The notes beneath the pieces were generated by a model that searched no databases, was not told where the DNA came from, and was given only the letters and a program-made list of their open reading frames with translations. This document shows positions 1 through 64,000 of a stretch of 64,000 nt of DNA, piece after piece. The position numbers and the translations under genes were made by a program. Origin of the DNA: a virus; the IMG/VR virus record IMGVR_UViG_3300005563_000035, positions 1-64,000 of that record; one strand, written 5' to 3'. Numbering within the stretch: position 1 is the stretch's first letter; every line of letters begins with the position of its first letter.

Positions 1-20
1 CCCCCCCCCGAGCATCGACT

Positions 21-242
21 GTGAACGCGCATGACGCCGTGGCGCTGCTGCTGCGTGGCCTGACGTTGAACCAGATTGCCGCCGCCTTCAAGACGCATCC
101 GCAGAAGGTCCGCTACGCACTTCTCGCCGCCAAGCTGCCGACGAACCTGCGCGCCGCCGTTCTCTGGAGCGAGAAGCAGAAGGCCAAGACGGTTGCTGCG
201 CTGCGCAACGTCGAAGTGCCCGCTCCGGCTGTCGCCGCCTGA
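21..242 (+). CDS. Small HTH-like phage protein (5' end uncertain)
   Basis: A 73-residue protein from a GTG start; the frame is open back to the window edge, so the true start may lie upstream. The segment LTLNQIAAAFKTHPQKVRYAL looks like a helix-turn-helix of the kind that spaces two helices around a short turn. I do not recognise the family. It heads the rightward early gene block, where small DNA-binding proteins are common, but a regulatory role is inference only. Confidence 0.45.
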   Translation: MNAHDAVALLLRGLTLNQIAAAFKTHPQKVRYALLAAKLPTNLRAAVLWSEKQKAKTVAALRNVEVPAPAVAA

Positions 243-281
243 TCCACCCCAAGCGGCCCCGCCGCAACTGGAGAACCTGCC

Positions 282-851
282 TTGAACAAGATCACCGAAC
301 TCCCGAGTTCCGCCTACTCCGACGAGCAAACCCTGCTCGCCGCCCAGCGGGTGGCCATCTTCGGGTTCGACCCGCTCATCGACATCCACTCGAATCGCAT
401 CGTGCAGGAGGGCGGTACGTCCGGCGCTGCTGGCTCGGGGTGGGTGGGTTACGACCCATCCGCCGATCCTGGCGCCTGGGTCGTCAAGAGCTACGAGATG
501 TCGTGGCCGGAGTACCGCGAAGTCGAGATCGGCGTTGGCCAATACCGTATCGACCGGAGCGTCGATGCTGGGCTGACCTGGACGGAATTCGGCGTTTCGT
601 CGGTCGTCGACTGCTCGCGAGTCTCGGATGTCCCGGGCATCACCGCGGCGCGCGAAGCGAAGAACGCCAAGCCGGCGCCCGAGCCAGTCCTCAGCATCGG
701 AGGCAGCGAGTTCAACACGGCCGAACTGCTCGAGGCCCTGCAACTCGTGCGCGCCAAGCACGCGCCGGCCGTGAAGGAGATGCCGCGCGGCCTGATGGTC
801 GTGCGCGAGTTCGACCATCGGCTCGGCCTTTGGGACGGGGAGGGCGTTTAA
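282..851 (+). CDS. Hypothetical phage protein
   Basis: A 189-residue protein beginning with TTG, preceded by a GGAGAACC stretch that could serve as ribosome binding site. It is soluble, with an acidic central part rich in aromatic residues (WSWPEYREVEIG-like) and no membrane segment. The stop overlaps the A of the next small membrane gene. No family recognised; early-region context only. Confidence 0.55.
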   Translation: MNKITELPSSAYSDEQTLLAAQRVAIFGFDPLIDIHSNRIVQEGGTSGAAGSGWVGYDPSADPGAWVVKSYEMSWPEYREVEIGVGQYRIDRSVDAGLTWTEFGVSSVVDCSRVSDVPGITAAREAKNAKPAPEPVLSIGGSEFNTAELLEALQLVRAKHAPAVKEMPRGLMVVREFDHRLGLWDGEGV

Positions 852-995
852 ATGCGTCCTTTCTCCTGTGCGGTTGCATCGACTGCCGTCTCGGCAATGG
901 TGGCGGCTTCCACTGCGAGCGCCCCCATTTGGGTCTTCTTCCTTTGTGGGGCGGCCCTCACGCTGGCTTTCTGCTTCATGACCAGAAAGGGTTGA
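852..995 (+). CDS. Small membrane protein (47 aa)
   Basis: Starts at the ATG that follows the previous stop directly. It is mostly hydrophobic: an alanine/serine-rich helix, then a second segment (IWVFFLCGAALTLAF), ending in MTRKG. First of four consecutive tiny membrane genes with almost no spacing, which supports real translation of the set. Function unknown. Confidence 0.4.
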   Translation: MRPFSCAVASTAVSAMVAASTASAPIWVFFLCGAALTLAFCFMTRKG

Positions 996-998
996 TCC

Positions 999-1166
999 AT
1001 GCACGCCTTTCTCATCGCCATGTCGATCTTGGGCGGCTTTCAGTTCCTGGGGATGCTCTACGAGCTGCACGAGGCCGAAAGCATTACGTGGCCTGGCATC
1101 GTTGCGCGCTTCATCATCATCGCGTTCTGCGGCTGGGCTGTCGTGCTGCTGGCGCAGGGGCACTGA
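999..1166 (+). CDS. Small membrane protein (55 aa)
   Basis: ATG three bases after the preceding stop. Two predicted hydrophobic segments (residues ~3-20 and ~34-52) separated by a short charged loop YELHEAES. Member of the four-gene membrane cluster; no family recognised. Confidence 0.45.
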   Translation: MHAFLIAMSILGGFQFLGMLYELHEAESITWPGIVARFIIIAFCGWAVVLLAQGH

Positions 1167-1169
1167 GCC

Positions 1170-1274
1170 ATGCGCCGCATCCTCTCCACCTTCATCGCGG
1201 CCTGCTTCTACGCAGCCGTATTCGCTGCCATCGCCTTCGCCTGCGGTGGTTCGCTTCTGGCTGTCGGGGGCTGA
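1170..1274 (+). CDS. Tiny membrane peptide (34 aa)
   Basis: One hydrophobic, alanine-rich helix after a basic start (MRRIL). Tightly packed between two similar genes. Too short for family assignment. Confidence 0.35.
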   Translation: MRRILSTFIAACFYAAVFAAIAFACGGSLLAVGG

Positions 1275-1277
1275 GTC

Positions 1278-1445
1278 GTGAGTCTTCTGGGACTGATTTC
1301 GCTTCTCACCATCGTGGCCGGCGTCGTCAATGCCGTCGAGGCATTTGTCTTGTGTCGCGTGACGGTGGCTCATGTTGCCCTGTGGGTGTTGACGTTGCTG
1401 TGGCTTCTTGAACTGGCGTACCGCATCGGTCAGCGGGGTGCTTGA
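1278..1445 (+). CDS. Small membrane protein (55 aa)
   Basis: GTG start right after the preceding stop. Two hydrophobic segments with an RV.. hinge, ending in a basic tail YRIGQRGA. Last of the membrane cluster. Such clusters in temperate phages can include superinfection-exclusion or ion-leak proteins, but nothing here proves that. Confidence 0.4.
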   Translation: MSLLGLISLLTIVAGVVNAVEAFVLCRVTVAHVALWVLTLLWLLELAYRIGQRGA

Positions 1446-1450
1446 GTGAC

Positions 1451-1639
1451 TCACGACCGCTCCGCCTTCGGCTTGCGCCGCGCTTTCACGAACGCCACTG
1501 CGGCTTCGTGCGAGGTCGGTGGCTTCTCCGCATCGAACGCCTTCGCTAGGTGCTCGTACTCGCGAGAGATGGTCATGCAGGCGCGCCGGAAGGAGAGGCG
1601 CACCGCTTCGGCGGCAGTCGGGATCTTGGTGGGTTTCAT
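1451..1639 (-). CDS. Hypothetical small basic protein, opposite strand
   Basis: A 62-residue basic, helical protein (SREYEHLAKAF, AAVAFVKARRKPK). It reads more like a protein than the rightward frame over the same bases, which is serine/arginine/cysteine-rich. No clear ribosome binding site precedes its ATG, so it may not be expressed. Confidence 0.3.
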   Translation of the reverse strand: MKPTKIPTAAEAVRLSFRRACMTISREYEHLAKAFDAEKPPTSHEAAVAFVKARRKPKAERS

Positions 1640-1737
1640 CGGGGGTCATTCGTGTCGTTGATGGCCTGAACGAATGATCTTTTTTTTGGCCGAAATCGTC
1701 TTCCCTAACCGACCCTAGAACTTAGGACAGCCCCGAA
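1640..1737. promoter_or_regulatory. Leader region of the CII-like operon
   Basis: About 100 bases without a gene, containing an eight-T run and a small inverted element (CCTA-GAACT-TAGG, about 1713-1725) close to the ATG of the next gene. A promoter or operator here is plausible because this is the first real gap before the regulator-led early operon. No strong -35/-10 pair is evident. Confidence 0.25.
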
Positions 1738-2118
1738 ATGAACACCGGACGCCTCTTCTACGAGGACGAATTCGATGCCTTGCAGACGATGGTCGGCGAG
1801 AGCGGGAAGGGCTTCAAGGCCTGCGCCGCGTTCCTCTGGCCAGACCTCAAGCCAGAGACAGGCTACGCCAAGCTGAAGGACTGCCTGAACAGCGCCGGCA
1901 GCGAGCGGCTGAAGTTCGGACAGGTGATCGCCCTCATGAACTTCTGCGAGCGGTACGACCCGCTGCTCTATGTTTGCGACGAGACCCTGCACGCCCGCCC
2001 CGATCGCAAGAGCGTCGATGACGAGAAGGTCAAGTTGACGGAGGCCATCGGTTCGGCCGCGAATCTCCTGAACAAGGCCATGTCGCAACTTGATCGCCTG
2101 ATGGAGCGCGGCCAATGA
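1738..2118 (+). CDS. CII-like phage regulatory protein
   Basis: A 126-residue protein. The pattern FYEDEFDALQ, FLWPDLKPETGYAKLKDCL and KLSFGQ-like KLKFGQVIALMNFCERYDPL matches the phage CII-type regulator family (PF06892 as I recall it) found in Proteobacterial phages, with an N-terminal helix-turn-helix-like region. It opens an overlapped early operon (ATGA with the next gene), consistent with a transcriptional activator or lysis-lysogeny regulator. Assignment rests on recognised sequence pattern, not a search. Confidence 0.55.
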   Translation: MNTGRLFYEDEFDALQTMVGESGKGFKACAAFLWPDLKPETGYAKLKDCLNSAGSERLKFGQVIALMNFCERYDPLLYVCDETLHARPDRKSVDDEKVKLTEAIGSAANLLNKAMSQLDRLMERGQ

Positions 2119-2267
2119 ACACCCCGACTCTTCCGCCGATCCCCTGGCTCCCGCTGCCAATCACGCCGCTCCCCGAAGTGACGGAGGACAACTCCGAGTT
2201 CGTGTGGCGCCTGTTCGACCAGGCGGTGAGGGCGATGGATGAGCAAGCTCGGGGGCAAGCATCGTGA
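2115..2267 (+). CDS. Small hypothetical protein (50 aa)
   Basis: Starts inside an ATGA overlap with the regulator gene and ends inside the GTGA start of the HNH gene, so it is translationally coupled on both sides. Proline-rich N-terminus (LPPIPWLPLPITPLP) followed by an acidic helical C-terminus. Function unknown. Confidence 0.45.
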   Translation: MNTPTLPPIPWLPLPITPLPEVTEDNSEFVWRLFDQAVRAMDEQARGQAS

Positions 2268-2920
2268 ATGCGAAGCGCCCTTGGACGGGTTATGAGGAAG
2301 ATGTCCTTCGCTCGCAGTACACCGACACGCTGACGGCTGACATCGCTGCGCATCTTGGTCGGACAGCCTCCTCCACGCACCAGAAAGCGATCAAGTTGGG
2401 GCTGCGCAAGTCGCCCGAGTTCATCGCCACTACGAGTCGCGACCGCATGACCGACGCTCATCCGGCGCGCGCTCGCCAGTTCGCCAAAGGCCAGCGTGCC
2501 TGGAACGAGGGGCTGCAGTACCAGCCGGGCGGCCGTGCCGTGGAGACGCAGTTCCGCCCAGGCAACAAGCCGCAGACATGGCTCCCTGTCGGGACGCTGC
2601 GCCTGGACAAGGACGGTCTGCTGGAGATCAAGGTCTCCGACCTCCGCGAGAAGTCCGACTGGATGCACGTCCACCGTAAGGTTTGGATCGAGGCGAACGG
2701 CCCCGTCCCGGTCGGACACATCGTCGTCTTTAAGCCGGGCCGGCGCACCAGCGAATTGGCGCTCATCCAGCCTGATGCCGTTGAAGCGATCACGCGCGCC
2801 GAGCTGATGCGCCGCAACACATACCACCGCTATGGGTCGGAGATCGCCAAGGTCTACCAGCTTCGCGGAGCGATCAACCGCCAGATCAACAAGCGAGCGA
2901 AGGAGGGCAGCCATGTCTGA
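2264..2920 (+). CDS. HNH endonuclease with N-terminal Myb/SANT-like HTH
   Basis: A 218-residue protein from GTG. Residues ~4-45 (PWTGYEEDVLRSQY and following) resemble a Myb/SANT-type DNA-binding helix bundle. The C-terminal half has the HNH signature MHVHRKVWIEANGPVPVGHIVVFK, followed by LALIQPDAV. This is the common free-standing phage HNH nuclease that cuts near phage targets. It sits in the early operon and overlaps the next gene by a few bases. Confidence 0.75.
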   Translation: MNAKRPWTGYEEDVLRSQYTDTLTADIAAHLGRTASSTHQKAIKLGLRKSPEFIATTSRDRMTDAHPARARQFAKGQRAWNEGLQYQPGGRAVETQFRPGNKPQTWLPVGTLRLDKDGLLEIKVSDLREKSDWMHVHRKVWIEANGPVPVGHIVVFKPGRRTSELALIQPDAVEAITRAELMRRNTYHRYGSEIAKVYQLRGAINRQINKRAKEGSHV

Positions 2921-3170
2921 CCGCAAGACGATCGAGGACCTTCGCGCTGTTCTGTTCGAGACCCTTCAGGCCGTCAAGAACGGAAGCATGGATCTTGATC
3001 GCGCTCGGGCTGTGAACGAGCTCGGTCGCTCCATCACCGAGACCGCCAAGGTCGAAGTCGACTACCTGCGCGCGACGGGCGGTGGCGAGAGCGAGTTCAT
3101 TTCTACCGCCGTCGGCGCCGACAACCTGCCGCCCGGCATCACTGGCGTTACCACACGCCGCCTGCGCTGA
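2913..3170 (+). CDS. Small helical hypothetical protein (85 aa)
   Basis: ATG with a GGAGGGCAGCC ribosome site. Helical, with a pattern ETLQAVKNGSMDLDRARAVNELGR seen in small phage early proteins. Likely soluble. No function assigned. Confidence 0.55.
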   Translation: MSDRKTIEDLRAVLFETLQAVKNGSMDLDRARAVNELGRSITETAKVEVDYLRATGGGESEFISTAVGADNLPPGITGVTTRRLR

Positions 3171-3208
3171 CGTCACCGCCGACTAACCCTTACCGCAAGA
3201 GGCTCCAC

Positions 3209-3496
3209 ATGCCCGACACCACGCCGTCCTGCCACTTCGATCCCAACACCCGGGACGCACTTATCCATGCCGCCCTCATCCGCGACACAGTCGAGATCGA
3301 TCGGATCACCGATGAACTTGTCGGGCAAGGACTGTGCCGACCCCGCTCGGACATGAGCCGGATGCGCGAGTGGATCGCCAACCGCCCGGCTGACGCCAAG
3401 CCCATCGAACTCGACGCTCCGGCCGAGGTCACTGCTACGGACATCGGCGCGCAGATGGCGGCGCACTTCCGTGGCGTGTTCGCAGGGGCGAAGTGA
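3209..3496 (+). CDS. Hypothetical early protein (95 aa)
   Basis: Acidic helical protein. The ATG follows an AGAGGCTCCAC leader. It overlaps the next ORF at TGATG, which supports coupled translation. Family not recognised. Confidence 0.5.
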   Translation: MPDTTPSCHFDPNTRDALIHAALIRDTVEIDRITDELVGQGLCRPRSDMSRMREWIANRPADAKPIELDAPAEVTATDIGAQMAAHFRGVFAGAK

Positions 3497-3861
3497 TGGC
3501 CACGTACCAACCAGCGCCCGACACGATCGCTGCTCGAGCACTCGAAGCCATCGAGCGGGTGCAGCGGCAACTTCCGGCGGGCACCTGGGTGCCCAACATG
3601 CAGATCTGCAAGGCCATCGGCGCCAAGCCCAACGCGATGGTTCCGGCGCTGGCCCGGGCGGTCGAGGCCGGTCTGGTGGAGAAGTCCACCGAGGGCAAGG
3701 GCTTCATGCAATGGCGTCTGGCGGTCATCAGGACGCGCCGGCAGCCGGTGAAGGAAGCAGAACCGAAGCATCCGACGTTCTCCATCCCCAACTGGCCGCC
3801 GGGATTCGTATCGGGCTTCGACAGCGTGAAGGTGCCGCAGTACGAAGAACGGAGGAAGTGA
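3496..3861 (+). CDS. Winged-helix-like hypothetical protein (121 aa)
   Basis: ATG overlaps the upstream stop. The segment WVPNMQICKAIGAKPNAMVPALARAVEAGLVEKST has the helix-turn-helix plus wing layout (recognition helix then a beta hairpin), suggesting DNA binding. It ends in a TGATG overlap with the next gene. Role unproven; early-region placement fits a replication accessory or regulator. Confidence 0.5.
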   Translation: MATYQPAPDTIAARALEAIERVQRQLPAGTWVPNMQICKAIGAKPNAMVPALARAVEAGLVEKSTEGKGFMQWRLAVIRTRRQPVKEAEPKHPTFSIPNWPPGFVSGFDSVKVPQYEERRK

Positions 3862-4400
3862 TGCCGCTGAAGAAGGGACAACGCAACGGCGGTATCTACG
3901 AGGTGGAAGACCTTCGCCTGCGCTCGCGCATCGAACCCGACTGCGGGTGCTGGCGGTGGGGGCTGCGCGTGAAGGATTCCGGCACTGCACAGGTCACGCT
4001 CGTGATCGACGGGAAGAAGCACGATGTCACCGGCCGGCGCGCGGCTCTGATCTTGGCCGGCAAGCGCCCGCGGCGCGGCCAGGAGGCGCTTCCACGGCCC
4101 GAGTGCCTGTTCTGCGACTGCGTCAACCCGGCGCATTCACGCTGGGGAACTCGTGCGGAACGGCAGGCCATCCTCGGCGAGCGTGGCCGATGGAGCAACC
4201 CCGAGATGTACGCCGCCATCGCCGAGTACGCGCGATCCAAGCGCAAGTTGGACGACGACCAGCGCCTGGAAGTGATGTGCTCGGATGAGTCCGGCGCCGA
4301 CCTCGCTCGCCGGCTTGGCGTCAGTCCGAGCCTCATCGGCCAGATCCGCCGGAAGGTGCACACCCGCCCGGCAACCAGCGTGTTTGATTGGAGGGGCTAG
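3861..4400 (+). CDS. HNH-like zinc protein with C-terminal HTH
   Basis: A 179-residue protein. The N-terminal half has CGCWRWGLRV and then CLFCDCVNPAHSRWGTRAE, close to the phage HNH pattern C..NPxHLxxGT, although the usual leucine after the histidine is replaced. The C-terminal part (GADLARRLGVSPSLIGQIRRK) is a textbook helix-turn-helix. It may be a nuclease or a DNA-binding derivative of one. The ATG at 3861 was preferred because it overlaps the upstream stop. Confidence 0.55.
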   Translation: MPLKKGQRNGGIYEVEDLRLRSRIEPDCGCWRWGLRVKDSGTAQVTLVIDGKKHDVTGRRAALILAGKRPRRGQEALPRPECLFCDCVNPAHSRWGTRAERQAILGERGRWSNPEMYAAIAEYARSKRKLDDDQRLEVMCSDESGADLARRLGVSPSLIGQIRRKVHTRPATSVFDWRG

Positions 4401-4402
4401 CC

Positions 4403-4777
4403 ATGGCCGTCGCATCAACGTCCATCGAAACGTACCACGACCTCAAGGCCGATGGCACGCTCGGCAAGCGCCAGGCGCAGGTCATGGCGGCGGTGCAGCC
4501 GGGGGTGGACTACAGCCTCCAGGAACTCGTGCGAATCACGGGGCTGCCGGTGAATTGCATCACGGGCCGAGTCGCGGAATGCCGCGATATGGGGTTGCTT
4601 GAGAACGCGTCGCCACGCCCGTGCAAAGTGACTGGCCGAACCGTCAGACCGGTCCGCCGGCCCGCAATCGACCTCGACGCCATCAAGGCGGCCGGGCTGA
4701 ACTCCGAGGCTGAATCACAGCGGCTGCTGGCGGCGCATCGCCGCCATGAGGCGGGGGAATTGCTCGGTGATGCCTGA
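4403..4777 (+). CDS. Winged-helix hypothetical protein (124 aa)
   Basis: ATG chosen at 4403 because GGAGGGG precedes it. The segment YSLQELVRITGLPVNCITGRVAECRDMGLLE is a winged-helix core in which the last helix would lie in the major groove. It overlaps the replication gene that follows. A DNA-binding role in replication control is inferred from fold and place. Confidence 0.5.
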   Translation: MAVASTSIETYHDLKADGTLGKRQAQVMAAVQPGVDYSLQELVRITGLPVNCITGRVAECRDMGLLENASPRPCKVTGRTVRPVRRPAIDLDAIKAAGLNSEAESQRLLAAHRRHEAGELLGDA

Positions 4778-5690
4778 TCTGCTGCCGCCGCCATATCCGG
4801 CCGATACCAGCGCGAAGGGCTGGCGGTTCGAACTCGACCACGAGAAGATCCGAAAGTCGGATACCTGGGCGTTGGCGCCGCGTGACGTCCGTCCATGGCT
4901 TCTCATGCTCTGGATGGTCGCGTGGGAGCAGGTGCCGTGCGGGTCTCTGCCGAACAACGATGCGTTGATCATCGCGCGCCTTGAGATTACCCCGAAGGTG
5001 TTCACCAAGAACCGCGCCGTCATCCTGAGCGGCTGGTATCTCGCGTCAGATGACCGCCTGTACCACGAGACGATCACCGTTCGCGTGACGGAGATGCTGA
5101 AGAAGCGCGCAGCGGACGCCGTGCGTTCGGCGAACCGTCGGGCGAGAGCGGCGGGATTCGACACGGATCACGATGACGACCCTCGTGAGTCACGCGTGAC
5201 GGACGGTGGACTACCAAGTGAGACCGACCCGAGTTCGGTACCAAGCACCAAGCACCAAGCACCTATGCATGAAGAAGCTAAAGCTTCTTCGTTGTCCTCG
5301 GCTGCGCCGACGCCGCCAGACTGCCCCCATCAACGCATTTTGGAACTCTGGGCGGAGGTACTCCCTCTGCACATGCAGCACCTCCCGAGCACCTGGAGGG
5401 GAACAAAGGCTGATGCCCTGCGTGCGAGGTGGCGCGAGACGGCCGTCAAACGACGCTGGAAAACCGAAGAACAAGGGTTGCGCTTCTTCCGTAGGTTCTT
5501 CATGTACATCGGCCTCAGCCGGTTCCTGTCTGGTCGTGTGCCGGCCAAGTCGGCCGACGCGACGCCGTTCATGGCGACGCTGGAGTGGGTGGTCAAGCAA
5601 TCGAACTGGGACAAGATCCGCAACGGCAACTACAACCAGGCCGACGACGAGCAATTGCCAGAAGAAGCGCCCAGCGAGGTTGCCGCATGA
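4770..5690 (+). CDS. DUF1376-like phage replication protein
   Basis: A 306-residue protein. The N-terminus (YPADTSAKGWRFELDHEKIRKS then WLLMLWMVAWEQ..GSLPN) resembles the YdaU/DUF1376 domain of phage replication initiators. A low-complexity linker with many serines, threonines and prolines follows, then a C-terminal helical part (WRGTKADALRARWRE, FFRRFFMYIG) like primosomal or helicase-loading domains. The gene overlaps the DnaB-type helicase by ATGA, so it likely supplies origin binding or helicase loading. The exact role is inference. Confidence 0.55.
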   Translation: MPDLLPPPYPADTSAKGWRFELDHEKIRKSDTWALAPRDVRPWLLMLWMVAWEQVPCGSLPNNDALIIARLEITPKVFTKNRAVILSGWYLASDDRLYHETITVRVTEMLKKRAADAVRSANRRARAAGFDTDHDDDPRESRVTDGGLPSETDPSSVPSTKHQAPMHEEAKASSLSSAAPTPPDCPHQRILELWAEVLPLHMQHLPSTWRGTKADALRARWRETAVKRRWKTEEQGLRFFRRFFMYIGLSRFLSGRVPAKSADATPFMATLEWVVKQSNWDKIRNGNYNQADDEQLPEEAPSEVAA

Positions 5691-7027
5691 GCCGCACATT
5701 CAGTTTGGACACGGAGCACGCATTGCTATCGTGCCTTATCACGGCGCCGGAGACCTACGATCGAGTTGCCGACATCCTCACCGAGGGCGATTTCGTCAAC
5801 GCCGGCAACCGGGCGATCTTTGAGGCGACGCGGTCGCTCATCATGGCCTGCAAGGAAGTCGACGCCATCACGGTGCACCAGCGGTTGGTCGAAATGGGCG
5901 GCAGTGAACTCACTTTGGCAGACATCAACGCCATTGCCATGGTGTCGGGGACGTGGCGCGCAGTTCGCCGGTATGCCGAAATTCTGCGGGCGGCGTCGCT
6001 TGAGAGAAATCTTGCGGCCTCGCTGGAGCAGGCAGCGGAGATCGTGGCCGGGGAAGGCGAGTACCAAGGGCGACTGGAGCAGATTACAGCGCTGTTCAGT
6101 GGTCTGTCCCACAAGTCGGCTCGGAAGATGCCAAAGCCGATCAGCGATCTGCTGGCGGGCCGTATCGATCACTACAACGCTCTGGCGGCTGGCGAAGTTC
6201 CCAGCGGCTGGCGGACGCGCATCCCAACGTTGGACCGATTGCTGTCGGGCGGCCTGCGCGGTGGCAAGGTCTATGTCGTGGCCGCCCGTCCGAAGGTGGG
6301 CAAGACCAGCCTTTGCGCCCAGATTGCCGCGGTGTTCGCGAAAGAGCAGATGCCGACTCTCATCCTCAGTCAGGAGATGCCCGAGGAGGAGATCGTTGAT
6401 CGGGCCGTCGCCAACACCGGCCGTGTGTCGTACTCCAGCCTGCTGACCGGCAAGTTCGATGATGAGGACTGGAACCGCCTGGCTGAAGGCATCGACCAGC
6501 TTACCCGGCTGCCTCTTCACATAGACGATCAAGGCGGACTGACGCTTGGTGACATTCGCACCAAGGCCCGCAGCGTCAAGGGGCTGAAGTTGCTGGTGAT
6601 CGACTATCTGCAACTGTGCTATGGCAGCGGCGGCAGGCAGAGCAACCGCAACGAGGAGATTGGCGAGATCAGCCGCGGCATCAAGACGCTTGCGAAGGAG
6701 CTCGGATGCGCGGTGCTCTTGCTATCGCAGCTGAACAGAGACGTCGAGAGCCGGCCAGACAAAGAGCCGCGCTTGTCTGACCTGCGGGAGTCGGGATCGA
6801 TCGAGCAGGACGCCGACGCCGTCATCTTCCTGTGGCCGGTCAAGGATTACAGCGACTTCGGTCACAAGCTGGTCGCGTGCGGAGTCGCGGCCAATCGCAG
6901 CGGTTCGACGGGGAAGTTCGGCATGGACTTCCAAGGTCGCTACCAACTCTGGAACGAGAGCTCAGACGAGCTCGCGCCGAACATCGCGCCGGCTGCTCGC
7001 GCGAAACGCCACTTTGAAGCCGATTGA
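5687..7027 (+). CDS. dnaB: Replicative DNA helicase, DnaB family
   Basis: A 446-residue protein of usual DnaB length. N-terminal helical domain (LDTEHALLSCLI..ETYDRVADIL..DFVNAGNRAIFEA), then the RecA-like ATPase core with Walker A RPKVGKTS (Lys206 by my count), Walker B LLVIDYLQL, the arginine-finger region, and the DnaB motif LSDLRESGSIEQDADAVIFL. It unwinds the phage replication fork in the cytoplasm. Start at 5687 overlaps the upstream stop. Confidence 0.93.
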   Translation: MSRTFSLDTEHALLSCLITAPETYDRVADILTEGDFVNAGNRAIFEATRSLIMACKEVDAITVHQRLVEMGGSELTLADINAIAMVSGTWRAVRRYAEILRAASLERNLAASLEQAAEIVAGEGEYQGRLEQITALFSGLSHKSARKMPKPISDLLAGRIDHYNALAAGEVPSGWRTRIPTLDRLLSGGLRGGKVYVVAARPKVGKTSLCAQIAAVFAKEQMPTLILSQEMPEEEIVDRAVANTGRVSYSSLLTGKFDDEDWNRLAEGIDQLTRLPLHIDDQGGLTLGDIRTKARSVKGLKLLVIDYLQLCYGSGGRQSNRNEEIGEISRGIKTLAKELGCAVLLLSQLNRDVESRPDKEPRLSDLRESGSIEQDADAVIFLWPVKDYSDFGHKLVACGVAANRSGSTGKFGMDFQGRYQLWNESSDELAPNIAPAARAKRHFEAD

Positions 7028-7050
7028 CGGCTGACACTAGGAGAGAAGTG

Positions 7051-7317
7051 ATGCGAAACACGAAGGACGGCATCGCGCGCTACGTCGGCGAGATCCGAGA
7101 CTTTCAGGGCTGGATCTTCCGATGCGTGGAGTCCTATGCACCGAAGGACGGCCGACCGGCATGGAAGGTCGATCCGCCATGTCCTCATCCGAACAAGCCG
7201 GGGCAGTTCGCGGTTGGCATCTACGACGCCGCGCTCGAGCCTCTGGCCAACCCCGGCGAGAACGATGTCGACGTGCGCGACGTCAAGCTCGGTGAAGCGA
7301 CACGGAGGTTTGCATGA
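7051..7317 (+). CDS. Hypothetical protein (88 aa)
   Basis: ATG at 7051 preceded by AGGAGAG at good spacing; an upstream in-frame TTG is less likely. Soluble, beta-rich, with FQGWIFRCVESYAPKDGRPAW. Overlaps the next gene. Family not recognised. Confidence 0.5.
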   Translation: MRNTKDGIARYVGEIRDFQGWIFRCVESYAPKDGRPAWKVDPPCPHPNKPGQFAVGIYDAALEPLANPGENDVDVRDVKLGEATRRFA

Positions 7318-7523
7318 CCGCGTATGTTTGTGCCGCGCTCTGGTTCGCCGCGGGTGCTCTAGCGTTCGGACTGATCGTGAGAAGCAATGGGAAATTGACG
7401 GTTGGCGATCTGATCGCGGCCCCGGGAGTCACCTTTCTGGGCGGCCTCTCGCTTCTGGTATGGCTGGCGTTCTTCTGTCTCGATGGATTCGATGACATTG
7501 TCATCGTGAGGTGGCGCAAATGA
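7314..7523 (+). CDS. Small membrane protein (69 aa)
   Basis: Two hydrophobic segments (residues ~4-22 and ~38-56) around a short polar loop, ending in the basic RWRK. Overlaps both neighbours by four bases (ATGA). No function visible. Confidence 0.45.
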   Translation: MTAYVCAALWFAAGALAFGLIVRSNGKLTVGDLIAAPGVTFLGGLSLLVWLAFFCLDGFDDIVIVRWRK

Positions 7524-7882
7524 GCCGCCAGCGCGACTACCAACCCACCATTGACCGCGCCCGCAACCAAGCGGAGATTGCCCAGCGGCGTGAGGCCAAA
7601 CTCCGCGAGAAGCGGGACGAGTGCCACCGCGAGATGTTGAGAGCGCAAGCCGCGGCGCGGATTGCTGGCGAGGAAGCGAATGCACTCCGCGACCGGATCA
7701 TTGCCCTGGAGCAGAGTGTGCGAGACCTGCGTCGCGACAACGCTTCACTGAGATCACAGAGAGACGACGTCACCATCATCGTCGCGAGTCTTCGCAAGAC
7801 GATCGATGACGCCCAGCTGTCACCCTTGCAGAAGGCGCGCGACTGGTTCCGCGACATGCTGCGGATCGGGGTGGAAGCATGA
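7520..7882 (+). CDS. Coiled-coil protein (120 aa)
   Basis: Long charged helix over most of its length, with heptad-like spacing in the segment ALRDRIIALEQSVRDLRRDN. The ATG overlaps the upstream stop. It probably oligomerises. Its place in a string of tiny membrane proteins suggests a small accessory complex, which is speculation. Confidence 0.45.
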   Translation: MSRQRDYQPTIDRARNQAEIAQRREAKLREKRDECHREMLRAQAAARIAGEEANALRDRIIALEQSVRDLRRDNASLRSQRDDVTIIVASLRKTIDDAQLSPLQKARDWFRDMLRIGVEA

Positions 7883-7995
7883 ATGCGAACGCGGCGAAAG
7901 CCGTCATTGCTGTCGCCGGACTCATTGCTGCCGTGGTGCTGATCATGACCGGCAGTCCATGGTGGGCGTTCTTCATTCTGATAAGCGTGCTCTGA
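7879..7995 (+). CDS. Tiny membrane peptide (38 aa)
   Basis: ATGA overlap at its start and TGATG overlap at its end. One or two hydrophobic stretches (VIAVAGLIAAVVLIM, WWAFFILISVL). Too short to classify. Confidence 0.35.
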   Translation: MNANAAKAVIAVAGLIAAVVLIMTGSPWWAFFILISVL

Positions 7996-8507
7996 TGCTC
8001 AAGCAGCGCACACCCATGAGGCGATCGGGATTCGCCTCGCAATGGAAGCCGCGCCCACCGGCCGAGGAACGTCCCGAGCGGCCGATCCTTCGGCTGGCGC
8101 GCGCCCCGAAGCCCAGCGAGCCCGTCTTCTCCCCGCAGCCGAAGGCGACCTACGTCCGCGACGAGGACTACCGCCAGGCCGTCGCGTCGTTGCCCTGCGC
8201 TCGGTGCGGTGTCATCGGTTTCAGCAACGCCTGCCACTCGGATACCGGAGGCAGGGGAGCGGCGAAGGGTGGGCGCATCAAGAGTTGCGATTTGACGTGC
8301 TGGCCTGGGTGTGTGCCGCGGCCCGGCATCACTGGATGCCACCACGACATTGGAATGGGCGCAGTCATGAGTCGCGAAGAGAAGAGGGCGTTCGAGGTCA
8401 AAGCCGCGGCCGACACCCGAGCGCACCTCATTGCAATGTCAGCCATGGACGCGCGACTCCGCGCCGTGCTGGTCCGCGTTGGAGTCATCAAAGGAGAAGA
8501 CGAGTGA
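7995..8507 (+). CDS. Zinc-binding HNH-type phage nuclease (DUF968/DUF1364-like)
   Basis: A 170-residue protein. After a basic N-terminus (LKQRTPMRRSGF) the core YRQAVASLPCARCG ... NACHSDTG ... SCDLTCWPGC ... GCHHDIG has the paired cysteines and histidines of the small HNH/zinc nucleases that accompany nin-region genes in lambdoid phages. It would act on DNA during recombination or packaging. The gene lies just upstream of NinB and a RusA-like protein, which fits. Confidence 0.6.
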   Translation: MLKQRTPMRRSGFASQWKPRPPAEERPERPILRLARAPKPSEPVFSPQPKATYVRDEDYRQAVASLPCARCGVIGFSNACHSDTGGRGAAKGGRIKSCDLTCWPGCVPRPGITGCHHDIGMGAVMSREEKRAFEVKAAADTRAHLIAMSAMDARLRAVLVRVGVIKGEDE

Positions 8508-8713
8508 CAGCCATCAATGAACTGATGAAGTCCGTCGCGTGGGTCGAGGCCGACTCAAACACGCCGCCGCTCGGCGAGCGCTATGCAACGCACAGCGGCG
8601 TCCTGTCGTTCATGGGACATGACCTGCGCGTCTTCCGCCTCAACACCGGCGAGGCGATCATCCATGCCGAGGACTTCGAGGCGCTGTTCGGCCTTGACGG
8701 AGAAGACGAATGA
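8504..8713 (+). CDS. Hypothetical protein (69 aa)
   Basis: GTG start inside a GTGA overlap, preceded by AAGGAGAAG. Compact, probably beta-rich (GVLSFMGHDLRVFRLNTGEAI). Family not recognised. Confidence 0.5.
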   Translation: MTAINELMKSVAWVEADSNTPPLGERYATHSGVLSFMGHDLRVFRLNTGEAIIHAEDFEALFGLDGEDE

Positions 8714-9093
8714 GCACTGACCGCGAACTCTCGGGCGATGCCGCGCGCCTCTACGAACTCATGTCCGACATCAGCGAGGACTGCTGGTGTGCCGGTTGGA
8801 TGAGCGGCAACGAATATTCCTTGTGGAAAATGGTGTCCAACCCAGTGGCCGAGAGGAACTACGGATTCGGCTACGTCGATGACGACCAGGTCGCCGAGAT
8901 GAAGGCGCTCGCTGAACGCTGCGACGGCTGGGTGATCTGGTGGGATGACGACTGTGACCCGAACGCTCCCATTGAGGAATGGGGCGCACGTCTCATGCCC
9001 ATGGCCGACTGGCTGAAGAGGTGGGGCGCGTTCACGGAGCGCGCATCCACTGCGCCCGGGAGGGCGTCCAAGCCTCAAATGCCGAAGCAATAA
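8710..9093 (+). CDS. Hypothetical protein (127 aa)
   Basis: ATG overlaps the upstream stop; the stop overlaps the NinB start. Acidic, tryptophan-rich (CWCAGWMSGNEYSLWKMV, WVIWWDDDCDP). This resembles small hypothetical proteins seen near phage recombination genes, but no function is known to me. Confidence 0.5.
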   Translation: MSTDRELSGDAARLYELMSDISEDCWCAGWMSGNEYSLWKMVSNPVAERNYGFGYVDDDQVAEMKALAERCDGWVIWWDDDCDPNAPIEEWGARLMPMADWLKRWGAFTERASTAPGRASKPQMPKQ

Positions 9094-9545
9094 TGGCTGA
9101 TCCAATCGACGTCATCGTCAGCACACGAGAGGGCGCGCATCGCGTGGCTCGACTGGCCTACGAACGCGCGCAGATGCTGATCGCGGACGGCAAGGAAGTC
9201 CGCATCCGCGCCGAAGAGGCTGATGACGACAGAAGCCTGCGTCAGAACCGGTACATGTGGGGCGTGGTGCTGAAGGAGATCAGCGAGCAGGCGCGCATCA
9301 ACGGACAGGGCTGGACGGCGGACGCTTGGCACCTGTATTTCAAGCGCGAATACCTTGGCTATGCCTTCGTTAGGGAGACCATCGCCGGCCGCAAGCGCAA
9401 GGTTGTCCGCAAAGAACTTCGCAGCACGACGCGCCTGTCCGTCAAGCGCATGAGCGAGTACCTCGACAAAGTCATGGCCTTCGCAGTCACTGACCTGGGC
9501 GTGGTCTTCAGCGAGACGAAGTGGGAGAGGTATCGGGGCGAATGA
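9093..9545 (+). CDS. ninB: NinB-family recombination protein
   Basis: A 150-residue protein, the usual NinB length. The characteristic core DRSLRQNRYMWGVVLKEISEQ, followed by WHLYFKREYLG, TTRLSVKRMSEYLDKVMAFA and the C-terminal LGVVF, is strongly conserved in lambda NinB/Orf relatives, which bind single-stranded DNA and mediate recombination in RecF-like fashion. Placed next to a RusA-like resolvase, forming a small recombination module. Confidence 0.85.
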   Translation: MADPIDVIVSTREGAHRVARLAYERAQMLIADGKEVRIRAEEADDDRSLRQNRYMWGVVLKEISEQARINGQGWTADAWHLYFKREYLGYAFVRETIAGRKRKVVRKELRSTTRLSVKRMSEYLDKVMAFAVTDLGVVFSETKWERYRGE

Positions 9546-9886
9546 TTGTCATCCCACTACGTACCGTCTCCGGCCTCAACGCCCGTGAGCATTGGAGGGC
9601 CCGAGCGCGGCGAGTGAAGGCTGAGCGGGATGCCACGGCATGGCTGTTAAGGCCAGTCACAAAGCCCCCCACGCCTTGCGTAGTGACTCTGACGCGGGTG
9701 GCGCCGTCAGGCGGCCTCGACGACGACAACCTTCCTGGAGCGCTCAAGGGCGTCCGCGACCAGATCTCTACATGGATCGGGATCGACGACCGCAAACGCG
9801 AGATTGTGCGGTATCGGTACGAGCAGCGCCGTGGGCGGTGGGCGGTGGAGGTGCAGTTCGCGCCGCTCTCGGAGTCGGGCGCATGA
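9542..9886 (+). CDS. rusA: RusA-like Holliday junction resolvase
   Basis: A 114-residue protein whose core LDDDNLPGALKGVRDQIS then WIGIDDRKREI matches RusA: the aspartates in DDDN and IDD are the metal-binding catalytic set. RusA dimers cut four-way junctions made during phage recombination. The ATG overlaps the NinB stop. The sequence is short but within RusA range; assigned by motif. Confidence 0.7.
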   Translation: MIVIPLRTVSGLNAREHWRARARRVKAERDATAWLLRPVTKPPTPCVVTLTRVAPSGGLDDDNLPGALKGVRDQISTWIGIDDRKREIVRYRYEQRRGRWAVEVQFAPLSESGA

Positions 9887-9969
9887 AGAACCTTCGCACT
9901 ACCCCTTCACGAAACCGGGCAGGTACCGACACAATCCCGGATGTACGGTGCCCAGACCGGCACCACTGA
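9883..9969 (+). CDS. Possible tiny ORF (28 aa)
   Basis: ATG overlaps the RusA-like stop (ATGA). Basic and without recognisable features (RNRAGTDTIPDVRCPDRHH). It fills most of the gap before the next gene. It could be a real coupled peptide or simply an open stretch. Confidence 0.2.
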   Translation: MKNLRTTPSRNRAGTDTIPDVRCPDRHH

Positions 9970-9978
9970 GAGGTCAGC

Positions 9979-10863
9979 ATGAACCAGGAACCGACAACGC
10001 TGCGCGAGAGGTATACCGTCGCGATGTCCAGTAGCCACCTGGAGCTGACCCCGCACAAGCGAGGCGACATCGACATCATCATGGCCGCCGGGATGGCTGG
10101 CTCAAGCACCGAACGGCCGACAATCGGTTCCCTCCTGTTCCGCCTCATGGCCGAATACGACGAGGTGCGTGGCCCCCGAGCCATTGCCCGCCGGAACTTC
10201 GAAACATCCGATACCCGCGAGCATGCCCGAGTGGTCGCCGCCGATGCCGTGACCCGCGAAGGCAATCGCCGCGAGCGCCTCGGCGAGAGCAAGATGACTC
10301 CCGAGGAACTCCAGGCTTGCATGGTTAAGGCCGCCGAGGCGATGCGCGACCAGATGGCCCACGATGCCCGGATGGCTCATGCCTTCGTGCTGATGAAGCT
10401 CAAGAGCCTGTCCTCAACCAAGCAAGCCTTCGGCGAGTGGGCAATGGTGCTGGCCGGCAAGCGCCGCTTCATGGACGTCGGCCCGATGCCGTTGGTCGAC
10501 CCCGAGCAGTCTGGCCTCGTCGCAGCCTGGCGCAAGGGCAAGAAGGCTCAGCACACCGTCGTCATGGCCCTCGCCGGGCGCGTGCTCGACCTGCTGCTTG
10601 ATCCCAACTGCTACCGCTGCGAAGGCCGCGGCTTCAATGGCGGCTACGACCACTCGCCACAGAAAATCTGCAACGACATGCGCAAGGGCGGCTGCGGCGG
10701 CTCGGGCAAGCGCAACCCCCGCATCGGCAAGACCAAGGAAGAAGATGACTTCGCCGGCTACCTCATGATGGAGGTAGACATCATGCTCGGACGGGTTACG
10801 CGCGAGATGAACCAGCGGCTGAAGGATGAGCCGCCCGCGCAGGCTGCAATGGTGTCGGCATGA
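9979..10863 (+). CDS. Zinc-finger protein, possible late antiterminator (Q-like)
   Basis: A 294-residue protein. Helical for most of its length, then a zinc-finger cluster CYRCEGRGFNGGYDH ... CNDMRKGGCGGSGKR, similar to the DnaJ-like CxxCxGxG knuckles of lambdoid Q-type antiterminators. Its position, last among early genes and shortly before late tail genes, fits a late-gene activator. No direct proof; it might be another DNA-binding protein. Confidence 0.45.
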   Translation: MNQEPTTLRERYTVAMSSSHLELTPHKRGDIDIIMAAGMAGSSTERPTIGSLLFRLMAEYDEVRGPRAIARRNFETSDTREHARVVAADAVTREGNRRERLGESKMTPEELQACMVKAAEAMRDQMAHDARMAHAFVLMKLKSLSSTKQAFGEWAMVLAGKRRFMDVGPMPLVDPEQSGLVAAWRKGKKAQHTVVMALAGRVLDLLLDPNCYRCEGRGFNGGYDHSPQKICNDMRKGGCGGSGKRNPRIGKTKEEDDFAGYLMMEVDIMLGRVTREMNQRLKDEPPAQAAMVSA

Positions 10864-11273
10864 CGGCGCACAAGGTGGCCGATCTGCTGGGGGCGGAGCT
10901 AGACTGCGCAGTTGCGAAAGCCATGGGCCTGCGCTGGTCGTTTGTGCCGACAGACCCGGAATTTGGCATGCGTCGCGCCCTATGTGTCGCGGAGATCACG
11001 CCAAATCCCCACATCGATGGCTTCCCGGTCTTCTCGCCATCCACGCGATGGGAGCATGGCGGACCGATCATCCAACGCGAGCGAATCGCGACGGCCTGGC
11101 TGGACAGCCGCTGGAACGCGTGGATGCCGGGCTGCTCCGACCAGGGGTATTACGGCGAATACGCGCTCGACGTGCATGCCTCTGACGCCAATGGCATGGG
11201 CGACACGCCGCTGATCGCCGCCATGCGCGCGTTCGTTGCCAGCAAGCTGGGCGAGACGGTGGAACTGCCATGA
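10860..11273 (+). CDS. DUF2591-family (NinX-like) protein
   Basis: A 137-residue protein. The pattern LDCAVAKAMG, PSTRWEHGGPIIQRERI and a C-terminal TPLIAAMRAFVASKLGETVE is the recognisable DUF2591 signature of small phage proteins near nin-type genes. Biochemical role unknown. Coupled to neighbours by overlaps of four bases. Confidence 0.75.
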   Translation: MTAHKVADLLGAELDCAVAKAMGLRWSFVPTDPEFGMRRALCVAEITPNPHIDGFPVFSPSTRWEHGGPIIQRERIATAWLDSRWNAWMPGCSDQGYYGEYALDVHASDANGMGDTPLIAAMRAFVASKLGETVELP

Positions 11274-11512
11274 ATCTCTCGAACACCACAGGCACAAATG
11301 TCACGGCGGAAGACCTCTATACGCTACTCGCCGAGATGCGTGCAGCTATTGAAAGTGTCGGTGAGGCACCGAAGCCGGAGATGCGCCTGCACCCGAGCGA
11401 CGTCGCCGAACTGAAGCGCCGCCACGGGGTGTCGCGGTTGTCGGCCCCGATGATCGCCGCGATCCGAATCATCGAAGACGCCGAGGTATTTCCACTTCCT
11501 CGCGCGCGATGA
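11270..11512 (+). CDS. Hypothetical protein (80 aa)
   Basis: Helical; central LHPSDVAELKRRHGVSRLSAPMI. ATG overlaps the DUF2591 stop. No family recognised. Confidence 0.45.
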   Translation: MNLSNTTGTNVTAEDLYTLLAEMRAAIESVGEAPKPEMRLHPSDVAELKRRHGVSRLSAPMIAAIRIIEDAEVFPLPRAR

Positions 11513-11748
11513 CCGACGCCGACTGCGTCGACCTTCTCCGCGATGCGCTTGAGGTCGAGATGCTCCGCCTCCTGACGACAGTTGGCCCGATCCGGCACAA
11601 CGATGAAGGCTTCTCCATCATTCGGGCGGCAGCCGAGGCGGCCTGGAGCGAGGTTCCCGAAGCCCACAAGGCCGACCTGCGCCGCCGAGCCGATGAGTTT
11701 GTCGAGGCAATGAGCGAAGCACTTGCGCGCCGAATTTTATCGCTGTAG
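11509..11748 (+). CDS. Hypothetical acidic helical protein (79 aa)
   Basis: Overlaps the preceding gene by four bases. Helical throughout (AAAEAAWSEVPEAHKADLRRRADEF). Last gene before the first late-region gap; its stop codon lies in the promoter-like element that follows. Confidence 0.45.
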   Translation: MTDADCVDLLRDALEVEMLRLLTTVGPIRHNDEGFSIIRAAAEAAWSEVPEAHKADLRRRADEFVEAMSEALARRILSL

Positions 11749-11751
11749 AGT
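11723..11751 (+). promoter_or_regulatory. Promoter-like element P1
   Basis: TTGCGC, 17-base spacer, TAGAGT. The spacer contains TTTATCGC. An element with 21 of 29 identical bases and identical spacing lies at 50,389-50,417, and each sits at the 3' end of a gene just before a new transcription unit. That recurrence is why I call it; the -10 match to the sigma70 consensus is weak, so it may need an activator. Confidence 0.45.
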
Positions 11752-11864
11752 GGCCGCACGTCCGGCTAGGTTGCGTCCCGCCGGATGAATCCAATCCCCG
11801 CGCCAGCGGGTAAGCCGGCAAGACCGGCAGCCTCGCAGAGGCGTAGCCATTCCCGATTCGCCCA

Positions 11865-11887
11865 GGCCTCCCATGCGGAGGCCTTTT
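11865..11887 (+). terminator. Intergenic hairpin with T-run (unit 1)
   Basis: Perfect 7-bp stem GGCCTCC/GGAGGCC with a five-base loop followed by TTTT and then GCATTT. The same hairpin-TTTT-CATT arrangement precedes several structural genes. It can end transcription from the early side or act as an RNA processing site. Confidence 0.6.
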
Positions 11888-11902
11888 GCATTTGGAGCAG
11901 CC

Positions 11903-12154
11903 ATGTCGCGTCTCGTCTTCGCATGGATCATCATCGCTGCGTCCATGACCGGGTGCGCCACTGCGCCGACTCCTGCGCCCGCGCATGAAGAGTTGCCCGT
12001 CGAGCGTTCCATGCATCAGCAGGGCAGCCTGCAGATCAAGGCGCACCACTGCGACGGCGGCCAGGGCGTGGATGCGTTGCTCGTGCACATCGACGCGCCC
12101 GGCGATCTCATGATCCGCTGGGACAACCGCGGCGTCTGCGGCGATCCGGCGTGA
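11903..12154 (+). CDS. Small predicted lipoprotein (83 aa)
   Basis: ATG with GGAGC upstream. Signal peptide of lipoprotein type: MSRLVFAWIIIAASMTGC, lipobox with Cys18 as lipid attachment site, then a proline/alanine linker. The mature part has a cysteine pair (HHCDGG ... RGVCGDP) that may form a disulphide. It would be exported and anchored in the host envelope. It could protect the lysogen surface or be virion-associated; neither is shown. Confidence 0.55.
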   Translation: MSRLVFAWIIIAASMTGCATAPTPAPAHEELPVERSMHQQGSLQIKAHHCDGGQGVDALLVHIDAPGDLMIRWDNRGVCGDPA

Positions 12155-12157
12155 GCC

Positions 12158-12223
12158 ATGACCGCGCCCGCCGCCATCTTCCTGCTGATCGGTTTCATCG
12201 CCGGTTGCCTGCGTTACCGCTGA
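12158..12223 (+). CDS. Tiny membrane peptide (21 aa)
   Basis: Starts three bases after the lipoprotein gene. One hydrophobic helix (AIFLLIGFIAGCLRYR). Plausible but unsupported by homology. Confidence 0.25.
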   Translation: MTAPAAIFLLIGFIAGCLRYR

Positions 12224-12233
12224 AAGTCCCCGC

Positions 12234-12527
12234 ATGACCGCTACCCTCTCGACCCCCGTTGCCACCGCCGTCTTCCCTGCTGGTACCGCCGACACCGAAT
12301 GGACGTTTGTCCTGACCGGCTCGCTCGCGGACGGCTCGGCCTACTCGAACTCGTTCACGTCGGCGGCCCCGTCGATGCAAGCCGACATCCCCGAGGGTGC
12401 CACCGTCACGCTCGTGGTGACCAAGAACGGCGTGAGCTCGCTGGCTTCCGATCCGTTCACCGCCCCGGTGACGACCGTCACGCTGTCCGTCCCGGACGCC
12501 GCCCAAAAGGCGGTCATCAGCGCGTGA
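12234..12527 (+). CDS. Small beta-rich structural-like protein (97 aa)
   Basis: Serine/threonine/valine-rich, with alternating pattern (TVTLVVTKNGVSSLASDPFTAPVTTVTLSV) typical of an immunoglobulin-like or fibre-capping beta sandwich. It opens the first tail-fibre locus. Function inferred only from composition and place. Confidence 0.45.
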   Translation: MTATLSTPVATAVFPAGTADTEWTFVLTGSLADGSAYSNSFTSAAPSMQADIPEGATVTLVVTKNGVSSLASDPFTAPVTTVTLSVPDAAQKAVISA

Positions 12528-12628
12528 TCCTCCGCCGGCTCCTCGCACACCTCCCGCCCTGCGTCCTTCGACTGCTGGGGCTGGTGGCGCTTGAGGTGCC
12601 GGTGCGCCAGGCGCGCATCCGCGCCTGA
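12524..12628 (+). CDS. Possible tiny ORF (34 aa)
   Basis: GTG overlaps the previous stop. Basic, leucine-rich (LLAHLPPCVLRLLGLVALEV). It may be an amphipathic peptide or chance. Confidence 0.2.
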   Translation: MILRRLLAHLPPCVLRLLGLVALEVPVRQARIRA

Positions 12629-12829
12629 CCTTCTTCTCTATCCGCCGCCCCGCATCGCCCATTCCGAACGTCAGTTCACGGGCACAGGGGCTAGCCAGCC
12701 GGCCTAGAGCCACATCCCCGGCAGCTCGCGACGTGGTGACAAGCACTCGCGGGACTCTTTCTCCCCGCGTGAATGGCGGCACGCCCTTCGGGCGCGGCGG
12801 CGGGCGCGGGCACTTCTCCAGGAATCATC
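12629..12829. other. Intergenic region with two hairpins
   Basis: About 200 bases with no convincing gene. It holds two stem-loops: CGCGGG/CCCGCG at about 12,748-12,769 and CGCCC/GGGCG at 12,782-12,794. The next gene follows with a weak AGGAA ribosome site. No long T-run follows either stem, so they are not clear terminators. Confidence 0.35.
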
Positions 12830-13288
12830 ATGGCTGACAAAACCGTAGGCTTGGACGTACTGCCTGCGGGCGCTGGCGGCCTCCAGATCAAGTACCACGA
12901 CAACGGCGACGGCACGTTCTCCGAGCAGGTCTATTCGACTGGCGCGGGTGGCGGCGGCAGTTCTTTGCCCGCAACAACGAACGTCTCGAGCGCGGCATAC
13001 GAGAAGAGTCACGTCATCAAGGCGTCGGCGGGCCGTCTCTATTCTCTGACCGGCTACAACTCAGGAGTTTCGCAGTTCTACCAGATGCATGACTCTTCAA
13101 CGTTGCCCGCCGACACGGCAGTCCCGGCATGCGTTGTCTGGGTCGCGGCTGGCACCAACTTCTCGTTTGATTATGGCGATGTTGGCCGTCCATTCACGAA
13201 TGGCATCGTTATCTGCAACTCCAGCACCGGCCCCACCAAGACGATTGGTGCGACGGCTGACAGTTGGTTTGACGCCCAGATCGTCTAA
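12830..13288 (+). CDS. Virion-associated-like hypothetical protein (152 aa)
   Basis: ATG at 12,830 with AGGAA upstream. Short glycine-rich linker (AGGGGSS) after residue ~40, then a compact beta domain (LYSLTGYNSGVSQFYQMHDS, CVVWVAAGTNFSFDYGDVG, GIVICNSS). This domain occurs in small phage proteins encoded beside tail fibres. Probable structural role; exact position in the virion unknown. Confidence 0.5.
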   Translation: MADKTVGLDVLPAGAGGLQIKYHDNGDGTFSEQVYSTGAGGGGSSLPATTNVSSAAYEKSHVIKASAGRLYSLTGYNSGVSQFYQMHDSSTLPADTAVPACVVWVAAGTNFSFDYGDVGRPFTNGIVICNSSTGPTKTIGATADSWFDAQIV

Positions 13289-13299
13289 GGCAGACTGGC

Positions 13300-14124
13300 A
13301 TGGCATTCAACGTTTCCAGCCCGCGCGTTTCCCATAGCGCGATCTACCTCGCTGCCTCTAAGATCATTGATGGCGTGACGACGGCTGGCGCCGGCCCGTT
13401 CACCCTGACTGTGCCTGCGGGCGTCTACACCATTCGCGCTAACGCGGTCGGCGGTGGTGGCGGTGGCGCTGGTGGCTTTGCTACGGCCGGCGGCGGTGGT
13501 GGCGGCGGTGGCGCGGGATTCTGCTCACGCAATGAATACCTTCAGGTCAATCCCGGCGACGTTCTGACCATCACGGTTGGCGCGGCGGGTACTTTCGGTG
13601 CGATCGGATCCGGTGGCGGCAATGGCGGCGATACGTCGATTGCCTCGTCGGCGGGATGGACGCGTACCTATCCTCAAGGTAAGGGCGGATCCGCTGGCGC
13701 CTCGACCAATGGGGGCTCTGGCGGTGCAGCGGCAGCGCTGCTAGTCGCTGGCGGTACCGGCGGCTCTGGCGCTGGTGGCGCTGGGGCGGTGGTGAACAAC
13801 GGATATGCCATTCGCGGAGGCGGGGCCGGAGCCGGCTCTGGCGGCGCTGGTGGTGCCGTGAACTTCGCGGGTGGGCAATCGACCTACCTGGGCGGATTCA
13901 CGGTGCAGAACGGCGCCGGTGGCACGCTCAATGCCTCCAATGGAGGCGGCGGCGCTGGTGGCTGCACATGCTTCGGCGTGGGCCTTGGTGGTTCCGGCGG
14001 CAGCAACGCCGCAGGCGCGTCTGCTGCCTCAACTTCTTATGGTTGTGGTGGCGGGGGCGGTGCCGGCAATCAAGCTGGCGCGGCGGGTATCGCCGGATGC
14101 GTCGAGATGTTTTGGGACGCTTGA
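13300..14124 (+). CDS. Polyglycine-rich tail tip / adhesin protein
   Basis: A 274-residue protein. An N-terminal beta segment (GPFTLTVPAGVYTIRANAVG) is followed by many glycine-rich stretches (GGGGGGAGG, GGTGGSGAGGAGA, GGGAGAGSGGAGG) alternating with short variable loops. Polyglycine helical bundles of this type form the receptor-binding tips of some T-even-like phages (gp38 type), where loops at the helix ends touch the receptor. The wider fold here resembles glycine-rich domains common in environmental phages. Receptor binding is a reasonable inference. Confidence 0.6.
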   Translation: MAFNVSSPRVSHSAIYLAASKIIDGVTTAGAGPFTLTVPAGVYTIRANAVGGGGGGAGGFATAGGGGGGGGAGFCSRNEYLQVNPGDVLTITVGAAGTFGAIGSGGGNGGDTSIASSAGWTRTYPQGKGGSAGASTNGGSGGAAAALLVAGGTGGSGAGGAGAVVNNGYAIRGGGAGAGSGGAGGAVNFAGGQSTYLGGFTVQNGAGGTLNASNGGGGAGGCTCFGVGLGGSGGSNAAGASAASTSYGCGGGGGAGNQAGAAGIAGCVEMFWDA

Positions 14125-14143
14125 TTTCGGGTGAGTTGCTGAC

Positions 14144-16213
14144 ATGATGCCGATCACCATCACGGCAGCAGCGATCAAGCTGTTCGGCAATTGCTCGCCG
14201 CTGCAAAGCGTGCAGCCGGTGATTCTGGCCAACCCAGTCATCGGCCAGCCGCTGAACTACACGATCCCCGGCTACACCGGGCCGATCACGAGCCAGCAGT
14301 GGTACTGGAACACCGGCTCCGGACCGATCCTGATCCCCGGCGCCACGGGCTCGACCTACACGCCGAGCTTGACCAGCGCGCGCAGCGGCGCCAGCGACGT
14401 CGGCGGCTACCCGAGTGTCTCGGTGGTCACGCCGTTCGGAACCTTCCGCAGCCAAGAGTTTTCGGCCACCGGGCAAGTCATCTCGCAGACCGGCGTCCTG
14501 ACGAAGTCCTCGCCGACATCCGGCACGAACTTCATCGCGACCGAAGCCACGACGATCACGATCCTGACCGTGAGCGTGGTGCGGCTGATCTGCCCGCTCG
14601 GCCCGAACCCGACCTTCTACATCGAGACGACGGTCGCCCCGGGCACCTACACGGGTGGAACGAGCAACTTCGGCGACCCGACGCTGCTGGGTGGCACGCA
14701 GTTCAGCAGCAACGTCTACTCGTACCACTCGCTCGCGCCTGCTGCCTGTATCGACCAGGTCGCCGCCAAGCCCGCCACGGCCACGCGGCCGGCGGCGAGC
14801 ACGGGCGTCGGCTTCTTCACCAAGAACGGCGCGATCTACGACGCCAACGGCAACCGTTTCGACGGCCGTGGCCTGAACCGCCTCCACTGGGACTGCAACC
14901 GTCCTGGAAACGACACGGGCCTGTTCAACGCGAAGGCGAACACCCATCGCCTGTTCATCGACACGTCCCAGAACTGGGCGTCGGTGAACAAGCCGCTGAT
15001 CGACGCGATGATCTCCAACAGCGTCGTGCCGCAGCTGGTCATCCCCTACGTCCGCGCGAACTTCGAAGCGACGTTCTCGGGCACGACGATGACCGTCACG
15101 ACGATGAACTCGGGCGTGATCGGCTGCGCGCCGTCGTACAGCTCGGGCGCTGGCGGCGGCTTCATCTCGACCGGCGTGTCTTCGACCACGGTCATCAAGG
15201 CGCAGCTCACCAACACGAACCCGAGCGGCATCCCGGGCAAGGAGGGCACGTACACCACGAGCACCTCCAACAGCATCGCCTCGCCGCAGAATGTCGTCTA
15301 CAGCAACGGGACGACAGGCCAGAAGAACCCTGACTTCGCCGTCGCTGCGGCTCAGGTCTGGGTCGACAACTACGCGAACTTCGGCCCCTACGAGCGGTGG
15401 ATGCTGCTCAACATCATTAACGAGTGGGGCGCCTCAGCTGGTACCTACACCGCGTCGATCTCCGGGACGACGATGACCGTGCCGTCGAGTTCGGCCAGCG
15501 TCTACGTCGGCCAGAAGATCAACGGTTCGGGTGTGACGCCATGCACCGTCACTGCGTTCCTGACGGGAACCGGTTCGAACGGCACTTACACCGTGGACGT
15601 TAGCCAGACCGCGGCCAGCACCACGATGACCGATGTCACTTGGCGCGATACCTGCATCACCATGGTGCAGATGCTGCGCACCGCTGGCTACCTCGGAACC
15701 ATCGTGCTGGACGCGCCGGGCAGCGGCCAGGACGCTCCAGCCGCCGGTCGCGCGTGGACGATCCTGAACCACGCCGCTGCGATCAAGGCGGCGGATCCGC
15801 AGCAGAACATCGCCATCGAGCTCCACGCCTACGGTACGTATTCGGCCGGCGCGCTGGCGCCTGTGGCTCAGGCGATGGCTTCGGCGGCTGTCTCGCTCGG
15901 CATCCCATACGGCATCGGTGAGTTTGGCCCGGCCAACGAGAACGTCGCCTCCGGTTCGATCACGACCGCACAAACGCTCGAGACCATCTCGGTGGCTGCT
16001 GCCTGCGGCCTGAGCTGGAAGTACTGGGCCTGGGACGACCCGGTCAATGCTTCGAGCACGACCTCGGTTTACTACGCCGCCTGCCTCCAGGCGAACAGCA
16101 ACTTCTTCTCGACGTCGAACCCCGCGCAACTCACGACCGCCGGCCAGCAGCTGGTGCTCGATAGCACCTACGGACTGGTCAACGTCGCCGTACCTGCGAC
16201 CGTCTTCCCGTAA
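14144..16213 (+). CDS. GH5-like glycoside hydrolase, tail-associated, with inserted beta modules
   Basis: A 689-residue protein. Residues ~1-200 are beta-rich, Ig-like (ITSQQWYWNTGSGP), suited to virion attachment. From GRGLNRLHWDCNRPG onward a clan-A TIM-barrel of GH5 type follows: the acid/base Glu lies in NEWG (Glu427) and the nucleophile in IGEFG (Glu593), with IAIELHAYG and WKYWAWDDP as supporting strands. Two small beta modules interrupt it: ~311-383 and ~433-498, the latter directly after the catalytic NEWG. It probably cuts a beta-linked surface polysaccharide during adsorption. The 3' end overlaps a convergent gene. Confidence 0.72.
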   Translation: MMPITITAAAIKLFGNCSPLQSVQPVILANPVIGQPLNYTIPGYTGPITSQQWYWNTGSGPILIPGATGSTYTPSLTSARSGASDVGGYPSVSVVTPFGTFRSQEFSATGQVISQTGVLTKSSPTSGTNFIATEATTITILTVSVVRLICPLGPNPTFYIETTVAPGTYTGGTSNFGDPTLLGGTQFSSNVYSYHSLAPAACIDQVAAKPATATRPAASTGVGFFTKNGAIYDANGNRFDGRGLNRLHWDCNRPGNDTGLFNAKANTHRLFIDTSQNWASVNKPLIDAMISNSVVPQLVIPYVRANFEATFSGTTMTVTTMNSGVIGCAPSYSSGAGGGFISTGVSSTTVIKAQLTNTNPSGIPGKEGTYTTSTSNSIASPQNVVYSNGTTGQKNPDFAVAAAQVWVDNYANFGPYERWMLLNIINEWGASAGTYTASISGTTMTVPSSSASVYVGQKINGSGVTPCTVTAFLTGTGSNGTYTVDVSQTAASTTMTDVTWRDTCITMVQMLRTAGYLGTIVLDAPGSGQDAPAAGRAWTILNHAAAIKAADPQQNIAIELHAYGTYSAGALAPVAQAMASAAVSLGIPYGIGEFGPANENVASGSITTAQTLETISVAAACGLSWKYWAWDDPVNASSTTSVYYAACLQANSNFFSTSNPAQLTTAGQQLVLDSTYGLVNVAVPATVFP

Positions 16214-16721
16214 CAGTCCCGACGCCCACGGCCAGCACCAGCATCATCGCCGACACCGGCTCGGGAACCTGCCGAACAGCCTCTAGGGTGAAGTCGGAGT
16301 GCGATTCCTGCTCGTCGTACGAGATGGCGTTCATCCCGCCACCGTAGTGCGCGCCGAACACACAGCACCCATCGACACCCGCGTTGAGCGAGTAGCCGAC
16401 GACATAGCCGTTGCGAATCGACACCTCGGCGGCGTGATCCATATCGCTGGTGAAAGCCAACTCACGGCCTACGCCGGTCACAGCGAACCCGATGCCCGCG
16501 GCGTAGTAGTCGCCATCGGCAAGTGAAGGCAGGTCAATCGACAGAAGCCCGGTGAACTGGGTAGTCGTGTCGCACGGGTCGTCCTGATTGACCCCACATC
16601 CGTAGCCGGTCTGGATCCGGTAGCTCCCAGCGATGGGCAGGTTGACCACTGCGTCAGCCCTTGCCATCGAACACCCGAACGCCAATGCGGCAGCTCCCGC
16701 TGCCAAGACGGTGCGTCTCAT
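16179..16721 (-). CDS. Secreted PEP-CTERM-anchored protein (180 aa)
   Basis: ATG at 16,721 with AAGGGG six bases upstream; an upstream in-frame start is rejected because the signal peptide begins here. Signal peptide MRRTVLAAGAAALAFGCSMARA, then an extracellular beta-rich domain with several cysteines (YGCGVNQDDPCDT, GCCVFG), then the C-terminal sorting signal VPEP, a hydrophobic helix (SAMMLVLAVGVGTV) and a basic RRSQVRRR tail. This is the tripartite PEP-CTERM signal read by exosortase. It is the only leftward gene among tail genes, so it looks like a lysogenic-conversion gene changing the host surface. Confidence 0.8.
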   Translation of the reverse strand: MRRTVLAAGAAALAFGCSMARADAVVNLPIAGSYRIQTGYGCGVNQDDPCDTTTQFTGLLSIDLPSLADGDYYAAGIGFAVTGVGRELAFTSDMDHAAEVSIRNGYVVGYSLNAGVDGCCVFGAHYGGGMNAISYDEQESHSDFTLEAVRQVPEPVSAMMLVLAVGVGTVTGRRSQVRRR

Positions 16722-16840
16722 CTCGTTCCCCTTCGTGTTGTTGAACTCAACGCGACAGCGGAGCAGGCGCCCCACACACCAACCCGCATGCGCCGCGCCA
16801 GTCTAGTACGGCGCGCTGCCCGGGTATTGCTGAGCACGCC
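16722..16840. promoter_or_regulatory. Divergent gap upstream of PEP-CTERM gene and tail-fibre gene
   Basis: A 119-base region between divergent starts that must hold control signals for the leftward PEP-CTERM gene. I see a near-palindrome around GTTGAACTCAAC (about 16,738-16,753) but no convincing -35/-10 pair. The rightward fibre gene may rely on read-through. Confidence 0.25.
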
Positions 16841-19720
16841 ATGACCGCTCCCAACGCATTCCTCGTCGACCAGAACTCGACGACTACGCCGAACATCGCG
16901 GTCGCCGTTGACCCGTCGACGGGCGTTCCCACGTTCCTGACGGTCGACGGCAGCGGCAACCAGGTCGCAACGTCCTTCGGTGGCGGTGGCGGCGGTGGCG
17001 GTGGCGGGGACATGTACCTCGCCCAGATCCAGACCATCACGGGCGCCAAGACGTTCAACAGCGGCAAGTTCTCGGTCGCCGGCGCAACGAGCGGCGCGAT
17101 CACCGTCAATGCGCCGGCTGTTGCTGGGTCGAACACGATCACTCTGCCGGCTGCGACGGATACCCTCGTTGGCCGCGCCACGACGGACACGCTCACCAAC
17201 AAGACCCTGACCGCGCCCGTCATGTCGGCGCCTGTCCTGGGCACCCCTGCCAGCGGCAACCTGGCCAGCTGCACCGGCTTGCCGATCGCGACTGGCGTGT
17301 CCGGCCTCGGCGCAAACGTCGCCACGTTCCTGGCCACGCCCAGCAGCGCCAACTTCGCCGCAGCGATCACGGGCGGTACCGGCACTGGCGCGAACGTCTT
17401 CGCCAACAGCCCTGTGCTCGTCACGCCGAACATCGGTACGCCGAGCGCCGGCACCCTGACGAATTGCACGGGTCTGCCGCTGACCACGGGCGTCACTGGC
17501 ACGTTGCCGGGCGCCAACATGGCCGTGATGGTCGCCTCCGGCGCCAGCCACGCGCCGGGCGCCGTCCCCGACCCGGGCGCGAGCGCCGGCACCACCCGCT
17601 TCCTGCGCGAAGACGGCACCTGGTCCGCCCCGGCGGGCGGGGGCACCGTCACGAACTCGGGCAACCTGCTCTCCAACAGCATCGTCCTGGGCACGGGCAC
17701 GACCGGCACGCAGGTCGCCGCAGGCCTGACCACGGATGGCGTGTCCAAGGTCAACCTCGGCGTCGCGGGTACGTCTGTCGGCTCGGTGGGCTTCAGCAAT
17801 GCCACCAGCGGAAGCATCACGCTCGCCCCGGCGACTGGCGCGCTCGGCTCCGTCACCCTGACGATGCCGGCGGTCACGGACACGCTGGTTGCCCTCGGCG
17901 CCACGCAGACCCTGACGAACAAGACGCTCACCGCTCCCACGCTGAGCGGCATCGTCTCGACGGATGGCGCGAACATCACCACCGCGAATGCGATGGCTGC
18001 GCTCGCGATCGATGTCACCAAGGGCCTGAACACCAAGACGATCGCGGTTGACACTACGTTCACGTTTAGCGGCACGCCCGCGACGGCGAACACCTGGTTC
18101 TCCGTCCACGTCACCAACTCCGATCCCAATCCGCACACGCTGACGTTCCCGAGCGCGTTCTCGGTTGTCACCCAGGCGGCGCGCTCGACCTGCCCGATCG
18201 CCGGCAGCGGCCAGCTGTGGATCATGTTCCGCTGGGACGGCACCGCCTACCACGTCTTCGGGGACGGCGCGTTCCTGAACAGTTTCACGGCGACGACAAA
18301 CCCCGGCACGTCCAACGACGTGACGCAAGGCTACGGCGTCGGATCGCTGTGGGCCAACACGTCTTCGAACACCCTGTTCTGGTGCGAGTCGAACGCTGCT
18401 GGCGCGGCTGTCTGGAACTCCACCGGTGGCTCGGGCGACATGCTGCTCGGGACGTCGCAGACGGTCACGGCCGCCAAGACGTTCAACGACGCGACCCTCG
18501 TCCTGGCCGGGTCGACCAGCGGCAGCCTGACGCTGCACGCGACGGCTGCGGCCGGCTCAGGATCGTTCACGTTCCCCACGGGCACGGACACGGTGGTCGG
18601 TGTGGCGGCAACGCAGACCCTGACCAACAAGACCCTGACGTCGCCGACGCTGACAACTCCCGCGCTCGGGACGCCCGCGTCGGGAACGCTCACCAACTGC
18701 ACCGGCTTGCCGCTGTCGACCGGCGTCACGGGCAACCTGCCGCCGAGCAACCTCAACAGCGGCACCGGCGCGACTGCCAGCACCTACTGGCGTGGCGACG
18801 GTACCTGGGCGACCCCTGCCGGCGCCGGCACGGTAACCAACAGCGGCGGCGCGCTGACGGCCAACGCCGTAGTGCTGGGCGCCGGCTCGAGCGATGCCAA
18901 GGTAGTGGCTGGCGTCACGACCGATGGCGTGTCCAAGATCAATCTTGGCGTCGCCGGATCTTCGGTCGGTGGCGTCGTGCTGGCCAATGCGACCAGCGGC
19001 ACGATCACCATCGCGCCTGCGACGGGTGCCCTTGGCACGGTGACCCTGACGGCTCCTGCAGTGACCGACACCCTCGTGGGGCTGGCCGCCACGCAAGCGC
19101 TGACGAACAAGACCTACAACGGCAACACCTGGACGGCTGGCACCGCCACGCTGACGGGCGCGGCTGGCAAGACGCTGGCGTGGAACAACACGATCACGTT
19201 CGCAGCGGGTGCGGACGGCGCCACGTTCACCTTCCCGGGCACCAACGACACCATCGTGGGCCGCACGGCGACCCAGACGCTGACGAACAAGACGCTGACG
19301 ACCCCGGCGATCACCAACCCCGCGCTCTCGCATGCCAAGCCGGCGGCCAACCTGACGACCATCGGGACGACCATCAGCGGCTACAACGCGGGCGCGACGA
19401 TCACTCAGTTCCAGGCCGTCTACATGGGCTCTGGCGGCACCTGGCTGCTCGCCGATGCTGACGGTACCGGCACACGACAGGCGCGCGGTCTGGCTGCGGC
19501 TGCCGGCACCAGCGGCAACCCGCTTGATGTGCTGGACAACGGTATTGCACGCAACGATGCCTGGACGTGGACGCCTGGCGGAGACATCTACCTGAGCACG
19601 ACGGCGGGTGGCCTCACGCAGACGGCCCCCACCTCCGGCGCCGACGTTCGTCGCATCGGCTATGCACTGTCGGCCACTGAGATCCGCGTGCAGATCGACA
19701 GCTTCTACGTGACGGTGTGA
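16841..19720 (+). CDS. Long repetitive tail fibre protein (959 aa)
   Basis: After a short N-terminus and a nine-glycine linker, the protein is built of related blocks: [10 protein letters not shown] followed by [16 protein letters not shown] and beta segments such as [16 protein letters not shown]. Five copies of the LTNKT box are visible (near bases 17,190, 17,920, 18,620, 19,100 and 19,280). The C-terminus ([19 protein letters not shown] to [18 protein letters not shown]) is a capping domain often seen on such fibres. Trimeric fibrous shaft is the likely structure. Confidence 0.75.
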
Positions 19721-19724
19721 CGTC

Positions 19725-21695
19725 ATGGCGGTCAAGAACGCAGTCGCCAAGAACTGGAGCTCGTGGCTTCTGAATTTCGACAACACGCGCAACTCCGCGT
19801 ACCCGAACGGGGACAAGCCGACCGGCTACGTCACCGCGCCGACGCTACTCGGACTGGATACCGACAGCGCGTCGCTGACGGGCGGCGAGAACAACAAGGG
19901 CCATTACGTCGAGGTTTACGGCTACAACCTGGGCCGCATTTCTGCGATAGGTACGTCGAGCGGCGTGCGCGCGTTCTTTCGCGATCCGTTGGGTGACAAC
20001 GCCTGGCACGAGGTTGACAACTACCGTTGCCTGACGCTGCCGAAGGTGTTCTCGACACACCAGATCATGGCGTTGATCTTCCAGATCGGTTCGCTCGGCG
20101 GATCGATGGTCAACGGCCGTGTGCTCGACCTGAAGCTCACGGTCAACGGTACGGACACCAACGTCCTGACCGCAGCGCTCACGATCCAGCCGGGTCGCAC
20201 CTGGTACGTCGACAACGTCGCCGGCAGTGACGCGACGGGCAAGCCCGACGACATCACCAAGCCGTTTCGCTACCTGCAGAACTACAGCGGGGCGTCAGCG
20301 GCCGTCAGCGGCTCGTTGTGGGCCGCCACGACCGCGCAGGGCGACACCGGCCTGCAACCCGGCGACTGCATCGTCATCCGCGCTAACAGCGGCACCCCCT
20401 ACAGCGATCAGGTCGGCTTCGATGGTCGCTGGTGCCGGTTCCGTGAAGCGCGTCATCTTGGCACCGCTCCGAACGGCACGGTGGGACACGGTCGCATTCG
20501 CTTCACGCGCTACCCGGGCGCTGTTGGCGCCAATGCTCCGGAGACGCCCTACTTCCAAGATCCTTCGGGTGGCCTAGGCGGTATTCACGGTGCCAACAGC
20601 GCCTACGCGAACCAAGCGCTCGGCACATGCACCGGCCAGTACGTGGCGATCAGCGGGTTGAAGGTTTTCAGCGCGGCCGCCAGCGGCTCGAGCGACGGGG
20701 CGCCGATCAACTTGCAGCAGGGCGCCGACTTCTGGTGGGTCAGCAACTGCGAGTTGTCGTGGCCGACGACGACGACGGCGCTCGCTGGCGCGCTGCCGGG
20801 TCAGGGCTACAACTGCCTGCTGCAGTGCAACTACATACACGATGTCGACTGCAATCAGTCGTCGATGACCAATCACGGCATCTACATCGGTTCGGGCGCG
20901 CAGAATTTCACGGCCAGCGCAATCGCGACGGCGGAATACATCGCCGCAGCCAAGAGTGGGCCCTGCTCGCACAACTGGACAGTTCGTTGGAACCGCATTG
21001 AGGACATCCATGGCGGATCCGGCATCCAGTGGAACGACACCCAGGGTAGCGGCGATCACTTCATCGGCCACAAGGTCTATGGCAACTGGGTGCTGCGTGC
21101 CGCCAAGAACGGCATCACCGGCGCATCGTCGTTGCAGTCGGCTGACATCTACGACAACTTCATCATCGATTGCAGCGCTGGCCCCCAGAACGGCGCGTCG
21201 TTCAAGATGAGCGACAACGTCGCCAGCCGCGCTGTGAACTTCGTCCACAACACGCTGGTGCAGTCGGCGACGACGGGTGCTTACAACCAGATGATCGTGA
21301 ACGACGGGGCGAACCAGACCAGCGGCACGCTCAACATCAAGGCCAACGTTCTCGTGATGCGTGCGGGGCACAACGCGTCGCTGGGCTTCACGACCTACGG
21401 TGCATCCGACACCGGCGTGGTGATGGCAAACAACCTGTATTACGACTTCGACGGTGTTGTCACGACCGCGCCGACGAAGGACACCGCAGCGACCTATGGC
21501 AATCCGTTGTTCACGGATCTGCCGAATCTGAATCTGACGCTGGCCACCGGAAGCCCTGGACTGGGCGCCATGACGGCCGCCGAGCCGATTGCGATCGCGA
21601 CGGACTTCTACGGAATTGCGCGCCCGCAGACTGGCACCGGCACACCGTCGGGATCCAAGAATGACTACGGCGCAACGCAAGGGATCGGCACGTGA
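19725..21695 (+). CDS. Parallel beta-helix protein, pectate-lyase-like (656 aa)
   Basis: N-terminal ~150 residues are a beta sandwich with IPT/TIG-like character (HYVEVYGYNLGRISAIG). A TWYVDNVAGSDATGKPDD segment then opens a right-handed beta-helix: repeated asparagine-bearing turns such as VRWNRIEDIHGGSGIQW, VYGNWVLRAAKNGI and DIYDNFIIDCS. Such folds occur in polysaccharide lyases and tailspikes. The C-terminus GSPGLGAMTAAEPIAIATDFYG matches the choice-of-anchor type ends of secreted beta-helix proteins. Probable depolymerase or glycan-binding spike. Confidence 0.68.
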   Translation: MAVKNAVAKNWSSWLLNFDNTRNSAYPNGDKPTGYVTAPTLLGLDTDSASLTGGENNKGHYVEVYGYNLGRISAIGTSSGVRAFFRDPLGDNAWHEVDNYRCLTLPKVFSTHQIMALIFQIGSLGGSMVNGRVLDLKLTVNGTDTNVLTAALTIQPGRTWYVDNVAGSDATGKPDDITKPFRYLQNYSGASAAVSGSLWAATTAQGDTGLQPGDCIVIRANSGTPYSDQVGFDGRWCRFREARHLGTAPNGTVGHGRIRFTRYPGAVGANAPETPYFQDPSGGLGGIHGANSAYANQALGTCTGQYVAISGLKVFSAAASGSSDGAPINLQQGADFWWVSNCELSWPTTTTALAGALPGQGYNCLLQCNYIHDVDCNQSSMTNHGIYIGSGAQNFTASAIATAEYIAAAKSGPCSHNWTVRWNRIEDIHGGSGIQWNDTQGSGDHFIGHKVYGNWVLRAAKNGITGASSLQSADIYDNFIIDCSAGPQNGASFKMSDNVASRAVNFVHNTLVQSATTGAYNQMIVNDGANQTSGTLNIKANVLVMRAGHNASLGFTTYGASDTGVVMANNLYYDFDGVVTTAPTKDTAATYGNPLFTDLPNLNLTLATGSPGLGAMTAAEPIAIATDFYGIARPQTGTGTPSGSKNDYGATQGIGT

Positions 21696-23011
21696 GCTAC
21701 ACGATCCTCAGCCCGACGTCGGTCTTCGACAACAGTGGCTCTGGCAGCACTGTCCAGCAGTGCACGGCAAGCATGCCGGCGCTGCAGATTGGTGACTGGG
21801 TCGCCGTCTTCGTCCCCTACGTTGCCGCAACCGATGTCACCCAGACGGTCACGGATAGCCTCGGCAACACCTACACCGAGAATACAACCCCCCACTTCTG
21901 GCTGTCGACATCCGGCAACCATGGGGCACGCTTCTTCATCTGCCAAGTCACGGTAGCTGGGACGCCGACATTCATCAAGACGACGGCCGGCGCCTCCTGC
22001 ACGTTCCTCGGCGTCTTTGCGGATGTCATCCGCGGACTGGTCACCTCGAGTGCGCTCCAGGTCACTGCGGCCTACAAGCGCACGGCCGGCGTAGGTACTG
22101 CGGCTGACTCGCTGGCCTCCAACTCGGCCACGGTCACGACGCCCCCGGTGGCAGTGCTCGGCTACGCGATCAACCTCGTCGGATCCAACGGTTGCACCTG
22201 TTCTGCGGGTACCGGCGAGACGCTCTTGCACACGGGGCAGAAGTCCAACGGCCTCGCGGACTTCATCAAGGTCGAACACAAGCGTGTGACCGGCACTGGC
22301 GCAGTTACATCCACCTTCACGCCGGCCCAAGCTGGTGATGACTGGGTGGCTTGTCAACTGGTGTTCACCGAACAGAACACCACGCCGCTCATCACGAGCG
22401 TGAGCACCGCGACGCCGCGCTACCAGGGTGCGCTCACCATCAATGGCTCGCTGTTCGGATCGGCCCAGGGCGCGGGTAGCGTTACTCTGGGCGCGGTCAC
22501 GCAGACAGTGAACTCGTGGGCCGACACTGCGATCACGATCAATTCGCTGCTGCGCGGGACGAACAAGTACGGCATCGAGCTCGACCTGATCGTCAACACG
22601 AACGCGAGCGGCTCGAGCAACACCTACACAGGCGTCACGAGCCTGCTGCCGCAGACGGGTTGGAATTTCGTCAACATTGGCACGCCCAACTCGACGAGCG
22701 CGAACCGCCTGACCGCGACGGGTGGTGGCGACATCGCCAGCGGAGACCAAATCGCCTGGGGCAATATCCAGGGAACAGGCACCGTGACCGTCAATGCGGA
22801 CGGCACGTTCAGCGCAGACTCCGGCGTAACGGCGTTCGACTACGAGGTCTGGACGACAACGTCTGGATGGGGCTCGACAGCGACGCAGTCAATGGTCGCC
22901 GCCGGAGCGGTTGTGCAGAGCGCTGGTGGCATCGCGAAAGCCTCGATTGTCAAAGCCGGTGGCGTCGCCTTCGCCTCCATCCTGGCCATCGGTGGCATCA
23001 GCACCAGCTGA
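21692..23011 (+). CDS. IPT/TIG-domain structural protein (439 aa)
   Basis: GTG start overlaps the beta-helix stop (GTGA). N-terminal ~230 residues are beta-rich. Then PLITSVSTATPRYQGALTIN leads an IPT/TIG fold (GSLFGSAQGAGSVTLGAV, WADTAITI), and a C-terminal beta domain follows. The last ~35 residues carry hydrophobic repeats (GGIAKASIVKAGGVAFASIL). Probably part of the same tail adhesin complex as the two genes before it. No enzyme motif seen. Confidence 0.5.
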   Translation: MSYTILSPTSVFDNSGSGSTVQQCTASMPALQIGDWVAVFVPYVAATDVTQTVTDSLGNTYTENTTPHFWLSTSGNHGARFFICQVTVAGTPTFIKTTAGASCTFLGVFADVIRGLVTSSALQVTAAYKRTAGVGTAADSLASNSATVTTPPVAVLGYAINLVGSNGCTCSAGTGETLLHTGQKSNGLADFIKVEHKRVTGTGAVTSTFTPAQAGDDWVACQLVFTEQNTTPLITSVSTATPRYQGALTINGSLFGSAQGAGSVTLGAVTQTVNSWADTAITINSLLRGTNKYGIELDLIVNTNASGSSNTYTGVTSLLPQTGWNFVNIGTPNSTSANRLTATGGGDIASGDQIAWGNIQGTGTVTVNADGTFSADSGVTAFDYEVWTTTSGWGSTATQSMVAAGAVVQSAGGIAKASIVKAGGVAFASILAIGGISTS

Positions 23012-23025
23012 TCTTGACCCGGAAT

Positions 23026-23670
23026 ATGGCCCGCAGCAAGTCGGTAAAGCCGACCATCGCCCGACGCCCGATGCCCCCGAGAGAACTCGGAAGCACGGTC
23101 GACTTCGCGCCCGCAGTTGGAGTCTGGGACTGGATTCAGGAGAACATCCTTGCCCGCGATGGCGCGCTGCACAATGTCGACCACGCGCACCTGATCGACG
23201 CGGACGTCTGTGTCCTGTGGGCGGATGGTGGATTCATCAGCAAGATGCGCCAGGTCATCGGGACGGCGGAAGAGGTCGCCTTCCGCTGCAACGCTTGGCA
23301 GCGCGGGCGCCAGGAACAGCAGATGGGTCAGTGGTTCGGGCGCGTGCCCAGCTTCCTGATCACGCTAGATGGACGCTTCGCATCGCAGTGCACGGACACC
23401 CAGTGGTGCGCACTGGTCGAGCATGAGCTCTACCACCTCGCTCACAAGTGCGACCCCTTCGGCGCGCCGATGTTCGGTAAGGACGGCAAGCCCAAGATCG
23501 CCATTCAGGGCCACGATGTTGAGGAATTTGTTGGAGTGGTCAGGCGCTACGGCGTTGGCGACCCCGACAGTTCCGTCGCTCGCATGGTGAAGGCAGCCAA
23601 TGCCAAGCCCGAGGTGACTGAGTCAATGTTAGTAGGCGCTTGCGGTACGTGCCTCGCAAGGGTTGCCTGA
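23026..23670 (+). CDS. Putative phage metallopeptidase (HExxH)
   Basis: A 214-residue protein with the zinc-peptidase motif in ALVEHELYHLAHKC, then a GHDVEEFVGVVRRYG segment that may give the third zinc ligand. This pattern belongs to the putative phage metallopeptidase family encoded just upstream of small terminases. Substrate unknown; a role in virion protein maturation or against the host is conceivable. It precedes the terminase genes by ~30 bases. Confidence 0.7.
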   Translation: MARSKSVKPTIARRPMPPRELGSTVDFAPAVGVWDWIQENILARDGALHNVDHAHLIDADVCVLWADGGFISKMRQVIGTAEEVAFRCNAWQRGRQEQQMGQWFGRVPSFLITLDGRFASQCTDTQWCALVEHELYHLAHKCDPFGAPMFGKDGKPKIAIQGHDVEEFVGVVRRYGVGDPDSSVARMVKAANAKPEVTESMLVGACGTCLARVA

Positions 23671-23701
23671 GCCGGACTAAACCCGGACGGGATTTCACAA
23701 T

Positions 23702-24172
23702 ATGGCATCACTGACCGAGCAGCAAAAGCTCTTCATCGTTCAAGCACTTGCGTGCTTCGATACGCCGACACAAGTCAGCCTCGCCGTCCGAGAAGAATTT
23801 GGTATCGAGGTCGACCGTCGCCGGGTGCACGAATACGACCCGACTCGCATCGGTGGACGCGGCTTGGGAAAGAAGCTCAAGGCCATCTTTGACGAGACGC
23901 GCGCTGCGTTCCTCAAGGACGTGAGCACGATCCCGATCGCCAGCCAAGCCTATCGCCTTCGTACGCTGAACCGCCTTCTCGTCAAGGTGGAGGGGCAGGG
24001 CAACACGGCGCTTGCGGCGCAACTCATCGAGCAGGCTGCCAAAGAGGCCGGCGGCTCGTTCACCAACCGCCGAGAGGTGACCGGTGCAGACGGCGCGCCC
24101 GTCATGACGCCCATGACATTGGCGGACTTCTATGCAGGTAGCCGCCCCGAGCCTCAATCCGGCGCTTCGTGA
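23702..24172 (+). CDS. terS: Small terminase subunit (DUF2280-like)
   Basis: A 156-residue protein with a DUF2280 signature: LTEQQKLFIVQALACFDTPTQV, VREEFGIEVDRRRVHEYDPT and IPIASQAYRLRTLNRLL. The N-terminal helices are the likely DNA-binding domain recognising pac; the central helices should form the oligomeric ring. Its 3' end overlaps the large terminase start by 41 bases. Confidence 0.8.
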   Translation: MASLTEQQKLFIVQALACFDTPTQVSLAVREEFGIEVDRRRVHEYDPTRIGGRGLGKKLKAIFDETRAAFLKDVSTIPIASQAYRLRTLNRLLVKVEGQGNTALAAQLIEQAAKEAGGSFTNRREVTGADGAPVMTPMTLADFYAGSRPEPQSGAS

Positions 24173-25502
24173 TTTCTGGCTGACGCCAGCGCGCAACCGG
24201 ATCCTCTACGGAGGCCGGTCGTCATCGAAGAGTTGGGACGCAGCAGGCTTTGCGATCTTTCTGGCGCAGAAGATGCGCCTGCGCTTTCTGTGCACCCGCC
24301 AGTTCCAGAACAAGATCGAGGAGTCGGTCTACACCCTCTTGAAGGTGCAGATCGAACGGTTCGGGCTGCAAAAGCAGTTCAAGATCCTCGACAACAAGAT
24401 CATTTGCCGATCGACGGGTAGCGAGTTCGTCTTCTACGGCCTATGGCGCCACGTCAGCGAAATCAAGTCGCTTGAAGGCATTGACGTCCACTGGGCGGAA
24501 GAGGCCCACCTCCTGACCGAGGAGCAGTGGAAGATCATCGACCCGACGCTCCGCAAGGAAGGCTCGCAGCACTGGATCATCTTCAATCCGCGCCTAGCGA
24601 CCGATTTCACGTACCAGCGCTTTGTGCGCAACCCGCCGCCCGACACGGTCAAACGGCTGATCAACTACACCGAGAACCCGTTCCTAAGCTCCACCATCCT
24701 CAAGGTCATTGAGGGAGCCAAGGAAGAGGACGAAGAAGAGTTCCGGCACATCTACCTTGGTGAGCCGCGGGCCGACGACGAACGTTCGGTGATCCGGCGT
24801 GCATGGCTGATGGCCGCGATCGACGGGCACAAGGCACTCGGGATCGAACCACGAGGCGCGAAGCGTAAGGGCTTCGACATCGCCGATGCCGGCGAGGATG
24901 CCTGCGCGACGGTCGATGCCCATGGCCCTGTGGCTGTGTCCAGCGACATGTGGCGCGGCGGCGAGGACGAACTCCTCAAGTCCTGCACGCGCGTGCATGT
25001 GGCCGCCAAGTCCACCGGATCCTCGATCATCTACGACGCGATCGGTGTGGGTGCCGGGGCGGGCGCGAAGTTCAACGAGCTCAACGCAGCCGGTGGCGGC
25101 CCGAAGGTAGAGCACTCGAAGTTCTTCGCGGGCGGCTCGGTCTTCCGACCGGATGCCAAGTACGCCAACACGGAGGTCCTGAACAAGGACTTCTTCTCGA
25201 ACATCAAGGCCCAGGCCTGGTGGCTGGTCGCAGACCGGCTCCGCAACACCTACAACGCCGTGCGCAACGGCCAGCGTTTCCCCGACGACGAGATGATCTT
25301 CCTCGACGGGTCGATGCCGAATCTGGACCAACTCATGGACGAATTGAGCACCCCGCTGCGCGACTACGACAACGCTGGGCGTGTCAAGGTCGAGAGCAAG
25401 AAGGATCTTGCCAAGCGCGGCGTCAACTCGCCCAACCTCGGCGACGCCTTCATCATGGCCTTCCTCCCGGGCGTGATGAAGAAGACGAGCTTCTTCGGGT
25501 AA
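24132..25502 (+). CDS. terL: Large terminase subunit
   Basis: A 456-residue protein. ATPase P-loop GGRSSSKSW near residue 28, followed by LRFLCTRQFQNKIEESVYTL, Walker B-like GIDVHWAEEA, and motif III-like WIIFNPR. The C-terminal nuclease starts at KGFDIADAGEDACA with its metal-binding aspartate and ends near SPNLGDAFIMAF. It packages DNA through the portal and makes the cuts. Start chosen inside TerS, as is common. Confidence 0.92.
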   Translation: MQVAAPSLNPALRDFWLTPARNRILYGGRSSSKSWDAAGFAIFLAQKMRLRFLCTRQFQNKIEESVYTLLKVQIERFGLQKQFKILDNKIICRSTGSEFVFYGLWRHVSEIKSLEGIDVHWAEEAHLLTEEQWKIIDPTLRKEGSQHWIIFNPRLATDFTYQRFVRNPPPDTVKRLINYTENPFLSSTILKVIEGAKEEDEEEFRHIYLGEPRADDERSVIRRAWLMAAIDGHKALGIEPRGAKRKGFDIADAGEDACATVDAHGPVAVSSDMWRGGEDELLKSCTRVHVAAKSTGSSIIYDAIGVGAGAGAKFNELNAAGGGPKVEHSKFFAGGSVFRPDAKYANTEVLNKDFFSNIKAQAWWLVADRLRNTYNAVRNGQRFPDDEMIFLDGSMPNLDQLMDELSTPLRDYDNAGRVKVESKKDLAKRGVNSPNLGDAFIMAFLPGVMKKTSFFG

Positions 25503-27031
25503 TGGGCATGTTCTCGTGGATCACCGGTAGCAAGAGCGCACCGGCGCCGAAGCCTGCCCGGGCTGAGCCCGCCTCCTTCTGGAGCACCCATGCCTTTGAC
25601 AGCGTGAGCTCACGGGAGAAGGCGAGCGCTTTCCTCACGGACACGCTGTCGGCCATCCGAGCCAAGCTGCCCCGATTCGCCACCGCCGACCACGCGATGG
25701 ATGACGCCGGCAACGGTGGCATCGCCCTGAAGCTCCAAGCGCAGGCGATGAACATCCCCGAAGTCTTGGCGATGTGGTACGCCTCGCAGACCTTCATCGG
25801 CTACCAGCTCGCAGCCATCCTGGCGCAGCATTGGCTGATCGACAAGGCGTGCACCGTACCGGCCCGCGACGCGATCCGCCAGGGCTTCGACATCGTCAAC
25901 GTGGATGGCGACGACATCGACCCGGCCGTCCTGAAGAAGCTCCACAAGGCCGACCGCCGGATGCGGCTGAACTGGAACATGGAGCAGTTCGTGCGCATGG
26001 GCCGGATCTTCGGCATCCGCATCGCGCTGTTCAAGGTCGAGTCCACCGACCCGCAATACTACGAGAAGCCATTCAACCCGGACGGCGTGACCAAGGGCTC
26101 CTACAAGGGCATCGTCCAGGTCGACCCGTACTGGTGCGCCCCGCAGATGGACATCGCGGCATCGTCGCGGCCGGACACGGAGCACTTCTACGAGCCGACG
26201 TGGTGGCTGATCCACGGCACGCGCTACCACCGCTCGCACCTAGTCATCTTCCGCAACGGTGACCTGCCCGACCTGCTCAAGCCGCAGTACATGTACGGCG
26301 GCGTCCCGCTGCCCCAGCGGATCATGGAGCGGGTCTACGGCGCCGAACGCACGGCCAATGAGGCGCCGCAGCTCGTCCAGACCAAACGCACGAACGTCTG
26401 GTTAACGGACATGGCCAAGTTCACAGCACTCGGCGATGAGGCCATCGATCGCATGAACCAGTGGATCAGCTGGCGAGACAACTACTCGGTCAAGCTGGGC
26501 GATAAGGAAGGCGACCAGTTCGATCAGTTCGACACCAGCCTCGGCGACCTGGACAACGTCATCATGACGCAGTACCAGATCGTCGCCGCGCAGGCGAACA
26601 TGCCTGCCACGAAGCTGCTGGGCACCGTCCCGAAGGGCTTCAACTCCACCGGCGAGTACGAGGAAGCCAGCTATCACGAGGAACTGGAGAGCATTCAGGC
26701 TCACGACTTGACGCGCCTTGTCGAGCGCCACCACCTCCTGGTCATCCGCTCCGAAGTGCCCGAGCTCAAGGACATCGAGACGACCGTCGAATGGCGACCG
26801 CTGGATACACCGACAGCCAAGGAACAGGCCGACATGAACCTGACCAAGGCCCAGACCGGCTCGCAGCTGATCCAGTCCGGCGCGATCTCCCCGGAGAACG
26901 AGCAGGAGCGCCTGAAGCGTGACCCGGCCAGCGGCTACGCGGCGCTCGAGCTGACCCCGCCGCCCGACCCCGAACTTGCGGCCGAACTAGACGACGATGA
27001 CTCCGCCGAAGACTCGCCAGCCAAGCCTTGA
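25502..27031 (+). CDS. Portal protein (DUF1073 family)
   Basis: A 509-residue protein. Pattern MNIPEVLAMWYASQTFIGYQ, RIFGIRIALF, QVDPYWCAPQ and ATKLLGTVPKGFNSTGEYEEASY fits the DUF1073 portal family. It forms the dodecameric ring at the head vertex through which DNA passes. ATG overlaps the terminase TAA. Acidic C-terminus (AAELDDDDSAED). Confidence 0.88.
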   Translation: MGMFSWITGSKSAPAPKPARAEPASFWSTHAFDSVSSREKASAFLTDTLSAIRAKLPRFATADHAMDDAGNGGIALKLQAQAMNIPEVLAMWYASQTFIGYQLAAILAQHWLIDKACTVPARDAIRQGFDIVNVDGDDIDPAVLKKLHKADRRMRLNWNMEQFVRMGRIFGIRIALFKVESTDPQYYEKPFNPDGVTKGSYKGIVQVDPYWCAPQMDIAASSRPDTEHFYEPTWWLIHGTRYHRSHLVIFRNGDLPDLLKPQYMYGGVPLPQRIMERVYGAERTANEAPQLVQTKRTNVWLTDMAKFTALGDEAIDRMNQWISWRDNYSVKLGDKEGDQFDQFDTSLGDLDNVIMTQYQIVAAQANMPATKLLGTVPKGFNSTGEYEEASYHEELESIQAHDLTRLVERHHLLVIRSEVPELKDIETTVEWRPLDTPTAKEQADMNLTKAQTGSQLIQSGAISPENEQERLKRDPASGYAALELTPPPDPELAAELDDDDSAEDSPAKP

Positions 27032-27851
27032 GGCTCAGCGCGGCGCAGTCCTGACGCCAAACGCCGCCATCGAGCAGGAATACACGGCGGTCATCCTCAC
27101 CCTCATCCGCCGCATGTGCGATGAGACGAAGAAGACCCTGCAGCAGGTCTACTCAGACGCCGCGCATGGCATGGACGCCGCCGAGGGTGGCATTGACGAC
27201 CACGACCCCATCAGCCTGAAGGCCCGTGTGGCGCTGAACGGCCTGATGGACAAGTACGAGCCGCTGTTCAACCGCTGGGCCAAGAAGGCGACCAAGCGGA
27301 TGATGGATCGCACGGTCAAGAACTCCGGCGTGACGCTCGGCATGAGCCTGCGCCAGATGAGCGCTGCAGTCACGCTCGACGCCTCCAAGATCACGCCGGC
27401 CATGATGGACGTGATCAACGCCAGCACGACGGAAGCGGTCAGCCTCATCAAACTGATCCCGGCCAAGTACCTAACGAACGTGCAGGGCGCCGTCTCCCGA
27501 TCGATCACCTCGGGCAATGGCCTGCAGGACTTGGTCCCGTTCCTGGACAAGCAGTACCAGGGCAACGTTCGGCACGCGCGCAACGTGGCGATTGACCAAA
27601 CGCGCAAGGCTTACAACAACGTCAACGCCACGCGCATGAGCGACATCGGCGTCAAGACCTACGAATGGATTCACACCAGTGGGTCCCGCGAACCGAGAGC
27701 AGTGCACATCGCCCTGAACGGGAAGGTCTGCAGTCTCGATGAGCCGCCCTACATCGGCGAGATGTACGGCGAGCCGGTGTACGGCAAACCCGGCGACCTG
27801 CCGTTCTGCCGCTGTCGGATGCGCCCCATCCTGGACTTCTCCAACGACTGA
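26997..27851 (+). CDS. Phage head morphogenesis protein (Mu gpF-like)
   Basis: A 284-residue protein overlapping the portal by 35 bases. The C-terminal Mu-F/SPP1-gp7-like domain is clear: VAIDQTRKAYNNVNATRMSDIG, YEWIHTSGSREPRAVHI, LNGKVCSLDEPP and PFCRCRMRPIL, with the CRC cysteine pair typical of the family. A minor head protein needed for assembly. Confidence 0.88.
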   Translation: MTPPKTRQPSLEAQRGAVLTPNAAIEQEYTAVILTLIRRMCDETKKTLQQVYSDAAHGMDAAEGGIDDHDPISLKARVALNGLMDKYEPLFNRWAKKATKRMMDRTVKNSGVTLGMSLRQMSAAVTLDASKITPAMMDVINASTTEAVSLIKLIPAKYLTNVQGAVSRSITSGNGLQDLVPFLDKQYQGNVRHARNVAIDQTRKAYNNVNATRMSDIGVKTYEWIHTSGSREPRAVHIALNGKVCSLDEPPYIGEMYGEPVYGKPGDLPFCRCRMRPILDFSND

Positions 27852-27878
27852 CGGATGAAAGTCCGCCAGATCCACAAG

Positions 27879-27900
27879 GCCCGCCAAGCGCGGGTCTTTT
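27879..27900 (+). terminator. Hairpin with T-run (unit 2)
   Basis: Stem CCCGC/GCGGG, five-base loop, then TCTTTT and CAATT. It lies between an upstream in-frame ATG (27,855) and the preferred start (27,918) of the next gene, and matches the hairpin-TTTT-CATT units seen elsewhere. Confidence 0.4.
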
Positions 27901-27917
27901 CAATTGCAGACACCGCC

Positions 27918-29636
27918 ATGCCCCTCCACCAAGGTTCGAGCGAAGCAGTCATCGCCGAGAACATTGAGGAACTGCGCGCGGCCGGTCACTCGGAGGCGCA
28001 GTCTGTCGCCATCGCCGAGCATGAGGCCAAGGACGCCATGACGGAATTCGGCGCGGCAGGCATCGTCTACCTGACGGGTGGGCGCGTCTTGCTGCTGATG
28101 CGCTCGGATCGATCGCGCGCCTATCCGTCGACGTGGGGATTTCCGGCTGGTGGCATTGAAGAGGGCGAGTCTCCCGAGCAAGCCGCCACCCGCGAATCCG
28201 TCGAAGAGACCGGCCACGCTCCAAGCTCGCTGACGCTGCTGTCGGATGACGGGCAGTTCCGCCTGTTCCTCTGCCTTGGCGATGTCTTCGGCCCGACGCT
28301 GAACGACGAGCACACCGGCTACATCTGGGCGCCAATCGAGAGTCTGCCCGAACCGCTGCACCCAGCGATTGACGAGCAGGTCGCGATGGCGTGGGCGAAG
28401 GCGCAAGAGAAGGCCGAGCCGTCAGTTGCCTCCGACACCATGGACGGGCTGGATGCCTTCGCCATGGACAAGGAATCCGCGCGCCAGATCGACACCAACG
28501 GTTGGTTTGAGGTCAAGCGCAACCCCATCTCCAAGGTCGGCATCTTCGACTACTCCGGCCGCCAGGTCGGCGACGCCGAGAACCCCGACAAGCGCTATCG
28601 CGTCCTGCGCCCCGCTGAAGAACTGAGCGACCCCGAGACGCTCGACTCCTTCCGCCTCATCCCGTGGATCGACAACCACGTCATGTTGGGCAGCGAAGAG
28701 CAGGGCCTCATGCCCGCGGAGCGCAAGGGCGTCCAGGGCGTGACCGGTGAAGACGTGTTCTACGAGAACGGCACCGTCTTCGCCAACCTCAAGGTTTTCT
28801 CCCAATCCATGGCAGGCCTGATCGAAGCCGGGAAGCGGGAATTGTCGTGCGGCTATCGCTGTGTCTATGACTTCACCCCGGGCGTGTTCCAGGGCGAGGC
28901 CTACGACTGCATCCAGCGAACGATTCGCGGCAATCACTTGGCCCTCGTTCATTCGGGGCGCATGGGTCCGGACGTGGCAGTCCTGGACTCGATCGATCAC
29001 ACCACCACCACCGAAACTAAGGAGCCACCCATGGCTGAAACCAAAGACGGGGGCGGCTCCGGCAATGCGCTGGACACCGCACTCGCGACCCTGAAGACCG
29101 CCACCCCGGCGGAGCGCAAGGCCCACCTGATGGCGCTGCGCGCCGTGATGGACGAAGCCGGCGACCCGAAGGAAGACAAGGAAGAGAAGAAGGCCGAGGA
29201 CGCCGACGAAGACGACGACAAGTCGGACAAGAAGGACGCCAAGGACAGCGATCAGGACATGAAGGAAGACAAGGCCGAGGCCAAAGACTCCGACATGAAG
29301 ATGGACGACATCGCCAAGCACCCGAACGCCATGGACGCCGCGACCGTCTTCAAGACCGTCACCGGCGAGATCAAGCGCCGCGACGCCCTGGCCAAGCAAC
29401 TGTCCGTGCACGTCGGCACCTTCGACCACTCCGAGATGACCGAGTCGGAAGTCGCCGCGTACGGCGTCAAGAAGCTTGGCCTGGATGCGCCCAAGGGCCA
29501 GGAAGCCGCGATGCTCGCCGGCTACCTCAAGGCTGCGACCGACCCCGCCAAGACCCAGGTCGCCAAGACCTCCACCGCGATGGACGCCGGCACCGCCGAC
29601 TTCGTCACCGCGTTCCTCACCCGCAAGGAGGGCTAA
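27918..29636 (+). CDS. NUDIX - prohead protease - scaffold fusion protein
   Basis: A 572-residue protein from ATG 27,918 ([19 protein letters not shown], a conserved phage N-terminus); ATG 27,855 is in frame but lies before the hairpin. Residues ~45-170 are a NUDIX hydrolase with the full box GGIEEGE..(7)..RESVEETGH (~78-100). Residues ~245-358 are a DUF2213 prohead protease ([37 protein letters not shown]). A highly acidic, lysine-rich scaffold-like tail follows. The protease likely cleaves the scaffold and itself; the role of NUDIX in a capsid enzyme is unclear. Confidence 0.82.
29031..29636 (+). CDS. Internal in-frame scaffold protein (nested start)
   Basis: ATG 29,031 ([11 protein letters not shown], residue 372 of the fusion) has a strong AAGGAG site seven bases upstream. 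Translation there would give a 201-residue acidic protein equal to the scaffold tail, as lambda Nu3 is made from inside gene C. The 60-residue segment of Asp/Glu/Lys repeats and a helical C-terminus fit a capsid scaffold. The internal start is inferred from the ribosome site. Confidence 0.55.
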
Positions 29637-29639
29637 GCC

Positions 29640-30146
29640 ATGAGCGCTTTCCAATCCACCGTCAACGTCAACTACGGCTTCGGCGTCATCGGCGAGGTCT
29701 TCAACGACGGCCCGACGCGCGCCAGCTCGCGCATCGTCAACTCGTCTGGCACCGCCAACGTCATCGGCTATGCCTACACGCGATCGAACACCACCGACGT
29801 CTGCACCGTCGGCGGCGCGATCACGAACGGCTCAACCGTCTTCGGCGGCATCCTCTGCAACCCGAAGGAATACGCCTCGTACGGCACGACCTCCGGCACC
29901 CTGCAGCCGACGCTCACCGTGCCGGACAACTGGCAAGGCGACTTCCTCGAGATGGGCACGATCGTCGTCGCCCTGACGACCGCGGCCAACATCGGCGACC
30001 TCGTGACCTACAACCTGACGACCGGTGCCCTGGGCGCCGTCGCGCCGGGTTCGTCGGCCCCGGGCGGCTCCGCTCTCGTCCCGAACGCCGTCGTGCGTTC
30101 CTACACCTCTGCGGCTGGCCTCGTGGCGATCCGCCTGACCAACTAA
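29640..30146 (+). CDS. Capsid cement / decoration protein
   Basis: A 168-residue beta-rich protein between the protease-scaffold gene and the major capsid gene, where cement proteins of DUF2184-capsid phages are encoded. Features: FGVIGEVFNDGPTRASSRIV, GGILCNPKEYASYGT and NIGDLVTYNLTTGALG, similar to the Gp24-like structural cement fold. It would stabilise the mature head. Confidence 0.65.
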   Translation: MSAFQSTVNVNYGFGVIGEVFNDGPTRASSRIVNSSGTANVIGYAYTRSNTTDVCTVGGAITNGSTVFGGILCNPKEYASYGTTSGTLQPTLTVPDNWQGDFLEMGTIVVALTTAANIGDLVTYNLTTGALGAVAPGSSAPGGSALVPNAVVRSYTSAAGLVAIRLTN

Positions 30147-30159
30147 GGAGGGTTGGATC

Positions 30160-31299
30160 ATGACCAAGCAAGTCTCGATGGTGCACTCGCACCAAGATCC
30201 GCGCAGCTTCGTGGACGCCTCCGGTCGTCCGCGCACGATGCAGATGTCGATGGACCAGGTCGAGGGCTACCAAGCCCTCGCCAAGATCGGCATCAACCTG
30301 CCGCCCGCGCAAGTCGCCCAGATGGCTCGCGCCGTCGGCTACGCGATGGACGATCAGCAGGGCCTCGTCACCACGGCAACGATTGGCACCCCGGTGCAGT
30401 TCCTGCAACAGTGGCTGCCGGGCTTCGTGCGCATCCAAACGGCGGCGCGCAAGATCGACAACCTCATCGGCATGTCGACCGTCGGCTCGTGGGAAGACGA
30501 GGAAGTCGTGCAGGGTGTCCTGGAGCCGGTCGGCGGCGCGGTGCCCTACGCGGACTACTCGAACGTCTCGCTGTCCTCGTGGAACGTGAACTTCGAGCGC
30601 CGCACCGTCGTGCGCTTCGAAAAGGGCACGGAAGTGTTCCGCCTGGAAGCGGCACGCGCGGCTCGCCTGCGCATCGACTCGGCGGCTGAGAAGCGCAACA
30701 GCGCCGCTCTGTCGCTCGAGGTGCAGCGCAACACGATCGGCTTCTCGGGCTACAACGGCGGCAACAACCGCACGTATGGCTTCCTGAACGACCCGAGCCT
30801 GCCGGCGTACTACACCGTGGCCGCCGGTGCGTCCTCGTCCACCCTGTGGGCGAACAAGACGTTCACCGAGATCACGGCGGACATCCGCCAGGCCGCGGCC
30901 AAGCTGCAAACGCAGTCGCAAGACCTGATCAACCCGGGCACCACGCCGACGACCCTGGCCGTCTCGACGAACAACTACGCCTACCTGTCGACGGTGGCGG
31001 TCTACGGCAACCAGTCTGTCATGGGCTGGATCCGCGAGACCTACCCGATGATGCGCGTCGAGTCGGCTCCCCAGCTGAACTCGGCCAACGGTGGCGCGAA
31101 CGTGTTCTACCTGTACGCCGAGTCCGTCGAAGACGGCTCCACGGACAACGGCCGCGTGTTCGACCAGATCGTTCCGGCCAAGTTCATGGCGCTCGGCGTG
31201 CAGCAGCTGCCGAAGTCGGTCGTCGAAGACTACGCTTGCGCTACGGCCGGCGTTCTTCTGAAGCGCCCGTACGCCGTGGTGCGCGCCAGCGGCATCTGA
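30160..31299 (+). CDS. Major capsid protein (DUF2184 family)
   Basis: A 379-residue HK97-fold capsid protein with an AAGGAGGG ribosome site. Diagnostic pieces: ATIGTPVQFLQQWLPGFV, WEDEEVVQGVLEPVGGAVPYADYS, YNGGNNRTYGFLNDPSLP and the C-terminal VRASGI-type end. Expected to be the most abundant virion protein. The gene is followed by a strong hairpin and T-run. Confidence 0.9.
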   Translation: MTKQVSMVHSHQDPRSFVDASGRPRTMQMSMDQVEGYQALAKIGINLPPAQVAQMARAVGYAMDDQQGLVTTATIGTPVQFLQQWLPGFVRIQTAARKIDNLIGMSTVGSWEDEEVVQGVLEPVGGAVPYADYSNVSLSSWNVNFERRTVVRFEKGTEVFRLEAARAARLRIDSAAEKRNSAALSLEVQRNTIGFSGYNGGNNRTYGFLNDPSLPAYYTVAAGASSSTLWANKTFTEITADIRQAAAKLQTQSQDLINPGTTPTTLAVSTNNYAYLSTVAVYGNQSVMGWIRETYPMMRVESAPQLNSANGGANVFYLYAESVEDGSTDNGRVFDQIVPAKFMALGVQQLPKSVVEDYACATAGVLLKRPYAVVRASGI

Positions 31300-31324
31300 C
31301 CCCGGCGGACTGTCCGCTCCCCGA

Positions 31325-31355
31325 AGGCCTCGCGGCAACCCCGCGGGGCCTTTTT
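31325..31355 (+). terminator. Hairpin terminator after major capsid gene (unit 3)
   Basis: Stem AGGCCTCGCGG/CCGCGGGGCCT, 11 bp with one G-T pair, five-base loop, followed by TTTTT and CATT. Placed right after the capsid gene, it would limit read-through or protect the capsid mRNA 3' end. Confidence 0.8.
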
Positions 31356-31382
31356 CATTCCACCCGATAGAAGAGAAACCGC

Positions 31383-31778
31383 ATGCCCCACGTCTTCAGC
31401 ACCCTGGCCACCAACATGGGCTACACCGAATGGCTGCCTCCGCCCGATGGCGGCGCGCTCCCCGTCGAAGGCCGAACTATCCACGTCAAGGGTGGCGCCA
31501 CCGTCGCTCACAAGTCCGGCAGCTCCGACGTCTGGACGCCGCTGGGCTTCGGCACGCAGGTCACGGACGAAGAACTCGAAGTGCTGGAGAAGAACAGCGT
31601 GTTCCAGATCCACAAGAAGAACGGCTACATCACCGTCCAGAAGAAGGACACGGCCGTCGAAAAGGCCGTGGCCGACATGAACCGCGTGGACAAGTCCAGC
31701 CCGAAGACCGAGGCTGACTTCCCGGACTTCATCGTGACGATCGACACGCCGAAGTCCAGCGACCCGCATCGCATCTGA
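31383..31778 (+). CDS. Hypothetical structural-region protein (131 aa)
   Basis: AAGAGAAACCGC precedes the ATG. Beta-rich in the middle (IHVKGGATVAHKSGSS), with an acidic C-terminal part. Encoded between capsid and neck genes, so a head-completion or head-decoration role is possible. Family not recognised. Confidence 0.55.
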   Translation: MPHVFSTLATNMGYTEWLPPPDGGALPVEGRTIHVKGGATVAHKSGSSDVWTPLGFGTQVTDEELEVLEKNSVFQIHKKNGYITVQKKDTAVEKAVADMNRVDKSSPKTEADFPDFIVTIDTPKSSDPHRI

Positions 31779-31792
31779 CCTGAGCGCGCGCC

Positions 31793-32239
31793 GTGGCCCT
31801 GCACACTTTCGATCTGGCGTCGTTCCAGGCGGCATGCCCCGCGCTGGCGGCGACGGATCCGACCGCGCTGGCGGCCACGTTCGGGGTGGCGTCCAACATC
31901 ATGACGCCGTACGACGGTTGCCTGCTCAGCGGCGACTCGTTGCAACTAGGCCTGAACCTCATGACGGGCCACCTGACCCAGATCAGCGCCATGTTGGTCG
32001 CTGACCCTGGCGCGGTGGTCGGCCCGGTGGCCGGCGCGACCGAGGGCTCCGTGAGCCTGCAGGTTGTCCCGTCGCCGGCCACGAGCGGCTGGCAGTATTG
32101 GCTGGCCAGCACGCCGTACGGTCTTCAACTCTGGGCACTGCTCAGCGTGAAGTCGGCCGGCGGCATCATGGTGGGCGGCTCTCTGGAGCGCGCCTCGTTC
32201 CGCCAGGCCGGCGGCGGCTTCCTTGGCCGGTGCTTCTGA
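31793..32239 (+). CDS. DUF4054 head-tail connector-like protein
   Basis: A 148-residue protein from GTG. Pattern FDLASFQAACPAL, LNLMTGHLTQISAML, GPVAGATEGSVSLQ and YWLASTPYGLQLWALL is characteristic of DUF4054 proteins encoded downstream of DUF2184 capsids; they act as head-tail adaptors in related phages. Coupled to the next gene by TGATG. Confidence 0.75.
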   Translation: MALHTFDLASFQAACPALAATDPTALAATFGVASNIMTPYDGCLLSGDSLQLGLNLMTGHLTQISAMLVADPGAVVGPVAGATEGSVSLQVVPSPATSGWQYWLASTPYGLQLWALLSVKSAGGIMVGGSLERASFRQAGGGFLGRCF

Positions 32240-32796
32240 TGGCTGGCAAGTTCGACCTGAGTCGCGTGATGGCCAAGATCGACGCCATCGGCGCCGGCTT
32301 CGCCAATCGCGAGGCCAAGGTCGGGTTCTTTCCCGGCGCCATCTACGAGGATGGGACGTCAGTCGCTTATGTCGCGACGATCCAGGAGTTCGGCGCGCCA
32401 GAGCAGGCGATCCCACCGCGCCCATTCATGCGCCCAACGATCGAGGACAAGAAGAACGAATGGTCGGCCGACATCGCTGGCGGCATGCGTCGCGTGCTCA
32501 AGGGCCAGATGACGACCGATGACGTGCTTGACGCTGTCGGGGCTGCCGCTGCCGCGGACGTCGCGAAGACTCTGGCGGCTGGCGACTTCACGGCGCTGTC
32601 CCCGATCACGCTGATGATCCGCAAGATGAAGGACGAGCACAAGGGCGACCCGAGCTGGCGCATGTCTGGCGCCAAGGTCGGCGAGGCCGCGCGCCGCGTG
32701 GCTGCCGGCGAGCCCGGATCTGACCGCACGACGCCTCTGGACGACACGGGCCTCCTGATCGCCTCCGTCCAACACCAAGTCGGCGACCCGTCGTGA
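32239..32796 (+). CDS. Tail completion protein, gp10/virion-morphogenesis-like
   Basis: A 185-residue protein. SVAYVATIQEFGAPEQ and IPPRPFMRPTIEDKKNEW are typical of HK97-gp10-like neck or tail-terminator proteins, which often carry the PPRPF(M/L)R motif. Basic C-terminus. ATG overlaps the upstream stop; the 3' end overlaps the next GTG. Confidence 0.65.
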   Translation: MAGKFDLSRVMAKIDAIGAGFANREAKVGFFPGAIYEDGTSVAYVATIQEFGAPEQAIPPRPFMRPTIEDKKNEWSADIAGGMRRVLKGQMTTDDVLDAVGAAAAADVAKTLAAGDFTALSPITLMIRKMKDEHKGDPSWRMSGAKVGEAARRVAAGEPGSDRTTPLDDTGLLIASVQHQVGDPS

Positions 32797-33170
32797 ACCT
32801 CCACCAACGCGTGAGCGGGATCATCTCCCGGGTGAATCCGATGCTGACGGTCACGGTGCGCCATGCGACCGGCGTAACGCAGAACGCAGACTTCACGCGC
32901 GTCCCGACGTACAGCACGACGACGATGCTGGGCCAAGTCCAGGCGCTGACCTCCGCCGAGCTCGCCCAGGTCGACGGCCTGAACATCCAGGGCGAGAAGC
33001 TGGCGATCTACGTCAACGGAAACCTTGAGGGTGTGAGCCGGCCGGATAACGCGGGCGGCGACCTCGTGACGTTGCCTGATGGGTCGGTCTGGCTGGTGAC
33101 GATCATGCTCGAGAACTGGAATCGCATGGATGGCTGGACGAAGGCAGCCATCGTCAGGCAGCCGTCATGA
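32793..33170 (+). CDS. Head-tail joining-like protein (125 aa)
   Basis: GTG start inside a GTGA overlap. N-terminal helix, then beta strands (LTVTVRHATGVTQNADFTRV, GEKLAIYVNGNLEGVSRPD). Similar-length genes at this position encode neck proteins in related phages. Assigned by position. Confidence 0.5.
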   Translation: MNLHQRVSGIISRVNPMLTVTVRHATGVTQNADFTRVPTYSTTTMLGQVQALTSAELAQVDGLNIQGEKLAIYVNGNLEGVSRPDNAGGDLVTLPDGSVWLVTIMLENWNRMDGWTKAAIVRQPS

Positions 33171-33712
33171 CCCAACCGACCCTGAGCATCACCGAGAGCA
33201 ATGCCTTGCAGGCGCTCGGTCAGTTCCTCGTGGCTGTGCTGCCCACTGGCACCGCCATCGTGGTCGGCCAGGACAACCGTGTTCCGCTGCCGCAGGCTAC
33301 GAACTACGCCGTGATGACGCCGATCACTCGCACCCGGTTGGCCACGAACCTGACCGAGTACACCGACGGCTTCCCGTCCAACCCGCAAACGCGGCAGGAC
33401 ACCATGAGCACGAACATGACCATCCAGGTGGACACGTTCGGCCCGCTGTCGGGCGACAACGCCCAGATCCTCGCCACCCTGTTCCGTTCCGATTGGGGCG
33501 TGGACCAGTTCGACGCCATGGCCCTCGGCGCAACTCCGCTCTACACGAGCGAACCGCGCCAGATGAAGTTCCTGGACGAGTCTCACCAGATCCAGCAACG
33601 CTGGACGACGGACTGCTACCTGCAGGTTGACCCGGTTGTCACCGTGTCGCAGGACTTCGCCGCCGAGCTCGTCGCCGGAGTCATTGACGTCGACGCCGCG
33701 TACCCCGCCTGA
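33167..33712 (+). CDS. Neck / tail terminator protein (gp12-like)
   Basis: A 181-residue protein. The pattern LQALGQFLVAVLPTGTAIVVGQ, YAVMTPITRTRLATNLTEY and MTIQVDTFGPLSGDNAQILATLFR resembles the phage neck terminator family (LIC_12616-like) encoded just before DUF3383 sheath genes. It would cap the tail tube and sheath. ATG overlaps the preceding stop. Confidence 0.7.
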   Translation: MTQPTLSITESNALQALGQFLVAVLPTGTAIVVGQDNRVPLPQATNYAVMTPITRTRLATNLTEYTDGFPSNPQTRQDTMSTNMTIQVDTFGPLSGDNAQILATLFRSDWGVDQFDAMALGATPLYTSEPRQMKFLDESHQIQQRWTTDCYLQVDPVVTVSQDFAAELVAGVIDVDAAYPA

Positions 33713-33731
33713 CCAGACACCACACCGCATA

Positions 33732-33753
33732 GAGCCGCCTTCGGGCGGCTTTT
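33732..33753 (+). terminator. Hairpin terminator (unit 4)
   Basis: GCCGCC-TTCG-GGCGGC stem with a stable UUCG tetraloop, followed by six T and CATT. Strong intrinsic terminator between the neck and sheath genes. Confidence 0.85.
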
Positions 33754-33805
33754 TTCATTCCCGACCGCCGCGGCACGCCCGCAACAACCAAGTCCCGGAG
33801 CGTCC

Positions 33806-35308
33806 ATGACGAAGTCCATCCCCGCCAGCTATTTCGTGTCGATCGTCCCGGGCGTCATCAGCGCCGGGGGCTCGGCACTCGACCTCAACGGCCTGATGCT
33901 GACCAATGGCACCCGAACGCCCATCGGCTCGGTGCTGTCGTTCGCTTCGGCCGCTGCCGTGGCGACGTACTACGGCGCCAGCAGCACGGAGGCGACGGCG
34001 GCTGCGGTCTACTTCGCCGGCTTCGACAACTCCAACGTCAAGCCTGGCGCGCTGCTGGTGGCGCAGTACAACACGGCCAACGTTGCCGCCTACCTGCGCG
34101 GCGCCTCGGTTTCTTCGCTGACGCTGGCCCAGCTGCAGGCCCTGACCGGCACGCTGATCATCACGACCGATGGCACCCAGAAGACCTCGGGCACGATCAC
34201 CCTATCTGGCGCGACCAGCTTCTCGAACGCCGCCACGATCATCCAGGCCGCGTTCACGACGCCGAACTTCACCGTCTCGTATGACAGCGTCTCGGGCGCC
34301 TTCGTGTTCACGAGCAACACCACTGGCGCGAGCTCGACCATCACGTACTGCACGGGCACGCTGGCTGACGCCCTGAACCTGCGTCTTGCTGATGGCGCGG
34401 TCACTTCGCAAGGCGCCGTCACCGCTGTGCCGGGCACGTTCATGACGGCCATCACCGGCATCACCCAGGACTGGGCCTCGTTCTTCACGTCCTTCGACCC
34501 GGACAACGGCTCTGGCAACACCCTGAAGCTGGCCTTTGCGAACTGGAACAACACCCAAGGCAACCGCTACGCCTACATCGCCTGGGACACGGACGCCAGC
34601 CCCACGACGACCGTGCCGGCCACGACCTCGCTGGGCTACCTGCTGTCGCAGTCGAGCGTGTCGGGCACCAGCCTGATCTACGCCCCCGCGCTCGACAAGG
34701 CGGCGTACCAGTCGGGCGCCATCGCCTCGGTGGACTTCAGCGAGAAGAACGGCAGCACGAACTTCGCCTATCGGATGCAGTCGGGCCTGACCCCGGATGT
34801 CACCGACCTGACGACGCTGACCAACCTGATCGCCAATGGCTACAACGCCTACAGCGCGGTCGCCACGGCCAACCAGAACTTCCAGTACATGTACCCGGGC
34901 AGCGTGTCCGGCCAATACCTGTGGCTGCAGGACTACGTCAACCAGATCTGGCTGAACAACGCCCTGCAACTGTCGCTGATGGAACTCCTGACCTCGGTCA
35001 AGAGCATCCCGTACAACGCGGCCGGCTACGCGCTGATCCGTGCGGCCTGCATGGACCCGATCAACGCCGCCGTCAACTTCGGCGCGATCCAGCCGGGCGT
35101 GACGCTGTCGGCCCTGCAGATCGCCGAGGTTAACAACGCGGCCGGCGTGAAGATCGACAAGACCCTCTCGGCGCAGGGCTGGTACCTCCAAGTGCTCGAT
35201 GCCACCGCGCAAGTCCGCGGTCAGCGCAAATCGCCGCCCATTTCGCTCTGGTACACCAGCGGGGGCTCCGTCAACCAGATCAACCTGGCTTCCATCGAAG
35301 TCGCCTGA
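33806..35308 (+). CDS. Tail sheath protein (DUF3383)
   Basis: A 500-residue protein. DUF3383 features: N-terminal FVSIVPGVISAGGSALDLNGL, VATYYGASSTEATAAAVYFAGFDNS, FTSFDP..GNTLKLAFANWNN, and the C-terminal WYLQVLDATAQVRGQRKSPPI. It forms the contractile outer sheath and proves myovirus morphology. The ATG follows a CGGAGCGTCC leader. Confidence 0.9.
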   Translation: MTKSIPASYFVSIVPGVISAGGSALDLNGLMLTNGTRTPIGSVLSFASAAAVATYYGASSTEATAAAVYFAGFDNSNVKPGALLVAQYNTANVAAYLRGASVSSLTLAQLQALTGTLIITTDGTQKTSGTITLSGATSFSNAATIIQAAFTTPNFTVSYDSVSGAFVFTSNTTGASSTITYCTGTLADALNLRLADGAVTSQGAVTAVPGTFMTAITGITQDWASFFTSFDPDNGSGNTLKLAFANWNNTQGNRYAYIAWDTDASPTTTVPATTSLGYLLSQSSVSGTSLIYAPALDKAAYQSGAIASVDFSEKNGSTNFAYRMQSGLTPDVTDLTTLTNLIANGYNAYSAVATANQNFQYMYPGSVSGQYLWLQDYVNQIWLNNALQLSLMELLTSVKSIPYNAAGYALIRAACMDPINAAVNFGAIQPGVTLSALQIAEVNNAAGVKIDKTLSAQGWYLQVLDATAQVRGQRKSPPISLWYTSGGSVNQINLASIEVA

Positions 35309-35327
35309 TCCCGTCCATCAACGCCTA

Positions 35328-35350
35328 GCGGCCACCTCCGGGTGGCCGTT
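35328..35350 (+). terminator. Hairpin (unit 5)
   Basis: CGGCCACC-TCCG-GGTGGCCG perfect 8-bp stem followed by TTTGCATTT and the next gene's ribosome site and ATG. The T-run is short, so termination may be partial. Confidence 0.65.
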
Positions 35351-35367
35351 TGCATTTCGGAGCCAAC

Positions 35368-35799
35368 ATGGCCACTCTCACCTCCGCCACCGCGATCATC
35401 ACGCTTCAGGTCGCCGGCATCTTCGACACCCCGGTGCAACTCCAGCAGTTCATGGCCGAGGACATCTTCGACATGCCCACGGCAACCCACGCCGAGGTGG
35501 TGATGGGTGCGGACGGCGTGCAGTCGGCTGGCTTCGTGTTCACCTCCCGGCCGCAGACATTCGCACTCCAGGCCAACAGCCCATCGTGCGACCTGCTGGA
35601 CGAGTGGATCAACGCCGAGATCCAGTCGATCGACACCTTCCGGGCCGACGCGACCATCACGCTGCGCGGTCTGGGCAAGGTCTGGACGTGCAGCAACGGC
35701 ACGCTGACCAACTACAACCAGATCCCGGACGCCAAGAAGATCCTCCAGGGTCGAAAGTTCACCATCACCTGGGAACGCGTTGTTGCGTCGCCGCTGTAA
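35368..35799 (+). CDS. Tail tube protein (DUF3277-like)
   Basis: A 143-residue beta-rich protein from ATG 35,368 (CGGAGCCAAC upstream). It follows the sheath gene as tube genes do. Features: IFDTPVQLQQFMAEDIFDMP, GFVFTSRPQTFALQA and ATITLRGLGKVWTCSNGTL. Hexameric rings would form the inner DNA conduit. The stop overlaps the chaperone ATG. Confidence 0.72.
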   Translation: MATLTSATAIITLQVAGIFDTPVQLQQFMAEDIFDMPTATHAEVVMGADGVQSAGFVFTSRPQTFALQANSPSCDLLDEWINAEIQSIDTFRADATITLRGLGKVWTCSNGTLTNYNQIPDAKKILQGRKFTITWERVVASPL

Positions 35800-36194
35800 T
35801 GCGCAAGACCGCCGACATCACCATCACGGCCGAGGGCCGGGACGTCAACAAGGTATTCCGCATCACGGAAATGGCCGCGAGTCAGGCTGAGGACTGGGCG
35901 ATCCGCGCCATCATGGCCATCGCCAAGGGAGGCCTGGAGATCCCTGATGGCATTCCTCAGTCGCTGGCCGGCATCGCCATTCTCGGTTTCAAGGCGCTGG
36001 CGACCGCAGACTATGCGACCGCCAAGCCGCTGCTGGACGAGATGATGGGGTGTGTCCAGATCGTCACGAGCTCGGGGGCCGTGCGCAAGCTGATGGAAGA
36101 GGACATCGAAGAGATCGCCACGCGCATCCAACTGCGCAAGGAAGTCTTCGAGGTGCACACGGGTTTTTTCGGTCGCGTCGCCAGCCTGAACTAG
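35799..36194 (+). CDS. Tail assembly chaperone, short form
   Basis: A 131-residue protein between tube and tape-measure genes, the invariable place of tail assembly chaperones. TADITITAEGRDVNKVFRIT, AIMAIAKGGLEIPDG and helical C-terminus. Its last codons contain GGGTTTT in the right phase for -1 slippage; the zero-frame product ends FFGRVASLN. Confidence 0.8.
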   Translation: MRKTADITITAEGRDVNKVFRITEMAASQAEDWAIRAIMAIAKGGLEIPDGIPQSLAGIAILGFKALATADYATAKPLLDEMMGCVQIVTSSGAVRKLMEEDIEEIATRIQLRKEVFEVHTGFFGRVASLN

Positions 36195-36412
36195 ATCCTT
36201 TCGCCGCTGACCTCGGGTCGGCCGGCGCGCGCTACGCCCAGTGCGCCAATGTGCCGCTGACCATCTCAGCCGTCATCACGAGCCCGCTGCGCCTGGCGAC
36301 GCTGCATGAGCTCCAGACGGTCTACGGGGCAGAAGATCTGTTCAATTTCCTCGAGGTGCTCGAGGTATACCGCTACAACCAGGCGCTACAGGCCAAGTAC
36401 AACCAGGACTGA
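35799..36412 (+). CDS. Tail assembly chaperone, -1 frameshift fusion
   Basis: If ribosomes slip back one base at GGGTTTT (36,161-36,167, phased G GGT TTT), translation continues in the -1 frame as FRSRRQPELDPFAADLG and ends at 36,412 in YNQALQAKYNQD, giving a ~204-residue fusion. The downstream frame has no good start of its own and is helical and protein-like (HELQTVYGAEDLFNFLEVLEVY). This reproduces the lambda G/GT arrangement, where both forms chaperone the tape measure. Confidence 0.78.
36161..36167 (+). promoter_or_regulatory. -1 ribosomal slippery heptamer
   Basis: G GGT TTT fits X XXY YYZ exactly in the zero frame of the chaperone gene. Both tRNAs can re-pair after a one-base backward slip. 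It is followed by TTCGGTCGCG; no strong pseudoknot was worked out. Confidence 0.75.
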
Positions 36413-36415
36413 CCT

Positions 36416-38089
36416 ATGGCCGGAACCCTTCTCGAAGCACTCTACTTCTCACTCGGCCTCGATGTCTCAGGCATCACCGAAGGCCAGAAGAAGGCCAAGG
36501 AGTCGCTGAAGAAGACCGGCGAGGAGGCGACCAAGCAGCAGAAGGAGCTCGACGCTGCCGCCAAGCGAACGACCGAGGCCTACAGCAAAGTTCGCGACAG
36601 CATCCTGTCGATGACCGCGGCGGTTGTCGGGGCGGTCGCCGGCAAGGAGTTCCTGGCCTACATCACGGCGTCGGACATTGCTGCCGGCCGGCTGGCCAAG
36701 AACCTGAACACGACGACCGGTGAACTCACTGCCTGGGAAGGCGTTGCTCGGCGTCTGGGTGGTAACGGCGGAGACGCTGACGGCCTGTTCCGTGGTCTGA
36801 ACAAGATCATGCAGGACATCAAGCTGACGGGCGGCTCTCCGGCGCTGTTCCCGCTGGCGCGTGCCGGCTTCGACGTGGCTAAGTTCAGCGACCCGCTGAC
36901 GACGTACACGCAAAAGATCCTGATGCTCCGCGATGCCCTGCGCAAGCTCGGCCCGCAGGACGCGCAGAGCTTCGGGCAGGCCGCCGGCCTGAGCGAAGAG
37001 AGCCTGAACATCCTGATCCAATCTGATCGGGCGCTGGAGGACATGATCTCGTCCCAGCGCAAGATGAACGTGGAGTCCGAGGCCGATCGCAAGTTGGCGC
37101 TCGAGCGCAACGAAGCCTGGACGAACTTCACCGAGACGCTGACCGGCTTCGGCCGCAAGGTCGTCAACGAGATCACGCCGGCACTGACCGGGCTACTCAA
37201 GGCGGCGCAGTCGCTGCTTGGCTACTTCGCCAGCGACGGCAAGACGGCGACAGTGGTCGTAACCGGGCTCGCCTCGGCCATGGCGCTCCTGACGGGCTAC
37301 AAGCTGTCGCTGTGGGCGGCGTCCACGACAGGCGCTTTCAGTGCGGTAGCTGGTTCGGCCTCCCTCCTGCTGGGGCGGCTGGGCATGATCGGGGCATCGC
37401 TGGCGGCGCTGTATGAGGTTTATCACCTTGCTGACGCTGGCAAGCAGCTGTATGACATCAAGCATCGGCAGGGTGTCACGCTGACCCCGGAAGCCCAGGC
37501 GCGCCTGGGTGAGGTGGCTGGCATGGACCCGTTCCATTCCAAGGGTGGCGCCGGATCCGACCCGCTGGGCATCCGCAACAACAACCCGGGCAACCTGAAC
37601 TTCGTTGGTCAGGCTGGCGCATCGCGCTCCGGCCGGTTCGCGGCCTTCGGTTCGATGGCAGAGGGCATCGCAGCGCTTGACGACCAACTACGCCTCTACG
37701 CCAGCCGCGGCAACGACACCGTGCGTGGCATCGTCAGCACCTACGCGCCGTCGAGCGAGAACGACACCGGCGCCTACATCAACGCCGTGTCCAAGGCGCT
37801 GGGCGTGAACGCTGACGCCCACCTGAACCTCAACGACGCGAACACGCTGCGCACGCTCATCTCGGCGATTACCACGCAAGAGGTCGGGGCAGGGCGCATC
37901 AACGTCGACCAGATCAACGCCGGCATGGCGCTGTCCATGGGGCGCTCGGCGGGCGGCGGCACGACCGTGACCACGGGTGACATCCACATCCACAGCAAGG
38001 CGACCGATTCGCAGGGCGTGGCGCGTGACACCGTCAGTGAACTCAGGCGCTTCGCGCGTGTCAGTCAAGCAGAGGTTGGGGTGAACTGA
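36416..38089 (+). CDS. Tape measure protein with C-terminal murein-hydrolase-like domain
   Basis: A 557-residue protein. N-terminal charged coiled coil (ITEGQKKAKESLKKTGEEAT), a middle helical part with hydrophobic segments (VVVTGLASAMALLTGY, LLLGRLGMIGASLAALYEV), then a lysozyme-like or transglycosylase domain from ~375 (GIRNNNPGNLNFVGQ, FAAFGSMAEGIAALDDQLRLY). Length sets a short tail. The hydrolase would open peptidoglycan during DNA entry. It follows the chaperone frame immediately. Confidence 0.88.
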   Translation: MAGTLLEALYFSLGLDVSGITEGQKKAKESLKKTGEEATKQQKELDAAAKRTTEAYSKVRDSILSMTAAVVGAVAGKEFLAYITASDIAAGRLAKNLNTTTGELTAWEGVARRLGGNGGDADGLFRGLNKIMQDIKLTGGSPALFPLARAGFDVAKFSDPLTTYTQKILMLRDALRKLGPQDAQSFGQAAGLSEESLNILIQSDRALEDMISSQRKMNVESEADRKLALERNEAWTNFTETLTGFGRKVVNEITPALTGLLKAAQSLLGYFASDGKTATVVVTGLASAMALLTGYKLSLWAASTTGAFSAVAGSASLLLGRLGMIGASLAALYEVYHLADAGKQLYDIKHRQGVTLTPEAQARLGEVAGMDPFHSKGGAGSDPLGIRNNNPGNLNFVGQAGASRSGRFAAFGSMAEGIAALDDQLRLYASRGNDTVRGIVSTYAPSSENDTGAYINAVSKALGVNADAHLNLNDANTLRTLISAITTQEVGAGRINVDQINAGMALSMGRSAGGGTTVTTGDIHIHSKATDSQGVARDTVSELRRFARVSQAEVGVN

Positions 38090-38751
38090 TGACTGCAGGC
38101 GTCCCCGCGCTCCTGGATGCGACGGCTGATCCGACGCCGGAGCCGATGCTCACGGCGGACTCGCCGGCCATTCAGCCGACGTCGCGCGTGCCGGCGTGGG
38201 GCATCTACCTGAACGGCGCGCTCGCCATCGAGGCAGACTCGATCCTGAAGCTCGAGCACAAGGCCACCGCCAGGGTGTCGAATGCCCCGCAGGAAGAGGG
38301 CTCGTTCCAGTCCTACAACAAGGTTCAGGCGCCTTATGCCACGCGCGTGCAGATGACGAAGGGCGGCAACGAATCCGAGCGGGCGGCCTTCCTGGACGCG
38401 CTTGAGGCGGCCAAGCTGTCGCTGAACCTGTACGACATCGTCATGCCGGAGAAGTCGTACCTCAACGCCAACATCGTCGGCTACTCGTACCAGCGCAGCG
38501 CGCGCAGCGGCGTGACACTGCTGACGTGCGAGGTCATGCTCGAAGAGATCCGCCAAGCCTCGGCCCCCGTGTTCACCCAGACGGCCAGCGGCCAGACGGT
38601 GCAGTCCCCGGTCGTTGCGGCAAAGCAGCCGGCCGGAGCCGATCCGGTGAACGCGGGCACCAAGCAGCCCGTGAAGCCCACCGCTGCGCAGTCCGCGCCC
38701 GTGAAGAAGGCACTCGCTCCGGCGCAGGCTGCCAACGCGCCGAGCTTCTGA
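38089..38751 (+). CDS. Dit-like baseplate protein (220 aa)
   Basis: ATG overlaps the tape-measure stop. The core AWGIYLNGALAIEADSILKLEH, SYNKVQAPYATRVQMTKGG and LNANIVGYSYQRSARSGVTLL fits the distal-tail-like baseplate family that caps the tube. The C-terminal ~60 residues are an alanine/proline/lysine linker (VAAKQPAGADPVNAG). Confidence 0.65.
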   Translation: MTAGVPALLDATADPTPEPMLTADSPAIQPTSRVPAWGIYLNGALAIEADSILKLEHKATARVSNAPQEEGSFQSYNKVQAPYATRVQMTKGGNESERAAFLDALEAAKLSLNLYDIVMPEKSYLNANIVGYSYQRSARSGVTLLTCEVMLEEIRQASAPVFTQTASGQTVQSPVVAAKQPAGADPVNAGTKQPVKPTAAQSAPVKKALAPAQAANAPSF

Positions 38752-38752
38752 C

Positions 38753-39061
38753 ATGCAGATCGTCCCAATCATCGATGCCTACTCGCAGACGCTGAACATC
38801 ACGCTCGGCGGACAGGCATGCCAGATCGATCTGAAGACCCGCACGACCGGGCTGTACTGCGACCTGTATGTCAACGACACACTGATCGTCGGCGGTGTCG
38901 TCTGCCGCAATCTCGCGCGGCTCGTGATCAACCAGTACCTCGGGTTCACCGGCGACATGATGTTCTCGGACACGCAAGGTGTTGATGATCCGTCCAGCCC
39001 GGGCCTGGGATCGCGGTTCCTGCTGTTCTACCTCGAGGCTTCCGACCTCGCTGCGGCGTGA
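38753..39061 (+). CDS. Baseplate plug protein (Pam3 gp18-like)
   Basis: A 102-residue OB-fold-like beta protein: QTLNITLGGQACQIDLKTR, GLYCDLYVNDTLIVGGVVCR and RFLLFYLEAS. This matches the small baseplate plug family of simple contractile tails. It would seal the baseplate centre. Confidence 0.7.
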   Translation: MQIVPIIDAYSQTLNITLGGQACQIDLKTRTTGLYCDLYVNDTLIVGGVVCRNLARLVINQYLGFTGDMMFSDTQGVDDPSSPGLGSRFLLFYLEASDLAAA

Positions 39062-39927
39062 CCTTTCTCAAGCGTCGAATTGACCTGAGCTTCGCGCTCG
39101 GGCTTGGGGGCACGTTCGGTGAGTCCGGGACGAACACCGTCACGGTGTCCGGCCTGCGCGTGCATGCCCACATCGAGCAGGTCAATGGCCCCGGCATGGG
39201 ACAGGCGGAGGTTCGGGTCTACGGCCTGACGCCATCCCTTCTGAATCAACTGTCCTCGCTGAACCAAGCGACTCAGGTCACCCGAAAGAACGTGCTGACC
39301 GTCTCGGCGGGCGACGACGTCAATGGCATGGCCGTCGTGTTCCAAGGGCAGATCAGCGTCGGCCAGATCATGCTCAACGCGGCACCGGACACGCACTTGT
39401 TGGTGCTGGCGAACTCCGGCGGCCTGGAGGCCGTGCAGCGCGTGGCGCCGACCAGCTACCCCGGTAGCGCCGATGCCGCGGTCATCATGCAGAACCTGGC
39501 GTACCTTGCCGATCTGGACTTCGAGAACAACGGCGTCTCGGTGCAACTGGCGACGCCGTACTTCACCGGTTCCCCGTGGGAGCAGATGAAGCGCTGCGCC
39601 GAGCACGGCAATTTCAACTACACGATCGCCCCGAACGGCAACCGCAAGGTGCTGGCGATCTTCCCGAAGGATGGCGCCCGCGGCGGGGCCATCCCTCTTG
39701 TGTCGCCTGCGACCGGGATGGTTGGATACCCCAGCTATTCGACCAGCGTCTATGGCCTCGAACTGACCACGCTGTTCAACCCGCTCCTGCGGATCGGCGG
39801 CCAGGTCAAGGTGCAGAGCAGCCTCGAGGTCGCCAACGGTACGTGGCGGATCTTCAACCTCCAGCATGAGTTGGAGAGCGAAGACCCGGGTGGTCAGTGG
39901 TTCACGCGGTTCAGCGGAGCGATCTGA
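39058..39927 (+). CDS. Baseplate hub protein
   Basis: A 289-residue protein from GTG in a GTGA overlap. VSGLRVHAHIEQVNGPGMGQAEVRVYG followed by hub-like beta domains (FQGQISVGQIMLNAAPD) and the C-terminal GTWRIFNLQHELESEDPGG are typical of Mu-gp44/P2-gpD-type hubs in minimal contractile tails. It connects tube and spike. Confidence 0.75.
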   Translation: MTFLKRRIDLSFALGLGGTFGESGTNTVTVSGLRVHAHIEQVNGPGMGQAEVRVYGLTPSLLNQLSSLNQATQVTRKNVLTVSAGDDVNGMAVVFQGQISVGQIMLNAAPDTHLLVLANSGGLEAVQRVAPTSYPGSADAAVIMQNLAYLADLDFENNGVSVQLATPYFTGSPWEQMKRCAEHGNFNYTIAPNGNRKVLAIFPKDGARGGAIPLVSPATGMVGYPSYSTSVYGLELTTLFNPLLRIGGQVKVQSSLEVANGTWRIFNLQHELESEDPGGQWFTRFSGAI

Positions 39928-40673
39928 TGGGCGGCTTCACTGGCTTCCAGGGCGTCAATGCGGCTGCCTCCGAGTTCAACGCGCTCTCCTTCCTGGTCAA
40001 GGCCATGATGAACCAGATGGCCACGGCCACGCTGGTTCAGGTCAAGGCAGTGACCAACTCGGGTGGCGTTGAGCCGGTTGGCTACGTCGACATCCTGCCG
40101 CTGGTCAACCTGGTGGACGGGCAGGGCGTCGCGGTTCCGCATGGGACGATCTACAAGTGCCCGTACCTGCGCCTGCAGGGCGGTACCAACGCGATCATCA
40201 TTGACCCCCAAGTGGATGACATCGGCGTGGCGGTCTTCGCCGACCGCGACATCTCAAGCGTATCGGCCAACAAGGGGCCGGCGAACCCGGGAAGCGCGCG
40301 GCGCTTCGACTGGGCTGATGGGCTGTACCTCGGCGGCTTCCTGAACGGAACGCCCGAGCAGTTCGTCCAGTTCTCCTCGCTCGGTATCACCATTGAGTCG
40401 CCGACGCTGGTCAAGCTCATCGCTCCCGACGTGCAGATCAACTGCGCGACGCTGGAGATTGCCGCTAGCACCTCGGCGCAGATCACGACGCCCACCTTCA
40501 CGGTGAACGGCAACCAGGTCAACAACGGGAACGTCACGTCGACCGGCACCGTGCTGGCGCCGACGCTCAACGGTACGACCCAGGTGATTGCCGCCGGCAA
40601 GGACATCGGCCCGCTGCACGAGCATGACCACGGCACGATGACGGCTACCGGTCATACGGGAACGGTGATCTGA
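39927..40673 (+). CDS. Baseplate central spike protein (gp138/gpV-like)
   Basis: A 248-residue protein. An N-terminal OB-like domain (TATLVQVKAVTNSG, LPLVNLVDGQGVAVP, DDIGVAVFADRDISSV) is followed by a beta-helical needle rich in threonine and asparagine (ITTPTFTVNGNQVNNGNVTSTG). The end HEHDHGTMTATGHTG carries an HxH of the kind that binds iron in the tips of P2 gpV and phi92 gp138. It pierces the outer membrane. Confidence 0.85.
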   Translation: MGGFTGFQGVNAAASEFNALSFLVKAMMNQMATATLVQVKAVTNSGGVEPVGYVDILPLVNLVDGQGVAVPHGTIYKCPYLRLQGGTNAIIIDPQVDDIGVAVFADRDISSVSANKGPANPGSARRFDWADGLYLGGFLNGTPEQFVQFSSLGITIESPTLVKLIAPDVQINCATLEIAASTSAQITTPTFTVNGNQVNNGNVTSTGTVLAPTLNGTTQVIAAGKDIGPLHEHDHGTMTATGHTGTVI

Positions 40674-41026
40674 TGGCTTCTACTCTGTACCTTGATCGAC
40701 AGGTCTGGGACTTGGTCTTGGATGGCAACGGGAACATCGCCATGGCGACGGAGCCCTATTCAAGGGCGCAGGACGTTGCGTCGGAATGCAGGACGTGGCA
40801 AGGCGAAGTGTTCTACGACGTGACCCGTGGTCTGCCTTACGCGTCGCAGATCCTGGGCAAGTCAACGCCAATCGAGTACACGAAGGCGCAGCTGGTAGCT
40901 GCGGCGCTTCTGGTGCCGGGCGTTGTCTCAGCCCGGGCCTACCTGAAGTCGTCGCCAGACCGCAAGCTCGGCGGACAGATCCAGATCACTGACAGCAGCG
41001 GCACCGTCACCGCCGCGACCTTCTAG
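40673..41026 (+). CDS. Baseplate wedge protein (gp25/W-like)
   Basis: A 117-residue protein with DRQVWDLVLDGNGNIAMA, EVFYDVTRGLPYASQILGKS and AAALLVPGVVSARAYL; this is the small lysozyme-like wedge subunit of contractile tails that clamps sheath to baseplate. ATG overlaps the spike stop. Confidence 0.78.
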   Translation: MASTLYLDRQVWDLVLDGNGNIAMATEPYSRAQDVASECRTWQGEVFYDVTRGLPYASQILGKSTPIEYTKAQLVAAALLVPGVVSARAYLKSSPDRKLGGQIQITDSSGTVTAATF

Positions 41027-41045
41027 ACCCCATCACGCCAGCAGC

Positions 41046-41068
41046 AGGCCGCCTCCGGGCGGCCTTTT
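41046..41068 (+). terminator. Hairpin terminator (unit 6)
   Basis: AGGCCGCC-TCCG-GGCGGCCT stem followed by TTT, GCATT and the next ribosome site. Same arrangement as units 1 and 5. Confidence 0.75.
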
Positions 41069-41084
41069 GCATTCCAGGGCCGCC

Positions 41085-42494
41085 ATGACGACCAATGTCC
41101 CATCCATCACGATTGGCTCGAACGGCATCGTGATCCCGGCTGAGTCCGCGATCCTGGCGGGCATCCAAGCCGACCAGAACGCGGCGTTCGGCGGAAACCT
41201 GAACCCGTCGCTGGTCACCCCTCAAGGCCAACTTGCCCAATCGCAGACCGCCATCATCGGGGCGTGCAACGATGCCTTCCTGGAGATTGCGAACGGCTTC
41301 GATCCAGCACTGAACTCCGGGCGCTTCCAGGACGCGGTGAACCGCATCTACTTCCTGGAGCGGATCCCGGCCGCTTCAACGGTCGTGACCTGCGTCTGCT
41401 CAGGTCTGGACGGCACGGTCATTCCCGTCAACGCGCAGGCCACCGACTCGGCAGGCAACCGCTACCTTGCCACTGAGTCGGGAACGATCTCGGGCGGTTC
41501 GGTCACGCTCACTTTTGCCTGCTCTGTGCCTGGCCCGACCGTGTGCTTGGCTGGCAGTCTGAATTCGATCTACCAGGCCATCACTGGCTGGGACTCGATC
41601 ACCAATCCGTCCGACGGGGTGATCGGCAACGATGCCGAGTCGACCGCAGAATTCGAATACCGTCGGCAGCAGTCCGTCGCGCTCAACGCAACCGGTCAGA
41701 CCGGCGCCATCCTCGGAGCTGTGCTCGCGGTTCCGGGTGTCCTGGATGGCTACGCGCTAGAGAACCCGCTGGGCACGCTCAGCGGTGCGTCGTTCACCGG
41801 TGTCATCGCCGGAACCGTCCTGACTGCCAGCAGCGTGACTGGAACGATCGCGGCCGGCCAGATGCTCAACGGAACCAGCATCGTCAGCGGCACGGCCATC
41901 ACCGAGCAACTGAGCGGCACCACAGGCGGCGCGGGCACATACAACCTGAACATTAGCCAGAGCGTCTCCAGCGAGGCGATGACAGCGGCGAGCGGTGGCG
42001 TCCGCCTGGCCGCCAACTCCATCTACGTGGCGGCCTACGGCGGCGCGGCGAGCGACATCGGCGCGGCGATCCTGAAGAAGAAGAATCCTGGCTGCAACTA
42101 CAACGGCAGCACGAGCGTTGTCGTCCAGGACACCAATCCCGCCTACGGCACGAACCCGCCCAGCTACACGGTCACGTTCCAGACCCCCTCTGCGACGCCG
42201 ATCAAGTTCGCGGTCGCCATGCAGGCCAGCAACAGTGCACCGGCCAACGCCATCGCCCTCATCAAGGCGGCGATCCAGGCGGCATTTACCGGCGCTGATG
42301 GTGGCCTGAAGGCGCGCATCGCGCAGCCGATCTTCGCGAGCCGGTTCTACGCTGGAATCGCCGCGCTCGGCCCCTGGGCGCTCATCTACTCGATCCAACT
42401 CGGCATCGATGCGGCCAATCAGAACTCGATCCTGATGCGCATGGACAAGATTCCGACCCTGGCGCTGTCGGACATCACCGTCACCTTCTCCTGA
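41085..42494 (+). CDS. Baseplate J-like protein with inserted beta module
   Basis: A 469-residue protein. Baseplate-J landmarks: VTPQGQLAQSQTAIIGACNDAFLEIANGFDP-like region (first ~90 residues), GVIGNDAESTAEFEYRRQQS, NSIYVAAYGGAASDIGAAILKKK, and an ILMRMDKIPTL end. Residues ~237-300 are an insert (FTGVIAGTVLTASSV ... GTYNLNISQSV) that matches the modules in the GH5-like protein at 14-16 kb. It forms the wedge ring of the baseplate. Upstream hairpin unit 6 ends at 41,068. Confidence 0.85.
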   Translation: MTTNVPSITIGSNGIVIPAESAILAGIQADQNAAFGGNLNPSLVTPQGQLAQSQTAIIGACNDAFLEIANGFDPALNSGRFQDAVNRIYFLERIPAASTVVTCVCSGLDGTVIPVNAQATDSAGNRYLATESGTISGGSVTLTFACSVPGPTVCLAGSLNSIYQAITGWDSITNPSDGVIGNDAESTAEFEYRRQQSVALNATGQTGAILGAVLAVPGVLDGYALENPLGTLSGASFTGVIAGTVLTASSVTGTIAAGQMLNGTSIVSGTAITEQLSGTTGGAGTYNLNISQSVSSEAMTAASGGVRLAANSIYVAAYGGAASDIGAAILKKKNPGCNYNGSTSVVVQDTNPAYGTNPPSYTVTFQTPSATPIKFAVAMQASNSAPANAIALIKAAIQAAFTGADGGLKARIAQPIFASRFYAGIAALGPWALIYSIQLGIDAANQNSILMRMDKIPTLALSDITVTFS

Positions 42495-42495
42495 C

Positions 42496-43149
42496 ATGAC
42501 CGCCGGCTTCCTTGACCCGACCGTTGATTCGACGGTCGAGTTGCCCGTGGATGCGGAGATCTACCCGCGCATCGCGCCGGCATGGCCGCAGACGATCCTC
42601 AGCCAGTACGCCAACAGCCCGCGCATCCTGACGCTGATCGAGTCGTTCTCCGATGCGGTCAATGCGAATGGACTCAGTGACCTGTTCCTGTCTTCCATCC
42701 TAGACATCGACACTGCGTCGGGCTATGGCCTGGACATTTGGGGCCGAATCGTCGGCGTGCGCCGCGAGCTCTATGTCCCGGGCGGTGCATCGGGGAAGCT
42801 GTTCGGGTGGGGCGACGCCGGCCCGAACAAGTACTACGGATGGCGCCAGGCCCCGTGGAACACGCTCAACCGCCTGACGCCGAATTACTCGCTGCAAGAC
42901 GGCGACTACCGGCGTCTGATCCTCGTCAAGGCGTTCTCCAACATCTCCGACCGCTCGATCACGAGCATGAACGCTGCGCTGATGCAGATGTTCTCTGGCC
43001 AAGGAACGGTTCACGTCTCCGACCTCGGAAACATGACCGCGGCCTATGTCTTCGACTTCCACCCCACCGTGCTTGATCTGGCGATCCTGCAGCAATCGGG
43101 CGCGTTCGCGAGCCCGTCGGGTGTGGCCATGTCCATCGTCACTCCCTGA
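42496..43149 (+). CDS. DUF2612 baseplate protein (gpI-like)
   Basis: A 217-residue protein. YANSPRILTLIESFSDAVN, YGLDIWGRIVGVRREL, GDYRRLILVKAFSNISD and IPSLD-like positions fit DUF2612, the tail-fibre-attaching wedge protein next to baseplate J. It sits two bases after J. Confidence 0.8.
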   Translation: MTAGFLDPTVDSTVELPVDAEIYPRIAPAWPQTILSQYANSPRILTLIESFSDAVNANGLSDLFLSSILDIDTASGYGLDIWGRIVGVRRELYVPGGASGKLFGWGDAGPNKYYGWRQAPWNTLNRLTPNYSLQDGDYRRLILVKAFSNISDRSITSMNAALMQMFSGQGTVHVSDLGNMTAAYVFDFHPTVLDLAILQQSGAFASPSGVAMSIVTP

Positions 43150-43156
43150 CCGCACC

Positions 43157-43966
43157 ATGAACAGTTCACAAGTCCCGGCGAAGTTCAAGATCGTCTGGGC
43201 CAGCGGAGCCTCGTCCAGCTACCTGCAGGCGGTGCCAGATACCTATGGCGGCACGCCGAACGGCACGCCCAGCATGACCACCGGTTGGGGGCCGGAGACG
43301 TTCCAGGATCCGTCGGTCGGTGGCGCTGCGCCGCTGGGTGAGTACGAGAACGGCATCTGGAACCAAGCGACGGCCAACCTTCAGTGGATCCAGGCTGGCG
43401 GCATCTTCAAGTACGACGCCGCGTTGTCCACGGCGATCGGTGGCTATCCGAAGGACGCGATCCTCAAGGCGGCGTCCTATCCGGCGTTCTGGATTTCGAC
43501 GGCAGAGAACAACACGGTCAACCCTGACACTGGAACGCTGACCGCGCCGGCCTCGGGCTGGGCCGTGATGCAGCCGGGCACGTACCCGTGGAGCCAGATC
43601 ACCGGTGCACCAACGTTCACGCTGGAATCGGAGTTCACGGGATCGAACCACAGCCTGACGACTAACGGCTACCAGAAGTTCCCTGGCGGCCTGATGGAGC
43701 AGTGGTGCGAGACGCCGTTGTCTTCGGTGGCGAATCAGGTCACGACGATCACCTATCCGACGCCATTTCCTGCGTCACCCGGCGTTGTGTTCGCACCCAC
43801 GTTGACCGTCATCGACGCCACGCTGAGCGCAGGAACCTCGAGCAATCAGATCCTCGCCTGTATCCAGTCATATGGATTGACCGGCTGCAACGTGGTGCTG
43901 GGTCAGAACGGTGGCGGGGCGCGAAACATCACCCTGAAGCTCAGGGTGGGTGGCCGCTGGGTCTGA
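43157..43966 (+). CDS. Tail fibre protein, gp53-like (269 aa)
   Basis: N-terminal part (FKIVWASGASSSYLQAVP, GEYENGIWNQATANLQWIQAGG) is the conserved baseplate-adjacent fibre start seen after DUF2612 genes. The C-terminus (HSLTTNGYQKFPGGLMEQWCETP, GGGARNITLKLRVGGRWV) is the short gp53-like fibre tip domain. Probably one of the receptor-contacting fibres. Confidence 0.65.
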   Translation: MNSSQVPAKFKIVWASGASSSYLQAVPDTYGGTPNGTPSMTTGWGPETFQDPSVGGAAPLGEYENGIWNQATANLQWIQAGGIFKYDAALSTAIGGYPKDAILKAASYPAFWISTAENNTVNPDTGTLTAPASGWAVMQPGTYPWSQITGAPTFTLESEFTGSNHSLTTNGYQKFPGGLMEQWCETPLSSVANQVTTITYPTPFPASPGVVFAPTLTVIDATLSAGTSSNQILACIQSYGLTGCNVVLGQNGGGARNITLKLRVGGRWV

Positions 43967-43967
43967 C

Positions 43968-44219
43968 ATGGAGCCGCGCGCCTATCAATCGGGAGCGGCC
44001 GGCACGCCGCCACCGTATCCCGCCACGTCCGTGCTCGGCTACCCGCGCAGCGCAACCGCGACCCTGAAGGCGACCACGCCGGGGCCGTACTGGTTCTACG
44101 GCTGGGGCGAAGAGATTCGCAATGTGATCATCGGCGCCGGTCTGACGCCGAACCCGAGCGACAACAGCCAGCTCTACCAAGCCATTCGAATCATCGGCAT
44201 TCGGGCAGGCGGGATCTGA
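43968..44219 (+). CDS. Small tail-associated paralogue A (83 aa)
   Basis: First of three adjacent related genes sharing TPGPYWFY.W.EEIRNVIIGAGLTPNPSDNSQLYQAI. The conserved IR.VI..AGLTP.P....Q.YQAI segment is also found near the N-termini of phage fibre proteins. Probably a fibre-attachment or collar piece. Confidence 0.6.
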   Translation: MEPRAYQSGAAGTPPPYPATSVLGYPRSATATLKATTPGPYWFYGWGEEIRNVIIGAGLTPNPSDNSQLYQAIRIIGIRAGGI

Positions 44220-44220
44220 C

Positions 44221-44469
44221 ATGGATCGCGTCTATCAAAGCGACGTTGGAACGACGCCGACGCCAGCCCCATTCCCGGGTGCGGCCGGCTTCACTCAGAG
44301 CGCGGTCGCGTGGGCGGACTTCAATCCGACGACACCGGGGCCGTACTTCTACTTCTATGTGAGCGAATCCATCCGCGCGGTCATCGTCGCGGCGGGACTC
44401 ACGCCGGATCCGACCAACCTGCAGCAGTTCTACCAGGCCATCGAGATCCTCGCCGCCGGAGGGCCGTAG
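44221..44469 (+). CDS. Small tail-associated paralogue B (82 aa)
   Basis: Two bases after paralogue A; clearly related (PGPYFYFYVSESIRAVIVAAG then DPTNLQQFYQAIE). Divergence suggests an old duplication. Confidence 0.6.
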   Translation: MDRVYQSDVGTTPTPAPFPGAAGFTQSAVAWADFNPTTPGPYFYFYVSESIRAVIVAAGLTPDPTNLQQFYQAIEILAAGGP

Positions 44470-44472
44470 GCC

Positions 44473-44784
44473 ATGGCTGACCTCATCTGGAAGGCCGACG
44501 CAGGGCCTGCGCAGTGGGCTACGCCGTCCTCGTTCTCGATCGGCTACCCAACGTCAGGCGATCTCGCCACGGACACGCATCCGACCCACATCGGAGCGAC
44601 CTGGTTCCTGGGCGCCTACGAAGAGATTCGCTCGGTCATCGCCGCAGCGGGGCTGGTGTTCGACCCGACGAACACCGACCAGCTCCTGCAAGCGATCACG
44701 GAAATCCTCAAACCCACCTTCGAACTTCGCGAGGACGGCTCTTTCGAGCTTCGTGAGGACGGCGGCATCGAACTGCGGAACTGA
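44473..44784 (+). CDS. Small tail-associated paralogue C with repeat tail (103 aa)
   Basis: Third copy (FLGAYEEIRSVIAAAGLVFDP then DQLLQAITEI), followed by a new tail made of three FELREDG-like repeats. The tail may be a short beta-strand stack for trimer formation or partner binding. Confidence 0.6.
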   Translation: MADLIWKADAGPAQWATPSSFSIGYPTSGDLATDTHPTHIGATWFLGAYEEIRSVIAAAGLVFDPTNTDQLLQAITEILKPTFELREDGSFELREDGGIELRN

Positions 44785-44786
44785 CC

Positions 44787-47018
44787 ATGCCCTCTGGCAA
44801 TACGACTACGACCGGCGAAAACACCGCCGGCCCACTGACTGGAGCTGAATGGATTCGCGGCGTTCAGTCCGGCGGCAACGTCAAGATGTTGACGTCGGCG
44901 ATTGCCGCCCTCTACTCGCCTACCTCCGTCATTGGCGACATGATCGTCCGCGGGTCGTCCGGTGACGGGCGTCTTTCGGTCGGCCCCAACGGCTATGTGC
45001 TATTCGCCGACAGCACTCAAACGTTGGGCGTGAAGTGGGATGGCCCGGTCGTCAAGAGCGCCGATCTCGCCAACGCGGCCAACGGCTTTGGCGTTGACAA
45101 GGTCGGAGGCGCCTCGCGTGTCGTCAGTTCAATCGCAGCATTGCGGGCACTTCTGAAGACTGGCATTGGTCAGGCGCGCGTCACCGGGTACTACGCAGCT
45201 GGCGATGGCGGCGGCGGGCAGTACTTCTACGACAGCACCGACACGACGAGTGCCGACAACGGTGGAACGATCATTGTTGCGAGCGACGGTGGGCGCTGGA
45301 AACTCGCCAATTACGCGATGCTGAGCCCCAAGCAGTTCGGCGCCAAGACCGACGGTACCGACGCTTCGGCGCTGATTCAGACAGCAGCCGCTTGGTGTGC
45401 TCCCCGCGGGATCGCTTTGGTCTTTGTCGACGGGGGAACTTATACCTGCACGCCCGGTATCCCCCAGTCGGGTGCGGCCAACTACAACACCGCGATGCAG
45501 ATGCTTGATGGCCTGCAGTGTGTTGGGTACTTCGGAACGACCCTCAAGATTTCGGACAACTACTCGACAGACGGCAGCCCCAGAGAGCTGGCGATGTTCA
45601 GTACGTCCAGCCATATCTCGAACGTGAGCTTCTACGGCATAACGTTTGACATGAACGGCGCTAACAACAAGATGTCGCCGTCGCGCCCCACAACGTACAA
45701 CCAGTTCAACCATGCCGCGATTCTGGTCAATGGCCCGTCTGGGTACATAGACAACGTCAAGGTCGAGAACTGCACGTTCAAGAACACGGCCGGTGTGTGC
45801 TATATCGTCGGAGCCTTGGTGGCTGCAGGGACCACGCCGAACCTCGGCAAGACCTGGAAGATCACCAACAACTACTTCATTAATGGCGGCCTGGACACCA
45901 ACGACCATACGTCAGTCTACGGGTGGTATGAGGATGCGATTGTCAGCGGCAACACATTTTGGGAGGACTTGCCGCCTCATTCAGTCGGGAAGACTGGTGG
46001 CGCCACCGGTTATGAGATCCATGGATCGAATCAGAGGGTTACGGGCAACTATTTCTATAACTACACCCTCGGCCTGTACATCGCACCGAATTTCACTAAC
46101 ACGACTCTCAACACGATCGTTCAGGGAAACCACTTCTATTGCAGCGATGCCGGAATCGAGCTTTGGCGTGGAGTGGCCATCGGCTACCTTGAGATCGCCG
46201 GAGTCCTGATTCAGGACAACACGTTCTACTTCGATAGCTACACCTACACGGGCCAACCGCTATTCAAGGCCGCCATTCGCTATACCGGACAGATCTCAAC
46301 TGTCCAGGGATCCATCAACAACGTAAAGATCGATGGGAACACGGCAACGAGCGTAAGCACGACGTTGCAGGCGCAACTCCTCCACTTTGATTCCAGTACC
46401 ACAGCCGGAAATGTCTGCTCGAACTGGAGTGTGACGAACAATCAGACAGTGGGGATGACGGACAGCGTTTCGATCATCACCAACTCCGCCAGTGGAATGG
46501 GGTTGCTTGAGATCTCGCGCAACCAGTTCATCAGCGGCAACAGCGACGCACTGTCGAACCCGCCGCACGGGATATACATCAATGCCAACGGATCCGGCAT
46601 TTCTACGCTGGTGATTGATCAGAACCAGTTCGTAGACGAACGCGGCAGCCCGCATATGCAGGTCGGTATCTATTTGGCAGCCGGCGGCGTAATCCATGAC
46701 TTGGCGCTTGGGCCGCAGACGTTCAAGGGCATGACGGCCGCGAACTTCCAGAATGCTGGCGCCACGATCACGAACCAGATCGGCTCCGCAGCGACCGAGG
46801 GTGCAAATGTCGTCGCTGACGGCGGAACTATCACGTTCAACGCCGACTACGTTGGGCTGACGCCGAAGGCCATCCTGTGTACCGGAAGCGTGGCGGGCGA
46901 GATCGTCAGCGTGACGACTTTCGGCGCCAACACGTTCACGGTGGCGATCAAGAAATGGACAGGCGGGACGCTGACTGCCGGTACATCGCAAACGGTCTAC
47001 TGGCGAGTGAGGTTCTGA
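44787..47018 (+). CDS. Tailspike depolymerase, pectate-lyase fold (743 aa)
   Basis: Short N-terminal virion-binding part (TGAEWIRGVQSGGNVKMLT), then a spike start ARVTGYYAAGDGGGGQYFYD and LSPKQFGAKTDGTDASALIQ, a standard Pectate_lyase_3 opening. The long beta-helix has many N-turns (VENCTFKNTAG, ITNNYFINGG, VQGNHFYCSDAG, ISRNQFISGN). The C-terminus (TFNADYVGLTPKAILCTGS ... QTVYWRVRF) is a small beta cap. Probably a trimeric capsule or EPS depolymerase and major host-range protein. Confidence 0.82.
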   Translation: MPSGNTTTTGENTAGPLTGAEWIRGVQSGGNVKMLTSAIAALYSPTSVIGDMIVRGSSGDGRLSVGPNGYVLFADSTQTLGVKWDGPVVKSADLANAANGFGVDKVGGASRVVSSIAALRALLKTGIGQARVTGYYAAGDGGGGQYFYDSTDTTSADNGGTIIVASDGGRWKLANYAMLSPKQFGAKTDGTDASALIQTAAAWCAPRGIALVFVDGGTYTCTPGIPQSGAANYNTAMQMLDGLQCVGYFGTTLKISDNYSTDGSPRELAMFSTSSHISNVSFYGITFDMNGANNKMSPSRPTTYNQFNHAAILVNGPSGYIDNVKVENCTFKNTAGVCYIVGALVAAGTTPNLGKTWKITNNYFINGGLDTNDHTSVYGWYEDAIVSGNTFWEDLPPHSVGKTGGATGYEIHGSNQRVTGNYFYNYTLGLYIAPNFTNTTLNTIVQGNHFYCSDAGIELWRGVAIGYLEIAGVLIQDNTFYFDSYTYTGQPLFKAAIRYTGQISTVQGSINNVKIDGNTATSVSTTLQAQLLHFDSSTTAGNVCSNWSVTNNQTVGMTDSVSIITNSASGMGLLEISRNQFISGNSDALSNPPHGIYINANGSGISTLVIDQNQFVDERGSPHMQVGIYLAAGGVIHDLALGPQTFKGMTAANFQNAGATITNQIGSAATEGANVVADGGTITFNADYVGLTPKAILCTGSVAGEIVSVTTFGANTFTVAIKKWTGGTLTAGTSQTVYWRVRF

Positions 47019-47022
47019 GCCG

Positions 47023-47187
47023 ATGAATCACGACAACCACTCTGGATGGTGGGGCGCGACGATCGCGTTCCTGTTCTGGTTCGCTGGCCACGTCACCCTT
47101 TCCAATATCGCGCTGACCGTATCGATCTGCGTGGGCCTGCTGCAGGGCTACAAGACCTTGCGCGACATCTGGAGGGACAGGAAATGA
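47023..47187 (+). CDS. Small membrane protein, holin-like (54 aa)
   Basis: Two hydrophobic segments (GATIAFLFWFAGHVTL, IALTVSICVGLLQGY) and a basic end LRDIWRDRK. It is the first gene of the lysis group, three bases after the tailspike, so a holin or antiholin role is likely. ATGA-coupled to the next gene. Confidence 0.5.
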   Translation: MNHDNHSGWWGATIAFLFWFAGHVTLSNIALTVSICVGLLQGYKTLRDIWRDRK

Positions 47188-47357
47188 AGACTACCGACCC
47201 CGAGCCGGAACGCTTCAAGGGGCTGGGCGAGAAGGTTGTAAAGCCGACCGCCGCCCCGGCGCCAGCGCCTAAGCCGCAGGGTGCGTACGGCGTCGTCACC
47301 GACGAGAACGGCCGTATGCGCACGACGAAAGACAACTTGCCGAAGTGGTTCGCATGA
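47184..47357 (+). CDS. Small hypothetical protein (57 aa)
   Basis: Proline/alanine/lysine-rich middle (VVKPTAAPAPAPKPQGAYG), no membrane segment. Coupled on both sides by ATGA overlaps within the lysis operon. Function unknown. Confidence 0.4.
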   Translation: MKTTDPEPERFKGLGEKVVKPTAAPAPAPKPQGAYGVVTDENGRMRTTKDNLPKWFA

Positions 47358-47809
47358 GCAATCTCACCGCCTTCCGCGACATGATCGCTTGGAGCGAGAT
47401 CGGGCCGCCGCTGCTCTCCATGAGCGACAACGGGTACAACGTCTGCGTTGGCTCGACCCCGCAACGCCCAATCCTGTTCGTCAGCTACGCCGAGCATCCG
47501 CGTCGGCACGACATCGCCACGAACTCGGATGCGGCCGGCCGCTACCAGTTCATGGGCCGCTATTGGCTGGCCTACAAGGCGCAGCTGCACCTTCCCGACT
47601 TTGGGCCGGTGTCGCAAGACACCTGGTGCGACCAGCTCATTCGGGAGTGCCATGCGATGGACGACGTCATCGCTGGCCGCCTGGAATCCGCCATCGCCAA
47701 GTGCTCTAGCCGCTGGGCCTCGCTGCCGGGCAATAGCTACGGGCAGCACATGAACAAGGTAAGCGACCTAGCAGCGGCCTACGTGAAGGCTGGGGGCGTA
47801 CTCGCATGA
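47354..47809 (+). CDS. Endolysin, lambda R-like transglycosylase
   Basis: A 151-residue protein of lambda R length. FRDMIAWSEIG starts the fold with the catalytic Glu; GYNVCVG, YAEHPRRHDI, AAGRYQFMGRYW, LPDFGPVSQDTWCDQLIRE and SRWASLPGNSYGQ follow the lambda R alignment closely. It cleaves murein glycan strands. No signal peptide, so a holin must release it. Confidence 0.92.
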   Translation: MSNLTAFRDMIAWSEIGPPLLSMSDNGYNVCVGSTPQRPILFVSYAEHPRRHDIATNSDAAGRYQFMGRYWLAYKAQLHLPDFGPVSQDTWCDQLIRECHAMDDVIAGRLESAIAKCSSRWASLPGNSYGQHMNKVSDLAAAYVKAGGVLA

Positions 47810-48057
47810 GCTTGCGCGAACGCTTCCTCCAGACCATCACCGAGCCCGATGGCGTGACGCTGTGCCCGGTGCGCATCACTGCGCTGGCGGCTGTCGGTGG
47901 ATACCACGCCCTTGTGGCTTGGATCGTCGCGGCACAGAAGACGCCGCTGACCATGACCGACTGCGGCCTCTACGCCCAGCACATGAGCATCCTCGGCTCG
48001 TCGCTCGGCGTGGCCGTCGGCGCCAAGGCGTTGATGAAGGGCGACACGCCCGCCTGA
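47806..48057 (+). CDS. Putative holin (83 aa)
   Basis: Two hydrophobic segments (CPVRITALAAVGGYHALVAWIV and ILGSSLGVAVGAKALM) in a protein of typical class II holin size, overlapping the endolysin stop by ATGA. Likely forms the membrane lesion that releases the endolysin. Distinct from the two other small membrane genes near it. Confidence 0.6.
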   Translation: MSLRERFLQTITEPDGVTLCPVRITALAAVGGYHALVAWIVAAQKTPLTMTDCGLYAQHMSILGSSLGVAVGAKALMKGDTPA

Positions 48058-48103
48058 ATCCCAGGGCACGCGCGGCCCTTCCTCCGCGCACAGGAGAACC
48101 ACC

Positions 48104-48364
48104 ATGAACATGCTCCCGCTCCTCGGCTACGTTGCCTACACCGTCGCCGTCCTCATCGCCGGCATCGCCATCCACGGCTGGCTCACGCGCCAGAAATCGC
48201 CGACCCTGCGCATCGACGAAATCAAGGCTGCCGCCGCGCTGCTGGCATCAGCCGCCAAGGCTGCCACCGACGAGGTGCAGATCGCCAGCGAGCGCAAGCA
48301 GGCCACCGACCTCGCGCTCGCCCAAGCCGCCGCCCACTTGGCCGCCATCAACGGCGGAAAGTGA
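48104..48364 (+). CDS. Membrane-anchored helical protein (86 aa)
   Basis: AGGAGAACCACC ribosome site. One N-terminal membrane segment (PLLGYVAYTVAVLIAGIAIHGW), then an alanine-rich long helix. Lysis operon context; possibly an antiholin or accessory spanin partner. Ends at the Rz start region. Confidence 0.5.
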   Translation: MNMLPLLGYVAYTVAVLIAGIAIHGWLTRQKSPTLRIDEIKAAAALLASAAKAATDEVQIASERKQATDLALAQAAAHLAAINGGK

Positions 48365-48867
48365 TGCCGTTCGGCCTATCGGCGGTCGCCGTCAAGGCAA
48401 TCGGGATCGGGCTGGCCCTCCTGGCGCTTCTGGGCGCGTTCGCGTGGTTCGTCCACACCGAGCGCGAGATCGGCGCCCAGCAGGTCAGGGACGAGGTTGC
48501 CGCAGCCACTGCGGCCCAGAAGGCGGCCGACGAAGCGGAGACGCAGCGCCGAGTGACCGCACAGCAGGAGGTCACTCGTGACGCTCAACTTCAGGCTAGC
48601 ACTGCTCGTGCTGACGCTGCCCGCGCTGATGGTGCTCGCGATGCTCTGCGGGTGCAGCTCGCCGGCTTTGTCGCAGCCAACCGCCGGCCCCCGAGTACCC
48701 CCGCTCCCTCCGGAAGCGCGCCAGCCGCCGACGCCCTCGATGTGCTTGCCGACGTGTTCAGCCGCGCTGACCAGCGAGCGGGCGAACTGGCAAAGCTCGC
48801 TGACGACCGCGGCACCGCCGGCCTCGCCTGCCAGCGCAGCTACGACGCACTGACCCAGGGGAAGTGA
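48364..48867 (+). CDS. Rz: Rz-like inner-membrane spanin
   Basis: A 167-residue protein: N-terminal signal-anchor (AIGIGLALLALLGAFAWFV), then a periplasmic coiled coil of lambda Rz type (REIGAQQVRDEVAAATAAQKAADEAE), and a C-terminal region with one cysteine. It fuses inner and outer membranes with Rz1 at the last lysis step. The start ATG follows a GTG in frame. Confidence 0.85.
   Translation: MPFGLSAVAVKAIGIGLALLALLGAFAWFVHTEREIGAQQVRDEVAAATAAQKAADEAETQRRVTAQQEVTRDAQLQASTARADAARADGARDALRVQLAGFVAANRRPPSTPAPSGSAPAADALDVLADVFSRADQRAGELAKLADDRGTAGLACQRSYDALTQGK
48578..48853 (+). CDS. Rz1: Rz1-like outer-membrane spanin, nested in Rz
   Basis: A 91-residue protein entirely inside Rz in another frame, from GTG 48,578. 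Lipoprotein signal MTLNFRLALLVLTLPALMVL then a lipobox ending at Cys26 (LCGC), followed by a proline-rich mature part (PRVPPLPPEARQPPTP). This is the classical embedded Rz1 organisation. Confidence 0.82.
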   Translation: MTLNFRLALLVLTLPALMVLAMLCGCSSPALSQPTAGPRVPPLPPEARQPPTPSMCLPTCSAALTSERANWQSSLTTAAPPASPASAATTH

Positions 48868-49229
48868 TGGCCAAGCTCCCATCCCTTACTCCGGAACAGG
48901 ACGCCGAGTTCGACCGCCTCGTCAAGGTCTGGCAGGCGAAGCTGAACCTGCAGGACTGGCGGATCGAGCGCGGAATGCGCGCGGCCGTTGGCGCGATGGC
49001 CAGCGTCAAGCCGAACTACGGCGCCAGGCTGGCCACCTATCGCACCGGCGCCGGCTGGCCCACCGCCACGACCGCTGACATCGAAGCCACCGTCGTGCAT
49101 GAGCTCCTGCACGTCGTCCTGTTCGAGTTGACCCACCTCACCGCAGCCGGCGCGAGCGCCGACGTTCTCGAGAGCGCGGAACACCGCGTGGTCAACACCC
49201 TCGAAAAACTCCTGATGGGACGCGCATGA
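48867..49229 (+). CDS. Small HExxH zinc-peptidase-like protein (120 aa)
   Basis: ATG overlaps the Rz stop. The segment IEATVVHELLHVVLFEL is a zincin motif (HELLH); later ESAEHRVVNTLE may supply the third ligand. Compact and without signal peptide. Substrate unknown. It resembles small phage zincins of unknown use. Confidence 0.55.
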   Translation: MAKLPSLTPEQDAEFDRLVKVWQAKLNLQDWRIERGMRAAVGAMASVKPNYGARLATYRTGAGWPTATTADIEATVVHELLHVVLFELTHLTAAGASADVLESAEHRVVNTLEKLLMGRA

Positions 49230-50392
49230 CCACCGATGCATTCAATGAACTGCGCACCTGGGCCACGGTGAGGCAGCTGGAGTTCATCGAGGCGATTGAG
49301 AAGCATGGGAGCAAGCGCGCCGCAGCGGTGGCACTCGGCTTGAACGAAAGCACCGTCCGCAACTCGCTGGACTCGCTAGCAAAGCGCGCGGCGCGGATGG
49401 GCAATGCGCCGGGCCACTTCAACGATGGCGTGGCCCCCGGCTACATCATGGGTAAGGTCACCGTGCAGCGGGCCAACGGTGCGGTGGAAAGGACGTGGGA
49501 ACGCCAGCACCCTGACAATGCGCGACTGACAGAGGCGCTGCAGGCCGCAGTCGATGCGCTGTCCGAGAAGGTTCCGCGCGCGCGTCCGATCAAGGCGCCG
49601 GCCCATGTGTCCGAGCACCTGTGCAACGTGTTCACGCTGACCGACAGCCATGTCGGAGCGCTGGCATGGGGCAAGGAAAGCGGCGCCGACTGGGATTTGA
49701 AGATCGCTGAGGCGACGCTGGTCGGCTGCTTCTCGCAGATGATCATGAGCAGCCCGAAGGCCAAGGTCGGCGTAGTGGCGCAGCTCGGCGACTTCCTGCA
49801 CCAAGACGGACTTTCCCCGGTGACGCCCACGTCGGGCCATGTCCTCGATGCCGACGGGCGGTTCTCCAAGGTTGTACAGGTCGCCGTCCGCACGCTCCGC
49901 AAGGTGGTCGACATGGCGCTCGCGCACCACGAGCGCGTCGTAGTCCTGATGGCCGAGGGCAACCACGACATCGCGTCGTCGGTGTGGCTGCGGGCGCTGT
50001 TCGCGGCGCTCTACGAGAACGAGCCGCGCGTCGAGGTCATCGACTCCCCGCTGCCGTACTACGTGTACCGGCACGGCGAGACGCTCCTGGCCTGGCACCA
50101 TGGCCACTTGAAGAAGAACGACCAGCTACCGATGCTGTTCGCGGCGCAGTTCCCTCAGGACTGGGGCGCCACGACGCGCCGGTACGCCCATTGCGGCCAC
50201 CGGCACCACGTCGAGGAGAAGGAGCACAGCGGCATGACCGTGGTCCAACACCCCACGCTCGCCGCGCGTGATGCGTACGCGGCCCGCGGCGGCTGGATCG
50301 CCGATCGCCAGGTCAGCGCCATCACGTACCACGCCAAGTTCGGCCAGGTCGGCCGGACGACTGTGGTTCCGGAAATGCTTGAGTCTGCTTGA
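49226..50392 (+). CDS. HTH-fused calcineurin-like metallophosphoesterase
   Basis: A 388-residue protein. N-terminal ~60 residues are a helix-turn-helix (VRQLEFIEAIEKHGSKRAAAVALGLNESTVR). Then the metallophosphoesterase motifs: LTDSHVG, QLGDFLHQDG, EGNHDI, WHHGHLKK and CGHRHH, which together make the di-metal site. Similar proteins in phages are described as DNA-repair exonuclease-like or phosphatases. DNA binding by the HTH suggests action on DNA. ATG overlaps the previous stop. Confidence 0.8.
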   Translation: MTTDAFNELRTWATVRQLEFIEAIEKHGSKRAAAVALGLNESTVRNSLDSLAKRAARMGNAPGHFNDGVAPGYIMGKVTVQRANGAVERTWERQHPDNARLTEALQAAVDALSEKVPRARPIKAPAHVSEHLCNVFTLTDSHVGALAWGKESGADWDLKIAEATLVGCFSQMIMSSPKAKVGVVAQLGDFLHQDGLSPVTPTSGHVLDADGRFSKVVQVAVRTLRKVVDMALAHHERVVVLMAEGNHDIASSVWLRALFAALYENEPRVEVIDSPLPYYVYRHGETLLAWHHGHLKKNDQLPMLFAAQFPQDWGATTRRYAHCGHRHHVEEKEHSGMTVVQHPTLAARDAYAARGGWIADRQVSAITYHAKFGQVGRTTVVPEMLESA

Positions 50393-50417
50393 GCTCGAAA
50401 ATTTATCGCGGTAGCCT
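50389..50417 (+). promoter_or_regulatory. Promoter-like element P2
   Basis: TTGAGC, 17-base spacer, TAGCCT, with the same TTTATCGC core as P1 at 11,723-11,751. It lies at the stop of the phosphoesterase gene and ~32 bases before the next ATG, so it can start a separate transcript. Confidence 0.45.
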
Positions 50418-50448
50418 GACTGCCCCACCCGCGCCACAAGAGAAGCCG

Positions 50449-50892
50449 ATGACAGACAGCAAGCCGACGAACCCGAAGGACAGCCTGGGCGTTCTGAAGG
50501 TTCCCTTGCATCTCGTGTCGGGTGTCGTCAAAGCCTATCAGGCTGTCGCTCACTATCTCGGCAACGTCAAGTACGGCGCATGGAACTACCGCGCTGGTGG
50601 CGCCCGAGCTTCTGTCTACTACGCCGCCCTCGGCCGTCACATGGACCGCTGGTGGGAGGGCCAGGAACTGGACCCGGTCGATGGCACGCCGCACCTCGCG
50701 AATGCGCTCGCCTGCATCAACATCCTGATCGAGACGCAAGAGCGCGGCAACCTCATCGATGATCGCCCCCCGAGCACCGACCTCGGCCCGCTGTACGAGA
50801 GGGTTGAGTCCATGATGGGCAAGATCCGCGAGCGCTACGCCGATCGCGACCCGAAGCACTACACCATCGAGGACACCCGTGAGCCTGCTTGA
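50449..50892 (+). CDS. dATP/dGTP diphosphohydrolase-like protein (DUF5664)
   Basis: A 147-residue protein. NPKDSLGVLKVPLHLVSGVV, YLGNVKYGAWNYRAGGARAS and RHMDRWWEGQELDPVDGTPHLANALACI match the family annotated as dATP/dGTP diphosphohydrolase N-terminal domain (MazG-like helices). It would hydrolyse dNTPs, changing the pool during replication. No PurZ-like synthase is seen nearby, so a 2-aminoadenine pathway is not indicated. Confidence 0.68.
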   Translation: MTDSKPTNPKDSLGVLKVPLHLVSGVVKAYQAVAHYLGNVKYGAWNYRAGGARASVYYAALGRHMDRWWEGQELDPVDGTPHLANALACINILIETQERGNLIDDRPPSTDLGPLYERVESMMGKIRERYADRDPKHYTIEDTREPA

Positions 50893-51217
50893 AGTCCTCG
50901 GCCTCGTGTCGATCGCCGTCACCGCCGGCTTCACCTGGTGGGCCGTGCGCAGCGGCACCGATCCGACTGCAGCCATCATCGAGGCTTGGACCAACGTGGT
51001 GATCGGCTTCAGCCTCAACTACGTCAGCAACCCCTTCCTGATCCCGCTCATGAGTCCTGGCGGCCACATGACTGCATCGAGCAACTTCTGGGGCGGCTGC
51101 GTCTACACGGCCATCTCCGTGCTGCGCTCGGCTCTGATTCGCATGGGCTTGGGCGCCAAGATCCGGCGCTTCGCAGAGTGGGTGACGGCGCGACTCGAGC
51201 GCCTGCGCGTCGCCTGA
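50879..51217 (+). CDS. Membrane protein, DUF7220-like (112 aa)
   Basis: GTG overlaps the preceding gene. Two or three hydrophobic segments; WTNVVIGFSLNYVSNPFLIPL and TAISVLRSALIRMGLG resemble small phage membrane proteins of the DUF7220 group. Function unknown. Followed by a large palindrome. Confidence 0.55.
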   Translation: MSLLEVLGLVSIAVTAGFTWWAVRSGTDPTAAIIEAWTNVVIGFSLNYVSNPFLIPLMSPGGHMTASSNFWGGCVYTAISVLRSALIRMGLGAKIRRFAEWVTARLERLRVA

Positions 51218-51234
51218 CGCAGGCCACAAAGTCC

Positions 51235-51260
51235 GAGGGCTGCCATGCATGGCAGCCCTC
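51235..51260 (+). terminator. Perfect 26-base palindrome after lysis operon
   Basis: Half-site GAGGGCTGCCATG repeated in inverse with no spacer. It lies 18 bases after the last lysis-operon gene. It is followed by TTCGCG, not a T-run, so it may be a processing or weak terminator hairpin, or a protein-binding palindrome. Confidence 0.5.
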
Positions 51261-51412
51261 TTCGCGTGTCATGCGGGGCGCGACGCCAACCCTCCGGCCT
51301 GCGCAGACCGGCAGCCCCGTAACGTATCCGGGTTCATGACTACGATTTCGGCACAGTAGCACACCTCGCCCAAAAGAGTAAAGACTCTTTACGGAATTCT
51401 GAGCAGGAGCTT

Positions 51413-51456
51413 ACCGGCCCGGCTGACCTCACGGTTGGCTGGGCCGGTCTTTTTTC
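51413..51456 (+). terminator. Rho-independent terminator
   Basis: ACCGGCCC ... GGGCCGGT stem with a 20-base loop, followed by CTTTTTT. It isolates hicAB from the lysis operon. Confidence 0.8.
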
Positions 51457-51464
51457 GTTTGGTG

Positions 51465-51500
51465 TTGACAATACCCACCGCGAGTGGTTATAGTAACCAC
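51465..51500 (+). promoter_or_regulatory. hicAB promoter with overlapping operator
   Basis: TTGACA (51,465-51,470), 18-base spacer, TATAGT (51,489-51,494): a near-consensus sigma70 promoter. A perfect inverted repeat GTGGTTA-TAG-TAACCAC (51,484-51,500) covers the -10. The hicA ATG is at 51,502, where transcription should begin, so the message may be leaderless. HicB's DNA-binding C-terminus is the probable repressor. Confidence 0.8.
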
Positions 51501-51501
51501 C

Positions 51502-51684
51502 ATGCGCAGCGCAGACCTGATCAAAGACCTGGAAGCCGACGGCTGGAAGCTGCGGGGCGTCAAGGGCAGCCACCACGTTTTCAGCCATCCCACTAAGCCG
51601 GGTCACATCAGCGTCCCACACCCCAAGAAAGACCTCGGCGTCGGATTGGTGCACAAGCTACGCAAGCAAGCCGGCCTCAGTTGA
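51502..51684 (+). CDS. hicA: HicA mRNA interferase toxin
   Basis: A 60-residue protein with the HicA dsRBD-like fold: LIKDLEADGWKLRGVKGSHH with the catalytic His in GSHHVF, HPTKPGHISVPHPKKDL and VHKLRKQAGL. It cleaves mRNA when free of HicB. Start chosen at the ATG after the operator; an upstream GTG would lie inside the -10 box. Confidence 0.9.
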   Translation: MRSADLIKDLEADGWKLRGVKGSHHVFSHPTKPGHISVPHPKKDLGVGLVHKLRKQAGLS

Positions 51685-51727
51685 GGCCGCGGGGCCACCC
51701 CCCGTCATAGGGTGAGTAGAGGTAGGT

Positions 51728-52138
51728 ATGAAGTTCCTGATCGCAATCGAGCCCGGCTCGGAAACCACGGCATTTGGCGTCGTGGTTCCGGCTCTGCCGG
51801 GGTGCTTCTCTGCGGGCGACACGCTCGAGGAGGCGTTCGATAACGCCATCGAGGCGATCGAAGCCTTCTGCGAGGTGCTGGCAGAAGATGGCAAGGACAT
51901 GCCCGCAGCCATGTCGTTGGTCGACGTGATGGAGCGGCACGCCAAAGACTTTGAGGGCTGGACGTGGGGGATTGTTGACGCCCCGATCGAGCGCCTGTTC
52001 GGTCCAGCCGAAAAGATCAACATCACGGTGCCAGGCCGTGTACTCGTGAAGATCGACGAGCACGCCAAGAGCCGCGGCATGTCGCGCTCCGGCTTTCTGG
52101 TGCAAGCCGCGCAAGAGGCGATCGCGCACGGCGCTTGA
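51728..52138 (+). CDS. hicB: HicB antitoxin / repressor
   Basis: A 136-residue protein. N-terminal HicB fold (VPALPGCFSAGDTLEEAFDNAIEAI) that blocks HicA, C-terminal ribbon-helix-helix (INITVPGRVLVKIDEHAKSRGMSRSGFLVQAA) that binds DNA. GAGGTAGGT precedes the ATG. The pair can stabilise the prophage or act against other phages. Confidence 0.9.
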   Translation: MKFLIAIEPGSETTAFGVVVPALPGCFSAGDTLEEAFDNAIEAIEAFCEVLAEDGKDMPAAMSLVDVMERHAKDFEGWTWGIVDAPIERLFGPAEKINITVPGRVLVKIDEHAKSRGMSRSGFLVQAAQEAIAHGA

Positions 52139-52191
52139 CTCGCTCGTTCGGAGATGCTTGAAGCCTGATTATCCGCGGCGGATAAAAGGGG

Positions 52192-52467
52192 CTAAAGCCC
52201 TTCCGCTGCCGGCTCGGCCCCGTGATACAGCAGCTCGGCCCGCTCGACCCGCGATCCCTGGAACCTCGGCGCCACCAGCGCGTCCGGGTGCTGCCGGGCC
52301 CAGAACGCCACGCTGGCATCCCCGTCGGAGCGCGCCACGCCCCACGACTTCATCATCCCCGGCTCGTCGTCCGGGATGTAGAGCCAGGGCAGGGCGAAGA
52401 CCGGCTCCAGGTGCTGGCTGGTGATCTGGCGTAGGTCGGCGTCGGCGGCGAGGCGGATTGTGGGCAT
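52192..52467 (-). CDS. Hypothetical protein (91 aa)
   Basis: Leftward, soluble. IRLAADADLRQITSQHLEPV, ALPWLYIPDDEPGMMKSWG and VAFWARQHPDALVAPRFQG. Composition is protein-like. Convergent with hicB. Family not recognised. Confidence 0.45.
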   Translation of the reverse strand: MPTIRLAADADLRQITSQHLEPVFALPWLYIPDDEPGMMKSWGVARSDGDASVAFWARQHPDALVAPRFQGSRVERAELLYHGAEPAAEGL

Positions 52468-52510
52468 GGAACTGATGGGCTGAAAGCCGTCTAACGATGC
52501 GCTGTGCGCC

Positions 52511-52533
52511 CTGGTGAAATCACCAGCCTTTTT
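52511..52533 (+). terminator. Hairpin terminator
   Basis: CTGGTG-AAAT-CACCAG followed by CCTTTTT. It would stop rightward transcripts from hicAB before the tRNA and integrase. Confidence 0.65.
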
Positions 52534-52633
52534 AGTCTTCCCGGCTTAGACACATCGGCCGCAAAGCCGCATGAATGCTGGATCGCGCGCCTGCCTTCTA
52601 AGCATATGCTCACCCTATGACGAGTGTCTAATA

Positions 52634-52661
52634 ATGGGCGGTCTGTCTAATTTCCGCCCAT
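52634..52661. repeat. Inverted repeat overlapping tRNA 5' end
   Basis: ATGGGCGG (52,634-52,641) is the exact inverse of CCGCCCAT (52,654-52,661), and the right arm is the tRNA acceptor strand plus one base. The left arm repeats the 3' acceptor sequence TGGGCGG. It may be a remnant or a recombination-related feature. Confidence 0.5.
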
Positions 52662-52730
52662 AGCACAACCGGATAGTGCACCGGCCTTCTAAGCCGGTGG
52701 TTGCAGGTTCGAATCCTGCTGGGCGGGCCA
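52654..52730 (+). tRNA. tRNA-Arg (anticodon UCU), CCA encoded
   Basis: 77 bases fold as a full cloverleaf: acceptor CCGCCCA/TGGGCGG, D stem GCAC/GTGC, anticodon stem CCGGC/GCCGG with loop CTTCTAA (anticodon TCT), five-base variable loop, T stem GCAGG/CCTGC with loop TTCGAAT, discriminator G and CCA. The integrase gene stop lies eight bases beyond, so this gene is probably the phage attachment site, or a host tRNA at the prophage edge. Confidence 0.9.
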
Positions 52731-52737
52731 ATCTCCC

Positions 52738-53730
52738 CTACTTGGCTGGCTTCGCCCGCTTGGCGAACTTGCCTTCGACGTAGTCGCGGGTCATGGCCTC
52801 GGTGCTGTGACCGAGCAGCTTTTGAGCCGCTCCGATGTCCTCGTCGTCGCCCATCGCGTCAACGCCGGCCCGGCCGCGGAGATCGTGGATATTCAGGTCT
52901 TCGATGCCCGCCCTCGCCGCAGCGCGCACCCAGGCCGAGCGGATGCCCGAATACCGGTAGCCGCGCCCGCTCTGTGTCTTCAGAAGGTGACCGATCTTGT
53001 CGCGGCCGGCGGCGCATGCCTCGACGGCGGCCCGGAGTTCGGGCGACCACTCAATCAGGAGTCGCACTCGGCCTTGCGACTTCTTCTGCGTCACGTAGAT
53101 CCCGCGCGCGTCGTCCACGTCCTGCCAACGCATCTTGATGACGTCGCTGATGCGCTGGCCGGTCAGCATCGCCAAGTCGATCATCTGCACCAGTGCCTCA
53201 CCGTTGCGGGACTGCTGCAGCGCCGCGGCGCGCATGGCCTTGATCTCATCGTCCGTGACGATGCGGATGCGCCGCGACAGCTTCATCGGCGGGATGTTGT
53301 CGACTGGGTTGAAGCCCTCGCGAAGACCCTCGATGGCGGCAAACGCCAGCACGCCGCGGAGCATGGTGCGGTGCAGGTTGTGGGTGCGCGGCTTGTCGCG
53401 GTACTTGCGCAGGTAGGCCGCAGCGACGGGAGTCGTCACCTGGCTCGGCTGAAACTCAACCATGGCCGCAGCCATCTTCCCCGCGATTCGCTCCTGGTCG
53501 GCGGCCTGCTTCGTGCTCCAGTCATCGCGCTTTTGGTCGACCCAGCGCGTTATCACGGCTGGCATCATGTCGCCGCGGACTTCGGTGTCCATGACGCGCG
53601 CCAACGCCCGCAGCATCGCCGGGATACCGTCGTTCTCGCGCGACAAGCCGATCCACTTACCGGCCGGCGTCACGTAGTAGTAGCGCCCATGCTTGACATA
53701 GACGCGCTTCGGAAGCTCGGTGCGGGTCAT
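52738..53730 (-). CDS. int: Tyrosine recombinase (phage integrase)
   Basis: A 330-residue protein. Catalytic set by my count: Arg193 (LTGQRISDVI), His282 and Arg285 (IHDLRGRAG), His308 (LLGHST), Tyr317 (TRDYVEG). An N-terminal arm-binding/core-binding domain precedes. It integrates at the adjacent tRNA-Arg and excises with an excisionase, perhaps the DUF4224 protein whose gene overlaps its start. Confidence 0.93.
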   Translation of the reverse strand: MTRTELPKRVYVKHGRYYYVTPAGKWIGLSRENDGIPAMLRALARVMDTEVRGDMMPAVITRWVDQKRDDWSTKQAADQERIAGKMAAAMVEFQPSQVTTPVAAAYLRKYRDKPRTHNLHRTMLRGVLAFAAIEGLREGFNPVDNIPPMKLSRRIRIVTDDEIKAMRAAALQQSRNGEALVQMIDLAMLTGQRISDVIKMRWQDVDDARGIYVTQKKSQGRVRLLIEWSPELRAAVEACAAGRDKIGHLLKTQSGRGYRYSGIRSAWVRAAARAGIEDLNIHDLRGRAGVDAMGDDEDIGAAQKLLGHSTEAMTRDYVEGKFAKRAKPAK

Positions 53731-53945
53731 GCGGAACGAAGTTGTGGCTGTCGCCGTGTCTTGGCGGGGGCAACATCGACCCCGGCGCAGACGGCCTCGT
53801 AGTGTGCGCGTTCGAGCTTGACGGCGCCACTGATCGGCAGCCGGTAAGCTCGCCAGAAGCCGCGCTCGTGCAGGTAGCGGAGCTGGGCGGCCGGCTGGCG
53901 GTAGCCGGTGATCTCGACGAGTTCCTCGGCGGGGACGGTCAGCAC
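53727..53945 (-). CDS. DUF4224 protein, excisionase-like
   Basis: A 72-residue protein from GTG. VPAEELVEITGYRQPAAQLRYLHERGF is the DUF4224 signature, a small winged-helix-like domain typically encoded directly upstream of phage integrases. It overlaps the integrase start by four bases. Probable recombination directionality factor; not proven for the family. Confidence 0.72.
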   Translation of the reverse strand: MLTVPAEELVEITGYRQPAAQLRYLHERGFWRAYRLPISGAVKLERAHYEAVCAGVDVAPAKTRRQPQLRSA

Positions 53946-54508
53946 GGCTTCACCCCCTCATCAGCATCCCGCTTGAACATCCACGGCTTCACTTCAAACG
54001 TCTCGACGATTTCACCGTCAACAAACGGCTCAAGGATCACCGAGTCGTTCCGCTTGCTCGGCCCTTCGAAGAACAGGACGCGCGCGCCGCGTGAGAAGTG
54101 AATTGAGTGGATCTCTTGCGCAGTCATGGAGTAGCACTCGCCGGCCGAGTAGGTGGTGTCCTGGTAGATGAACCGCTCTACGCCTGCGCGGCTCACGGTG
54201 TATTCGCCGCAAGCACCACCGTAGGTTAGGACAGATCGCATGAAGTGATCCGCTGATCGGTTGGCCTCGTAGGACTGACGCCAGACTCGGTTTCGCACCT
54301 CGCCGGCCAGAACCCAGCACTGAAAGTCGAACCTGTGGCTGTGCGGAGTGATCTCCTCCTGATGGTCACGACTGCATTCGAACAGTCGGATGCAGCCGTG
54401 CCCTCGGCCGCCTATCAGGCTGCTTGTCAGGCCGGGCAGCGCATAGTTGCGGATTCGCGAATGCGCCATGCCAGCGAGCGCAGCAACATCGAAGTTTCTT
54501 GCTTCCAT
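53939..54508 (-). CDS. Cupin-like phage protein (189 aa)
   Basis: Starts at ATG 54,508, overlapping the upstream gene stop. Cupin-type metal site in EITPHSHRFDFQCWVLAGEV, then strands (CGEYTVSRAG, TYSAGECYSMTAQEIHSIHF, ARVLFFEGPS). Metal-binding double-stranded beta-helix; enzyme or sugar-binding role unknown. Confidence 0.6.
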   Translation of the reverse strand: MEARNFDVAALAGMAHSRIRNYALPGLTSSLIGGRGHGCIRLFECSRDHQEEITPHSHRFDFQCWVLAGEVRNRVWRQSYEANRSADHFMRSVLTYGGACGEYTVSRAGVERFIYQDTTYSAGECYSMTAQEIHSIHFSRGARVLFFEGPSKRNDSVILEPFVDGEIVETFEVKPWMFKRDADEGVKPC

Positions 54509-54678
54509 CAAGCCACCCCCTCATCAGCCAGCGCGCGGATGCGATTTGCCGAGTCCTCGCAGGCATATTTGCCGTCCTGGCCGTGCCATTCGTTCGCGTT
54601 GTCATCGCACAGCTTCGCAGCCTCCTCAAGGATTTGTCGCCGCAAGATGGCGTATTGCTCTGGTGTCAGATTGAACAT
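54508..54678 (-). CDS. Small helical protein (56 aa)
   Basis: FNLTPEQYAILRRQILEEAAKLCDDNANE then a cysteine-bearing helix. TGATG overlap with the cupin gene and overlap with the HNH gene upstream. Common small accessory protein type; function unknown. Confidence 0.5.
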   Translation of the reverse strand: MFNLTPEQYAILRRQILEEAAKLCDDNANEWHGQDGKYACEDSANRIRALADEGVA

Positions 54679-55202
54679 GTGGGATGCACCTCGCGTTTAG
54701 CCTGCAGATATGCCGCTGCAGCAGCTTCCTTGCTTGGAAACTGACCAAGGTAGTGGCACTTGCCATTGAACTTGATGCGAGCGATGAAGACACTCTTCCT
54801 CTTGTTCCATTGAACTCCCATCAAGCCAGTCTTGCTGTCCGCACGAACCTTCCTCTGGTTCTGCATGTTCTCCGAGAAATTGACTAGCCGCAGGTTCTCA
54901 ATTCGGTTGTCATTCCGAACCCCGTTGATGTGGTCAATGAATCCTTTCGGCCACTCCCCGTACACATACAGCCATGCCAATCGATGGGCTCTCACCTTTG
55001 CGCCTGCCACCGAAATATTGGTGTAACCACGAACGTTAGAGCCAGCGACTGAGCCAGCGGGCGCATTCGAACTCCTGCGTTCCATCCAATGGAAGAGTCC
55101 AGTTTCTCCGTCGTATGAAAGGATGCGCAACAGCTCAGCCCGGCTAAGCGGGAAAGCCGCCTCTGCTTCCAAGACCTTCTTCAAGACTTGGCTGTCGCTC
55201 AT
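54666..55202 (-). CDS. HNH endonuclease with AP2 DNA-binding domain
   Basis: A 178-residue protein. HNH core VRAHRLAWLYVYGEWPKGFI, DHINGVRNDNRIENLRLV and the NMQNQRK linker, then an AP2-type domain KTGLMGVQWNKRKSVFIAR and YLGQFPSKEAAAAAYLQAK. This is the classical mobile homing-type endonuclease of phages. It may spread itself within accessory regions. Confidence 0.88.
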   Translation of the reverse strand: MSDSQVLKKVLEAEAAFPLSRAELLRILSYDGETGLFHWMERRSSNAPAGSVAGSNVRGYTNISVAGAKVRAHRLAWLYVYGEWPKGFIDHINGVRNDNRIENLRLVNFSENMQNQRKVRADSKTGLMGVQWNKRKSVFIARIKFNGKCHYLGQFPSKEAAAAAYLQAKREVHPTCSI

Positions 55203-55552
55203 TTGCTTGCTTCCTCAGTAGGAGTGGCGGGGAGGGGCATCCAGTGGGTTGCAGGCCAGTACGTGGCATTGAAGTGCCCAAAACCAGTGAAGCCATGCTT
55301 TTCAATTGATGTACGCCACCAATCGACCTTTTGGAGCCCATCGCGATCCTTGCCGGGCGCGAACCTGCCGAGAAGCACAGACGTCCCATCCTTCGGCGCC
55401 GTCTCAATCAGCAGCCACTTCTGCTCACCCCCTTCAAGGTGAGCAAGGAGAGCGGATCGGGCAGGTTGCCAAGCTGCGTCGTCGCCGGTCGCCCAGCTAT
55501 CGCGCATCATCTTCTCAGCCAGTTGCATGCCCTTGCGCGTGAACTCATTCAT
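55199..55552 (-). CDS. DUF551-like protein (117 aa)
   Basis: ATG at 55,552. C-terminal DUF551 pattern: EQKWLLIETAPKDGTSVLLG and WPATHWMPLPATP. This domain is frequent at the end of phage accessory proteins; function unknown. N-terminal helical extension. Overlaps neighbours on both sides. Confidence 0.7.
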   Translation of the reverse strand: MNEFTRKGMQLAEKMMRDSWATGDDAAWQPARSALLAHLEGGEQKWLLIETAPKDGTSVLLGRFAPGKDRDGLQKVDWWRTSIEKHGFTGFGHFNATYWPATHWMPLPATPTEEASK

Positions 55553-55910
55553 GTTGCATCCCCTCGTCACCCTTGGATGACTGAGCGCGGGCGAGTTGCT
55601 CCATCGTCGTGATGTTGACGCAGCTCACCATGTTCCAGCCCCTGGCGAATCGGTCTGCGGTCATATAGTCGGCCGCAAGATCGAACGTCACGTTCTCAAT
55701 CACGCACGCGCCACCGGAGTTGAAGACCGACCAAGTGCCGTCGTACTTGCCCGCCTCTTCGCTCACCGCAGGCTGTACCTGCAAGTCGAGAAGATCGGCC
55801 GCCCGCTGCATCAGTGGAATGAGCGATGACAGCGGGATCGACGCCTTGACGCGAATCTTCATGCACGCGTCACGCAGTTCCTCGGCCAGCCTTGTTGCTT
55901 GGTTGCTCAC
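55545..55910 (-). CDS. Hypothetical accessory protein (121 aa)
   Basis: Helical N-terminus (EELRDACMKIRVKASIPL), then a beta segment (GTWSVFNSGGACVIENVTFD). Overlapped genes on both sides. Not recognised. Confidence 0.5.
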   Translation of the reverse strand: MSNQATRLAEELRDACMKIRVKASIPLSSLIPLMQRAADLLDLQVQPAVSEEAGKYDGTWSVFNSGGACVIENVTFDLAADYMTADRFARGWNMVSCVNITTMEQLARAQSSKGDEGMQHE

Positions 55911-56101
55911 GTTGATTCCTTCAGGGCTTTCCGGACTTCCTCACGCACGATTCGGCGCAGGACTTCCTCATCGATCAGCCGATCAGTCTGGCCGTACTGC
56001 GGCGCCGGGCGCTTCGGAATCTGTTGGAATTCGATGCGGCCGATAAAGCAGCGGCAGTTCTCGCTTCCGTTGCCACACTTGAAGCAGTGATAGTTGCTCA
56101 C
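55907..56101 (-). CDS. Small zinc-ribbon-like protein (64 aa)
   Basis: HCFKCGNGSENCRCF gives four cysteines suited to a zinc knuckle. C-terminal charged helix (EEVLRRIVREEVRKALKE). Overlaps by ATGA. Confidence 0.5.
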   Translation of the reverse strand: MSNYHCFKCGNGSENCRCFIGRIEFQQIPKRPAPQYGQTDRLIDEEVLRRIVREEVRKALKEST

Positions 56102-56688
56102 TTCCCAACCCCCTCGTCAGTCGAAGCCCGGGCGGTGTCGATGGCGGCGCGGGCTATTCCGCGGATTTCGGTCATGCGAGGCTGAAGATCGCGAGCGGCG
56201 CGTGTCTCGTTGCAGATGCTGGCGACAGACGCCAACGCCTCGTGCAGCCTGTCCCGATCCGCCCGCAAGGCTTCGACTTCCGCCATCAGAGCATTGACCT
56301 TCGTATTCGCTTCCTGCCAGGCAATGCTGATGTCAACACCGGCTTGGGTCATGCGCTCGACTTCCCTGCGCAGCTCGGCTGCGTCGGCGAACGCGCCATA
56401 GAAGCTGCGCTTGTAGTCCTCCAGATTCGTCTCGGCTTCGACGGCCCGCAGTTGCAACTCGTCCAGCGCTGATTGAGCTGGTGCGTGGGGGGGGCGACGG
56501 TTCCACTTGTCGGCGGACGATTGGCCGCAACCGCACTCCAGGCAAGCGACATGCGGCCACGGCGTTTGATCGCTCGACGGCGCGTTCATGTAGACCTTGA
56601 GACTCAATGAGCCGCAGAACGGGCACGGCAGCAGGGTTGGAAGTTGCTCAGCCACGGCCTCACCACCAGTTGTCGGTGTCGTCTTCAT
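56098..56688 (-). CDS. Lar-like restriction-alleviation domain protein (196 aa)
   Basis: ATG at 56,688. Residues ~18-60 hold LPCPFCGSLSLKVYM, HVACLECGCGQSSADKWNRR: the Lar-type zinc ribbon of phage/prophage restriction-alleviation proteins. A long coiled coil follows (ELRREVERMTQAGVD, VEALRADRDRLHEALAS). An eight-C tract lies in the coding strand. Anti-restriction role inferred from the domain. Confidence 0.65.
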   Translation of the reverse strand: MKTTPTTGGEAVAEQLPTLLPCPFCGSLSLKVYMNAPSSDQTPWPHVACLECGCGQSSADKWNRRPPHAPAQSALDELQLRAVEAETNLEDYKRSFYGAFADAAELRREVERMTQAGVDISIAWQEANTKVNALMAEVEALRADRDRLHEALASVASICNETRAARDLQPRMTEIRGIARAAIDTARASTDEGVGK

Positions 56689-56986
56689 GACGCGCTTCCT
56701 CCATCGAAAGGTTGACCTTGATCGCGTAGACCTCGACCGGCTTGCCGCCAAAGTGAGGATGCGTGATCTGCTCGCACCGCATGCCGCGCCACGGACGGCT
56801 GATGCGGCGTTCGGCGTCGTCTGCGGCCGGATAGCCCATCGTCAGCTCGATGCGATCGAAGGTCTTGCCCTCCAGGCGCTTGCGCCAGAAGTCCGTGCAG
56901 AGCCGGTACTCATAGGCCTTGTCGCCGGCCTTGATCGCCTCGAAATACTCGCGCTTGAGCGGCAGGTGCAGAACGCGCTCAGCCAC
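56660..56986 (-). CDS. ASCH-domain protein (108 aa)
   Basis: GTG 56,986 preferred because GGAGAAGG precedes it; a longer in-frame start at 57,076 exists. VLHLPLKREYFEAIKAGDKAYEYRL, WRKRLEGKTFDRIELTMGYP and RMRC-like RGMRCEQI are typical of ASCH domains, a PUA-like fold that binds RNA or modified bases. Phage versions are of unknown target. Confidence 0.7.
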   Translation of the reverse strand: MAERVLHLPLKREYFEAIKAGDKAYEYRLCTDFWRKRLEGKTFDRIELTMGYPAADDAERRISRPWRGMRCEQITHPHFGGKPVEVYAIKVNLSMEEARHEDDTDNWW

Positions 56987-58073
56987 GGCCTTCTCCGAGC
57001 CGCCAGCCGTTCTTCGCGGCGAGAGCGCGGGTGATGTCTTCGGCATAGGAGACGATTTCCGCGTTGTCCGGCCCATCCGAGCGATGCGCCCAGAGCTGGA
57101 TGATCTCCTTGACCGTCAGCCCCTGCACTTCCATGCTCGCTGCGGGAGAGGGGCTGTCGTTTTGGCCGCGCGTTTTGATTGCGGCGACACCGTTGGTCGG
57201 CACATCGGCGGGTCGCCAGATGTGGCCGCAGCCGTGGCACAGGTGCGAGTGGTGCGGCGGGTTCGTCCAGCGTTCCTCGCCGAACGGCACTTGGCCATCG
57301 GCTTCCGGCGCATCGATGTGCTGCAGGCCGCACGCGGGGCAGTGCAGCACCATGTCGATTGGTTCCACCGCCTTCTGTGCCTCGGGCTCGGGGGGCGGCG
57401 TGCTGGTCGTGCCTTCGCTGCCGCCGGGCCCCATGATCCATGAGGCAAAGCCCGCGCTTGCCTCTTCGGGCGTGCGCTTGGCCATCGCCTCTACCGCCCG
57501 TTCAGCCAGTGCGAGCAACTCGGGATCGTCCGCCGCCTCGGCTCCCTTGGAAGCAGCAGGCGCAGGAGAAGCGGCGCGCTCGGTGTAGCCAGCCCAATAT
57601 GCGTCGCGCATGTCCTGTTTGGTGTACGCCGGCCTCCGGCCATCCCGGCGGTCGGGCTCGTGACAACCGAGCCAGCCTTCAAACCGGGTATCACCAACGC
57701 AGGTCGGCACTTCACCCACCGGGGTGGATGCCATGGAGGCGAGGATCGTGTTCGGCGGTACGGGGGCGGCACTGATGAACGCCGCAGCCATGTTCCTGTA
57801 TCGATCGCCGCTTTCGCCGTCCGCTTTCGCCATTGCCAGTCGCTGCTTGGTCGTGGCGACAGTCGGAACGAGCATCCAGCCGGCGGCAGCAAGCTCGGGG
57901 ATCAACTTCGACACTTCGACGGGGGCAGGAGCCTGGCGGGCGCGGAGGCCGGCTTCCAGCTTTGACTGCGCAATCTCGACGCATTCGGCGGTCGCTACGC
58001 CACCATCACGCTCAAGCGCTACAACGGCTCGCCGGTAGTCTTCGATCAGGTCTTTGATGGTCTTCTCGGTCAT
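56979..58073 (-). CDS. Zinc-binding hypothetical phage protein (364 aa)
   Basis: ATG at 58,073. An N-terminal helical half is followed by a proline-rich linker, then LHCPACGLQHID, TNPPHHSHLCHGCGHIWRPADVPTNGV, a conserved zinc-binding block common in Burkholderiales/Pseudomonas phage accessory genes. The YWAGYTE segment near residue 175 is also common in this group. Function unknown. Confidence 0.6.
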   Translation of the reverse strand: MTEKTIKDLIEDYRRAVVALERDGGVATAECVEIAQSKLEAGLRARQAPAPVEVSKLIPELAAAGWMLVPTVATTKQRLAMAKADGESGDRYRNMAAAFISAAPVPPNTILASMASTPVGEVPTCVGDTRFEGWLGCHEPDRRDGRRPAYTKQDMRDAYWAGYTERAASPAPAASKGAEAADDPELLALAERAVEAMAKRTPEEASAGFASWIMGPGGSEGTTSTPPPEPEAQKAVEPIDMVLHCPACGLQHIDAPEADGQVPFGEERWTNPPHHSHLCHGCGHIWRPADVPTNGVAAIKTRGQNDSPSPAASMEVQGLTVKEIIQLWAHRSDGPDNAEIVSYAEDITRALAAKNGWRLGEGRG

Positions 58074-58084
58074 TGGTGCTTCCT

Positions 58085-58483
58085 TCAGGGCTTGAGGGCG
58101 GCGTCGAGAATTTGGCAGGCGACGCAATCGGGATCGCGCACGTCGGGGCCTTCAATTTCATCCGGGCACAGACCGTTGAAGACATGCTTGATCTTGCCGG
58201 TTGCAACGTCCCGCAACCGCTCCACTTGCGCCTCCAGCTTGGCGTTGTGTGCCTGCGATTCGGCAAGGAGGCGAGTGGCGTCGGCCGTGCAAAGGGTTTG
58301 CAGGCACATACCGGCAGTCACCGGGGCGGATGCCGCAGCAGCAAGGCGGTCGACAGTCATGTGGAACGCGATGCGCGCCGCGATCGTGCGCTCATGGTTC
58401 CGGCCGTAGTTGACGGTCTCGTCCCCGATGACCACCTGCGCCGCCTTGACCTCTTCGGCCAGCCTCGACACTTCTATGGTCAT
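58085..58483 (-). CDS. Hypothetical protein (132 aa)
   Basis: ATG at 58,483 overlaps the stop of the next gene upstream. Helical; C-terminal cysteine pair DCVACQILDAA. Not recognised. Confidence 0.5.
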   Translation of the reverse strand: MTIEVSRLAEEVKAAQVVIGDETVNYGRNHERTIAARIAFHMTVDRLAAAASAPVTAGMCLQTLCTADATRLLAESQAHNAKLEAQVERLRDVATGKIKHVFNGLCPDEIEGPDVRDPDCVACQILDAALKP

Positions 58484-58620
58484 GCGGATTGCTCCTTTTC
58501 TGGCGGCGCCTTGTATGGGTACGTGAAAAGCACGCGCTTTGTGCAGTCGGCGCATACCCAGTGAGTCACTCCCTGCGTCCAATAATGCTCATGCTGCTTT
58601 AGCTTGCGCTGTTTCTTCAT
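58480..58620 (-). CDS. Small cysteine protein (46 aa)
   Basis: MKKQRKLKQHEHYWT then VCADCTKRVLF: one CxxC, basic N-terminus. Coupled by ATGA on both sides. May bind zinc as a dimer. Confidence 0.45.
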   Translation of the reverse strand: MKKQRKLKQHEHYWTQGVTHWVCADCTKRVLFTYPYKAPPEKEQSA

Positions 58621-59348
58621 GGGCTCACCCCTTGCAGTGTTGCTTGAATGAATCGCGCCGCGACCTGCGGGACGATGGCATTGCGGGCGGCATCAGTTGC
58701 CGCCACGCATCGGGGAATCCCATCGTCCACAACTCGAAACCTGGCAAGTGCTTGTTGCCATCCGGCGTTCCACGGAAGTAGTTGCTCGAGCCGCCCCATT
58801 CGTCGATCCGGCCCGACACATGGTTCTTGCCGTGATTGCTCGTTCCGCTCGGTGTCGGAAGCAACCCACCAGAGGCGGTCACGTCGATGCGGGGCACCAG
58901 CGCTCGCGGCTTCGATTGGGATCGCCCCAAAGGCGAAACCCACGGCTTCCAGATCACTTTGCACAAGTGCGAGCCAGTCAGCAGAACTCGCAACCTGCTC
59001 TCCAAAGACGATTGCAGGGCGGCACTGCTCGATGAGATGGAAGAAGGCCGGCCATAGGTGCCGCTCGTCAGCAAACCCAGACTTCTTGCCTTGGACGCTG
59101 AAAGGTTGGCAAGGGCAGGAGCCGGTCCAAACAGGTCGCGTGTCGTCCCACCCGGCCATTCGCAGCGCAAGCGACCAGCCGCCGATGCCGGCGAAGAAGT
59201 GGCACTGCGTGAATCCTCGCAGGTCGTCGGGGAAAACATCCTCGATGCTCCGTTCATCGACAACGCCAGGCGCGATGTGGCCGGCGTCGATCAGGTTGCG
59301 CAGCCATGCGGCGGCGTAGGGATCGATCTCGTTGTAGTAGGCCGTCAC
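58617..59348 (-). CDS. dcm: DNA cytosine-C5 methyltransferase
   Basis: A 243-residue protein from GTG. Motif I CHFFAGIGGW, motif IV with the catalytic Cys in GSCPCQPFS, motif VI-like GEQVAS, motif VIII-like PHRRDRLWWVA and motif X-like ARNAIVPQVAARFI are all present, so it looks complete although short. It would methylate phage DNA against host restriction or alter lysogen methylation. A leader ORF and an overlapping second frame are noted separately. Confidence 0.85.
   Translation of the reverse strand: MTAYYNEIDPYAAAWLRNLIDAGHIAPGVVDERSIEDVFPDDLRGFTQCHFFAGIGGWSLALRMAGWDDTRPVWTGSCPCQPFSVQGKKSGFADERHLWPAFFHLIEQCRPAIVFGEQVASSADWLALVQSDLEAVGFAFGAIPIEAASAGAPHRRDRLWWVASDTERNEQSRQEPCVGPDRRMGRLEQLLPWNAGWQQALARFRVVDDGIPRCVAATDAARNAIVPQVAARFIQATLQGVSP
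58625..59257 (-). CDS. Overlapping frame inside dcm (possible second gene)
   Basis: On the same strand but another frame, ~210 residues from ATG 59,257: FSPTTCEDSRSATSSPASA, GLLTSGTYGRPSS, LLPTPSGTSNHGKNHV and LWTMGFPDAWRQLMPPAMPSS. I recall proteins of this pattern recurring over phage dcm genes, which suggests genuine dual coding, but they may also be persistent misannotations. No experimental support is visible. Confidence 0.35.
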   Translation of the reverse strand: MNGASRMFSPTTCEDSRSATSSPASAAGRLRCEWPGGTTRDLFGPAPALANLSASKARSLGLLTSGTYGRPSSISSSSAALQSSLESRLRVLLTGSHLCKVIWKPWVSPLGRSQSKPRALVPRIDVTASGGLLPTPSGTSNHGKNHVSGRIDEWGGSSNYFRGTPDGNKHLPGFELWTMGFPDAWRQLMPPAMPSSRRSRRDSFKQHCKG

Positions 59349-59377
59349 GCCCGCCCCGCCGTATGCTTCTCGCTCAT
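59345..59377 (-). promoter_or_regulatory. Leader mini-ORF of dcm
   Basis: ATG 59,377 with AGGAGACAACGAG upstream encodes MSEKHTAGRA and stops at TGA, which overlaps the GTG start of dcm (GTGA). The good ribosome site belongs to the mini-ORF, so dcm may be translated by coupling. Confidence 0.35.
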
Positions 59378-59399
59378 CTCGTTGTCTCCTGGGGTGGGG

Positions 59400-59858
59400 T
59401 TAGGCGGCGCGAGCGTCTTTTTCCCGGTTGGAGTCGAGGCCGCGCATCAGACCCCGCACGAACGACATGTGGCGCTTAGCCGAAGCCTCGATGTCGGCCA
59501 TTTCCTCGGCAGTCGGTTCGTAGTCCTCGTCATCCATCGGCTTCCACTCGGCGAAGAACTCGCGCAGGTCGTCGGCCGCCAGCGGATGACGCTTGATCGC
59601 GGCTTCCAGCTTCTCGGGCGTGGGGCCGCCTTCCCCGAAAACCATGTCGTCCTTCAGCTCCTGCAGCAGGCGATCCGTTCCGTCGAGTTCGAACGTCCGC
59701 GTCGGGTACTTGGCCGCGGCCGCCAATCCGGCCGGCGTCGTGGAATCCGGCGAGACGTGCATCAGTCGCGTGCGCTCCTTGTTCGATCCCAGGCTCACCC
59801 AGAGGCTGGAAACGCCAGCGTCTTGCAGGCGAGCGGCGTAAATCAGAAAGTCGTTCAT
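59400..59858 (-). CDS. Hypothetical accessory protein (152 aa)
   Basis: Acidic, helical; SLWVSLGSNKERTRLMHVSPDS then EFFAEWKPMDDEDYEPTAEE. GAGAACGAG precedes the ATG. Not recognised. Confidence 0.5.
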   Translation of the reverse strand: MNDFLIYAARLQDAGVSSLWVSLGSNKERTRLMHVSPDSTTPAGLAAAAKYPTRTFELDGTDRLLQELKDDMVFGEGGPTPEKLEAAIKRHPLAADDLREFFAEWKPMDDEDYEPTAEEMADIEASAKRHMSFVRGLMRGLDSNREKDARAA

Positions 59859-59909
59859 CTCGTTCTCCAGTTGGTAAGGGGGATCAGCAGCTCAGGCGGC
59901 TGATCGATG

Positions 59910-60167
59910 TCAGTCGTCGCTTTTCACGTAGGTACTGCCGTCATCGCAAGCCCAGGTGGTGCTGCCGATGCCGATGCTCGGACCCTCGGGCGAATCGTGG
60001 TGGGCGACGGCCCGGCAGTGGTGCTCGGCGCGGAACTTGATCCACTCGGCGTCGCGCTCGTGCTGCGTCAGGAGGATGCAGGCGGCGATGGCCGACAGGA
60101 TGACGAGGCAGACCAGCACGTAGACGTACTCCCTGCGCGTCAGATCCTTGAACTCGATGCGGCTCAT
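59910..60167 (-). CDS. Single-pass membrane protein (85 aa)
   Basis: One membrane helix (YVYVLVCLVILSAIAACILL) after a basic N-terminus, then a soluble domain with cysteines (HHCRAVAHHD, TTWACDDGSTYV). ATGA-coupled to the gene upstream. Probably inner-membrane with periplasmic C-terminus. Confidence 0.5.
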   Translation of the reverse strand: MSRIEFKDLTRREYVYVLVCLVILSAIAACILLTQHERDAEWIKFRAEHHCRAVAHHDSPEGPSIGIGSTTWACDDGSTYVKSDD

Positions 60168-60436
60168 TGCGCGCGTTCCTTGGATTCGCGCTCGAGACGA
60201 TCAGCGGCTGCCTGGACGACTTCGCTGACGGTCATGGGCCTGCGGGCCTCACCAGCGAGTGCAGCGCGCGTGCGCTCGATGAGGTCCTCGGATCGGTTGG
60301 CTCCGGCGCGGAGGGTAGCGTCCGTCTCGGCCAGCAAGCTGCGGAAGAGGCTCGCCTCGGCCATGGCGGCGCCACGCTCGCGGCTGGCTGCAGCGGCCTC
60401 GCGGGCGTAGTAGCTGGAGGTGGTGCGGGGGTTCAT
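60164..60436 (-). CDS. Helical hypothetical protein (90 aa)
   Basis: ATG at 60,436. Nearly all alpha-helix (SYYAREAAAASRERGAAMAEA, PMTVSEVVQAAADRLERESK). Coupled to neighbours. Function unknown. Confidence 0.45.
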   Translation of the reverse strand: MNPRTTSSYYAREAAAASRERGAAMAEASLFRSLLAETDATLRAGANRSEDLIERTRAALAGEARRPMTVSEVVQAAADRLERESKERAQ

Positions 60437-60624
60437 GCAAAAAGTTCCTGCTGTGCCGGCAGTTGCGCGGCGGGGATGTCGAACCACTCGATCTCGGCGG
60501 GCCACGGCTGGCGGTCGACCGGCATGGCGATGAACGAGCCCTTACGGCAAGCCTCGACATGGAGCCAGTACCAGGCGGCGGACCAGCCATCAATGGCGCG
60601 CTGAGTGAAGATCGGCGGCATCAT
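60433..60624 (-). CDS. Small protein coupled to DGR reverse transcriptase (63 aa)
   Basis: ATG 60,624 overlaps the reverse-transcriptase stop (ATGA). Aromatic-rich (FTQRAIDGWSAAWYWLHVEA, MPVDRQPWPAEIEWFDIP). It could be co-translated with the retroelement, but sequence gives no DGR-related function. Confidence 0.5.
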   Translation of the reverse strand: MMPPIFTQRAIDGWSAAWYWLHVEACRKGSFIAMPVDRQPWPAEIEWFDIPAAQLPAQQELFA

Positions 60625-61982
60625 TGGTTTGCCGCCTTGCGATAGACCTTGGTGCAATCGGCATTGACCGTGAACCCGCGCTTGCGAGCTACGTTGGCCA
60701 GGCGCGATCGCAGCGCATGGCTGGCCGGCGACTGACGCATCAGGCCGAAATAGCTGTTGATGGCGGCTGGGTAGTCCACGTCCGCGGTTGCCTCCAGGCG
60801 ACGCAACGCATTGGGCAGCGCATTGGTGCGCGGCACGCGTCGCCACGGCTTGATGACGTGGCCCACGAAGTCGACGCCACGGTCTACCGGCTGCAGGACG
60901 GTCTTGCGCACATTCAGGCGCGCGCCGAGCCGAGCAGGCAAGAACTCGGCAATTCGGCCCAGCCATTCGACCAGCGCGGCGCTTGACTCATGCAACAACA
61001 CGAAGTCATCGACGTAGCGCACGTATCGCGGCGCCCGCAGCCGGTGCTTGACGAATTGGTCGAGCGCGTCGAGGTGAACGTTGGCGAAGAACTGTGACGA
61101 CAGATTGCCGATCGGCAGGCCCGTGTCCGCCGGCGCGTTGAACAGGCTCTTGTGTGGTGGCACCAGGCGCATGACCGCCGGCGGCGAGCGCACCTCGACG
61201 TCCTCGCGCGGATCATGGAACAAGATCGTCTCGGCCAGCACCTGCCACCATTCGCCATCAATGCGCGGCACGAGCTGCTCGCATAACACGCGCTTGTCGA
61301 TGGCCACGAAGAAGTTGGCCAGGTCACACTTCAGGTAGAACGCGGGCAGACTCCAGTTGCGCGTGACGCCGCGCGCTTGGTGCTCAAGGCGACGTGCCGC
61401 GTACAGTGTGCCGCGGCCGGGAATGCACGCGCAACTGTCTGCCACGAACGAGGCGTAGAAGCGGGGCGAGATCTGGTTGTAGAGGAGGTGGTGCACCACC
61501 CGATCGCGGAAGCCGGCCGCCCAGATCTCGCGTGGCTTTGGACGCCGCGCGACGAAGCACGTCGATCGCCCAGGCCGGTAGGCGCCTGAGACCAGATCCT
61601 CGTGCAGGTCGCACAGCTCTCGCTCTAGGTGGGCCTCGAATGCGAGGGCGCTCGCGCTGTTGCGCTTCGTGCGCCGGCAGTCCAGGTAGGCCCGGACCAG
61701 GGAGGAGAACAGGTTTGGATCTGCGGACGGCCCGAGCGCAGTTCTTGTTGTTGACGTTGTTCCAGTCCTGGTTGCCGTTGTTGAAGTTCTGCATCCAGGC
61801 GTTCGAGCCAGAGTCGCGCTATCGACGTCGCCAAGCCGAAGGCTGTCGCCGATCAGCCCGGAAACTGCACCGGACAGAGCTGGACGCGCCAGCCGGTTCC
61901 CGAGTGTGTGCGTGGCGGTGGCCTCGTGAGCCAGCGGCGCGACCAGATTCATGCGCACGGGCATGAGAGCCTTGACTGTCAT
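60621..61982 (-). CDS. DGR reverse transcriptase
   Basis: 453 residues from ATG 61,982, which overlaps the avd stop (ATGA). The enzyme core starts near residue 90 (NLFSSLVRAYLDCRR). Motifs: PKPREI, FYLKCDLANFF (first Asp), IGNLSSQ (~301-307; the SQ form is diagnostic for DGR enzymes) and RYVDDFVLL (~322-330, catalytic YVDD). It copies the template RNA with errors at adenine. Residues ~58-88 overlap the template repeat; no ATG, GTG or TTG lies between it and the core, so the N-terminus may be partly untranslated or the true start unusual. Confidence 0.93.
   Translation of the reverse strand: MTVKALMPVRMNLVAPLAHEATATHTLGNRLARPALSGAVSGLIGDSLRLGDVDSATLARTPGCRTSTTATRTGTTSTTRTALGPSADPNLFSSLVRAYLDCRRTKRNSASALAFEAHLERELCDLHEDLVSGAYRPGRSTCFVARRPKPREIWAAGFRDRVVHHLLYNQISPRFYASFVADSCACIPGRGTLYAARRLEHQARGVTRNWSLPAFYLKCDLANFFVAIDKRVLCEQLVPRIDGEWWQVLAETILFHDPREDVEVRSPPAVMRLVPPHKSLFNAPADTGLPIGNLSSQFFANVHLDALDQFVKHRLRAPRYVRYVDDFVLLHESSAALVEWLGRIAEFLPARLGARLNVRKTVLQPVDRGVDFVGHVIKPWRRVPRTNALPNALRRLEATADVDYPAAINSYFGLMRQSPASHALRSRLANVARKRGFTVNADCTKVYRKAANQ
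61722..61809 (-). repeat. DGR template repeat (TR)
   Basis: 88 bases related to two variable repeats. In the target-equivalent frame it reads AWMQNFNNGNQDWNNVNN, full of AAC codons at the variable positions. It differs from VR1 at 16 sites, all A on the coding strand, and from VR2 at 12 sites, 11 of them A. The 3' (left) 19 bases TGCGGACGGCCCGAGCGCA are invariant and form the initiation (IMH-like) segment. Confidence 0.93.
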
Positions 61983-62344
61983 GCTGCAGGCGCCCCGTTC
62001 GCTGCGGACTTGAGCCACCCACCACCTTGCTTGCCGATGCTGTCCAGGAGCTGCACCGCGTCCGCCCACACCTTCGTGGCCACGTAGCGGTTGTCGTGGC
62101 TCACGCGCAGCAGCACGGTCAGCGTGCGCTGGTGGGACAGCAGGTTCTCGACGTGGCGCGCCCGCTCTCCGCGCTTGGTCGCGTTGGCGAGCGCCATCTC
62201 GTCGAGCATGTCGATGCAGTGCTGGCTGATCTTCTCGCCCAGGCTACGCTTGACGCCTCGCGGCATCTGTTCCTGCGCGCGCACGGCCAGCGTCAGCAGC
62301 TGGGTACCCGTGCGGTAGATCGGCAAGTCATGGTGGAGGGCCAT
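61979..62344 (-). CDS. avd: Accessory variability determinant (Avd)
   Basis: A 121-residue protein of canonical bAvd size. A four-helix bundle is evident: LPIYRTGTQLLTLAVRAQEQMPRGVKRSLGEKI, then LDEMALANATKRGERARHVENL, TVLLRVSHDNRYVATKVWADAVQLLDSIGKQ. Basic faces bind template RNA and the reverse transcriptase as a pentamer. It lies between target 1 and TR in the BPP-1-like order. GAGGAAC precedes the ATG. Confidence 0.9.
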   Translation of the reverse strand: MALHHDLPIYRTGTQLLTLAVRAQEQMPRGVKRSLGEKISQHCIDMLDEMALANATKRGERARHVENLLSHQRTLTVLLRVSHDNRYVATKVWADAVQLLDSIGKQGGGWLKSAANGAPAA

Positions 62345-62372
62345 GGCTCAGTTCCTCAAAAGGATTGAAGGA

Positions 62373-62822
62373 TCAAGCGGAAACTCTGCGGACGGCCCGA
62401 GCGCAGCCCTCGTAGCCGACGCCGTCCCAGCCCTGGTAGCCGTAGTCGAAGCCCTGCATCCAGGCGTCCGAGCCGTTCTCGTGCGCTTCGCTCGACCAGT
62501 AGTAGCGCGCCTGGAAGCCGTCCTTGGCGTTGGCGAACAGCAGCGACTGCTCGCGCCGCGTCGGCAGCTCGCCGCCGGCCTTGGCCGCCCACGTCTTGGC
62601 GGCGGCCCAGTTCGCCTCGGTTTCGCCGGGCAGGAGCACCAGGTGGTGCGCCGGCGTTCCGTCGTCGTTCAGGATCAGGCCGGCGTAGGTCTCGCCTTCG
62701 GCCAGCGAGATCGATGCCGCGGCCACGGTGATGACGCGTGGCCGCGCGCGTTCGAAGGCGGCGATCTTCTCGGCCAGGCGCACCTGGTCGGACTTGAGAT
62801 CCTCGAGGGTGATCGTGGTCAT
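62373..62822 (-). CDS. DGR target protein 1 (C-type-lectin-like)
   Basis: A 149-residue protein. An N-terminal helix (LKSDQVRLAEKIAAFERA), then a DUF1566/CLec-like domain: WAAAKTWAAKAGGELPTR, LLFANAKDGF, YYWSSEAHENGSDAWMQ. It ends in the variable part GFDYGYQGWDGVGYEG and CARAVRRVSA. The variable residues are Gly/Asp/Tyr-rich, typical of a binding face. No signal peptide; possibly virion-borne or cytosolic. GAAGGAG precedes the ATG. Confidence 0.9.
   Translation of the reverse strand: MTTITLEDLKSDQVRLAEKIAAFERARPRVITVAAASISLAEGETYAGLILNDDGTPAHHLVLLPGETEANWAAAKTWAAKAGGELPTRREQSLLFANAKDGFQARYYWSSEAHENGSDAWMQGFDYGYQGWDGVGYEGCARAVRRVSA
62387..62474 (-). repeat. DGR variable repeat 1 (VR1)
   Basis: 88 bases at the 3' end of target 1. 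Sixteen differences from TR, every one at a template adenine (coding strand). The last 19 bases match TR exactly. Encodes the variable lectin loops. Confidence 0.93.
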
Positions 62823-62846
62823 GATGCGTTGGCTCCTTCGAAAGGA

Positions 62847-63251
62847 TCAAAGGACCAAAGGAATCATGCGGACGGCCCGAGCGCAGTTCTTGAAGTTGAC
62901 GTAGTCCCAGTACTGGTCGCCGTAGTGGAAGAACTGCATCCAGGCGCCCGAGCCGATGTAGGCCTCGGACGTCCAGTGCCAGTCCTTCTCGAACTGGTCC
63001 TTCGCGTTGGCGAAGAGCATGGCCGCGGCCGGGCGCGCCGGCAGCTCGCCGTCGACGCTCTCGGCCCACTTCTTCGCGTCGGCCCAGTTCAGATCCTTGC
63101 CGGGCTTGTCGGCCAGCAGCACGACAGCGACATGCACGCCGCTGGGCAGCGTCAGGATGCCTTGGAACGTGCCGCCCTCGAGCGGCGAACCCAGCGCCAG
63201 TGCGGCAACGGCCGCGAGCGCGAGGGGCTTGATTTCGGTCTTGGTGGTCAT
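62847..63251 (-). CDS. DGR target protein 2 (C-type-lectin-like)
   Basis: A 134-residue protein related to target 1 in its lectin part (NWADAKKWAESVDGELPAR, MLFANAKDQF, HWTSEAYIGSGAWMQ) and ending FFHYGDQYWDYVNFKNCARAVRMIPLVL-like with its own variable residues (F, H, Y, D, Y, Y, F). N-terminus KPLALAAVAALALGSPLEGG is hydrophobic and could act as a signal peptide. First gene of the DGR block in transcription order. Confidence 0.88.
   Translation of the reverse strand: MTTKTEIKPLALAAVAALALGSPLEGGTFQGILTLPSGVHVAVVLLADKPGKDLNWADAKKWAESVDGELPARPAAAMLFANAKDQFEKDWHWTSEAYIGSGAWMQFFHYGDQYWDYVNFKNCARAVRMIPLVL
62867..62954 (-). repeat. DGR variable repeat 2 (VR2)
   Basis: 88 bases at the 3' end of target 2. 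Twelve differences from TR: eleven at template adenines plus one G-to-T (coding strand, base 62,912) that turns GAC into TAC. The shared 19-base end is intact. Confidence 0.92.
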
Positions 63252-63383
63252 GGGTGCCTTTCTGGTGGTGGGATAAGGAAAGAGGCGGCAGCCCTTGGGG
63301 TGGCCAGGAAACGCTGCGGTGCTTGGAAGGGGGAGGACTTAAGCCGCGCAGCGACCGCCGGCCAGGGCTGCCGCCGGAAAGGG
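63252..63383. other. Gap upstream of DGR target 2 with long inverted repeat
   Basis: No gene. It holds a 12-bp perfect inverted repeat, GGCGGCAGCCCT (63,284-63,295) with AGGGCTGCCGCC (63,364-63,375), 68 bases apart. It could be a terminator for the upstream gene or part of the DGR promoter control. AGAAAGG lies before the target 2 ATG. No clear promoter seen. Confidence 0.4.
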
Positions 63384-64000
63384 TTAGGACTCACAGGCGC
63401 AGACGATCTCGCCGATGCGCTCCACGATGGCGTCAGCGATGGCGAGGAACTGAGCTTCTGAATACAGCTTGGCGGCCTTCTTGGTGGCGATCGGTTGGAA
63501 GCCGAGAGCCGCCAGGCCTTCGGCGTTGATGCTGAAGACGCCGAACCGTGCGTTGAGCGCGCCGAGCGTCAGCGTGGGCTCGTTGGACGCGGCCGGACGT
63601 TCGGCGAACTGGATCGGCGACTCGGTCGGGAGCAACACGCCGGTCGAGACGGTCATGCGGCCGGAGAAGTGCCACGCTTGGTTGGCGACCTCATCCATGT
63701 CGAGCGGGACGGCAGCGGGGCGGTCGACGGGCAGAACGGCGTCGGCGATCGACGGCATGGCGGCGAGGGCGTCGTCGCTGAGTTGGTCCGGCATGGCGTC
63801 CTGGCTCAGGTCGTCGGCGGCTTCCTCGGCCTTCTCCGCGATCAGCGCGGCACTGGCTTCGGCGGCGTGGGCGTTCGCCTCGTCCTCGGCTTGTTGTTGC
63901 GCGAGATTGACGTACCTCTGGGCGACACGCGCGGCGTGGGCGGACTCCTCGTCGGCCTTGGCCTGCTCCGCCGCCGCGATGGCCGCGAGCTTGGCGTCGA
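63384..64000 (-). CDS. Partial phage protein with coiled coil (C-terminal ~204 aa)
   Basis: The frame is open to the window edge, so the 5' end is missing. The visible N-terminal part is an alanine/glutamate coiled coil (AKLAAIAAAEQAKADEESA). The C-terminus carries TLGALNARFGVFSINAEGL, LGFQPIATKKAAKLYSEAQF, a pattern I recall from phage accessory proteins of Burkholderiales. Function unknown. Confidence 0.6.
   Translation of the reverse strand, partial: DAKLAAIAAAEQAKADEESAHAARVAQRYVNLAQQQAEDEANAHAAEASAALIAEKAEEAADDLSQDAMPDQLSDDALAAMPSIADAVLPVDRPAAVPLDMDEVANQAWHFSGRMTVSTGVLLPTESPIQFAERPAASNEPTLTLGALNARFGVFSINAEGLAALGFQPIATKKAAKLYSEAQFLAIADAIVERIGEIVCACES

Follow-up and report, generated by a model that had tools for sequence, protein, structure and literature searches.

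A PEP-CTERM-type gene of a temperate phage in an apparent antisense slot shared with its relatives

PEP-CTERM sorting shapes the matrix and the flocs of environmental bacteria, and to our knowledge the roles of individual PEP-CTERM proteins are largely unknown. The PEP-CTERM/exosortase (EpsH/Xrt) system was described, in the portions of the paper available to us, together with its single-gene units and cis-motifs (Haft 2006, PMC1569441); in the PrsR/sigma-54 PEP-CTERM regulon, a motif ending in TTTACA lies ~63 nt upstream of the −24/−12 site. According to the available part of a study on Aquincola (PMC9850573), overexpression of the PEP-CTERM protein PepA restores floc formation and bound exopolysaccharide (EPS) in an rpoN1 mutant. 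Yellowstone hot-spring virus contigs carry horizontally gained TIGR03118 proteins with an exosortase-interaction domain (n = 13, in the available part of PMC11003980), and exosortase-tagged proteins in viral contigs therefore have some precedent. Among the papers on PEP-CTERM or exosortase and phages or prophages, in the parts available, no phage slot of the kind reported here was found described.

Here we analysed 64,000 nt of viral DNA (the window, positions 1 to 64,000 of record IMGVR_UViG_3300005563_000035, called G000 among its relatives), in which a gene for a PEP-CTERM-type protein of 180 aa lies on the minus strand at 16179–16721. Compared with the bacterial system, as far as the available text of PMC1569441 describes it, the window gene has the same plan of a signal-like N-terminus, a variable ectodomain, and a Pro-Glu-Pro (PEP) motif followed by a hydrophobic helix and a basic cluster, encoded in a single-gene unit; it differs in being encoded by a phage, and by one without an exosortase. 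The surface lipoprotein Ltp of Streptococcus thermophilus phages, in the part of PMC3952083 at hand, is likewise a host-surface gene of temperate phages that forms its own unit outside the virion programme, but Ltp has a lipid anchor whereas the window protein has an exosortase tag and a predicted function. The hot-spring proteins are exosortase-tagged too; the available text of PMC11003980 mentions neither a conserved slot nor a phage clade nor any swapping of ectodomains.

The original prediction had placed the gene at 16179–16721 on the minus strand, and translation of the window bears this out, with an ATG at 16721 and a stop codon ending at 16179. Starting from an in-frame GTG at 16775, the protein would have 198 aa, and a codon-usage caller chose a GTG at 16649, in which case the signal sequence is lost. 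We preferred the ATG to the upstream GTG because a purine-rich, ribosome-site-like AAGGGGA (16727–16733, minus strand) lies 6–12 nt before it and because the ATG is aligned in relatives; it was favoured over the downstream GTG because the 5′ part is identical with that of near relatives and because signal-like N-termini recur in other phages. The AAGGGGA also bears out the claim that the gene has its own ribosome site.

Two near-relative contigs (IMGVR 3300005614_000667 and 3300005577_000098) carry the gene at 93% amino-acid identity between the same neighbours. The 36 differences from the near relative in 543 nt are distributed 7/8/21 over codon positions 1/2/3, with a dN/dS of 0.216 overall and 0.061 for residues 24–150. 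When the same differences were scattered at random, every one of 1000 trials had at least 18 amino-acid changes, as against the 13 observed, and 307 of the trials gained a stop codon. The PEP-CTERM-type open reading frame is a real gene with an ectodomain under purifying selection. Long antisense frames are common in a genome of 64% G+C, and a loose tail pattern was found 7 times even in 7,361 frames of reversed sequence; a spurious antisense open frame is nevertheless scarcely credible, being refuted by the codon-wise conservation and by a distant homologue (35% identity, see below), and disfavoured by recurrence at one place, all 20 matches to the same pattern in 9,731 frames (from redundant loci) being copies of the same gene.

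Three parts of the protein were distinguished. Residues 1–23 (16653–16721, minus strand) comprise MRR, a hydrophobic core (best 12-residue hydropathy 2.05) and an ARA-DA site, which is signal-peptide-like by a hydropathy and AxA heuristic only; this N-terminus resembles those of related phages G001, G002 and G003. Residues 24–151 (16269–16652, minus strand) form the ectodomain. Here the predicted cysteine-bearing beta domain was supported as to its cysteines, of which the protein has five with four in the ectodomain, while the beta prediction is weak: AlphaFold models are beta-rich but of low confidence (mean pLDDT 49 and 51.5), too poor for a fold search. A lipoprotein reading, prompted by Cys17, was rejected, since a lipobox match occurs in none of six such proteins (0/6). 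Residues 152–180 (16182–16268, minus strand) are the tail, QVPEPVSAMMLVLAVGVGTVTGRRSQVRRR, in which QVPEP is followed by a hydrophobic stretch (best 15-residue hydropathy 2.25) and RR, so that by sequence and a hydropathy heuristic a C-terminal Pro-Glu-Pro, a transmembrane helix and a basic cluster follow one another. Between the window and its near relative, residues 151–180 show 2 synonymous and 10 non-synonymous differences; the near relative's tail is freely changed, yet the PEP, the hydrophobic stretch and the arginines are kept.

The scores against curated models stay just below their cut-offs. TIGR02595 matched 16197–16268 with 15.9 bits in a six-frame search and the whole protein with 12.3 bits in hmmscan (cut-off 16), and PF07589 gave 13.0 bits (cut-off 20.7); for this reason we file the protein as PEP-CTERM-type, without certified membership. 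Of the full VPEP-hydrophobic-basic sorting tail that had been claimed, the elements are thus present while the curated scores narrowly fail to confirm it.

The source record (70,367 bases, 64% G+C) is that of a virus and encodes a terminase, portal, major head protein, tail sheath, baseplate proteins, spanin and tyrosine integrase (52738–53730, minus strand; profile matches), a set that points to a temperate contractile-tailed phage. The portal shares ~50% identity with those of lytic Burkholderia and Pseudomonas phages, a likeness that does not fix the host, and the capsid protein gave three distant plasmid matches of at most 29% identity. A predicted tRNA-Arg(TCT) gene (52654–52730, plus strand) abuts the integrase gene and is a possible attachment site; it is complete, with CCA encoded, and ends 8 nt from the integrase stop codon. 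The exact 77-nt tRNA sequence was found in 0 genome contigs and 0 viral contigs.

Other phage PEP-CTERM genes were searched for, as the original prediction had proposed, and same-plan antisense genes were found in related phages. Relatives were gathered by a capsid search (68 loci) and a terminase search (80 loci), and 145 related virus records were searched in six frames with TIGR02595 (match threshold E≤1, cut-off 16 bits). Eight records matched (6/51, 2/50 and 0/44 by batch), five of them over the cut-off; in seven (G000, G010, G011, G001, G002, G019 and G051) the match lies in an antisense gene at the corresponding place, hereafter the slot, and the match in G074, a 46-aa frame at 10 bits, was discounted. 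TIGR02595 missed a further record, G003, whose antisense gene follows the same plan and has a VPEA tail, and the G051 gene, also of this plan, has a VDEP tail. Among records with a capsid identity of 72% or more or a terminase identity of 73% or more, all eight that reach the place, coverage being judged from coordinates, contain a gene of the slot plan. In a heuristic scan of the 80 terminase loci, 54 of which extend over 2.5 kb upstream, the only loci with an exact or a VPEA tail were L099, L100 and L103, along with the case of L101; the other antisense frames passing it were not PEP-like. Of 14 named genomes of bacteria and archaea used as a control, TIGR02595 matched 7 (2 over the cut-off); the short model alone is therefore no proof, and it is the shared place that carries the argument.

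The place itself is closely kept. The slot gene overlaps the 3′ end of a tail-fibre-like gene by 35, 37, 23, 14 and 26 nt in G000, G001, G002, G019 and G003, respectively, and by coordinate subtraction its start lies ~118–119 nt from the divergent next gene in G000, G001, G002 and G003 and 276 nt from it in G019. That next gene belongs to the terminase region in G001, G002, G019, G003 and G051 and is a gene for 959 aa in the window, which suggests that tail gene, slot gene and upstream space moved together. Such movement, like the difference of ectodomains among phages, would also be expected of a recent, accidental capture of a host gene next to an exchangeable tail gene, without use to the phage; with a dN/dS of 0.06 and a same-plan gene in every clade record covering the place, we regard this explanation as quite improbable. 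The window gene thus appears, from these comparisons, to be the occupant of a slot common to a phage clade, with its ectodomains exchanged, and no one-off insertion.

The exchange was followed from protein to protein. G001 (IMGVR 3300044691_000116) encodes, at the same antisense place, a homologue with 35% identity over 133 aa, the ectodomains alone matching at E 7e-8, and its protein exceeds both cut-offs (PF07589 22.4 bits, TIGR02595 17.0 bits). The slot genes of G002 and G019 are likewise antisense and converge on a tail gene, with ectodomains unrelated to that of the window; the G019 protein exceeds both cut-offs (TIGR02595 18.0, PF07589 27.5 bits), and the G002 protein exceeds that of TIGR02595 (16.2 bits, cut-off 16) and just misses that of PF07589 (19.8 bits, cut-off 20.7). 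No pair of ectodomains among G000, G002, G003, G019 and G051 was significantly similar (all E > 0.4 or unreported), while tails and N-termini are alike in G000, G002 and G003 (MRRTVLAAGAAA, MKRNLLAAGAAA and MRRNLLAAGAAA). G002 and G003 have homologous tail genes but unrelated slot proteins, and strict pairing of slot protein with tail gene was therefore rejected. The G019 protein resembles the flocculation protein PepA, matching the C-terminal part of NF033554 (E 2e-7, 31 bits, below the cut-off of 80), which the window protein matches weakly or not at all.

Such a kept tag bears on two other readings. The C-terminal helix might simply anchor an exported protein in the inner membrane, with no exosortase cut and with a periplasmic role such as superinfection exclusion by blocking DNA entry; the window tail's scores below the curated cut-offs and the hydrophobic-basic tails without an exact PEP in G003 and G051 would suit this, but a plain anchor needs no PEP, which is exact in six of the eight slot records and kept across three unrelated ectodomains, and we judge it unlikely. 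A decoy substrate, produced in infection or in the lysogen, that occupies the host exosortase, leaving host PEP-CTERM proteins unsorted and the EPS barrier loosened, would account for a conserved tag on ectodomains that differ. A mere decoy would not be expected to have its ectodomain under purifying selection, and the gene is antisense to the late genes; this explanation seems to us highly improbable.

Beyond the clade, searches for homologues of the PEP protein gave no match in phages and no accepted relative in plasmids, where one Streptomyces match (E 0.3) was rejected. A genome scan with the PEP alignment yielded 93 pattern matches and 0 confirmed relatives, and a tail-only scan of viral contigs confirmed only the query's own source; the nearest outside relatives of the window ectodomain were in viral contigs only.

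The gene had been described as lying among tail-fibre genes. One neighbour is a tail-fibre-like gene of 689 aa (14144–16213, plus strand) with a GH5/cellulase-like domain (PF00150, E 9e-10), whose homologue stands beside the PEP gene in G001 and whose 3′ end overlaps the PEP gene convergently by 35 nt (16179–16213). The other neighbour, the divergent 959-aa gene (16841–19720, plus strand), is repetitive and matches virion structural families (phrog_692, E 2.5e-15). The PEP gene had also been said to stand alone on the opposite strand; a gene caller placed only one other minus-strand frame (62 aa, weak score) in window positions 1–52,190. Close relatives (80–85%) of the 689-aa gene occur in L005, L007, L009 and L010 with different downstream genes and no slot gene there, and it therefore appears to be an exchangeable tail module; among the phages searched, its protein had no homologues. 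The 959-aa gene contains repeats and a poly-glycine run and is 99.9% identical in L001/L002, as against 93% for the adjoining PEP gene.

On the opposite strand, the PEP gene has an intergenic space of 119 nt upstream, compared with the more than 200 nt usual in the bacterial system (PMC1569441, available text), and in this space lies a conserved element, CTAGACTGGCGCGGCG (16791–16806, minus strand), which includes TAGACT and stands 84 nt before the ATG. TAGACT occurs 74–84 nt upstream of the ATG in five of six distinct slot genes and is missing in G003; the 16-nt form YTAGACTGRCNCRSCG has a single mismatch-free occurrence in the window, and TTAGACTGGC is present in 5 of 97 loci, all at the slot genes of G002 and G019. 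As a guess, the element is possibly a promoter −10 box; a simple scan at the PEP gene found no sigma-70 promoter and no terminator. Control by sigma-54 and PrsR, which a TGGC-CG-N4-ATGC 64 nt before the ATG had prompted us to consider, was unsupported: differing from the cis-motifs in the available part of PMC1569441, the activator motif ending in TTTACA is absent within 250 nt upstream of the six slot genes (0/6), and a GG-N10-GC site scoring 9/11 stands upstream of the window's gene only, such matches not being enriched window-wide (20 found, 31.6 expected).

Carriage by a temperate phage, as in lysogenic conversion by a moron gene, was found in all four long records with the slot, G000, G001, G002 and G003, which encode an integrase. 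The original prediction is partly supported: a PEP-CTERM-type protein is encoded in a temperate phage, on the opposite strand and with its own ribosome site, and the integrase and the conserved upstream element fit a lysogenic-conversion gene; temperate lifestyle, the strand opposite the late genes, the ribosome site and the upstream element together suggest expression outside the lytic programme. Since none of the eight phage records with the slot, that of the window included, encodes an exosortase (0/8), the PEP tag implies that of the host. We consider it fairly probable that the place is a conserved surface-protein slot of a clade of temperate contractile-tailed phages, effecting lysogenic conversion by a protein that the host exosortase sorts. 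The slot gene would have a transcript of its own, the signal peptide would direct export of the protein, and the C-terminal helix would retain the protein in the inner membrane of the host; host exosortase would then cut at the PEP motif and pass the ectodomain to the cell surface or exopolysaccharide, and we propose that the lysogen thereby gets a surface or matrix protein chosen by the phage. We infer that the gene is expressed in the lysogen and that its product is processed by exosortase and located at the surface, and we likewise infer any benefit, which might be receptor masking or superinfection exclusion or, as with PepA in floc-forming bacteria, a stickier EPS.

The neighbouring tail gene allows a narrower proposal. 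A tail gene away from the slot matches, among others, an EPS-depolymerase family, and because of this match and the GH5-like adjoining gene the phage probably meets polysaccharide on entry; a surface or EPS protein of the lysogen could cover that polysaccharide or reinforce the matrix. We tentatively raise, while holding it rather doubtful, that beside a receptor-binding tail gene the clade keeps an antisense slot dedicated to proteins sorted by exosortase, in which phages exchange the ectodomain, in part along with that tail gene, but retain the start, the signal, the tag and the upstream element; the protein that each phage gives its lysogen for the surface or EPS would then match the glycan attacked by the phage's own tail, shutting out sister phages. 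If phages do plug interchangeable cargo into PEP-CTERM sorting, they would provide a natural swap set in which evolution has separated tag from cargo, and lysogeny would be a route to an altered biofilm and floc matrix; with the slot, surface conversion by way of exosortase can also be put to the test.

Two further loci of the window were recorded. Near the integrase (51502–52138), a HicB-type antitoxin gene (51728–52138; Pfam E 2.7e-39) is preceded by a 60-aa open reading frame that may be its HicA partner. A diversity-generating retroelement occupies 60621–63251, with a reverse transcriptase (phrog_1423, E 1.7e-103), Avd (61979–62344), a template near 61722–61797 and a variable repeat near 62867–62942 at the end of a 134-aa gene, a paralogue of which (62373–62822) weakly matches Lcl_C. 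As its target the element has a small lectin-like protein remote from the tail genes, and 9 of the 10 differences between template and variable repeat in 76 nt fall at template adenines.

Follow-up and report, generated by a model that had tools for sequence, protein, structure and literature searches.

Diversity-generating retroelements (DGRs) are targeted hypermutation systems of prokaryotes, in which the positioning of cDNA synthesis and the recognition of the target are understood mainly from Bordetella phage BPP-1. In this phage a structured RNA (RF03022) lies 3' of the template repeat (TR), and the VR is followed by a GC hairpin with a 4-nt loop (PMC3240598), without the octamer array described below. 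DGRs with several targets, lectin targets and targets of the Lcl/DUF1566 type are already known (PMC6642488, PMC10743442, PMC4159848), and Burkholderia phage Magia (NC_070954) has been published with a DGR (PMC7883833).

The DNA analysed here (the window) comprises 64,000 nucleotides (positions 1-64,000 of the 70,367-base virus record IMGVR_UViG_3300005563_000035), and its open reading frames (ORFs) and repeats delimit a DGR cassette at 60621-63251 on the minus strand. All parts of the cassette lie on this strand, in the 5' to 3' order target gene 1, target gene 2, avd, RT-15 RNA, TR and reverse transcriptase (RT). Target 1 (134 aa, 62847..63251), an ORF homologous to target 2 and to relatives, encodes a Lcl/DUF1566-like C-type lectin domain and carries VR1 (62867..62954, 86% identity to the TR); target 2 (149 aa, 62373..62822), for which the ORF, an AlphaFold model and a PDB match are available, combines an N-terminal helix with a C-type lectin fold and carries VR2 (62387..62474, 82% identity to the TR). 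These genes are followed by avd (121 aa, 61979..62344; Pfam bAvd PF22296, 2e-10, 41.6 bits against a cut-off of 40), by the structured RNA RT-15 (61807..61995; Rfam RF03018, 161 bits, E 8e-40), by the TR (61722..61809), delimited by the repeat family and by mismatches that fall on its adenines, and by the conserved RT domain (RVT_1, 60621..61712), whose ORF is open back to 62069, with a putative start at the TR or upstream of it. The cassette makes up a complete DGR, in which a single template is combined with two lectin-like targets in tandem, and its carrier is a temperate phage with a contractile tail. A sequence-only reading of this DNA had proposed as much, and every part that it named was recovered at its position; what it had overlooked were the RT-15 RNA between avd and the TR, the octamer array that follows each VR on its 3' side, and the fact that the RT start is uncertain.

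The TR, VR1 and VR2 constitute one 88-base repeat family, the TR having 27 adenines and 61 other bases. In fixed-window counts VR1 departs from the TR at 11 of the 27 adenines and at 1 of the 61 other positions (Fisher p 4e-6), and VR2 at 16/27 and 0/61, respectively (Fisher p 9e-11); the sole non-adenine difference inside the repeat is a TR G that reads T in VR1 (position 62912). No third VR was found in the whole 70,367-base record. Relatives were identified by an RT query in 343 viral stretches and 103 genome stretches, of which the 80 best in each class were used, and the scanned loci numbered 165 (80 viral, 80 genome, four named phages and the window). Across these loci (164 relatives and the window) mismatches occurred at 4448/10444 adenines and at 52/24212 other positions; since the scoring of the scan favours adenine mismatches, the fixed-window counts, which are free of this bias, provide the cleaner test. 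A concentration of differences at template adenines, on which the sequence-only reading had staked its case, is thus found in the window and in its relatives. Furthermore, two prophage contigs from one IMG genome series (L070 and L076), whose RTs are 99.1% identical and whose 100-base VR flanks are identical, differ in their VRs at 19/32 and 13/33 adenines and at 0/69 and 0/72 positions elsewhere. As a third contig (L101) combines the VR states of the two, independent updating of the two VRs is not claimed.

Two VRs were detected at 107 of the loci, three at 40 and four at one, i.e. at least two at 148/165. An RT tree of 46 rows unites the lineage in a single supported group, together with the long-branched outgroup row L177, whose placement is unsure. 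Although the DGR is real, the novelty implied by the sequence-only reading was too high, because DGRs with two targets are frequent in this lineage, one of them (Magia, PMC7883833) being published. Among the relatives, the phage records OK094664.1 and OP650936.1 agree in length (47,902) and in match identity, one of them being deposited as a phage of Shewanella and the other of Tenericutes; one of the two host assignments may be wrong.

The RT ORF contains the YVDD and IGNLSSQ motifs that had been read from the letters (the latter as PIGNLSSQ), its catalytic motif is intact, and RVT_1 and bAvd, the profiles by which the earlier claim could be checked, both score over their cut-offs; the closest solved chain is the bRT of BPP-1 (8ub7, 7.5e-30). 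The gap between the TR and the RT domain amounts to some 9-20 bases, with no structured spacer RNA of the BPP-1 type between them. Of 137 distinct loci, 73 (including the window) have no in-frame ATG, GTG or TTG in the interval from the TR 3' end to the RT domain, and the register of the RT frame is kept to the TR end in 113/114 loci. An ATG overlapping the avd stop is present in 36 loci (the window among them), and in 35/36 its frame runs without a stop across RT-15 and the TR into the RT, the other two frames having stops in 36 and 30; as these loci were picked partly for an open frame, it is the contrast with the other frames that counts, and not the 35/36 alone. These observations suggest that translation of the RT begins at the TR or upstream of it, and the TR may double as RT coding sequence. 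Coding selection is weak in the RT-15 part of the RT frame (synonymous share 0.36 vs 0.28 and 0.26 in the other frames), the synonymous share in the RT domain being 0.79. In the window, the RT frame is open from the ATG overlapping the avd stop across RT-15 and the TR (61982-60621).

RT-15 was found 5' of the TR in the window and in 7/7 lineage members scanned, whereas the structured RNAs of BPP-1 (RF03022) and BalMu-1 lie 3' of it. A segment of RT-15 (TGAATCTG in the window, 61944..61951) is complementary to the TR 3' junction (CAGATCCA, 61716..61723), the two arms of the proposed helix having been delimited by covariation over relatives, with the 3' arm exactly at the TR 3' boundary. In the window 7/8 positions pair, with one A-C mismatch. 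At the third variable pair, the one that varies most, 76 distinct sequence pairs comprise GC (55), TA (10), AT (6) and CG (2), so that 73/76 are paired vs 48.9 expected. The covariation score of the helix (63 of the 76 rows) is 0.178 vs 0.077 (sd 0.010) after shuffling, a value reached in 0/500 shuffles, and falls to 0.013-0.100 when the helix is slid. Mapped on an RT tree, the pair states need 11 changes in all, and compensatory changes therefore arose several times, on several branches. The constant core (ATCTGG/CCGCAGA) is partly fixed by the selection of rows and is not counted as evidence for the helix. Thirteen loci have no anchors, two of which (L135 and L137) read AATCCGG with CGGATT, also complementary. 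When the best helix between RT-15 and the TR end was sought in general, its strength did not exceed that of shuffles (mean z 0.3); what recurred in this search was one short helix at one position, and this helix was then tested by covariation. The MFE fold of RT-15 with the TR does not surpass shuffles in stability (z -0.7), for which reason the structural claim is based on the covariation.

Directly 3' of the VRs we identified an array of 8-base units (consensus MTTYRRTC), which in the window reads CTTTGGTC CTTTGATC CTTTCGAA behind VR1 (62837..62860, minus strand; array match and family signal) and GCTTGATC CTTCAATC CTTTTGAG behind VR2 (62355..62378, minus strand; array match). Self-identity in 175 non-redundant VR flanks reaches 0.435 at lag 8 and 0.364 at lag 16 (shuffles about 0.26), with no peak of this kind in the TR flank. 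In 4.87 Mb, both strands counted, a strict octamer pattern, present at 179/343 VRs, matches 180 times at a distance of at most 40 bases from a VR end and 4 times at other places; its matches in the window number two, one behind each VR (0.00 in shuffles), a count that is not an independent test, since the pattern was derived from the data in which it was counted. Within 90 nt after either VR of the window, no GC hairpin with a 4-nt loop was found (longest stem 4), and such a hairpin follows VR2 in many Pseudomonas relatives. A targeted literature search found no papers on such octamer arrays. A function of the octamers as a three-frame stop cassette was dropped by inspection (with no formal count), because the middle octamer is mostly CTTCAATC, which is without a stop; nor are they a universal feature of DGRs, as they were not found in the BPP-1 group. 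Weaker repeats of 7-8 nt with an ATCTG core occur in some VP58.5- and Lagaffe-type elements, and L171, L172, L273 and others have weaker ATCTG-core repeats between VR and hairpin, with a possible relation to the octamers.

Both VRs lie at the C-terminus of a protein of the C-type lectin fold. The AlphaFold model of target 2 (pLDDT 96) consists of an N-terminal helix and a C-type lectin domain and has the C-terminal domain of Legionella Lcl (8q4e) as its best PDB match. The earlier claim that both targets end in C-type-lectin-like domains is borne out. Of 38 aligned members, 30 match the Lcl_C profile with E values up to 0.01; the match of the window itself falls short of the cut-off. A signal peptide on target 1, judged by eye only, was rejected, its hydrophobic stretch aligning with one common to homologues. 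The additional remote VRs of Magia, Pseudomonas phage Cruim01 and L016 are found in similar small lectin genes.

The phage setting is that of a temperate contractile-tailed virus, as had been read: a tail sheath gene (phrog_205, 33806-35308) is present, and a tyrosine integrase is encoded on the minus strand at 52738-53730. The genes on the plus strand include those for the major head protein, terminase, sheath, tape measure, baseplate and tail fibres (43-47 kb), and an exonuclease and an ERF-type annealing protein lie upstream of the cassette on its own strand. The cassette sits in the early/integration arm, more than 13 kb from the fibres and on the strand opposite to the tail genes, which agrees with the integrase-side position assigned to it by the sequence-only reading. 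Among 53 virus records with the cassette, an integrase was detected in 47, a sheath gene (by one of two models) in 17, a TipJ-type gene in 25 (three of these also with sheath) and a P22-type portal in one, i.e. the cassette co-occurs with markers of contractile, long non-contractile and short tails. A cassette that travels among three tail types is unlikely to have tail-specific fibres as targets. This strengthens the earlier suggestion that the targets may be something other than tail fibres.

Taken together, we consider it highly probable that the cassette is a DGR of the working type, in which one template serves two recipients and two small lectins are re-randomised. By analogy with BPP-1, Avd and the RT would reverse-transcribe the TR RNA, inserting random bases opposite its adenines; the resulting cDNA would replace VR1 or VR2 and thereby re-randomise the ligand-binding face of two small C-type-lectin proteins. 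The complete set of parts, a VR divergence confined to adenines (with one exception) and the adenine-only divergence of the prophage pair argue for this reading. Its opposite, a decayed DGR that has lost its activity, could draw on the G to T difference in VR1 and on the lack of a standard RT start codon beside the TR in the window; it is very improbable, given that the RT motifs are intact, the frames open and both VRs adenine-diverged, and that the missing start codon is common to 73 of the 137 distinct loci. Within the working element, the 5' RT-15 RNA would hold the TR 3' end by a helix and substitute for the 3' spacer of BPP-1, and the octamer arrays would act as a target-recognition tag instead of the BPP-1 hairpin; both roles are drawn from comparison, and the RT-15/TR complementarity with its compensatory changes, as well as arrays that mark the VR 3' ends, are consistent with them. 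Alternatively, both elements may function outside retrohoming, the arrays in translation coupling or termination and the helix as a regulatory fold of the avd-RT mRNA. We regard this as rather unlikely: in the window the arrays do extend across the stop codon of the target and lie shortly before the start of the next gene, and RT-15 does overlap the avd-RT mRNA, but arrays follow VRs ahead of different next genes (remote VRs included) and are absent after the TR, and the helix arm falls exactly on the TR boundary.

As regards the targets, they are probably not tail fibres, and we infer that the lectins may be early or lysogeny-arm accessory proteins. They could also be receptor-binding proteins of the virion, like Mtd of BPP-1, encoded away from the tail genes, with the DGR switching phage tropism, an explanation to which we would give less than an even chance by a clear margin. 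In its favour, binding is a typical role of C-type lectin folds, the DGR targets of viral clades 1, 4 and 6 were for the most part annotated as tail proteins (PMC8144416), and the other DGR phages examined mostly have the target inside the tail/structural module. Against it stand the company of one cassette type with sheath, TipJ and P22-portal markers, the small stand-alone domains in the integrase/recombination arm (opposite strand, distant from the fibres) and the placement of the relatives' remote VRs in small lectin genes as well. Should the lectins be no part of the tail, the functions of phage DGRs would extend beyond host switching.

On a more general level, we put forward tentatively, at somewhat below even confidence, that in a DGR lineage of proteobacterial temperate phages the mechanism has been altered at both ends (pairing of a 5' RNA with the TR 3' end vs a 3' spacer, an octamer tag vs a hairpin), and that the sets of small lectins which this lineage diversifies have their role outside the tail, e.g. 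in the lysogen or against competing phages. The RNA helix and the octamer array represent two specific candidate cis elements in a widespread lineage, and an octamer tag could help to find unlinked targets.

Compared with the described systems, the window shares with BPP-1 avd, TR, RT (BPP-1 being the nearest solved one), a C-terminal CLec VR and adenine mutagenesis, but BPP-1 has a single target, a tail protein encoded inside the tail region. The gut phages nd4/nd12 (tentaclins, PMC10743442) likewise have one TR, two CLec targets of one cassette and a sheath gene; their two targets do not, however, resemble each other (in one, the VR domain is N-terminal and Ig domains are present), whereas those of the window are two small homologous stand-alone lectins. 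Magia has the same RT lineage (63% identity to the window RT), avd and small lectin-fold targets, in a cassette near the integrase of a contractile-tailed temperate phage, and differs by a third, remote VR. Its paper names genes 47 and 57 as targets and makes no mention of RT-15, the helix or the octamers (PMC7883833); our scan adds gene 46, which contains a VR (L166, 12163-12627) and is probably a DGR target not named in the genome announcement. Judged by comparison, the RT-15/TR helix, the octamer arrays, the common absence of an RT start behind the TR, and the occurrence of the cassette independently of tail type appear to be new.
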